35,473 nt of DNA from a candidate division WWE3 bacterium CG08_land_8_20_14_0_20_40_13. Its GTDB lineage: Bacteria; Patescibacteriota; WWE3; 0-14-0-20-40-13. The notes below the pieces were generated by a model. That model was not told where the DNA came from, made no database searches, and worked only from the letters and a program-made list of their open reading frames with translations. A program made the translations under genes and the position numbers. Where the stretch lies: assembly GCA_002774285.1 (NCBI GenBank), contig PEYT01000006.1:1-35473 (forward strand), written 5' to 3'. Shown piece after piece: positions 1-35,473 of the stretch; within the stretch, counting starts at the first letter, position 1; each line of letters starts with the position of its first letter.

Positions 1-2
1 TT

Positions 3-761
3 TGGAAAAAGTACTTAGAAATTATAATTCTATTATTTAGAATAAAAAAGTTTAAGTTTGGCGAAAGTTCCGTTAAACTTTTTGGAAAAAAAATATTCTA
101 TGATTCGCCTTATGGAATTGCAGGATATCAAAGTATGCTAGTTAGGCAACAAAGAATGTTGCGAGATGCTGGTCCAAAAAGCGCTAAAACGATTGTTGAT
201 GTTGGCGCAAATGTAGGTTTTTTTTCTATGATGCTCCGAGAAATTTATCCAGAAGCTCAAATTTATGCCGTAGAACCGGTACCGCAAATTTTTGCAAATC
301 TTAAAGCAAACCTTACTTCCGATCAGGACAGTGTTTATAATCTTGCCATTTCAGATATAAACGGAGCTGTCAAAATGAGCTTCAAAGAGCGTGAATCTGC
401 TATTAGTCATGTCATAAATAGTGGGGAAGAAGATGACTCCGAAACGGTTAAGGTTAAGTCTATGACTTTGGATAACTGGTGCCATAAGGAAAAAATAGAA
501 ATAGTAGATCTCCTGAAAATAGACACTGAGGGTTACGAGGTCCATGTTTTAAAAGGAGCAAAAAAAACATTGGCAAAAACTAGGTATCTTCATATGGAAA
601 TAAGTTTAGAAGACGAAAATTACACTTTTAGTGAAATTAATTCTATGCTATATAGTGAGGAGTTTAATTTTCAGCTCGTGTACTTTAGGAATTTTACTGA
701 TAAAGGTTACGGCCCGATTCCGGTAGGGGATTTTCTGTTTCGCAATGTTATGTTAGACTAA
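3..761 (+). CDS. FkbM-family SAM-dependent methyltransferase, 5'-truncated by window edge
   Basis: Frame is open from nt 3 (WKKYLEIIILLFRIKKFKFGESSVKLFGKKIFYDSPYGIAGYQSMLVRQQ...), so the ATG at 135 is probably internal. Contains DVGANVGFFSMML (SAM motif I), VEPVP, and DLLKIDTEGYEVHVLKGA typical of FkbM. Confidence 0.85.
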   Translation, partial: WKKYLEIIILLFRIKKFKFGESSVKLFGKKIFYDSPYGIAGYQSMLVRQQRMLRDAGPKSAKTIVDVGANVGFFSMMLREIYPEAQIYAVEPVPQIFANLKANLTSDQDSVYNLAISDINGAVKMSFKERESAISHVINSGEEDDSETVKVKSMTLDNWCHKEKIEIVDLLKIDTEGYEVHVLKGAKKTLAKTRYLHMEISLEDENYTFSEINSMLYSEEFNFQLVYFRNFTDKGYGPIPVGDFLFRNVMLD

Positions 762-768
762 CGCGCAT

Positions 769-1692
769 ATGTCAAAGAAAGAGAAATTAAAAAAACGCAT
801 TTTAATAACAGGGGCCTCGGGGATGTTGGGAACAACATTTTATGAAATTTATAAAGAGTTATTCGATATCGTATCCACTGATATAGCGCCTCTAGATCCT
901 TGGACGCAAAAGTTGGATGTTAGGGACAAAAAATCGCTCTCTTCGTTAGTAGATAAGATAAGACCAGACCGCATTCTAAATTTTGCGGCGCTAACGGATG
1001 TTGAATACTGTGAAACTCATCCTGATGAAGCCTACGACACTAATGCGCAGGGTGCTGAAAATGTCGCCGAAGTATGTAAAGAGTATGACATTCCTATGGT
1101 TCATATAAGCACCGCCGGAGTTTTTGATGGAAAAAAGAATACTCCTTATATGGAGCAAGATCTGCCAAATCCCGTTAACATTTACGGAAAGGCAAAAAAT
1201 CAAGGCGATATTGCGGTGCAAAGGCTTTTAAAGGACAACTTCCATATTTTTAGAGCGGGGTGGATGATGGGTGGTTTTGACCGTGATAAAAAGTTTGTTA
1301 AAAAAATTCTTGAGCAAATAGACCAAGGAAAGACCAACTTATACGGACTTACCGATATGTTTGGGTGTCCCACATATACAAAGGATTTTTCCCAAGGCAT
1401 AGTAAAAATGTTAGAGGTAGCAAAACCGGGGCTTTATCATATGGTTAGCGAAGGAAATTGTTCTAGGTTTGATGTGGCAAAAAAAATAATTGATTTTTTT
1501 GATTTTGATAAAGTCACGCTTACAAAAGTTACAGGAGATTTTTTTGAAAAAGATTACTACGCCCCGCGTCCACCGTTTGAGGTAATTGTCAATGAAAAAA
1601 TTCATAATATGGGTATTAAGGTAATGAGAAATTGGGAAGACGCGTTAAAATCTTATTTAAGCGAAATATTAAAGCGTAGAAATGCAAAATAA
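769..1692 (+). CDS. RmlD-like dTDP-4-dehydrorhamnose reductase / SDR-family NAD(P)-dependent sugar reductase
   Basis: N-terminal Rossmann motif ILITGASGMLGTTF, NFAALTDVEYCETHPDEAYDTNAQGAENVAEVC, YGKAK (YxxxK). Confidence 0.85.
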   Translation: MSKKEKLKKRILITGASGMLGTTFYEIYKELFDIVSTDIAPLDPWTQKLDVRDKKSLSSLVDKIRPDRILNFAALTDVEYCETHPDEAYDTNAQGAENVAEVCKEYDIPMVHISTAGVFDGKKNTPYMEQDLPNPVNIYGKAKNQGDIAVQRLLKDNFHIFRAGWMMGGFDRDKKFVKKILEQIDQGKTNLYGLTDMFGCPTYTKDFSQGIVKMLEVAKPGLYHMVSEGNCSRFDVAKKIIDFFDFDKVTLTKVTGDFFEKDYYAPRPPFEVIVNEKIHNMGIKVMRNWEDALKSYLSEILKRRNAK

Positions 1693-2716
1693 CACCACTC
1701 CGTTAGTTTCCATAGTTACCACTGCCTACAAAAACGAAAAGTTTAACGAACGGTATTTTAATACGGTTAATAAGCAATCCTATCCAAACATAGAAGTAAT
1801 TTTTGTAGACAATTTATCTCCAGATAATACTGCCTCGGACGCCAAAGAAAGAATAAAAAAAGGAAGGGTAGTCGAATCGCCGACAAATTCTGGTTGTGCC
1901 GACGGGAATAATTTAGGCGTTTTAAACGCCACCGGAAAGTACATTTTTCTTTTGGGTCCCGACACATGGGTTGACAAAGAGTGCGTAGGGAAACTTGTTG
2001 CCGAGGCGGAAAAAGACGACAACCAAATATATACTTCAAAACAGATGACTTACGATGGAAAGGAATTTATAAGTTGTGGAATTTCCGCCGATCTTTTTGG
2101 GTATCCTGCTAGAACTTATAGCAGGGATGGAAAAAAGCAGTTAAAAAAGATATTTTATGCCGATGGATCTAGTGTTTTTATGAAGCGGGAAAACTATCTT
2201 AAAGTTGGAATGATGGATGAAGCGACCTTTTTGTTTGCGGAGGATGTGGATCTTTCTTGGAAAGCTCGTATGCTTGGAATGTCCGTAATTCCCGTTCCCG
2301 AATCTATCGTTTATCACTTTAGCGGAGGTGCTATTGGTATTGGAGGATATCCGGGCTCTAAGGAAAAATATGTAACAAATTGCAGGAGAAGATTTTTGGC
2401 CGAGCGCAACATTATCCGGAACATATTAAAAAATTATTCTATTTTAAATGTTTGGTGGGTTTTGTTGTATTACTTATCAATTAATCTAGTGGAGATTGCG
2501 GCTTTGGTTTTAACTGGGCAGGCATTGTCGGCCTTTAACTCCTACTTTAAAGCTTACATCTGGAATATTAGAAATATAAAAGATACAATTAAGAAAAGGA
2601 AAGAAATTCAGAGGATCCGCACAGCTAGCGATTGGGAGGTTATGAGAAGTATGTATTTTTTTCCGCACAAGGTTCTGGCTTTTTTAGAATTAGGGATTCC
2701 CAAAGTTACAAAATAA
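1682..2716 (+). CDS. Glycosyltransferase family 2 (rhamnosyltransferase-like)
   Basis: VSIVTTAYKNEKFNERYFNTVNKQSYPNIEVIFVDNLSPDNT, SSVFMKRENYLKVGMMDEATFLFAEDVDLSWKARMLG. Confidence 0.88.
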   Translation: MQNNTTPLVSIVTTAYKNEKFNERYFNTVNKQSYPNIEVIFVDNLSPDNTASDAKERIKKGRVVESPTNSGCADGNNLGVLNATGKYIFLLGPDTWVDKECVGKLVAEAEKDDNQIYTSKQMTYDGKEFISCGISADLFGYPARTYSRDGKKQLKKIFYADGSSVFMKRENYLKVGMMDEATFLFAEDVDLSWKARMLGMSVIPVPESIVYHFSGGAIGIGGYPGSKEKYVTNCRRRFLAERNIIRNILKNYSILNVWWVLLYYLSINLVEIAALVLTGQALSAFNSYFKAYIWNIRNIKDTIKKRKEIQRIRTASDWEVMRSMYFFPHKVLAFLELGIPKVTK

Positions 2717-2720
2717 TTTT

Positions 2721-4961
2721 ATGAAATCACAAATAATTTTTAGTACGGTTATGAATGAAGTGGGGGGGTTTTTGAAGACCCATCTGATTAGGAAAATGAA
2801 TGAAGAAAAACTTATAAAGGTTCTTATTTCAGTGATTTTTGTTTTTGGTCTTATTATTACTATTCCTATAGTGTCTAGAACCATGGCTCACGCCGACGAA
2901 TATCAGTTTTATCTCAACGCCTTTACTATAATGGCGGGGAAGGAACTTCACAATTATATTCATGTCGCTTTAACGGAATATTTGCTTGCAGGATTCTTCT
3001 CTTTTATAAATCTGTTTACTAGTTCTGGGGTAAATTTTCCCCAAGGAGATCCCTCGTTAGCCTCATATTTTTGGGGTCACTGGTTTGGGTTTATCCTCTA
3101 TATCTTGGCCTATGTTTTGGGACTTATTGTCTTGCAAAAAAACGAAACCAAGATTAAATTACGCTTAGTTTTTTTTAGTATTTTGTATTTTGCATCCCCG
3201 GGAATGTTGGAAAGATTCCTTAGAATAAATTCCGACTCAATGATGATGGTAGTTTTCTTAAACTACTTAATTGTTTCTTTTTGGATACAAAAAAACAAGC
3301 CTTCTGTTGGAAAAACTTTTATTATTAATCTCGTATTTTTGTTTTTGGGGTCCTTCACAAATTTAAAATCTTTGTTCTTGTTCTTTCCGATTTTTTCCAT
3401 AACTACGATCAATTCTTTTTTATGGTCGCGGCAGAAACATACCGTTTTAAGTCTTAACTATTTATATAAATTTATCCTCTATACTTCCGGTATTTTCTTT
3501 GGGGGAGTTCTTTTATGGGTTACCTTTATGCCCAAGCCTTTTGATTACATAAGATTTTGGTATGGGGTAAAGAAAGCGACCGTTCATGGCACACAATTTG
3601 ATTTTGATTACCCGAGTCAATCTTTTGGAAGTTGGAAAGTTTATATATATGATTTTTTTGCTGAATATTTAGGATTGACAGCTCTTATGGCTGTGATGCT
3701 AATTATAATAATTTTTATCATTGTTAAGAAAAACGATTTGAGGATGCTTTTTAACAAGATTTTACAAGGAATTAGCGTAGTAAAAGTAAAAGGTGTTTTT
3801 GACGGGGATTTGTATCCGTACACCGGATTAATCCTTACATTATCACTGATTTTTTACTATTTGGGGGTTTCCCTGCGAGTTGTCCACTGGTCCAGATGGG
3901 GAGTCCCGATAGGATTTTTGGGAATAATGCTGATATCTGCAGTATTAGAAAAAGCAGTTCTACTTTTAGATCCTCTTAAAAGATGGTCAATTAAAAAGAT
4001 TTTTCTCGGCTTCCTTGGGTTTTTTATGATTGCTGTTTCACTAAGAATACTAATTACTGTTGACATGATAAGAACGGATTTTCCCGAAAAAGGTAATTTC
4101 CCATTAACTTTTATTGATACAGAAAAGCTGGCTTTAGATTTGGGAATTCCGAAAAAGGAAATGATTCAAAGAATGATGTGGTTTACTGGTTACACACCAA
4201 ACATAGGGACGGAGTCTTTGGAAAAAATAACTGACGAAAAGAACAAGGATGTGCGTTATGTCCTTTGGCCTTATTGGAATATAGGTTTAGTTTATACGAA
4301 GAAAAATGTTGATCTAGGAACTCACAATCAGCGAGCGTTTATAGATAAGTATGCGGAGGAAATCTTCTACAGGTTTCCAACTTTTAGCGCGTTTTATATG
4401 CATATAACGAAGTATTTTGCTTGGAGGGTGCTTGGAATTACTTGGAATCCGGAATTAGACTCTTTGTTAGAGACCCAGTATGCTGTTATTAAGCTTAAGG
4501 ATCGAGTATCCGATATTAGTCTAAACTATAGTGTGGGATTTAATGACATGTCTCATTATTTTTTCCCAAAATCTTTGACTTTTAACATGGCCACTCTTAA
4601 AGATGGTTATATGTTTCCCCCATGCTATTCTTATCCCGATACAAAGTATTTATCCGATGGCAAGAGAGTGGAGCCTCCCATCGACATAGGTATTGGAGCT
4701 AGAACAGCAGGTTTATATTGTCACAGTACTAGGTTTCGAATATTTTTTAAGGGTACTTATAGAATTAGGGTAGAGGGGTTGCCGGAAAACGAAGATAACA
4801 TCCAGAAAGTCTTTTCAAACATCAGTACACTCTCATGGGACCCGAATACCAAAACAGCCACAATAAAAGCTGAAAGCACCATGATACCGGGAGATTTTGG
4901 TGTTGCTACAAAAGAGGAGAATATCCCCGGCCTACAATTTCGGGTTTTTTACACTAATTAA
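2721..4961 (+). CDS. Polytopic membrane protein, GT-C-like glycosyltransferase with C-terminal extracytoplasmic domain; true start may be ATG 2796
   Basis: Many hydrophobic segments; first-loop acidic motif AHADEYQFYLNAF; C-terminal soluble domain (YRIRVEGLPENED...). In-frame ATG at 2796 directly precedes TM1. Confidence 0.65.
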   Translation: MKSQIIFSTVMNEVGGFLKTHLIRKMNEEKLIKVLISVIFVFGLIITIPIVSRTMAHADEYQFYLNAFTIMAGKELHNYIHVALTEYLLAGFFSFINLFTSSGVNFPQGDPSLASYFWGHWFGFILYILAYVLGLIVLQKNETKIKLRLVFFSILYFASPGMLERFLRINSDSMMMVVFLNYLIVSFWIQKNKPSVGKTFIINLVFLFLGSFTNLKSLFLFFPIFSITTINSFLWSRQKHTVLSLNYLYKFILYTSGIFFGGVLLWVTFMPKPFDYIRFWYGVKKATVHGTQFDFDYPSQSFGSWKVYIYDFFAEYLGLTALMAVMLIIIIFIIVKKNDLRMLFNKILQGISVVKVKGVFDGDLYPYTGLILTLSLIFYYLGVSLRVVHWSRWGVPIGFLGIMLISAVLEKAVLLLDPLKRWSIKKIFLGFLGFFMIAVSLRILITVDMIRTDFPEKGNFPLTFIDTEKLALDLGIPKKEMIQRMMWFTGYTPNIGTESLEKITDEKNKDVRYVLWPYWNIGLVYTKKNVDLGTHNQRAFIDKYAEEIFYRFPTFSAFYMHITKYFAWRVLGITWNPELDSLLETQYAVIKLKDRVSDISLNYSVGFNDMSHYFFPKSLTFNMATLKDGYMFPPCYSYPDTKYLSDGKRVEPPIDIGIGARTAGLYCHSTRFRIFFKGTYRIRVEGLPENEDNIQKVFSNISTLSWDPNTKTATIKAESTMIPGDFGVATKEENIPGLQFRVFYTN

Positions 4962-5049
4962 CTGTCTTAGCGTGTGAAATTATGATATCTGTGCTGGGCT
5001 GAAGAATTTATACTCATCTTTTAAATGCGGGCATTTCCAAGATTAAGCA

Positions 5050-8000
5050 ATGCATTTGGTACTTCCTTTTAAAATTAAGCAAATCATTCTTAAACCGGAA
5101 GTTCTGTTTTTTCTTGGCGCCGCAATATCTATTGCTGTATACATATATATTTTATTTGGCGATGCTGAATTACTAGCTAGTGGAGATAATTACACATATT
5201 TACAGCTGGGAAAGAAAATATTTAACCTATATATATGGGATATCTCTATTCCATTGGGAGGTATAACCAGCTCTGCCCCTAACTTGTTAGGATTTTCTCT
5301 CTGTTCGACATTATTTAATTTTTTACCGACGGCGGTTCTTCAAAGGACGCTCTTTTTCTGCCTGTACTTTATCGGGTTAGTTGGTTTTTATAAATTAACA
5401 AGGTTGTTTTCGCGGGGGTTTTATATGTTTGCTCTTCTTCCTTCCACGGTACTTTTTTTATTTAACGCCTTTGGATCTCTAAACCCATTTTCTTTTTTCC
5501 CCATGATGTATCAGGCGTACCTTCCATTTTCCTTGTATTACTTTATAAAGTTGTCAAGAAGTAATAGTTTTAATTTTTCATGCATATTAAAACTATTGGC
5601 GATGGCCGTAATTTTTACTCCTATTAATTCAAATCCGGCCCTTTCAATAACTATATTTGTTCCCCAAGCCTTGTATTTGGTTTTATCAATAAAAAAAATG
5701 AATAAGGCAATAATTCTAAATATTCTAGCTTACTACACAATTTTTACCTTAATCAATTTATGGTGGCTAATGCCCATGCTTTATTATTATGTGGAAAATG
5801 CGAGCAGGGTTTTTAATAGTGGGTGGTTTACCGCTTTGTCCGTCGGGAGTTTATATCAAAATTTTAGATTCATTGGACAGTGGGGGTGGTATGGCAAACA
5901 TTTTTTATATGATTATTATCCGTTTCATAATTGGTACGATGCGCCTGTAGTTTTCGTTATTGGTTATGTACTGGTTATTATTACAATAGCTTTTTCTTTT
6001 AGAAAAAAGGCGAGCTTCAGAAAACCCCAAACTTTTTTTATTGCCTTATTTCTAGTCTCCCTATTCTTGGCGGGAGGATCCCGTCCCCCCTTTGGATATG
6101 TTTACAGCCTGTTATTTGACCATCTCCCCGGATTTAAAATTTTTAGAGAACCTTTTACAAAATTTGGTGAGTTATATGTACTATCTTTCTCGATTTTATT
6201 TTATATATCTTTGGTAAATATAAGGGAAAAAATTCGCGGGAAGTGGAAATCCATAACATTTATTTTGGTTCTTTTCGCCGTTCTCATTAATGCGAAACCT
6301 GTTTTGTTAGGGGAGCACGTGTGGTCAAAATGGAATGGTAGTGTTAGAACCTCAAGAGTAAATATACCGACGTACTGGAAAGATTTTGAAAAATATACTA
6401 ATAACAATTTTAAAGATGCTCGAATACTGGCTACTCCGAAATTCTATTATGGCGGGGCGTGGAATTGGATTTATGGGTTTACATCGGCGGATGATGTAGC
6501 GGTAAATTTTGTGGATAACGGAAGCAGTATTTTAAGAAACCCTATTTCCAGTGGATCTTACGCGGGGGAAGTAATAGACAATGTATTTCGGGTTGCTGAC
6601 TTGCCCAAAAATTACCTAGCTTTGTTATCTGTTGATTATATACTTCAGGAGAATGATTTGGATTGGAGGTATTCGGGAGAGCTAGCTTTACCGCCTAGTA
6701 GAAATGATTTAGCAATCAATAGATTGGGTGTTGAAAAAATCAAGGAATTCGGTGAATTTACTACAAAGTATCTGTCAAAAATACCTAATGGTGAAACGAA
6801 TACATCATTAAGGCAGGAGTTAAACACCGAGCTTGCAGGAAGATCGGCCTTGATTTTGTATGAAGTACCAGAAAATGATAAATTGCCAAGGTTTTATATT
6901 CCTAAAAACCTTGTTTACTCTTGGTCAACTATTAGAGAGCTACCCTATGTTTTGCAAGCGTCAAATTATGCAAAGGAAGTCGGGGTTTTTATAAAAGATA
7001 AAAATGTGGTTGATAAATTACCTTTGGAGGATTCGGCCGACCGAATAATTTTCGGCACCAGAAAATTTTCGCGATTTTCTTTGCAGGATTTAAAATGGAA
7101 AGATGGTTGGTCGTGGCCTGTTGTGGTTAACACAGATCCAACAAGTTCTTTGTACAAATTTGTTCGGGTAAAAGAAAATATCGACAAAATTCTTCCAAGA
7201 AGCCCTCTTGATAAAGCAGATCTGTTACTTTGGCTTGCCGCAAAAAGAGTTGCTGAAATAACTAAGTATACGATACCTCCGAAGTTAGAAGACCAACTTG
7301 TTAAAGATTATACAAATTTAATTAGCCAATCAATTGAAGTTTTAAAGAATGTTCCGGAGAATAAATGGATTGACGACGATAGCGAGAGGGATTACTGGGG
7401 GATGGTAGGTAAGGTGTTAAAGTATGTAGAGAGATCCAATTCGACCCTTTCCCTTTCCGGATATTCTTTTGATTCCAATTCGGATCCAAGAGTTTTGTAT
7501 AAAGATTTTCTTGTTTGGGTTTACGAAGTTGCTTCTTCTGTCTGTGGAGAATATTGTTATATTTTTAAAGTTCCCGAAGATGGTAAATATAGTGTTTATA
7601 TTGGTGATGATGCTCTATCAAAACAAATTCCAATAGGTGCTAAATTGGCTAATTTGGAATATACGGAGACCGGAAACCAAAAGAATGAGATGGCGGGTTG
7701 GCATTATGACGGTGATATTACATTTAAAAAAGGAACAAATTACGCTGTTAACTTAACCCCCCCAAAGGCAAGAAATCTGATTGATTCTGGTGAATGGTTG
7801 ATTCCAAATTCTGCTACTTTAGGTGGCTCTAACGCGGATTTTGTTATGCAGAACATCATTCCGGGTTATTATGTGCTAGGCTCAGATAATATATCTCTCC
7901 TTGAAGAAGCACAATCCAGTTTGGTTATGTGGAATGACACTATACACTACAGGCCGTTAAAAGACTTTGAGGCGAGTAAGGAATACAGAGTATCTTTTGA

Positions 8001-8718
8001 GTATTTGGCCGATTCTGGTGGAATGGGTGTGGTTATCGTGGAATCAAATTCTCCAATTCAAAATCCAATTTCTGATAGCCAATTGTTATCGACTAAAGTT
8101 TTGGTCAAAGCTGAATTTGGGCAAAGTTGTTCCGACAAATTCGGAGATTCCGATTGTTGGCGCGCCTACAAAAATGTTTTTAGGTCTAGCAACAATGCTA
8201 AATCAGCTCTTCTTTATATCTACGCCTATCCAAATGTTAGAGAGGTATCTAATGTAAAAGTCAGAAATATTTCAATAGAGGAAGTATTGGAGCCCCTTCT
8301 TATGGTAAAAAAGGATGGGAATAAGTTGATGAATGCTTCTTTGACTTTACCCAATATAGAATTTTCCGAAATAAACCCAACCAAATATAAGGTCAATGTT
8401 TCAAAAGGGAATGTCCCTTACGATCTAATTTTTAGTGAAAGCTACGATAGGGGTTGGAGATTATATTTGGAGGGTACGAAACTTATTCCTAATTCAAGTC
8501 ACTCCGTAGTTAACGGATACGCAAATCTATGGCATATAAAGCCGGAAGATACCGGTAACAAAGAGTCTTACACAATGATCGTCGAATTCTATCCGCAAAG
8601 AATCTATGCGATTTGTATTATCTTAAGTTTGAGCGTGTTTCTGATGGCGATAATGTATTGTATAGTTGCACATACAATAAGCTTGTTTACCGCAGTTAAA
8701 ATTAATTCACGGCTATGA
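5050..8718 (+). CDS. Large (1222 aa) AftD/YfhO-like GT-C membrane glycosyltransferase with long extracytoplasmic region
   Basis: ASGDNYTYLQLGKKIF loop, SSIN/TPINSNPALSITIF, GGSRPPFGYVYSLLFDHLPGFKIFREPFTKFGELYVLSFSILFY, C-terminal TM. Clear paralogue of 9067-11274. Confidence 0.75.
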   Translation: MHLVLPFKIKQIILKPEVLFFLGAAISIAVYIYILFGDAELLASGDNYTYLQLGKKIFNLYIWDISIPLGGITSSAPNLLGFSLCSTLFNFLPTAVLQRTLFFCLYFIGLVGFYKLTRLFSRGFYMFALLPSTVLFLFNAFGSLNPFSFFPMMYQAYLPFSLYYFIKLSRSNSFNFSCILKLLAMAVIFTPINSNPALSITIFVPQALYLVLSIKKMNKAIILNILAYYTIFTLINLWWLMPMLYYYVENASRVFNSGWFTALSVGSLYQNFRFIGQWGWYGKHFLYDYYPFHNWYDAPVVFVIGYVLVIITIAFSFRKKASFRKPQTFFIALFLVSLFLAGGSRPPFGYVYSLLFDHLPGFKIFREPFTKFGELYVLSFSILFYISLVNIREKIRGKWKSITFILVLFAVLINAKPVLLGEHVWSKWNGSVRTSRVNIPTYWKDFEKYTNNNFKDARILATPKFYYGGAWNWIYGFTSADDVAVNFVDNGSSILRNPISSGSYAGEVIDNVFRVADLPKNYLALLSVDYILQENDLDWRYSGELALPPSRNDLAINRLGVEKIKEFGEFTTKYLSKIPNGETNTSLRQELNTELAGRSALILYEVPENDKLPRFYIPKNLVYSWSTIRELPYVLQASNYAKEVGVFIKDKNVVDKLPLEDSADRIIFGTRKFSRFSLQDLKWKDGWSWPVVVNTDPTSSLYKFVRVKENIDKILPRSPLDKADLLLWLAAKRVAEITKYTIPPKLEDQLVKDYTNLISQSIEVLKNVPENKWIDDDSERDYWGMVGKVLKYVERSNSTLSLSGYSFDSNSDPRVLYKDFLVWVYEVASSVCGEYCYIFKVPEDGKYSVYIGDDALSKQIPIGAKLANLEYTETGNQKNEMAGWHYDGDITFKKGTNYAVNLTPPKARNLIDSGEWLIPNSATLGGSNADFVMQNIIPGYYVLGSDNISLLEEAQSSLVMWNDTIHYRPLKDFEASKEYRVSFEYLADSGGMGVVIVESNSPIQNPISDSQLLSTKVLVKAEFGQSCSDKFGDSDCWRAYKNVFRSSNNAKSALLYIYAYPNVREVSNVKVRNISIEEVLEPLLMVKKDGNKLMNASLTLPNIEFSEINPTKYKVNVSKGNVPYDLIFSESYDRGWRLYLEGTKLIPNSSHSVVNGYANLWHIKPEDTGNKESYTMIVEFYPQRIYAICIILSLSVFLMAIMYCIVAHTISLFTAVKINSRL

Positions 8719-9092
8719 GATTACCCCCTATTCCAAAATCAAAGATAGTTGAGTTGTTAGAATTATTTAAGAAATTACTAGTTAAAAATAAAGTTGTGAT
8801 GGTTTTTTTATTTGTTTTTGGTGTTTCGGCGGATGCGGTATTGTTGGAATCTGTTAATTCATACGTATTTATTTTCTTAGCGGTTGTGTGGTTACTGTGT
8901 GAATTGGTGTATGTGCGAAAATACGATTGGTACCTTACGCTCTCAACGATATTGCTATTTTTGGTAGTGCCGGTTAAGCTTCTTGGTCTTGAGACCGCCG
9001 CCGAAAAAATTTCGATTTGGGCTTATTTTTATCTAGTGATTACATTCATTAAGAAACTAAAAAAAAGTGAACATAAAATCACTGCTTGTTAG
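8715..9092 (+). CDS. Small polytopic membrane protein of unknown function (125 aa)
   Basis: ATGA overlap with upstream stop; 3-4 hydrophobic segments; 26-bp overlap with the downstream paralogue. Confidence 0.65.
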   Translation: MRLPPIPKSKIVELLELFKKLLVKNKVVMVFLFVFGVSADAVLLESVNSYVFIFLAVVWLLCELVYVRKYDWYLTLSTILLFLVVPVKLLGLETAAEKISIWAYFYLVITFIKKLKKSEHKITAC

Positions 9093-11274
9093 GTTAATAA
9101 AAACCTCGGTAGCCCTCGTGTTTTTTTTGGTCGCGATTATAGAAATCGTCCATATTAATTTGTTATTTTATAATGGAAATTTACTTGCCGGAGGCGATAA
9201 TTCTTCGTACCTGCAACTTTGCAGAAATACGACAAATTCCTATTCGTGGGAAGAGTCTCTTCCTTTTGGGGGACGAAGTTACGATGTTGCAAATCTGTTT
9301 GGCGTTTCGGCGTTTTCAAAACTAGCGTGCTTTTTGTCGCAAGGTAATGCAGAGCGGTTGTTAATTTTTACCCTCTACTTTTTAAAGTATCTTGGTTTTT
9401 TTCTACTCTCAAGGAAAATTTTTAATAAGTTATCATTTTTCGCTTTGTTGCCTGCTTTGTTATTATATATTTTTAATCCTTTTGAAACCTTAAATCCGTT
9501 TCCTTATCTTTACCTTTTGTATAATGCATACATCCCACTTTCTTTATATCTCTTTATCCATCTTCTGGATCGTCAAAAGTTAGATTTTTTAACTCTTGCA
9601 ATGGTTGCAGTTGTAAGTGTTATCTTTTCCTCTATAAATTCTAATCCTGCACTATCCATTACTATTTTTATTCCCCATATTATCTATCTAATATTTAAAT
9701 TTAGGTCATTGAGTAGAATTCGCATTATCAATTTATTATTATATTTTACTGTTTTAGTATTAACAAACATCTGGTGGATTGTCGCGCAAATATTGTACTT
9801 TTCTTCAAGTGCAGTATCTGTATTTAGCGGAAATTGGTGGGATTACACTAATCAAGGAAGTTTACTCCAAAACCTTCGCTTTATAGGGCAATGGGGGTGG
9901 TATAAAGGAAGCTATCTTTATCCATACTACCCGTTTAACCCTTACTACGATTCGCCCGTTGTTGTTATAGCAAACTATCTCGTTGTTGCGCTTACATTGG
10001 GATATGGAATTAGGCTTGCTATTAAAAAAGACATCAAAGTATTGTTTGTCCTTTCTTTTGTAATTGTAAGTTTAATCTTAATCGGTGGCTCTAGGCCCCC
10101 GTTTGGGTTTTTATACGGATATTTATATACACACATCCCGTTTTTTAAAGTATTTAGGGAGCCGTTTACAAAATTTGGAGAACTTTATGTTTTGTCTTTC
10201 TCGCTTCTTTTTTACCGATTGCTTGTAGGAATTAAGGATTGGTCTAAGCCGTATTTTCTCCCAAATATTTTTATCTGCTTTTTATTTCTCGTTATCATTT
10301 TTGGAAAGCCCGCAATTTTTGGAGAACATGTTTGGAATAAATGGAATGGAAGTATGAGAACTTTTAGAGTCGGGATACCGCAATATTGGAATGATTTTTA
10401 TAAGTATCAGAGGAGTAACTTGTCAAACGAAAGGATACTAACTGTTCCAAAGATATATTATGGAGGAGCTTGGAATTGGCCCAAGGGCTTTAGTAGCGCT
10501 GATGATATCGCAATTTATTTTGTTGATAACGGCAATACAATTTTAGGAAGGCCTATAAACACAGGTTCGATTTCCGGGAAGATTGTTGATAGTATATATA
10601 CAGACAAAAATGTAACTTCGGATTATTTTTTATCTCTTGGAATTAAATACTTACTGCGGGAAAACGATTACGACTGGAGATTTTCCGGGGAACTGACCTT
10701 ATCTCCTAATGAACTTGATGGGTGGATAAATAAACTTAATGCCAAAAAAGTCGCGGAATTTGGAAAATTTACTCCAGATTATTTAAAAACTATTCCTAAC
10801 GAAGATCCCGATCCTAAAATAAGGGATGTTTTGTATAAAGAGCTTCTAGATAGACCAGCTTTGGAGTTGTATGAAATTAGTGACAAGATAAATACAAGTA
10901 GAATTTTTGTTGAAAGCGATAGTAAAGTAAAAATATCCTATTCAAAAATAAATCCGACAAAATATATAGTTACTGTAAAAGACGCGTCTTCCGATTACAA
11001 TCTATTTTTTAACGAAACCTATGACAAAAATTGGGAAGCGCGGATTGTAGGGGGCAATAAAATTCCTAATGAACAGCACACTGTAGAAAATGGATACGCT
11101 AATTTATGGAAAATAAATACCCAAGATGCGAGTGGTTTATCAAGCTACTCTGTAATTATAGAATATACCCCACAAAAATTGATAGATTTTCTAGTTATTG
11201 GATGCCTAGTAACTTTTTTTATTTCGTTATTTTATTTAATCGTACGATTGGTGTTAAGATTACACAAGCGTTGA
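9067..11274 (+). CDS. AftD/YfhO-like GT-C membrane glycosyltransferase (735 aa), GTG start
   Basis: AGGDNSSYLQLCRNTT, SSINSNPALSITIFIPH, GGSRPPFGFLYGYLYTHIPFFKVFREPFTKFGELYVLSFSLLFY; collinear with 5050-8718 except for a missing ~485-aa block. Confidence 0.75.
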   Translation: MNIKSLLVRLIKTSVALVFFLVAIIEIVHINLLFYNGNLLAGGDNSSYLQLCRNTTNSYSWEESLPFGGRSYDVANLFGVSAFSKLACFLSQGNAERLLIFTLYFLKYLGFFLLSRKIFNKLSFFALLPALLLYIFNPFETLNPFPYLYLLYNAYIPLSLYLFIHLLDRQKLDFLTLAMVAVVSVIFSSINSNPALSITIFIPHIIYLIFKFRSLSRIRIINLLLYFTVLVLTNIWWIVAQILYFSSSAVSVFSGNWWDYTNQGSLLQNLRFIGQWGWYKGSYLYPYYPFNPYYDSPVVVIANYLVVALTLGYGIRLAIKKDIKVLFVLSFVIVSLILIGGSRPPFGFLYGYLYTHIPFFKVFREPFTKFGELYVLSFSLLFYRLLVGIKDWSKPYFLPNIFICFLFLVIIFGKPAIFGEHVWNKWNGSMRTFRVGIPQYWNDFYKYQRSNLSNERILTVPKIYYGGAWNWPKGFSSADDIAIYFVDNGNTILGRPINTGSISGKIVDSIYTDKNVTSDYFLSLGIKYLLRENDYDWRFSGELTLSPNELDGWINKLNAKKVAEFGKFTPDYLKTIPNEDPDPKIRDVLYKELLDRPALELYEISDKINTSRIFVESDSKVKISYSKINPTKYIVTVKDASSDYNLFFNETYDKNWEARIVGGNKIPNEQHTVENGYANLWKINTQDASGLSSYSVIIEYTPQKLIDFLVIGCLVTFFISLFYLIVRLVLRLHKR

Positions 11275-11286
11275 TTTTTACTAAAT

Positions 11287-12249
11287 ATGCTTACCAAAAA
11301 GAAAATATCTATAATTCCAGTTGCGTATAAAGACGAGGGGAATATTGAAGAACTTTATAAAAGAGTGACTAAGGTGATGCAGGAAGTCGCCTCAAATTAC
11401 GAAATTATTTATATAAACGATGCAAGTCCCGATAAATCTCAGGAAATTTTAGAAAAACTAGCTTCCAAAGACAAAAAATTAACGGTTATGACGCACTCTC
11501 GGAATTTTGGAGTGCAAAGCGCTTTTACTACAGGAATGATTCAATCTTTAGGTGATGCGGTTGTAATTATGGATGGTGACCTGCAAGATCCCCCGGAACT
11601 TATTCCAGAATTTATTAAAAAATGGCAAGAGGGGTACGATGTGGTGTATGGACATCGGTCAAAACGGGAAAAGGGCATGGGAAGATTTTGGGAGTTTGCT
11701 ATGCATAAATTTTACGAATTTCTAAATAGTATCAGCTATGTTAAGCCTCTCGTTGATGTTGGAGAATTTTCTTTAATGGATAGAAAGATTGTTGATATAA
11801 TAAACGCGTTGCCGGAAAAAGATAGGTTCATAAGAGGAATGAGGGCGTGGACGGGTTTTAAACAAACAGGGGTTTCATATATCAGGCCTGAAAGATTTTG
11901 GGGAGCGGGGGTGGCAACAAGCAGTATCACAAGACGGCTTTATTGGGTCCGCAAAGCCATCTTTAATTTTTCATACGCGCCTTTGGATTGGGTTTTTTAT
12001 GCCGCGATCGCCGGTGTATTTGTGTCTATCATATTTCTTCTTTTTTATATCATTTCTAAAACCTTTTTCCCGTCTTTGATTAATGAGGTTTCACTTACTG
12101 CAGTTCTGGTAATTTTTGTTGGTAGTATTCAGCTTATTTCAATAAGTATTATATGCGAGTATCTGCAAAGAATTTTTGAGGAGGTAAAAAACAGGCCGTA
12201 CTCTGTCGTTAAAAGCATCATTAATGATCATAAACTATCTAAAAGATAA
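11287..12249 (+). CDS. GT2, polyprenyl-phosphate sugar synthase-like (GtrB/ArnC/DPM1-type) with C-terminal TM pair
   Basis: ISIIPVAYKDEGNIEELYKRV, YINDASPDKS, SRNFGVQSAFTTGM, VVIMDGDLQDPPELIPEFI, two C-terminal TM segments. Confidence 0.88.
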   Translation: MLTKKKISIIPVAYKDEGNIEELYKRVTKVMQEVASNYEIIYINDASPDKSQEILEKLASKDKKLTVMTHSRNFGVQSAFTTGMIQSLGDAVVIMDGDLQDPPELIPEFIKKWQEGYDVVYGHRSKREKGMGRFWEFAMHKFYEFLNSISYVKPLVDVGEFSLMDRKIVDIINALPEKDRFIRGMRAWTGFKQTGVSYIRPERFWGAGVATSSITRRLYWVRKAIFNFSYAPLDWVFYAAIAGVFVSIIFLLFYIISKTFFPSLINEVSLTAVLVIFVGSIQLISISIICEYLQRIFEEVKNRPYSVVKSIINDHKLSKR

Positions 12250-13960
12250 TATTATTGGTGGAATAGGGGATCAGGTGGGGGGGTTTATCCGGCTGTCCAA
12301 TCAGAAGTTAGTTGGCGCGCCATTTAACAACGGCTCCCAAGCTCTTTGGGAAGGGAATCAACCAATATTTTCATTTATCTATAACAGAGGTTCACAAATA
12401 GTAGATCCGGTACTGTTTTCCAATCTTTTTTCCCTAGTGAGTGTTCTATTGCTTTTTGTTTTTAGCTTTTTGCTGTTTCGGCTTCTTAAAATCAATAATT
12501 TTGTAGGAATTGTTCTGTCACTAATTCTAACATTTTCACCTTACACTTATTTGCATTTGGGGGTTCATCCGGCACTGATGCAGGCTTGGATGGTACCGGC
12601 TTTTGTGCTTTTGCTTGTTGATACATGCCACGGTTTAGAGTTTAGAGTTAAAAGTTTAGAGTTTAGTTCAAAGTTTAAAATTATCAGAAGGATGATATTG
12701 ACAGGAGCTTTTCTCTCACTCGTTGTACTCACAAGTAATTATTTGGGGTATTTTTTGATGCTGTTATCAGGTGTTTTTGCCGTCGCCAATATTGTTGTTA
12801 AGTTGGTGTTTAAGGAATTTAGTTGGGGTTGGTTAAAGTCAACCGTGATGAGATACGCCGTTATTTTTGGAACTTGTCTTTTGATTAGTATTCCTGCGTT
12901 ACTTCCATATTTTAAATCGTCTTATGGGGGCCCAAGTGTGGGTAGCATTGGGGTAAGCCGGAGCTTGGAAGATTTTCAGAACTTTTCCGGAAGGCCGTGG
13001 TATCTATTTCTGCCGCCAATTCAAAATCCTGTTTTTGGAACTATCACAAAATCAGTTTTAGAGTGGATGAAGAATGGCTGGGGATATTATTTGGCGGACG
13101 ATTATTTTAATAGTGAGAGCCCGGAGATGTTCCTCGGGATATCAAATTTGGTTGTTTTCTCAATTGCCGTTGGACGGGCTTTTAAAAAGTTCAAATTTCA
13201 AATGACAAATGTCAAATTAATGTCAAATGGAGCAAATGACGAAACAAAAACAATTTTAATATTCGTGATGACGGGGTTTTTGTTATTTTTATTCACTCTT
13301 CCTCCTTTTTTTGATTTTGCGGGAGTAAAAGTTTATACGCCGGGATTTATCTTATACAAATTGTTTCCGATGTTTAGGGTAACACAGAGGTTAGGGGTGG
13401 TTATTTTGATGTGTGTGTTGGTTTTGAACGGTATATTCATTAGTGAAGTATTAAAGAAAGTTCAGAGTTTAGAATTAATAGTTAAGAATTTAGTTAAGAG
13501 TTCCGAACTTAAGTACAAAAACATTTTAGTTTTATTGTTAATATTTGGATACGCGGGTTTTTCACTAGTTGAGTTTTTTGTGCCGATTAGAATTATGAAT
13601 ATAAAAAATGTTCCTCCTGTATATGAATATTTATCTAAAATTGATGACCCGGCAGTCATTATTGCCACTTACCCCAACCAGAGTCCCGAGGATATTTTTT
13701 GGGTTTCCAGACATAAGAAAGGGCTAATCAATCCGCGTGATTATGTAAACATAAAATTTCAGTTTAATAGCAAGGAGTTTACTAAGGATCTATCTACCAT
13801 AGAAGGGCTCTTAAAAGCCAAAAAGTACAATGTCAGCTACATTGTTTTTGACCGGATGGGATTTTCCGATCATCAAAAAAGCGCCAATTCTGAAAAGTTC
13901 TTTGGAAATAATTTAACATTAGAAAAAGACTTCGAAGGTGTACTTCTTTTTAAGTTCTAG
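12224..13960 (+). CDS. Polytopic GT-C-like membrane protein, apparently lacking an N-terminal TM helix
   Basis: Begins directly with loop-like sequence MIINYLKDNIIGGIGDQVGGFIRLSNQ...; ~10 hydrophobic segments follow; in-frame stop at 12185-12187 prevents N-terminal extension. Confidence 0.65.
   Translation: MIINYLKDNIIGGIGDQVGGFIRLSNQKLVGAPFNNGSQALWEGNQPIFSFIYNRGSQIVDPVLFSNLFSLVSVLLLFVFSFLLFRLLKINNFVGIVLSLILTFSPYTYLHLGVHPALMQAWMVPAFVLLLVDTCHGLEFRVKSLEFSSKFKIIRRMILTGAFLSLVVLTSNYLGYFLMLLSGVFAVANIVVKLVFKEFSWGWLKSTVMRYAVIFGTCLLISIPALLPYFKSSYGGPSVGSIGVSRSLEDFQNFSGRPWYLFLPPIQNPVFGTITKSVLEWMKNGWGYYLADDYFNSESPEMFLGISNLVVFSIAVGRAFKKFKFQMTNVKLMSNGANDETKTILIFVMTGFLLFLFTLPPFFDFAGVKVYTPGFILYKLFPMFRVTQRLGVVILMCVLVLNGIFISEVLKKVQSLELIVKNLVKSSELKYKNILVLLLIFGYAGFSLVEFFVPIRIMNIKNVPPVYEYLSKIDDPAVIIATYPNQSPEDIFWVSRHKKGLINPRDYVNIKFQFNSKEFTKDLSTIEGLLKAKKYNVSYIVFDRMGFSDHQKSANSEKFFGNNLTLEKDFEGVLLFKF
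12633..12690. repeat. Low-complexity AT-rich micro-repeat (GTTTAGAGTTTAGAGTTAAAAGTTTAGAGTTTAG...)
   Basis: Repeated GTTTAGA/AGTTTAGAGTT units, encoding LEFRVKSLEFSSKFKII between hydrophobic segments. Confidence 0.8.
13187..13252. repeat. Low-complexity micro-repeat with TCAAAT units
   Basis: aagTTCAAATTTCAAATGACAAATGTCAAATTAATGTCAAATGG..., encoding KFKFQMTNVKLMSNGANDETK between hydrophobic segments. Confidence 0.75.
13461..13520. repeat. Low-complexity micro-repeat, same family as 12633 and 24681
   Basis: CAGAGTTTAGAATTAATAGTTAAGAATTTAGTTAAGAG, encoding VQSLELIVKNLVKSSELKY. Confidence 0.7.
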
Positions 13961-13967
13961 ATACGCG

Positions 13968-15587
13968 CTAAATATTTTTCTTAAAAAGATAATAGACGGG
14001 GGTATTGGAAATGTAATAAGTCTTTACAGGTGTATACACATTCATAATATAAAGATTTTTTAGCCAACGGTCGTCCGTTTTAAATAAGACAAGGTATTTT
14101 GGGTAGTCTCTTAAAGGAGATTTTCTCCTGATATATTCCGTCATATCGTCAACAACCCCTACTGTGTACGGCTTTAAGCAACCCTTGTAGGTTCCACTGA
14201 TGCCTATTGAATATGTATCGTCATCTTCTCCTTCTAAATTATTTATATCTGTAGCCACATCGTACAGCATTGACTCACAACCTCCTAGTTCAGTAAAGAG
14301 TTTCATTTGCGTATCACGGGTGGCGAACAGAGTGGGGTAGACGATAAAATTTGGAGAAATAACAAATATCTCGTAGGCCGCAAAAAGTATAAGCGGGATT
14401 AAGATGATAGGTTTGGTGAGTTTGGATTTGATAAGGGGCGCAAGGTTAACGGAAACAAATAAAGTTAATACAGGAACAAAAGGCAAAAGATACCGTTCGT
14501 AAAGCTTCCGGTCTTCGATAAGTAAAGCCAGAAGAATCAGATAACCCAGAAATGGAAGGAGATTAATTAGGGAGGATCCCTTGAAATGAGGGACCCTCCC
14601 TTTTTGCATTGTATTAGTAACCAGTTTTGAGAGAGATTTTACGATGGTAAAAATAATTCCCGCGATAAGAAACGGAGAAAATCTAAATAGAAATACCAGA
14701 AGATAAAATTTATCCCCAAAATTAGAGTCGGCGTGATTTAAAATATATACGGAGCTAATCTTGTCCGTGTTCTCAATCGAGTCGTGGATTATTTGTCTTG
14801 TCACCTCAATTGGATTTACCCAGTTGGCGGGAAAAACAATTAGGTATGTGGCAAGAAATATCAAGGAAAATATTGTAGAGTGAATAATGGCTTTTTTGTA
14901 ATCCTTATGGATAATATTGGAAGCCAAAATTGCGAGACCACACGATCCGGCGATTGCTAGCGCAGGGGATTTGGACAAGAAAGCCAATCCGCAGAAAAAT
15001 GCTGATAATACAATATGGATTCGGGTTCCACCCGAATCGGGTGGAACCCGATTTAATCTAGTCTGTTGCAGATAAAGCAGTGAATACAACCCCCCGATAA
15101 AGCCAAACGACGACATCAAAACATCCACATGAAACTGTCTTGTGTAAAAAAGAAAGAATGGATCAATAAGTATTAAAAGAAGGTAAATATATGCAACCGT
15201 CCGATCAAATATCTTTTGGGTCAGCCAGTACGACAAAAACGCAAGTCCTAGGGTTGCTAAAACTTGGGACAGCTTAATAGAAAAATTAATAGTTATAAAA
15301 TCGGCAGGGATGTTTTCATCAAGAATATGCCCGGTTATTTTTGGATAAATAACCGTTAAAATTTTGTAGCTTGTTCCTCCAAGCCACATTGTTGTTACTC
15401 CCGGGTGTTGCTTTTGATAAGTTCCCGCAAAATTACCATTCAATAAATTATGTTGAAAATCTACCGCCCTTCTAAACCAGCGATCGGAATCAATAGAATA
15501 AAAATCCTTTCCAAGGTAGTATAATCTTGGAACAAGCGAAAATACTGCTATAAGAAGCCAAAATATATGATTTCTAATACTTCCCAC
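13968..15587 (-). CDS. GT39/ArnT-like polytopic glycosyltransferase (only confident minus-strand gene), GTG start
   Basis: YSIDSDRWFRRAVDFQHNLLNGNFAGTYQKQHPGVTTMWLGG; shares the D..W..R...F / TY...HPGVT.MWL.G signature with 21401-22903; multiple TM segments. Confidence 0.75.
   Translation of the reverse strand: MGSIRNHIFWLLIAVFSLVPRLYYLGKDFYSIDSDRWFRRAVDFQHNLLNGNFAGTYQKQHPGVTTMWLGGTSYKILTVIYPKITGHILDENIPADFITINFSIKLSQVLATLGLAFLSYWLTQKIFDRTVAYIYLLLILIDPFFLFYTRQFHVDVLMSSFGFIGGLYSLLYLQQTRLNRVPPDSGGTRIHIVLSAFFCGLAFLSKSPALAIAGSCGLAILASNIIHKDYKKAIIHSTIFSLIFLATYLIVFPANWVNPIEVTRQIIHDSIENTDKISSVYILNHADSNFGDKFYLLVFLFRFSPFLIAGIIFTIVKSLSKLVTNTMQKGRVPHFKGSSLINLLPFLGYLILLALLIEDRKLYERYLLPFVPVLTLFVSVNLAPLIKSKLTKPIILIPLILFAAYEIFVISPNFIVYPTLFATRDTQMKLFTELGGCESMLYDVATDINNLEGEDDDTYSIGISGTYKGCLKPYTVGVVDDMTEYIRRKSPLRDYPKYLVLFKTDDRWLKNLYIMNVYTPVKTYYISNTPVYYLFKKNI
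14569..14601. repeat. Hairpin element AGGGAGGATCCCT-TGAAATG-AGGGACCCTCCCT inside GT-C gene
   Basis: 13-bp arms, 7-nt loop, one non-Watson-Crick position that becomes a G-U pair on the transcribed (minus) sense; encodes ..KGRVPHFKGSSL.. Confidence 0.85.
15021..15051. repeat. Palindromic micro-element, copy 1: T-CGGGTTCCACCCG-AAT-CGGGTGGAACCCG-A
   Basis: 13-bp perfect arms (14 with flanking T/A), 3-nt loop; inside the minus-strand GT-C gene as ..RVPPDSGGTR.. Confidence 0.95.
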
Positions 15588-15602
15588 AAAAATATTATAG
15601 CA
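15588..15602 (-). promoter_or_regulatory. Extended -10 (TGCTATAAT) 6 nt before GTG of the minus-strand gene; likely leaderless promoter
   Basis: Minus strand reads TGCTATAAT-ATTTTT-GTG; GTG at 15587-15585. Confidence 0.6.
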
Positions 15603-15623
15603 GAGAAAAATTCAATCTCTCCC

Positions 15624-16862
15624 ATGAATGTTTTTATTTGTTTTTCTCTATTATTTTCTATCATAACTGGTATAACAAATAAGTTTGGCGATAAAAAATA
15701 CTTATACGCTAGCGCAGATGTATTACCTAACACTTTTTTGCCATATCTAGTTATAAAGGAGGGTACGATAAAATTTGACTCCGTTGAGGGTAAACTTTGG
15801 AAGTTGGGGGGCCGGGACTCGTATTTTTTTTACAAAAAGAGCGGAAGTTATTTTTCGGCATATCCGATTTTTACCGCAGTAGCTAGCGTTCCGATTTATC
15901 TGAGTTTCTATGGTTTTTTTCCTTGGGGAGGAATAAGTGACCACGACGATGTGAAAAAGATATTGTTTATCGGTCGTTTAGCGTCGGGATTTTTCGTGGC
16001 GGGTTCAATAGCCTTTTTTTACCTTTTAATTAGTAAATTTAGCAAGGAAAAAAAATATCTAATCCCCTTTATTATTTTTTATGCTTTTGGCACAACCACC
16101 TTTAGCATTTCCAGTTTGTCCTTGTGGCAACACACTGTAGCGCAATTAATAATAACTGGAATTGTTATTTTGCTTTTAAAAATCTCTAATCGAGAAACCA
16201 ATCGTAACGAAGATATTAAGTTAGGATTATTGTTTGGTTTTCTTATGCTGACAAGGACTGTTGACATTGTCTTTTTGCCATTTTTTTATTTAATAATAAT
16301 CCTAAAATCGAAAAAATCATTTTTGCTTGTCACGAAGTATCTTCTTCCCTTTATTGTCTTTATTTTGTGTTATAACTGGTATTTTTATGGCAGTCCGTTT
16401 ATGGAAGGCTACGGAGCTAGAGGAGATTTACATTGGACTAGCGATTTAAAAGAAAGCATCCCGGGTCTGCTTTTTAAAAGCCCCGCCCGCTCACTTTTAT
16501 TTATAAGCCCGCCGTTGTTGCTCTGTTTCTTTGGGGTTTTTACATTTACAAAATTAAAAGTATACAGCACCGTTCTTTTTTTTAGTTTTCTCACTTTTCT
16601 TATGGTCAATGGTAAATGGTACACATGGCATGGTGGGACGGGGTTTGGTTATCGCATGCTTACCGAGTCACTGCCAATACTGGGCCTCTTCGCTTTTGGT
16701 TTTTTTAGAAAGCTTAAAGCTTTGCCCTATTATCTAGTTATTTTGGCAATGATATACTCTGTAATAGTAAATTCCATCGGTGTTTTTTGGCACAAAGGTC
16801 GTTGCCCGTCTGTTCACAATTATGATTATTATTGTCTCATGCCGATACGAGAGATAAAATGA
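15624..16862 (+). CDS. Polytopic GT-C-like membrane protein (ORF opens at 15567; ATG 15624 preferred)
   Basis: SLWQH, GKWYTWHGGTGFGYRMLTESLP motifs shared with 30750-32057. The 15567 start would overlap the divergent gene and its promoter. Confidence 0.65.
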   Translation: MNVFICFSLLFSIITGITNKFGDKKYLYASADVLPNTFLPYLVIKEGTIKFDSVEGKLWKLGGRDSYFFYKKSGSYFSAYPIFTAVASVPIYLSFYGFFPWGGISDHDDVKKILFIGRLASGFFVAGSIAFFYLLISKFSKEKKYLIPFIIFYAFGTTTFSISSLSLWQHTVAQLIITGIVILLLKISNRETNRNEDIKLGLLFGFLMLTRTVDIVFLPFFYLIIILKSKKSFLLVTKYLLPFIVFILCYNWYFYGSPFMEGYGARGDLHWTSDLKESIPGLLFKSPARSLLFISPPLLLCFFGVFTFTKLKVYSTVLFFSFLTFLMVNGKWYTWHGGTGFGYRMLTESLPILGLFAFGFFRKLKALPYYLVILAMIYSVIVNSIGVFWHKGRCPSVHNYDYYCLMPIREIK

Positions 16863-18022
16863 AAAACAAAATTAGTGTACAAATAAAACCAACTTATTTG
16901 GAAAAAACGGAAGCGTGGTTGTGGGAGTATTTAAGAAATTTGCAGGAATTTGAGCCTGTAGTCATTTGCGAGGAAACAAAGAATTTGGATATTTTCCCAT
17001 TAAATAATATTGTAATTTTACCAAAGGTAGAATTTCCTTTTAAGCTGGTGAGCTTCATCGCCAGAATGTTTTTACCAAGGAATATCGCAATTGAAAAATC
17101 GTTGACGACGGTTGTTAAAAATTCAAAAACGCATTTAATCCACGCTCATTTTGGTCCAAACGGAGTTTACGCGCTTCCTGTCGCTAAAAAATTAGGAATA
17201 CCTCTTGTAACATCATTTTATGGTTTTGATACCTCAATTCTTTCTTTAGCACAAAAGATGCGGCAATACTCTCTGCCTTGGGATCAGTTGTATTGGATAC
17301 ATGCTTATAGATCCCTTTGGAAAAATGGGGATATTTTTACGGTAACTTGTCAAAAAATGAAAGAAGATTTAATTAGACTGGGAGCACCGGAAGAAAAGAT
17401 AAAAATACTTCATTTGGGGATAAATTTGGAGAAATACAAAATGGCTCAAAGAAAGCTAACTAAATCCCCAACAATTTTAATAGCAAATAGATTTGTTCCC
17501 AAAAAAGGAACGGAGTATGCGCTTAGGGCGGTAGCAGAGGTGTTAAAAGTTTTTCCCAATGTCAAATTAAAAATAATTGGTGACGGACCTTTAAAAGAGG
17601 AGCTTGTTAATATAGTTTTAAAGCTTGGGATTTTCAGATCCACGGAATTTTTAGGCATTTTGGATTACGGGTCGTACATGTCCCAAATGTCTCAAGCTGA
17701 TATTTTTCTTTCTCCAAGTATAAAAGCTGTTGGAGATGAAGAAGGGGGAATTAATACAACAGTTATCGAGGCAATGGCGGTAGGAGCTTGTGTTTTTGCA
17801 ACGGAGGAATCGGGATCTGAACTTATTTATGACGGAAAGACCGGATTTGTGGTTTCTCAGCGTGATGTTAATGAGTTATTTACTAAGATAGTAAGTTACA
17901 TAGAATCTCCCGATGTTTGGAATGCAGTTGCAACAAATGCCAGAAAGCATGTCGAGGCGGAATTTGATAGTATTAAGCAAGCTAGGAAATTGGAGGAAAT
18001 ATATAAACTATGTATTCAATAA
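16859..18022 (+). CDS. Glycosyltransferase family 4 (WcaL-like)
   Basis: THLIHAHFGPNGVYALPVAKKLGIPLVTSFYGFD, ILIANRFVPKKGTEYALRA, EGGINTTVIEAMAVGACVFATEESG. ATG 16859 overlaps upstream stop (ATGA); the ORF-track start at 16832 is TTG. Confidence 0.88.
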   Translation: MKNKISVQIKPTYLEKTEAWLWEYLRNLQEFEPVVICEETKNLDIFPLNNIVILPKVEFPFKLVSFIARMFLPRNIAIEKSLTTVVKNSKTHLIHAHFGPNGVYALPVAKKLGIPLVTSFYGFDTSILSLAQKMRQYSLPWDQLYWIHAYRSLWKNGDIFTVTCQKMKEDLIRLGAPEEKIKILHLGINLEKYKMAQRKLTKSPTILIANRFVPKKGTEYALRAVAEVLKVFPNVKLKIIGDGPLKEELVNIVLKLGIFRSTEFLGILDYGSYMSQMSQADIFLSPSIKAVGDEEGGINTTVIEAMAVGACVFATEESGSELIYDGKTGFVVSQRDVNELFTKIVSYIESPDVWNAVATNARKHVEAEFDSIKQARKLEEIYKLCIQ

Positions 18023-18879
18023 TAATTCCTGTTTATAACGAAGAAAAGTCCGTTGAACGCACTCTTAAAAGAGTGTTTAAAGTTTGCGGGGAAATTGGAG
18101 AAAAATTTGAAGTAATCGCGGTCAACGATGGGTCAAAAGACGAATCTTTTGATGTTCTTAATTCTCTTAAACACGAAGGATTAGAAATTATTAATCATAC
18201 TATCAATAAAGGTTATGGGGCTTCTCTTAAAGACGGAATCCGCGAGGCGCAATTTGATAAAATCGTTATTTGTGATGCCGATGGCACTTACCCAATCGAA
18301 AAAATTCCAGAACTCCTCTTAAACTTAGAAAGTGTCGATATGGTTGTCGGAAAAAGAATAGGACGGTACAAAAAAACCCCCTTCTTAAAATCTGCCCCTA
18401 AGTTTATTTTAGATCAGGTGGCAAATCTTGTTGTGGGCCGAAGAATTGAAGATATAAATTCTGGATTTAGGGCATTTAGAAAAAAGGATATCACGAGATT
18501 TTTTAATTTGATTTCAGATCGTTTTTCTTTTACTACAACATCAACGCTTTCTTATATGTCCAATAATCTAAGTGTTAAATATATCCCGATCGATTATGAT
18601 TTTAGAGAAGGGAAATCAAAGGTAAAAGCAAAAGACGGAGTGGATTTTTTACTGCTTATTATTAGAACGGTAATGTACTTTAATCCATTAAGGGTATTTT
18701 TGTGGCCAGCGTTAATTTTAATGTTTTTTGGTATTGGCAAATTTATTTTTGATCTTGTTATGGAGCCTTATTTAAACATTACAACCTCCGCAATGCTGTT
18801 TTTTTTGGCAGGTCTTCAAATTTTGGCGATTGGAGTACTAGCAGATTTAGTTGTTAGAACCCGTATAGGTACTTCATGA
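18010..18879 (+). CDS. GT2, DPM1/polyprenyl-phosphate sugar synthase-like with C-terminal TM pair
   Basis: YSIIIPVYNEEKSVERTL, AVNDGSKDES, KGYGASLKDGI, VICDADGTYPIEKIPELL. Confidence 0.88.
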   Translation: MYSIIIPVYNEEKSVERTLKRVFKVCGEIGEKFEVIAVNDGSKDESFDVLNSLKHEGLEIINHTINKGYGASLKDGIREAQFDKIVICDADGTYPIEKIPELLLNLESVDMVVGKRIGRYKKTPFLKSAPKFILDQVANLVVGRRIEDINSGFRAFRKKDITRFFNLISDRFSFTTTSTLSYMSNNLSVKYIPIDYDFREGKSKVKAKDGVDFLLLIIRTVMYFNPLRVFLWPALILMFFGIGKFIFDLVMEPYLNITTSAMLFFLAGLQILAIGVLADLVVRTRIGTS

Positions 18880-20399
18880 ATAAAGTCTTAAGGGGCGAGG
18901 TCCCATCTCTGATCCTAATTTTTGTATTTTCCTTGTTATTTCTTTCCATTGGTTTGGATAAGGTCGGTGAACATTGGGACGAAGTTACCGTTGCCTCGGT
19001 TGGAGAGTCTTATCTTGGATTTATAAAAAATGAGGATTTTAGCCAAAGTTCGTGGGAATTAAATCACGAACACCCCCCAGTGGCAAAATACATTTACGGT
19101 ACAGCAAGATTCCTTACGAAGAATATACCCATCCTTCAGGACAAGAGTGGATATTATCCCGAAGGTCGTGACTTTCTTTTTGCCAGATTTTTTAGTGTTG
19201 TAATGTCGTCTCTGACAGTCTTGGTATTGTTTATGATCGGCTTCCAGATTTCAAAATCAAGGTTGGTAGCAGGTTTGGTAGCTTTATTGCTTTTTATAAA
19301 TCCTGTATTTCAATCCTACGCCAGAATAGTTTCATTGGAGGTACCACTTTTGCTTTTTGGGTCATTGTTTGTTTTGTATTCATTAAAATACGCAAGTAAA
19401 AAATCCCTCAAAAACTATTTTGCTGTTGTAATCAGTTTCGCTTTACTAGTTGGTACTAGATATAACGGTCTTTTGTTACTGCCATTTTTTTATATTCTGC
19501 AATTACACTATTTGTCCAATAATTCTAATTGGACTAATTTGTCAAATTTGAAAAGTCTGATTATGCCGGTTTTATCTGGAGTATTATTAATAATAATATG
19601 GCCCTATCTGTGGTCCAGTCCTGTGAGTGGTGTTTTGGCAAGTGCCGACCGCGGACTTGAGGTTCACACGAGAGAATACTTTTTAGGTAAATTGGGAAAT
19701 GCCCCTTGGTTTTACTATATATCGTATTTATTGGTCAAAACCCCGTTGACTCTTTTAGCTCTTTTTATATTCGGTATCGTTGGCGGTTTTAAAAAAACAA
19801 AACAAGTGGTAGTGTTTGCATTGCTTCTTTTTCTTTTGCCTTTTGCCGCAAGCTTTCTTCCTCTAAAACAAGATGGTCTTAGATATGTTAATTTGTATTT
19901 AATTGGATTTTCTGTGATTTGTGCATTTGGGGTAATCGGGGTTATTGGGGTGATTAGATCAATGGGTATTAAGATTGTGATTCTTGCATCCACATTTTTA
20001 CTTTTGATTATTTCCTTAACCAACCATTTCCCAAATTATCTGGATTACTATAACTATTTTATCCCTGTCGTGGATATTTATTCTAAACGGCTTTTTGAGA
20101 TTGGTGGTTGGGGAGAAGGTGTGTTGGAAGCTGTAAAAAAATTGCCAAAACCTCAAGATGGGCAAACTAGTAAAGTCTATTTTGCAATAAGTCCGGTTCA
20201 CATTATTCCAAATCTTCCAGACGGGTTTATAGAAACAGGGGATTTTTCGCAGGCTGATTTTGTTTTGATAAACACCAACTATAGATGGTATGATGGTTTA
20301 GTTTCTAATTCGGACCTTGAGAGATTTACGGTAATTAAGAGGATTACAGTGGGAAACTTTATAGAGCTTGTTTCGGTATATCAAAAATTACCAATATGA
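18876..20399 (+). CDS. GT39/PMT-like polytopic glycosyltransferase
   Basis: KVGEHWDEVTVASVGESYLGFI...NHEHPPVAKYIYG first-loop signature; multiple TM segments; ATGA overlap. Confidence 0.75.
   Translation: MNKVLRGEVPSLILIFVFSLLFLSIGLDKVGEHWDEVTVASVGESYLGFIKNEDFSQSSWELNHEHPPVAKYIYGTARFLTKNIPILQDKSGYYPEGRDFLFARFFSVVMSSLTVLVLFMIGFQISKSRLVAGLVALLLFINPVFQSYARIVSLEVPLLLFGSLFVLYSLKYASKKSLKNYFAVVISFALLVGTRYNGLLLLPFFYILQLHYLSNNSNWTNLSNLKSLIMPVLSGVLLIIIWPYLWSSPVSGVLASADRGLEVHTREYFLGKLGNAPWFYYISYLLVKTPLTLLALFIFGIVGGFKKTKQVVVFALLLFLLPFAASFLPLKQDGLRYVNLYLIGFSVICAFGVIGVIGVIRSMGIKIVILASTFLLLIISLTNHFPNYLDYYNYFIPVVDIYSKRLFEIGGWGEGVLEAVKKLPKPQDGQTSKVYFAISPVHIIPNLPDGFIETGDFSQADFVLINTNYRWYDGLVSNSDLERFTVIKRITVGNFIELVSVYQKLPI
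19511..19552. repeat. Micro-repeat/hairpin GTCCAAT-AATTCTA-ATTGGAC plus TTTGTCAAATTTG
   Basis: 7-bp inverted arms; encodes LSNNSNWTNLSNLK in an inter-helix loop. Confidence 0.65.
19929..19955. repeat. Three tandem 9-bp units GGGGTAATC/GGGGTTATT/GGGGTGATT
   Basis: Encodes (GVI)x3 in a hydrophobic segment. Confidence 0.8.
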
Positions 20400-21400
20400 C
20401 TAATACAATTAATCTAAATGAATTTTACAAAGATAAAAATATATTAATTACAGGTGGATTGGGTTTTATCGGAAGTAATCTAGTTATAAAACTTGTAGAG
20501 CTTGGATCTAATGTAACGATAATGGATTCCTTGATTCCGGATTTTGGAGGAAGTTTTTATAACATTTCTTCCGTTACGGGAAAAGTAAAGGTAGATATAT
20601 CGGATATGCGGGATTCTCATAGTTTAGAAAAACTGGTGCCGGAAAAGGATATAATTTTTAATCTTGCAGGACAGGTAAGTCATGAAGACGGGATGGTTGA
20701 TCCTGTAATGGATTTGGATATAAACGCAAAGTCTCAATTGTATCTACTTGAGGCAGTTCGCAAAAGTAATCCTAGGGCAAAAATAGTATATGCAGGTACC
20801 CGCCAAATTTATGGGAAAATTGAGAATACGCCAGTTAATGAACTTCACCTTGTCCGTCCTTCCGATACCAACGGCGTTAGCAAATTTGCTGGCGAATGGT
20901 ATCACATCTTATACAATCAAGTTTATGGGATCCCAACAACTTCACTAAGATTAACCAATACTTTTGGTCCAAGACAACTTATGAAACACGCACGGCAGGG
21001 GTTTATCCCGTACTTTATTAAATTGGCTCTTGATGATCAGGAAATTCCTATTTATGGCGACGGGACACAAATTAGAGATATGAATTACATCGATGATGTT
21101 GTAGAGGCGTTTTTGCTTGCAGGATCTTCCAATAAATCAGATGGTCAGTATTACAATTTGGGTGGAATTATACCAATTACCCTGCTGGATTTTGTTAAAG
21201 AGCTTATTACCTCTGCCGGAAGCGGAAAATACCAGTTGGTTCCATTCCCTGTGGACCGCAAAAAAATAGATATTGGTGATTATGTTGGCGATTTTTCCAA
21301 AATTAAAAGAGAACTTGGATGGGAACCGAAAATTGGTATTGTGGAAGGCATTAAAAAAACTGTGGAATATTATAAAGCTAATAAGAAGTATTATTGGTAG
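20396..21400 (+). CDS. NAD-dependent epimerase/dehydratase (UDP-glucose 4-epimerase / GDP-mannose dehydratase type SDR)
   Basis: NILITGGLGFIGSNLVIKLVELG, AGQVSHEDGMVDPVMDLDINA, RLTNTFGPRQ, GDGTQIRDMNYIDDVVEAF. Confidence 0.85.
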   Translation: MTNTINLNEFYKDKNILITGGLGFIGSNLVIKLVELGSNVTIMDSLIPDFGGSFYNISSVTGKVKVDISDMRDSHSLEKLVPEKDIIFNLAGQVSHEDGMVDPVMDLDINAKSQLYLLEAVRKSNPRAKIVYAGTRQIYGKIENTPVNELHLVRPSDTNGVSKFAGEWYHILYNQVYGIPTTSLRLTNTFGPRQLMKHARQGFIPYFIKLALDDQEIPIYGDGTQIRDMNYIDDVVEAFLLAGSSNKSDGQYYNLGGIIPITLLDFVKELITSAGSGKYQLVPFPVDRKKIDIGDYVGDFSKIKRELGWEPKIGIVEGIKKTVEYYKANKKYYW

Positions 21401-22903
21401 ATGGAGCATAAGCGGGCATTTTTTATTCTTTTTTTAGTATCCTGCGTACTTTTGATTCCTTTTTTGGGATACTCGTATATTCAACCCACAACCGATCTAT
21501 GGCTTTTGCGGTCTGTGCATTTTTATTACGCAGTTAAAAGTTATAACTTTCAGGATACATATACAATGTACCATCCGGGAGTTACGGTAATGTGGCTTGT
21601 TGGTATAACTTCTGGACTCTTTTATAAGATAAGAGGGGGAGTGGATATTTTTTCATTTGATATTTTTTCTTCCTATATCTTTTGGCCAACTCTAGCCGTG
21701 GTTATGGCGGAGATACTTGCTCTTTTATTATTATTTAATGTTCTAAAGATAATTATAGGTCAAAAGACTGCGTTTATCTCATGTTTGATATTAGTTCTTG
21801 AGCCCTTTTTCTTGGGAAACGCCCGGTCAATTCACATGGATACTTTAGTTTCGTTGTTTTCTTTTATTTCCCTTTGTTATTTTTTTCTTGGGGTCAAAAA
21901 GGGGGGAAAATCAAATTTCGTTTTTTCTGGAATTGCACTGGGTTTTGGGATGTTGACCAGGATTAATGCAGGAGTTGTTTTTGCCTTTTATATTTTTTGG
22001 ATCGGTTTTCTAATTTTTTGGAGAAAGACTAGCTTAACGATTGGGTTAAAGGCCCTTTTAATTACCGGAATAATTGGAGCCTTGACTTTTTACATTTTGT
22101 TTCCTGCCATGTGGTTAAATCCAATAGGGACGGCGACAAGGATTCTTAAAGAGGGGGTTTTTGACACTGCGCTTGCGGAGGAGTCTAGGCGGGGGGTGTT
22201 ATTGGCCCTTGGTGGTATCCCACTTTTACAAAAAGTATTAGCTTATCCAATTTATCTGCTTTTTAGAATAACACCGCTGCTTTTTTTAATGCTTGGTGTA
22301 TTTGCAATTTGGGGAAGAAAAAGACTGGAACTATCGGAAAAAGTTTTTATACGGTATCTTTTTGCTTTCGTCATCTATTATTATTTGTTTATCACAATCC
22401 CCGATAAGCAAATTTTTAGATACGCGCTTCCGTTACTTCCCGCGTTAGCTGTTATCGCTGGATTTACTTTAACTAAACTGACTAAAAAGGGTTTGGTCGT
22501 CGGTTATTTTGCTGTCCAGCTTGTTTTAGTTTTGTATTATTATCCAAATTTCTTTGCTTTTTTTAACCCTCTTTTGGGAGGGATTAAAACTGCCAGTTCT
22601 TACATAAATCTTAACCAAGATGCTACAGGATACGCAGTTGTAGCGGACTACTTAAATCGTAAAGAGGGTTCGGATAAACTGACTTTGGCGATGTACGATA
22701 GCAACTCATTTAAAATGATTTTTAAGGGACAATCTTTTATGATAAAAACATATGAGTCCCAGTTTGGAAAAAAAGTTGATACAGATTACATTCTTTTTCC
22801 TATTAATATGGGATTAGAGTTTTTGCCAAAGGATATGTACAATTTGGAAAAGATATTCAAGGTAGCTGGAGCAGATTATTATTTTTTGTACAGGAGAATA
22901 TGA
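21401..22903 (+). CDS. GT39/ArnT-like polytopic glycosyltransferase
   Basis: PTTDLWLLRSVHFYYAVKSYNFQDTYTMYHPGVTVMWLVG; LEPFFLGNARSIHMDTLVSLFSFIS; multiple TM segments. Confidence 0.78.
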   Translation: MEHKRAFFILFLVSCVLLIPFLGYSYIQPTTDLWLLRSVHFYYAVKSYNFQDTYTMYHPGVTVMWLVGITSGLFYKIRGGVDIFSFDIFSSYIFWPTLAVVMAEILALLLLFNVLKIIIGQKTAFISCLILVLEPFFLGNARSIHMDTLVSLFSFISLCYFFLGVKKGGKSNFVFSGIALGFGMLTRINAGVVFAFYIFWIGFLIFWRKTSLTIGLKALLITGIIGALTFYILFPAMWLNPIGTATRILKEGVFDTALAEESRRGVLLALGGIPLLQKVLAYPIYLLFRITPLLFLMLGVFAIWGRKRLELSEKVFIRYLFAFVIYYYLFITIPDKQIFRYALPLLPALAVIAGFTLTKLTKKGLVVGYFAVQLVLVLYYYPNFFAFFNPLLGGIKTASSYINLNQDATGYAVVADYLNRKEGSDKLTLAMYDSNSFKMIFKGQSFMIKTYESQFGKKVDTDYILFPINMGLEFLPKDMYNLEKIFKVAGADYYFLYRRI

Positions 22904-24012
22904 TTAATTGGTTTGTTGACTTTAAAAAAGAGCTTAAAGAGGTTGGTCAGGAAGTCAAGATTGGTATTGATAATGTTATGGAAAGTGGGAGATTTGTAAT
23001 GGGACCTAAAGTCGCAGAGTTTGAAAAGGCTTTCGCAAACTATGTTGGGGTAAAATATGCGGTTGGGGTAGGAAACGGGACTGATGCAATTTCAATAGCG
23101 CTTCAAGCGCTTGACTTATCTAAAGGCTCGGGAGTTTTAACTACTCCCTTAACTGCTACTTATACAGGGTTGGCTATTAATATGGCGGGGCTTACACCTG
23201 TGTTTTCCGATATTGGTCTCGATCTCAATCTCAACCATAAGTTTTTTAAGTTACCTAAGATACTTAAATCATCCGATCAAATCAAGGCGGTTTTACCAGT
23301 ACACTTATACGGTAACCCGTGTGAGATAAGTGCCGTAGGGGATTTTTGCGTTAATAATGGGGCATATCTTGTGGAGGATTGTGCCCAAGCTCACGGAGCA
23401 AATTATCAAGGAAAAATTGTAGGGACATTTGGGGACCTTGGGTGTTTTAGCTTTTATCCAACCAAGAACCTTGGGGCTTATGGCGATGGGGGAGCTATTG
23501 TTACAAATGATGAAGATATCTATTTTAAATTAAGGATGATTAGAGAGGGTGGTCAATCGGAAAAATACAGGCACGATATTCTTGGGGTAAATTCTAGACT
23601 CGATGAGATTCAAGCGGCGGTTCTTTTAGTTAAGTTAAAGTTTCTGGATAAGTGGACAGCACGAAGAAAGGAAATTGCTAAATACTATTTGGATAATTTG
23701 GCTGGGGTTGGGGATATCCGCTTTCCAAAAGTTAATTCCGTATCCGAACCCGTATACCACCTGTTTGTTATTTTAACGAGCAGGCGGGATGAGTTGGCTA
23801 AATTATTAAGCGAAAAGGAAATCAAAACGGGAGTTCATTATCCAATACCGTTGCATTTGCAGAAGTGTTTTTCATATCTTGGATATAAGAAAGGCGATTT
23901 TCCGGAGGCGGAGCGTGCCTCTTGTGAGGTTTTAAGTATCCCAATGCACCCATATCTTACAGATATCGAAATTGAAGAAGTGGTTTGGAATATTAAAGGT
24001 TTTTGGAAATAA
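22900..24012 (+). CDS. DegT/DnrJ/EryC1/StrS-family PLP-dependent sugar aminotransferase
   Basis: SGRFVMGPKVAEFEKAFANYVGVKYAVGVGNGTDAISIALQAL, VEDCAQAHGANY, FSFYPTKNLGAYGDGGAIVTND (PLP lysine), ATGA overlap. Confidence 0.93.
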   Translation: MINWFVDFKKELKEVGQEVKIGIDNVMESGRFVMGPKVAEFEKAFANYVGVKYAVGVGNGTDAISIALQALDLSKGSGVLTTPLTATYTGLAINMAGLTPVFSDIGLDLNLNHKFFKLPKILKSSDQIKAVLPVHLYGNPCEISAVGDFCVNNGAYLVEDCAQAHGANYQGKIVGTFGDLGCFSFYPTKNLGAYGDGGAIVTNDEDIYFKLRMIREGGQSEKYRHDILGVNSRLDEIQAAVLLVKLKFLDKWTARRKEIAKYYLDNLAGVGDIRFPKVNSVSEPVYHLFVILTSRRDELAKLLSEKEIKTGVHYPIPLHLQKCFSYLGYKKGDFPEAERASCEVLSIPMHPYLTDIEIEEVVWNIKGFWK

Positions 24013-24026
24013 ACTGAGTCAGGTTT

Positions 24027-24064
24027 CATCCCAAAGGGTAAGACCCTAAGCTTCTTTTTGGATG
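24027..24064 (+). other. Possible structured intergenic RNA/DNA (nested inverted repeats)
   Basis: CATCC..AAA-GGGT-AAG-ACCC-...-TTT..GGATG in the 74-bp gap upstream of the GT4 at 24087. Confidence 0.35.
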
Positions 24065-24086
24065 GTAAAATTCTTGTAACCCAATT

Positions 24087-25259
24087 ATGACTTTATGTGT
24101 TTTTATCCGCTCCACAACTTTTCACAATAAATCCGGAGGCCTTGAGACTCAAAATCAGGTCTTGTGCGAGGGTTTGGTAAAAGAAGGCCACAAAGTATTT
24201 GTTGTTACTACAGGATTGGCATCGGATAGAAAAGATCAAACTGAAATAGGGCACTGCCCTAATTATATATTTACCGAATCTCCACCCGGAAAGTACTCTA
24301 AAAAATGGTTCAAAGAAAGCGTTAGGGCCTATATCGAGCTTTCCTGTCAACATAAGATTGATGTGTTGGTTAGTCAAAGTAGCGCGGGTCTTGAGGTTTT
24401 TAAAAAAGTTAAAAATGTTAAAAAAATTGCGATCAGTCACGGTACCTCTTTTGGAGAGTGGCAAACCCGATTTAAAATTCTTAAATCGCCAAAGAATTTT
24501 GTCCGCTTAATTATCAAAGATACTCCAATGGCTCTATCTGGTTGGTGGGAAGATTATCAGCTTTTTAAATTGAGCGACAGAGTGGTATGTGTAAGTAGTC
24601 TTGTCAAAGTTCGAATAGAACGGGAGTTTCCAATGTTCCGGGAGAAATTTGTGACCATAGATAATGGGGTCGATACAAACAAGTTTAGAATTAAAAATGA
24701 AGAGTTAGGAACTAAATTAAGAATTAAGAATCCCTTTACACTTTTATATATCGGCAGGGTTGTCAAAGAAAAGGGGTTAGAGGTTCTTCTTACAGCTGTT
24801 TCAGAACTTAAGAGACTTACAAAACTTAAGTTACTTATCGTTGGGGCCGGAGCAGATTTAGAAAGTTTAAAGGTTTTGGCAAAATCGCAGGGCTTGCCAG
24901 TCAACTTTATCGGCGAGGTTTCAAATCATGAAACGGTAAAGTACTATCACAAGGCGAATGCTTTTGCTTTTCCTACACTTCGGCAGGAGGGTTTCCCAAT
25001 GGTTTTGGCCGAAGCAATGGCGGCAGGTCTTCCCATTATCGCCTCTCGTATCGGTGGTATTCCTTCGGCTATCACAGATGGAGAAAACGGGATTTTGGTA
25101 GCTCCTGGCTCGGTCGCGGAACTTTCAAAAGCTATAGAAATGCTATATAAAGACGAGGAACATAGAGTAACTCTCGCGACTAATGCCCAAAAACTTTCAG
25201 GGGAAAAATATAGCCAGAAGTGTATGATAAAAAAGTATTTAGAGTTAGTCGCCACATAA
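24087..25259 (+). CDS. Glycosyltransferase family 4
   Basis: FHNKSGGLETQNQVLCEGLVKEGHKV, LLYIGRVVKEKGLEVLLTAV, RQEGFPMVLAEAMAAGLPIIASRIGGIPSAI. Confidence 0.9.
   Translation: MTLCVFIRSTTFHNKSGGLETQNQVLCEGLVKEGHKVFVVTTGLASDRKDQTEIGHCPNYIFTESPPGKYSKKWFKESVRAYIELSCQHKIDVLVSQSSAGLEVFKKVKNVKKIAISHGTSFGEWQTRFKILKSPKNFVRLIIKDTPMALSGWWEDYQLFKLSDRVVCVSSLVKVRIEREFPMFREKFVTIDNGVDTNKFRIKNEELGTKLRIKNPFTLLYIGRVVKEKGLEVLLTAVSELKRLTKLKLLIVGAGADLESLKVLAKSQGLPVNFIGEVSNHETVKYYHKANAFAFPTLRQEGFPMVLAEAMAAGLPIIASRIGGIPSAITDGENGILVAPGSVAELSKAIEMLYKDEEHRVTLATNAQKLSGEKYSQKCMIKKYLELVAT
24681..24732. repeat. Low-complexity micro-repeat in GT4 interdomain region
   Basis: AAGTTTAGAATTAAAAATGAAGAGTTAGGAACTAAATTAAGAATTAAGAAT; shares the 13-mer AGTTTAGAATTAA with 13461-13520 but is read in a different frame. 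Confidence 0.7.
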
Positions 25260-25262
25260 TTT

Positions 25263-25847
25263 ATGAACGAAGATATTTTCCATTTAGGAATTAAAGCAAT
25301 AATTAGAAATCCTGAAGGAAAAATTTTGCTTTTGCGGGTTAATTTGGAAAAGCTAACTATCAAAAATAAAGGTGCGTATTGGGATATTCCTGGAGGAAGA
25401 ATTCACAAGGGATCGACTATCGAAGAAACCTTAAAGAGGGAAATACAAGAGGAGACTGGAATTTTGGAGGTCTACTCATTTAACAAATTAGATATGGTTT
25501 TATCAAACATTCGTATTCCACAAGTAGATGGTTCATTTGGGCTTATTCTTGGAATTTATGTTTGTGATGTAGGAAATATTGATAAGATTATTATTAGTGA
25601 CGAGCACACAGAATACGGTTGGTTTAACCCTCAAGAAGTAGCTGGTCTTTTGCAAGTAAAATATCCCCCAGAATTTTGTGAAAAGATATCAAACTGGCAA
25701 AAACGGGTACTACCCGAATCGGGTAGTACCCGGTATTTTGTTGTATCTAAAGTTTATAACGCAAATAGGTTTTTGTGTTGTCACGATAGTATTATCATTA
25801 GTCAACCTCAAAGGTTGGTTTTACTAGAGGTATCGAATGTATTTTAA
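25263..25847 (+). CDS. NUDIX hydrolase with unusual C-terminal extension across a palindrome
   Basis: NUDIX box GGRIHKGSTIEETLKREIQEETGIL. Domain seems to end near PPEFCEKISNWQ; the remaining ~45 aa run through the palindrome at 25704. Confidence 0.85.
   Translation: MNEDIFHLGIKAIIRNPEGKILLLRVNLEKLTIKNKGAYWDIPGGRIHKGSTIEETLKREIQEETGILEVYSFNKLDMVLSNIRIPQVDGSFGLILGIYVCDVGNIDKIIISDEHTEYGWFNPQEVAGLLQVKYPPEFCEKISNWQKRVLPESGSTRYFVVSKVYNANRFLCCHDSIIISQPQRLVLLEVSNVF
25704..25732. repeat. Palindromic micro-element, copy 2: CGGGTACTACCCG-AAT-CGGGTAGTACCCG
   Basis: 13-bp perfect arms, identical AAT loop and identical CGGGT/ACCCG frame, different compensated core; inside the NUDIX ORF as ..RVLPESGSTR.. 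Confidence 0.95.
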
Positions 25848-25856
25848 GACATTTTT

Positions 25857-25871
25857 TGTTAGAATGGTGGG
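25857..25871 (+). promoter_or_regulatory. Extended -10 (TGTTAGAAT) 6 nt before GTG 25872; likely leaderless promoter
   Basis: TGTTAGAAT-GGTGGG-GTG; same spacing and start codon as the 15588-15602 site. Confidence 0.5.
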
Positions 25872-27047
25872 GTGGAAAATTCAAAAGAAAATGGAAACAA
25901 AACATTTAAAATAGCAAGATTGATTTATGACTGGCCAAAGCCGTGGGATGGATTAGCTCCTGCTCCATACTATTTAACCAAACATCAAAAGGAATTAGGA
26001 AACGAAGTAACTGTGTTTTGTGGTAGATGGGCTAGATCAGGTGGTCCGGAAATGATCAAAGGCGTTAAGGTATTCTCTTTTCCCCGCGAGCCTTTAGAGG
26101 GTCTAATGCTCCTTACAACCGCTCCACTCGCGACAATCCGGTTTTTATTTTGGCGGATTTTTAATAAAGTAGATATTTACCATGTTCATGGCCACTTTGG
26201 TCTTTATTTATATTTATATAAGTTAATTTTTGGATGGCTAGACGACACGCCCCTAGTTTCCCATTTTCACAATACCACAGCAGGAAGGCTGGAGATTGCT
26301 AAAAAAGACAATCTTCCCGCGTCGGACAATTTCTTTATAAGGCATATCTCATTACCGCTTTCTCTTATATCCGATAAATTAGCAATCCGTGTTTCCTGTG
26401 CTTGTATTTTTGTTAGTAAACAAAATATTGAAGAAGCCATAAGGTTTTATAACGCGCCTCGCGAAAAATGCTTTTTGGTAGAATCCGGAGTTGCCTGCGA
26501 AGTTTTTAGCGCGGAGGAAAAAATAAGGACGGAGGGGGTCAAAAATATTTTATATGTGGGGGCTTTAACGGAAAGAAAAAATATTCAAAATCTTGTGGAA
26601 GGTCTGTCCTTTCTTCCAAAATCTTATAATTTAACATTAATTGGTAGGGGGCACGATAGCTATATTGGCCGCCTTAAAGAAACTGCGGAAAAAGTTGGGG
26701 TCTTAGATAGGATTTCTTTTGCTGGGTATATAGAAAACTCCAAACTGCCAAAATTCTATGCTACGACAGATATATTTGTAATACCGTCACTTTACGAAGG
26801 CTTGCCTAAAGTAGTTTTAGAAGCATTGGCTTCTGGAGTTCCCGTCTTGGCCTCCGGTTTTGATATTAAATCTCCTATTAAAGGTTTATACTTTTTAGAT
26901 AATCTGACCTCAAGAAAGATCTCAAACGAAATAGTGCGGATCATGCGAAGCCGTGTTCCTGTAGATGTTTCGTACATCGAAAAGTTTTATAGTTGGAAAG
27001 CTAAGGCCGAAGAAGTTCAGGCAATCTATGAAAAAATTACCAAGTAG
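25872..27047 (+). CDS. Glycosyltransferase family 4, GTG start
   Basis: ILYVGALTERKNIQNLVEGLSFL, SLYEGLPKVVLEALASGVPVLAS. Confidence 0.9.
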   Translation: MENSKENGNKTFKIARLIYDWPKPWDGLAPAPYYLTKHQKELGNEVTVFCGRWARSGGPEMIKGVKVFSFPREPLEGLMLLTTAPLATIRFLFWRIFNKVDIYHVHGHFGLYLYLYKLIFGWLDDTPLVSHFHNTTAGRLEIAKKDNLPASDNFFIRHISLPLSLISDKLAIRVSCACIFVSKQNIEEAIRFYNAPREKCFLVESGVACEVFSAEEKIRTEGVKNILYVGALTERKNIQNLVEGLSFLPKSYNLTLIGRGHDSYIGRLKETAEKVGVLDRISFAGYIENSKLPKFYATTDIFVIPSLYEGLPKVVLEALASGVPVLASGFDIKSPIKGLYFLDNLTSRKISNEIVRIMRSRVPVDVSYIEKFYSWKAKAEEVQAIYEKITK

Positions 27048-28611
27048 TTGGCTTTTTCTGTTTCTTATACCCATATCAGTGGGTTTTTTCTTTCATCAGG
27101 GTTACTATCTATCCTGTAATTCGTATCCAGCAGACGATCAGGTGGATTATTTAACACAAGCTAATTGGATAAAAGAAAACGGGGGAGTTATTAAATTCCC
27201 ATTACAGCTTATAACAAACAACTTTACCGAAAACAGGAAGCACCCTTTATATTCGCTGGTGCTTTCCATTATCGCAGAGAAGGATGTTAGTTTTTTTAAG
27301 AACGCCAAGATTTTAGAATTCGCCGTTTCTCTTTTGACAATTACGGTCCTTTTTATTGTTGCTTTTAAAGCTTTTAGTCTTACGACTGCAGTAATTGCGA
27401 CTTCAATATTCGCCGCTAACAAATTTATCATGGAGGAATTTTCCCTTTTAGTTCCGGATGCAATGTTTCCGGCGCTTGTCGCGCTATCTTGGTTTTTTAT
27501 CGCGAAAGGTTTTAGTGAAGATAAAGGAAGAAATTTTTTGTGGGGGATGGTTTTTGCCTCGATTGCGTTTTTATCAAAACCTGTAGGGATATTAATACTC
27601 GGTTCGTATTTAATATCATCTTTAGTTATCTATCGAAGGTCGCTCCATAGAATAAAGGAATTCGGGTTGTCTCTTTTGGTTTTTATCGCGGTAGCGTCAC
27701 CGCTTCTTATCAGAAATTTTATAATTTACAAAAATCCTTTTTATAATAACAACACCTCACTTCTTTGGATTGATGACAGGCAACAAAGGAGAGCCGTAGG
27801 ATTTAAAGAAAATCCGCCCACAGTATTTGATTATTTAAGGTCTCACAAGGTTCGGGATGAAATTATTAATACTAAAAATGGCGCGATAGGACTCATCTCC
27901 AATATTTCACTGATTACTCTTTTTGAGGTAAGAAGATTACGCTATCCTGTTATTCTTCTTCTTTTAATGGTCGTTGGGATATTCCTCGACAAAAACCGGC
28001 GGAGGGCGCTTTTTTCTGCCGTATTGTTTGGATCGTTTTATCTGTTTTTTTCCTACAATTATAAAGTTAGCCCCCACTATCGCCATATTATACCCATTAG
28101 CTTTTTGATATTTTTCTATGTGATTAATGCGTTGTCGAAAGTACTGCCAAAAAGAGTACTATTAATATGCGTGGCTTTGATCTCTTTTCTCCCGCTTTAC
28201 GTAGTAATTATTGAGAAGAAGATATCACCAATTTCAGAAATTAATGTAACAAACCTCGAAATACCGTCCGAACAAGCGGCTTTTCTATATTTTGCAAAAG
28301 ATAATTTTGACGATAGAACAATTATCGTTAAGGGAAATGAAGAAAGATTGGCTTATGAATGGTATGACAGCGTCCATGGAGTTGTCATACCTCATCCGTA
28401 TTTTGCTACATTTGAGGAATTCGCATCATTTCTAAAGGAGAAAGATGTTAGGTATGTGGTCATTGGCCCTTCAACTGCACTTTCCTTTAAGGGAATTTAT
28501 CAAAATTATTTCTATGCCGATAGTGGAAAGATGATTATTAAAGCCGTTCCCGCTGGGTGGAAACAAGTTTTTACAAAATATGACCGTGCCTTTGTTTTTA
28601 AAATCAACTAG
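27028..28611 (+). CDS. GT39-like polytopic glycosyltransferase (ORF opens at 26965; ATG 27028 preferred)
   Basis: MKKLPSSWLFLFLIPISVGFFFHQGYYLSCNSYPADDQVDYLTQANW; multiple TM segments. The 26965 start would overlap the upstream GT4 by 83 bp. Confidence 0.7.
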   Translation: MKKLPSSWLFLFLIPISVGFFFHQGYYLSCNSYPADDQVDYLTQANWIKENGGVIKFPLQLITNNFTENRKHPLYSLVLSIIAEKDVSFFKNAKILEFAVSLLTITVLFIVAFKAFSLTTAVIATSIFAANKFIMEEFSLLVPDAMFPALVALSWFFIAKGFSEDKGRNFLWGMVFASIAFLSKPVGILILGSYLISSLVIYRRSLHRIKEFGLSLLVFIAVASPLLIRNFIIYKNPFYNNNTSLLWIDDRQQRRAVGFKENPPTVFDYLRSHKVRDEIINTKNGAIGLISNISLITLFEVRRLRYPVILLLLMVVGIFLDKNRRRALFSAVLFGSFYLFFSYNYKVSPHYRHIIPISFLIFFYVINALSKVLPKRVLLICVALISFLPLYVVIIEKKISPISEINVTNLEIPSEQAAFLYFAKDNFDDRTIIVKGNEERLAYEWYDSVHGVVIPHPYFATFEEFASFLKEKDVRYVVIGPSTALSFKGIYQNYFYADSGKMIIKAVPAGWKQVFTKYDRAFVFKIN

Positions 28612-30061
28612 AGCCAAGTTTTCTTTTATATGTTTGATCTTTCTTCTGCTCCGCGCTTTCTTCTATTTTCTATCTCCAACAGAGCTGGGTGATACTTACA
28701 ACTTTTTTCATTTTTCAGATGCCCTATCACATTTTATCTACCCCGTTACCGAAAAAAGGCTTCCATTATTTTCCTTGATTTTGATCCCAGGATTATTGTT
28801 TTCTGATCCTGTAGTATATGGAAGGGTACTTGTAACTGGAATCTCCTTATTAACGCTTTTTCTTGTTTATAGGTATTCATTCTCCCTTTTTAAAAAGAGT
28901 AATTTTTCTTTGGCTTCGGTAGCTTTATGTGCCCTTTCGCCGTTTTATTTTTATTGGTCCTCACGGGTTCTTACCGAGGCGCTATTTTCTTTTCTTGTTC
29001 TTTTGGCATTTTACATTTTCTATCGTAAAAAATACTTTGCGCTTGGAATTATCTGCGCTTTGGCGGCGATTACCCGCTATGAGGGAGTAATTCTTATGAT
29101 CTCATTTATCCCGTATCTGCTAATTAAAAAGGATTTTAGAAATTTCGTAATCTTTATTTCTCTTCCAGTTTTCGCTCTGGGTTTAGTTTTTATTAGATTA
29201 TTAAATTCCCCATATCTTTTGGAGCCGTCAGGTTTTCATTATAGCCCGTGGTCATTTTTTATTATACCCGCGGGTTTGTTATTTATTTTTGGAATAATAC
29301 CTCACAGGATACCGTCGTTAAATCTAATATCTAAATGTTCTGTTAAAAAGATGATTGAATACAGCCCATTTGCTCTCTTTATTATTTTTAGTCTCTCGCT
29401 TTTTTTTCTGTGGGTAGCGGCGCTTCCCCGGCTTTTTTGTTTTTTAATCCCCCTGTTATCGGTGCCTGCTGGGAGATTTATATTATCTCAAAATAACGAT
29501 AAAAAAATCGTCAATATATTGATCTGGTGTCTTTGCTTAGGGTTTTTAATTTACTTTAGGCAAAATTATCGTTTTCAGTTTCTTTTTTTGGATAAAGGCT
29601 TTGCCCTAGTTTTTCTTTTGATCTCGTTTTCTGCGATTATTAGCTTAATAGCTTTGAATAAGAAATCTGTAGCTTTTACACTTGCAACTTTGGGGATGGT
29701 TGTTTCGTTGTTCTCTTATTCTTTTTACTTTAAGGATGTTTATATTTCGGTTTATAAATCGTTGCAATTTGCCAATAATTTAGAAGGGAAAATAATATAT
29801 AGCGACGAAACTGGATTAACCGGATGGTATTTAAAAAACAAGAACATCGTTTATTTTGATGATACTGAATGGCCAGAACGGGTGAAATCGTTAAAGTCTA
29901 ACGGGGTCCGTTATGCTATAGTTACCAATGAGTTTGACGAGTTGCGCCGGCTTGTTTTTATAGAAAAGAAATCAAACAGGAGTGAGGTCAAAATGATTTT
30001 TGAGAAAAAGATTAATGATCGTGGTTATATGAGATATACCCGTATTTATGAAATTATTTAA
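28580..30061 (+). CDS. Polytopic GT-C-like membrane protein
   Basis: Multiple TM segments; ELGDTYNFFHFSDAL first-loop; AAITRYEGVILMISFIPYLL typical of GT39-like proteins. Confidence 0.65.
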   Translation: MTVPLFLKSTRAKFSFICLIFLLLRAFFYFLSPTELGDTYNFFHFSDALSHFIYPVTEKRLPLFSLILIPGLLFSDPVVYGRVLVTGISLLTLFLVYRYSFSLFKKSNFSLASVALCALSPFYFYWSSRVLTEALFSFLVLLAFYIFYRKKYFALGIICALAAITRYEGVILMISFIPYLLIKKDFRNFVIFISLPVFALGLVFIRLLNSPYLLEPSGFHYSPWSFFIIPAGLLFIFGIIPHRIPSLNLISKCSVKKMIEYSPFALFIIFSLSLFFLWVAALPRLFCFLIPLLSVPAGRFILSQNNDKKIVNILIWCLCLGFLIYFRQNYRFQFLFLDKGFALVFLLISFSAIISLIALNKKSVAFTLATLGMVVSLFSYSFYFKDVYISVYKSLQFANNLEGKIIYSDETGLTGWYLKNKNIVYFDDTEWPERVKSLKSNGVRYAIVTNEFDELRRLVFIEKKSNRSEVKMIFEKKINDRGYMRYTRIYEII

Positions 30062-30749
30062 GGACTTACTGCTCTCTGTTGTAATTCCAATTTATAACGA
30101 AGAAAAAACTTTAGCAAACATCGTTTCTCATGTGGAGCAGGTTACTTTTGTTGAAAAAGAAATTATTCTTATTGACGATTGTTCAAAAGATACAAGCCCA
30201 CAAATTTTAAGGAGATTGGAAAAAGAAAAAGGTTACAAAGTTATATATCACAAAAAAAATACGGGTAAGGGTGGGGCTCTAAGATCAGGATTTTCGTTGG
30301 CAACCGGCGATTATGTAATTGTCCAAGATGCCGATTTGGAATACGATCCCCAAGATTACAAAATCCTTCTAAACGAATTGGATAAAGGGGATTTTAAAGT
30401 TATTTACGGATCACGATTTATGGGAGATTACAAAGATATGTTAAGTTTGTACTATATCGGAAACAAGGTTTTAACAATTTTAGCAAATCTTTTATTTGGA
30501 CAATCCTTAACCGATATGGAAACTTGTTATAAATTAATACCCATCGATGTAATAAAAAAAGTGGATATTAAATCAATGAGGTTTAATTTTGAGCCCGAGA
30601 TTACGGCAAAAATTTTAAAAATGGGATACAAAATAAAGGAAGTGCCAATTTCATACGCGGGAAGAACTCATAAAGAAGGAAAACATATTACTTGGAAAGA
30701 TGGGTTTTCTGCTCTTTGGACTTTAATAAAATTTAGATTTGTGGATTAA
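30048..30749 (+). CDS. GT2, DPM1-like polyprenyl-phosphate sugar synthase
   Basis: SVVIPIYNEEKTLANIV, LIDDCSKDTS, KGGALRSGFSLATGDYVIVQDADLEYDPQDY, GSRFMG. Confidence 0.9.
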   Translation: MKLFKDLLLSVVIPIYNEEKTLANIVSHVEQVTFVEKEIILIDDCSKDTSPQILRRLEKEKGYKVIYHKKNTGKGGALRSGFSLATGDYVIVQDADLEYDPQDYKILLNELDKGDFKVIYGSRFMGDYKDMLSLYYIGNKVLTILANLLFGQSLTDMETCYKLIPIDVIKKVDIKSMRFNFEPEITAKILKMGYKIKEVPISYAGRTHKEGKHITWKDGFSALWTLIKFRFVD

Positions 30750-32057
30750 ATGAACCCAGAAAAAGTCCAGATCTCCATACTATTATTTTCTATATCTTTT
30801 TTTTGCTACTTTTTTTTGTGGTTGGGTCTTTATAAAACCGGAAGAAATCAAATTCTTATTCAAAGTGAAGACGCGATTCCAGCGACCTACCTGCCCTTTT
30901 CTGTAATAAAAGGCAATGGATTTTACCTAGACGAGTACTACAACTTTTTTAATAAGCATTGGCCTAACCACGAGAACAGTCCCGGGAAGCTTTTTTATCT
31001 TCTTGAGATACCGGAAAGAGGTTTAGCATCTGCTTTTACTGTAGTAGCACCTGTTTTAGCGTTACCGTTTTATCTTCCGATTTCGACTCTAGGAATAAAT
31101 TATAAATCGCCGCTAGTCCCGATCACCGCTCATTTTGCGGCATCTTTTTATGTTTCCCTGTCTGTAGTTTTTGTTTATTTGATACTTTTAGCAGTAACAA
31201 AAAAGCCAAAGGAGAGTTTGTTGGCCGCGATAGCGTATGCTTTTGGAAGTATTTGTTTTGGTCTAACTTCTCAAAGTTTGTGGCAACACGGAATAAATCA
31301 GATGCTTTTATCCCTCGGTACATTGCTTTTAATAAAGAACAAACCAGTTTCAGCTTTAGCATTCTCGTTAGCCGTTTTTAGCCGCCCCCCAAATATCGTC
31401 TTTGCGATTTGGGCATGCGTCTATGTTCTGTTAAAAAATAGGAAGACGATAATTTCCTTTTTGCTTTGGGGTCTGCCCCCTCTAATTCTGCAACTTGCAT
31501 ATAACGCTCTTTATCTTGGTGGGGTGTTTAACTATCCGTACAAGGATCAGCAATTTGTTAACTGGCAAGGAAGATTTCCGGAGGGTTTTTTGGGACTTTT
31601 ATTTTCTCCAAGTAAGGGAATTTTAGTAATTTCCCCGATTTTTATTCTCTCGTTTATTGGCGTTTTTCGGTTATGGAAATCAAAAGGAAAAACTGAATTT
31701 AAGTTGCTTTCTCTTTCCATTTTAGCCCTGTTTCTCGTAATGGGAAAATGGATACATTGGTTTGGCGGATGGTCGTTTGGCTACAGAATGGTTTCGGAGT
31801 CTCTTCCATTTTTAACTATATTTCTGGTATTTTTTCTAGTCGATTTTTATAAATTCCCTAGATGGCGCTCTATTTTTTATTTGCTTTTAGCTTTTTCGAT
31901 TACAATGCAACTTAGCAGTCTATTTTTTGACTTTAGGGAGTGGCATACTATTTATGATAACGGGCCCTATAATACCGCTTGGCTTTGGTCAATACGCGAT
32001 TCCATGCCGATTTATTTCCTTCGTTTGGCGCTTGCCAAATTTAGCCTTTCACTATGA
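30750..32057 (+). CDS. Polytopic GT-C-like membrane protein, paralogue of 15624-16862
   Basis: SLWQHGINQM, MGKWIHWFGGWSFGYRMVSESLPF shared with 15624-16862. Confidence 0.65.
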   Translation: MNPEKVQISILLFSISFFCYFFLWLGLYKTGRNQILIQSEDAIPATYLPFSVIKGNGFYLDEYYNFFNKHWPNHENSPGKLFYLLEIPERGLASAFTVVAPVLALPFYLPISTLGINYKSPLVPITAHFAASFYVSLSVVFVYLILLAVTKKPKESLLAAIAYAFGSICFGLTSQSLWQHGINQMLLSLGTLLLIKNKPVSALAFSLAVFSRPPNIVFAIWACVYVLLKNRKTIISFLLWGLPPLILQLAYNALYLGGVFNYPYKDQQFVNWQGRFPEGFLGLLFSPSKGILVISPIFILSFIGVFRLWKSKGKTEFKLLSLSILALFLVMGKWIHWFGGWSFGYRMVSESLPFLTIFLVFFLVDFYKFPRWRSIFYLLLAFSITMQLSSLFFDFREWHTIYDNGPYNTAWLWSIRDSMPIYFLRLALAKFSLSL

Positions 32058-33622
32058 AAAAAGACTTTTTTATTTTTGTAATACTTATACTTTCCCTTGC
32101 AGTTAGGTTAACTGGGATTAACTTTGGTTTGCCTTTGGAACTGCATCCCGACGAAGGAAGGCTAATATACCCCGCTAATTCTATGGCGGTTCATTTTATG
32201 GATTCATTGCAGGGTTGGGGAGATACCGCCTTTTTTAATCCGCACATGTTTTATTATGGAGGATTTAGTATTTATCTGATGATGTTCCTTATTAAATCTG
32301 TCTCTTTTACATTGGGGGGGTTTGGGTTAATTGATATTTCCAATATTGGTTATGCATTTGCTCTAGCGAGGATAACGACCACCTTTTTTGGAGTCCTGAC
32401 CGTTTATATTGTTTATCTTCTTACAAAGAAGCTTGTTGACATAAAAGCCGGTCTTATTAGCGCGTTATTTATCGCTTTTTTTCCTACACATGTTATTTTA
32501 TCCCACTATCTTTCTCCAGATATCATCGCGGCCTTTTTTGGAATTTTGTGTGTTTACTTATTGTTTTCCGGTAAATTTTATCTATCCGCGATAGCGCTCG
32601 GATTGGGCGTTGGAACTAAATACTACCCCGCAACTTTGGTTCTTCTCATCATTCCATATTGCCTTTTTACCGTTAAGGAAACTATACTATCGCGCCTTTC
32701 AATTATATTTCGTGTAGGGATTATCTCTCTAGCTTTTTTTCTTCTCACTAATCCTCATGTGGTCTTAAGCTTTCCAGAGTTTTTTTCCGACATGCAAAGC
32801 CAGTTTTTAAGAAATTCTGGAGGCATTATGGGTGCTGTAAGTCCAAGATTTTTATATCTACTTGTAAACGATGATACCTCATCAATGGGGAAGTTTTTTG
32901 GTAATAGTTTATTTTCTGATTTGGGCCCTTTTTCTTTGATAATGGTTATATTCTCTTTGATTGCGGGATTCGTAAATCAAAACAAAAAAATCAGATTCCT
33001 TTCTATTTTTTCAATATTTTATTTTTGCTTTGTTTCTTTCCCAATATCAAAAGAGATGAGGTGGTTGACATTTGAATTCCCTATACTCGCCGTTCTTGCG
33101 GGCAGTTTTGTCACTAGTTTTAAAAGAGTTAATTTAACCTATACTCTCACCGTTTTACTTTTAATTTATCCGTTGAGTAAGTCAATTATTAGCGCGGCGG
33201 CATTTGCTAAGGGGGACACTAGGACAGAAGCAATAAAGTGGGTTGAAGATAATCTTCCTAAAAACTCAACGATTATCTCCGATCATATTCAGGTAGCGCG
33301 GGCGCCATTTGATAGTGATAAATTTCACGTTATCGAAATTTTGCATAACAAATACAATACAGGCGGAATTTTTGAGACCGAGAGGCCTTTTGATCTAAGT
33401 TATCAATCAAAACCATTCTATATGGTAACCAACGAAAAATATTATGATTATTACACATCATCCGATTTTATATCTTTATTTCCACAGCTTTCGCAGAAGT
33501 GGCTGTTGTTTTATTCCAAGATTACAAGTGAGCTAGAGTTAATCAAATGTTTTAAAAGTTTTGAAAGTGATATTGTTCCTTTTACTGGGCCGGATATTTG
33601 CGTTTACCGCCTTGATGATTAG
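32054..33622 (+). CDS. GT39/PMT-like polytopic glycosyltransferase
   Basis: FGLPLELHPDEGRLIYPANSMAV first-loop motif; SHYLSPDIIAAFFGILCVYLLF; multiple TM segments; ATGA overlap. Confidence 0.75.
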   Translation: MKKDFFIFVILILSLAVRLTGINFGLPLELHPDEGRLIYPANSMAVHFMDSLQGWGDTAFFNPHMFYYGGFSIYLMMFLIKSVSFTLGGFGLIDISNIGYAFALARITTTFFGVLTVYIVYLLTKKLVDIKAGLISALFIAFFPTHVILSHYLSPDIIAAFFGILCVYLLFSGKFYLSAIALGLGVGTKYYPATLVLLIIPYCLFTVKETILSRLSIIFRVGIISLAFFLLTNPHVVLSFPEFFSDMQSQFLRNSGGIMGAVSPRFLYLLVNDDTSSMGKFFGNSLFSDLGPFSLIMVIFSLIAGFVNQNKKIRFLSIFSIFYFCFVSFPISKEMRWLTFEFPILAVLAGSFVTSFKRVNLTYTLTVLLLIYPLSKSIISAAAFAKGDTRTEAIKWVEDNLPKNSTIISDHIQVARAPFDSDKFHVIEILHNKYNTGGIFETERPFDLSYQSKPFYMVTNEKYYDYYTSSDFISLFPQLSQKWLLFYSKITSELELIKCFKSFESDIVPFTGPDICVYRLDD

Positions 33623-33638
33623 ATAATATTACCTAGAT

Positions 33639-35183
33639 ATGATTAAAGAAAGATCTTTATTTTCGGATAGCGTAACCACAACCATAGCAAGCTTCGGGGC
33701 TCAATTTTTGACCTTTGTTATTTCCGCTTTTATTGCCGCCCAGTATGGCGCTACTTCTAAAACAGACGCCTTTTTTTATGCGCTTTCTGCGGTAGTCGTT
33801 GTTAATGCTGCGGTTAGCGGAGTATTAAAATCGGTGTTTACCTCTGTATTTTTACGGTTTGTTCACAAAGAGAAACAAAATGATAAAGAAATCCTTGCCT
33901 CGTTTTATCTGTACTTTTTGATTTTTCTTTTCGCGGTATGGTCGCTTTTTAATGTATCTAGCTATCTTGTAACTATATATGTCGCAGTTCCCGGAATTCC
34001 GGATCGGGAGCTTTTGTTTAGGGTAGCTTTTCAATTATCATTTATGATTATTTTTAATGGGTTGGTGGAATGTTTTTCTACGGTTTATAACACTTATCAA
34101 AAATTTATTGTTCCCATACTTACTCCAATCTTAAGAAGCTTTTTTTTTATTGGTTTTGTTTGGTTAACCTTAGAAAATATTGGGGTGGAAAGTTTGTCTA
34201 TTGGAAATTCTTTAGCGGAATTTTTCCATATGATTTTACTTTTTATAATTTTAAAAACCAGAGGGTCCTATTTTGGATTAAGTTTAAATCTACATCCTGC
34301 TGTAAGGAAAATGATGACGATATCCTTACCCTCTTTTTTAAGTAATGCTACAACTAGAATAAATGAATTTATTGACGCATCCTTTGTCGCTCCCGTAATT
34401 ATTGGTGGGGTAACAATTGTTAATTATGCTAATAAAATATCCTCCATTCCTGCAATTCTTCTTAGTGGTGGGTTCTTGACGGTAATTTTAACCCACTGGT
34501 CGTTAAAGAAAAATGTTGATGGGGAGGATTCCCTAAAAGATAGCGTATTAAATTCATTACTTGCCATAGGAACTATCTTTATTCCTGTCTTAGTTATAAT
34601 GTTTGTTCTTCGCGAGCCATTAGTAAAATTAATGTACGAGAGGAAAAACTTTACTCCAGAATTAACTTATAAAACGGCAATGCTGGTAGGATTATATTTG
34701 TTTGGGTTGTTGCCTTTGATGCTTGGGCGGATTTTGACGCGGGCTTTTTTAACATTGGAGGATACTTGGACGCCTTTTTGGGTTGGGAATATTCGTGCCG
34801 TAGTAAATGTTTGTTTTAATTTTATTTTAATTGGCTTGTTTGGTTATATCGGGGTTGCAATTTCTACATCCCTTACATCCTTGCTGCTTTTTAGTTTTAT
34901 GATAATTAAATTAAGAACTCGACTGAGGATAATATTTAATAAGAATTATTTATTAGAGTGGGGTAAGATTTTTTTATCTGGGCTGATAACCGGTATTGCT
35001 ATATATGAATTGAAGAAACTCTTGTTTGATGGATTTGTCGGTATTGTGGTGCTGGGTATCGTTGAAGAAATCACGGCTATTGGATCAATATCAGTTACTG
35101 GACTATTAATATACCTAATGATCTGTTATTTTTTTAAAGCCCAAAAGCTTTTTGAATTATTAAAGCTGATTAAAAAGGGGTGA
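33639..35183 (+). CDS. MurJ/MviN-type lipid-linked oligosaccharide flippase
   Basis: ~14 TM segments; ATTIASFGAQFLTF-like N-terminus, SKTDAFFYALSAVVVVNAAVSGVL, PLVKLMYERKNFTPE, LGRILTRAFLTLEDTWTPFWVG typical of MviN/MurJ. Confidence 0.85.
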   Translation: MIKERSLFSDSVTTTIASFGAQFLTFVISAFIAAQYGATSKTDAFFYALSAVVVVNAAVSGVLKSVFTSVFLRFVHKEKQNDKEILASFYLYFLIFLFAVWSLFNVSSYLVTIYVAVPGIPDRELLFRVAFQLSFMIIFNGLVECFSTVYNTYQKFIVPILTPILRSFFFIGFVWLTLENIGVESLSIGNSLAEFFHMILLFIILKTRGSYFGLSLNLHPAVRKMMTISLPSFLSNATTRINEFIDASFVAPVIIGGVTIVNYANKISSIPAILLSGGFLTVILTHWSLKKNVDGEDSLKDSVLNSLLAIGTIFIPVLVIMFVLREPLVKLMYERKNFTPELTYKTAMLVGLYLFGLLPLMLGRILTRAFLTLEDTWTPFWVGNIRAVVNVCFNFILIGLFGYIGVAISTSLTSLLLFSFMIIKLRTRLRIIFNKNYLLEWGKIFLSGLITGIAIYELKKLLFDGFVGIVVLGIVEEITAIGSISVTGLLIYLMICYFFKAQKLFELLKLIKKG

Positions 35184-35214
35184 GATCCAAAATAGAATCT
35201 CGTTCCATTAAATT

Positions 35215-35473
35215 ATGAATATTTGTATTTTTTCGACAACCTATTTTCCAAATATTGGCGGAGCGGAAAGATTTACGCATGGCCTAGCTTCTTATCTCAC
35301 TGAAAAAAATGAGAAGGTATATGTACTGGTTCCTTTTGATCCGAAAACCCTGACAAATTTTTCTGCAAAGTATAAAATTCTAAAACTTCGTTTTCTTTCA
35401 CCTGTTCGTCGGTTCAAAAAACTTCTCGAAGCAGCTCTTTTACTTAATCTTTCCTTTTATCACCTAAAATATC
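35215..35473 (+). CDS. Glycosyltransferase family 4, 3'-truncated by window edge (absent from ORF track)
   Basis: MNICIFSTTYFPNIGGAERFTHGLASYLTEKNEKVYVLVPFD; frame open to the last base. Confidence 0.8.
   Translation, partial: MNICIFSTTYFPNIGGAERFTHGLASYLTEKNEKVYVLVPFDPKTLTNFSAKYKILKLRFLSPVRRFKKLLEAALLLNLSFYHLKY

Follow-up and report, generated by a model that had tools for sequence, protein, structure and literature searches.

Y1 transposase-associated palindromes dispersed in the small genome of a candidate division WWE3 bacterium, with in-frame copies in protein-coding genes

The window analysed here, a stretch of 35,473 nucleotides from a candidate division WWE3 bacterium, carries short palindromes inside reading frames (Table 1), the perfect forms of which are dispersed through the source genome and also bracket Y1 transposase genes. 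We consider it very probable that the palindrome represents a non-autonomous miniature mobile element of REP-like doublet form, spread by a cognate single-strand DNA transposase of the Y1/HUH type whose gene lies outside the window.

Results

Palindromes within the window

Positions 15022-15050 read CGGGTTCCACCCG-AAT-CGGGTGGAACCCG and, together with the flanking T and A, form a 31-bp perfect palindrome with a 14-bp stem and a 3-nt loop, each half of which makes its own 5-bp hairpin with a 3-nt loop. The first-pass annotation of this DNA had described both the perfect palindrome and the mini-hairpin in each arm, and both descriptions are borne out. The DNA fold of the 31-bp form reaches -18.3 kcal/mol (z -6.4), and the number of matches to the palindrome pattern expected from shuffles of the window is 0.00. 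Also as described, the element has zero stop codons in the six frames checked and leaves the 539-aa minus-strand ORF uninterrupted. The copy in the Nudix hydrolase ORF differs in its loop triplet, and on each strand one of its frames contains a stop codon; this ORF resembles its 68%-identical homologue only as far as residue 143, and the palindrome lies just beyond, at residue 148.

Table 1. Palindromic elements and their host genes in the window.
Feature	Position	Strand	Remarks
Host gene, GT-C membrane glycosyltransferase (PMT family), 539 aa	13968..15587	-	two in-frame palindromes in inter-helix loops
Older imperfect palindrome, GGGANNNTCCC-9nt-GGGANNNTCCC type, in GT-C gene	14570..14600	.	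residues 330-340
TTCC-type palindromic element TCGGGTTCCACCCG-AAT-CGGGTGGAACCCGA	15021..15051	.	RVPPDSGGTR, residues 180-189 of minus-strand GT-C protein
Host gene, Nudix hydrolase ORF, 194 aa	25263..25847	+	68%-identical homologue, similar as far as residue 143
ACT-type palindromic element CGGGTACTACCCG-AAT-CGGGTAGTACCCG	25704..25732	.	RVLPESGST near Nudix ORF C-terminal end

The GT-C fold of the first host protein was recognised through Pfam PMT matches, and Foldseek matched the protein to ArnT, ALG12 and oligosaccharyltransferase. In its structural model (pLDDT 82.9), the TTCC-type copy falls in the loop between predicted helices 154-177 and 187-205, in agreement with the inter-helix position proposed earlier. 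No congeneric orthologues were found in a genome-contig search with the GT-C protein, so an empty site among close kin is not demonstrable; the only orthologue close enough for comparison, that of the sister genus (G001, 69% identical), is without RVPPDSGGTR, its loop there being different and shorter by 5 aa. A clean empty site was thus not available for the window copies, nor was any target-site duplication seen, and both points weigh against the mobile-element explanation.

The second palindrome of the GT-C gene reads GGGAGGATCCC-TTGAAATGA-GGGACCCTCCC, is mostly paired on folding and codes for a portion of the loop that connects helix 305-329 with helix 337-358. Its type recurs in the source genome on contigs C18, C30 (twice) and possibly C19, with copies also within a methyltransferase ORF and a phosphoesterase ORF; a transposase of its own was not seen in the assembly. 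The half GGGATACTCCC of this type recurs as that of a family linked to Y1 in G010, a more distant genome (window 14570-14600; L253, L255, L257). At the homologous site, the GT-C gene of G001 carries a palindrome of equal length (31 bp) and different sequence, with both partners changed at pairs 5:27 (G-C/C-G) and 12:20 (T-A/G-C). Common ancestry followed by rewriting and two insertions into one tolerant site are both possible origins. That in-frame palindromes last at one gene site across genera, their sequence rewritten yet still palindromic, strikes us as rather doubtful; such rewriting could proceed by in-place conversion toward other repeats, via the transposase or recombination, and, if true, would make genic copies long-lived reservoirs of the repeat population.

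Dispersal through the source genome

The assembly of the source genome comprises 32 contigs (634 kb; 92% complete) and holds nine copies of the strict palindrome pattern, with three loop types (TTCC, ACT and TTTC), while the half-site CGGGTNNNACCC occurs 28 times in forward and 31 times in reverse orientation, versus 1 and 1 for a reversed control pattern. The first-pass annotation had left it to a genome-wide search whether more than two copies exist, and to orthologues whether RVPPDSGGTR is conserved as ordinary protein sequence; the nine strict copies, together with some 30 half-sites on either strand, answer the first, and the G001 protein without the motif answers the second, so that neither of the refuting outcomes named in that annotation was observed. 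Reading of the sequence at these sites yielded a catalogue of 32 elements of four sequence types, the fourth being TCTTCCACTTC-N-GAAGTGGAAGA, and their centres vary, with CCCGAATCGGG in some and CCCTTTAGGG or CCCGATAGGG in others. An exact-pattern scan of genome contigs returned 0 matches to the 29-bp form in other species, which is consistent with species-specific repeats.

Conservation extends beyond the arms. The TTCC and TTTC copies have GA[AT]T[CT]AAT-like flanks common to both sides, outward positions 3 and 5 of the ACT copies are T with no exception, and most ACT copies are flanked by TTTT-like sequence on one side and by TAT on the opposite side. These flanks may represent element ends or a target preference, a putative counterpart of the guide and cleavage sequences of IS200/IS605 elements (PMC8266576).

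Several elements are nested. At L156:1366-1410, a clean insertion of 22 bp, CCTGCCTTTCCGGTAGGCAGGC, interrupts a TTCC element at its centre, and the empty form is found at C11:17848; a related insert, CCTGCC...GGCAGG, lies within the palindrome at L150:831-876, and the palindrome at L148:1371-1408 has a GC-rich centre, ATCGCCGGCGGGCGAT.

Y1 transposases bracketed by palindromes

Two pairs of copies lie about 750 bp apart, each around a Y1 transposase gene: TTCC copies identical to that at 15021-15051 on contig C25, and ACT copies on contig C10. A third Y1 gene, on contig C11, has a CTTCCACTTC-type palindrome on both sides, so that the candidate Y1/HUH mobiliser whose search the first-pass annotation had suggested is represented by three palindrome-bracketed genes. 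The encoded proteins (218-223 aa) share 34-44% identity with one another, and all three score above the cut-off of Pfam Y1_Tnp and reach about 50 bits with NCBIfam REP_Tyr_transpos, under its cut-off of 80. The only PDB sequence match of the Y1 transposase profile was 4er8, E. coli TnpA-REP, which was also the best fold match of the transposase model (pLDDT 91.5), followed by ISDra2 and IS608. Motifs are NHYH and YIHLNP in the C10 protein, NHFH and YIHLNP in that of C11, and YIHTNP, a near match, in that of C25. The transposases matched no phage family in PHROGs, and for the TTTC and GGGA types no own transposase was present in this incomplete assembly. The C25 unit begins 6 bp from a tRNA-Thr gene (L014:1315-1427). 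The half-repeat CTTCCACTT is tandemly doubled 3' of the C11 transposase (L018:3287-3320), and extra half-units likewise stand beside other Y1 genes (G010, G001).

The presence of palindromes at both ends of transposase units of about 0.75 kb would also fit a small IS200-like insertion sequence with the palindromes as its ordinary ends (terminal inverted repeats), the solo copies then being remnants of internal deletion or excision that are not separately mobile; TIRtrons with TIR repeat families are on record (PMC3733652). We regard this as improbable, given that over 20 solo copies stand against 3 transposase units and that the transposases are mutually divergent rather than near-identical copies of one IS.

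Across the class, Y1_Tnp genes were found in 25 of the 48 genomes; small relatives measure 0.4-1.1 Mb. The same palindrome occupied both sides of 17 of the 33 Y1 genes whose frame was recognised by the script, which missed the frame at 17 of 50 loci, compared with 14 of 1056 mismatched pairings of upstream and downstream flanks. The 76%-identical transposases of C11 and G001 have one palindrome in common. In the more distant G010, the Y1 gene is surrounded by a separate dispersed family, CGGGATACTCCCG-AAT-CGGGAGTATCCCG. Overall, similar transposases tend to carry similar palindromes, an effect that is weak but measurable (Mantel rho 0.24, p about 0.01).

Copies inside genes and in gaps

With gene calls based on ORFs and family matches near each copy, about 7 of the 32 catalogued elements are intragenic, their hosts being proS, recR, dnaX, rmlA, the GT-C and Nudix genes and a 92-aa ORF that matches no family. 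The remainder lie mostly in short gaps, many less than 60 bp from a stop codon, and the depletion from genes is strong (p below 1e-14, assuming that coding DNA makes up at least 85% of the genome). The genic copies therefore appear as a tolerated minority, as for REPs elsewhere, where insertions within genes are already known (PMC3733652; PMC6006769) and the host genes include DNA-repair genes and tRNA synthetases (PMC3733652). The RecR and ProRS palindromes occupy variable loops, with little or no net lengthening in ProRS; since the available orthologues are about 50% identical there, the insertion boundaries are ambiguous. The consecutive genes proS, recR and dnaX each contain an in-frame palindrome, with three loop types, within 1.7 kb (L143:1023-2691).

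These findings divide the earlier reading of an RPE-like element tolerated within genes: dispersal and in-frame tolerance hold up, while the likeness to Rickettsia palindromic elements (RPEs) rather than REPs gives way before a mostly intergenic distribution and a Y1 transposase bracketed by the same palindrome. A repeat that spreads within genes by some other route and lacks a transposase of its own would account for the in-frame copies in proS, recR, dnaX, rmlA and the GT-C and Nudix genes, and RPEs do insert in-frame in R. conorii (PMC3733652). That explanation is largely refuted by the linkage of identical palindromes to Y1 transposase genes, and the intergenic majority and the lack of the CGTC tag of RPE-4/RPE-6 also speak against it, leaving it highly improbable.

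The proximity of many copies to stop codons could instead reflect a retained function as transcription terminator, mRNA-stability hairpin or protein-binding site, with multiplication by selection, and such roles have been proposed for REPs (PMC3733652). Identical sequences, however, stand in-frame in the middle of unrelated genes, the family sequence varies in step with the transposase, and Rfam gave zero matches within the window; we consider this explanation very unlikely.

Discussion

In the favoured explanation, a mobile palindrome served by a Y1 enzyme, each half of the unit would be a small hairpin and two inverted halves would make the element of about 29 bp. The autonomous unit of about 0.75 kb would comprise a TnpA-REP-like gene for about 220 aa with one copy of the same palindrome at either end. 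The data themselves establish dispersal, pairing with Y1 genes, scarcity within genes and a loop position; that the enzyme recognises, cuts and copies the element, and that the element is mobile, we infer: the transposase would recognise the hairpin in single-stranded DNA, cut at flanking positions and join the product elsewhere. As a result of such putative cutting and joining, stray copies would accumulate, and the window copies would be stray non-autonomous ones. Those which shift a frame or fall in essential sequence would be lost, so that the survivors would be found mostly just outside genes, together with an in-frame minority in variable protein loops.

Comparison with known systems

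Like IS200/IS605 elements, the system has a HUH/Y1 transposase, with a fold related to those of IS608 and ISDra2, and hairpins near both ends; unlike them, its transposases are divergent and single-copy, and the dispersed unit is the palindrome rather than a whole IS. No gene resembling tnpB came to notice in the short stretches examined.

With RPEs it shares in-frame palindromic inserts in unrelated as well as essential genes, but the dedicated transposase, the mainly intergenic distribution and the missing RPE-4/6 tag set it apart. RPEs have no known transposase, and RPE-1 is longer than the window element.

The resemblance to TIRtrons and their TIRYT transposases (Di Nocera 2013; Y1 subclass 2.1 of Quentin 2018) lies in proteins of about 220 aa whose motifs equal or come close to NH[YF]H and Y[IV]HLNP, the signature of that subclass (PMC6006769), and in the palindromes that stand singly on either side of the gene, some TIRs being self-complementary and repeated in the genome. 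Subclass 2.1 consists largely of TIRYTs flanked by terminal inverted repeats (PMC6006769; PMC3733652) and is recorded without REP-like sequences (PMC6006769), whereas here there are dispersed families with in-frame intragenic copies. The GGGGWSAS motif, present in most but not all TIRYT inverted repeats, was not found within 15001-15070, and the Y1 proteins gave no Pfam match at 0.001 to the C-terminal HTH domain of TIRYTs.

Because a transposase is paired with its cognate palindrome, the system is best called REPtron-like. In common with the REPtrons (TnpA-REP/RAYT) of E. coli, Pseudomonas and Stenotrophomonas, it has a Y1 HUH enzyme of the 4er8 fold, a transposase gene flanked by palindromic repeats of a dispersed family, a repeat family for each transposase with several families per genome (three transposases and three palindrome types in the source genome), and mostly intergenic copies with some in-frame intragenic ones. 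It differs in that the doublet spacer of 3-4 nt yields a single palindrome of about 30 bp, that copies number in the tens and that the host genome, at 0.63 Mb, is not large. It also has no GTAG/GTGG foot, the flanks being of GATT/GAAT or CATTT/CCTAT types, and in the absence of a GT[AG]G foot the element is not classed as a canonical GTAG REP.

A survey ties REP-type transposases to large genomes (PMC6006769), and our literature search found no relevant report of REP/RAYT or palindromic elements in candidate phyla or bacteria with such small genomes; the 0.63-Mb genome described here nevertheless has three such transposases with their own palindromes, and copies in the core genes proS, recR and dnaX. 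If confirmed, this would widen the range of REP/RAYT-type populations to include a class of very small genomes, in which every copy can be listed and mobile palindromes can be seen turning into protein sequence; the palindromes may also account for odd in-frame loop insertions in proteins predicted from such genomes. As far as our searches reach, the kind of system is known, and the transposase subtype and the small-genome setting are new.
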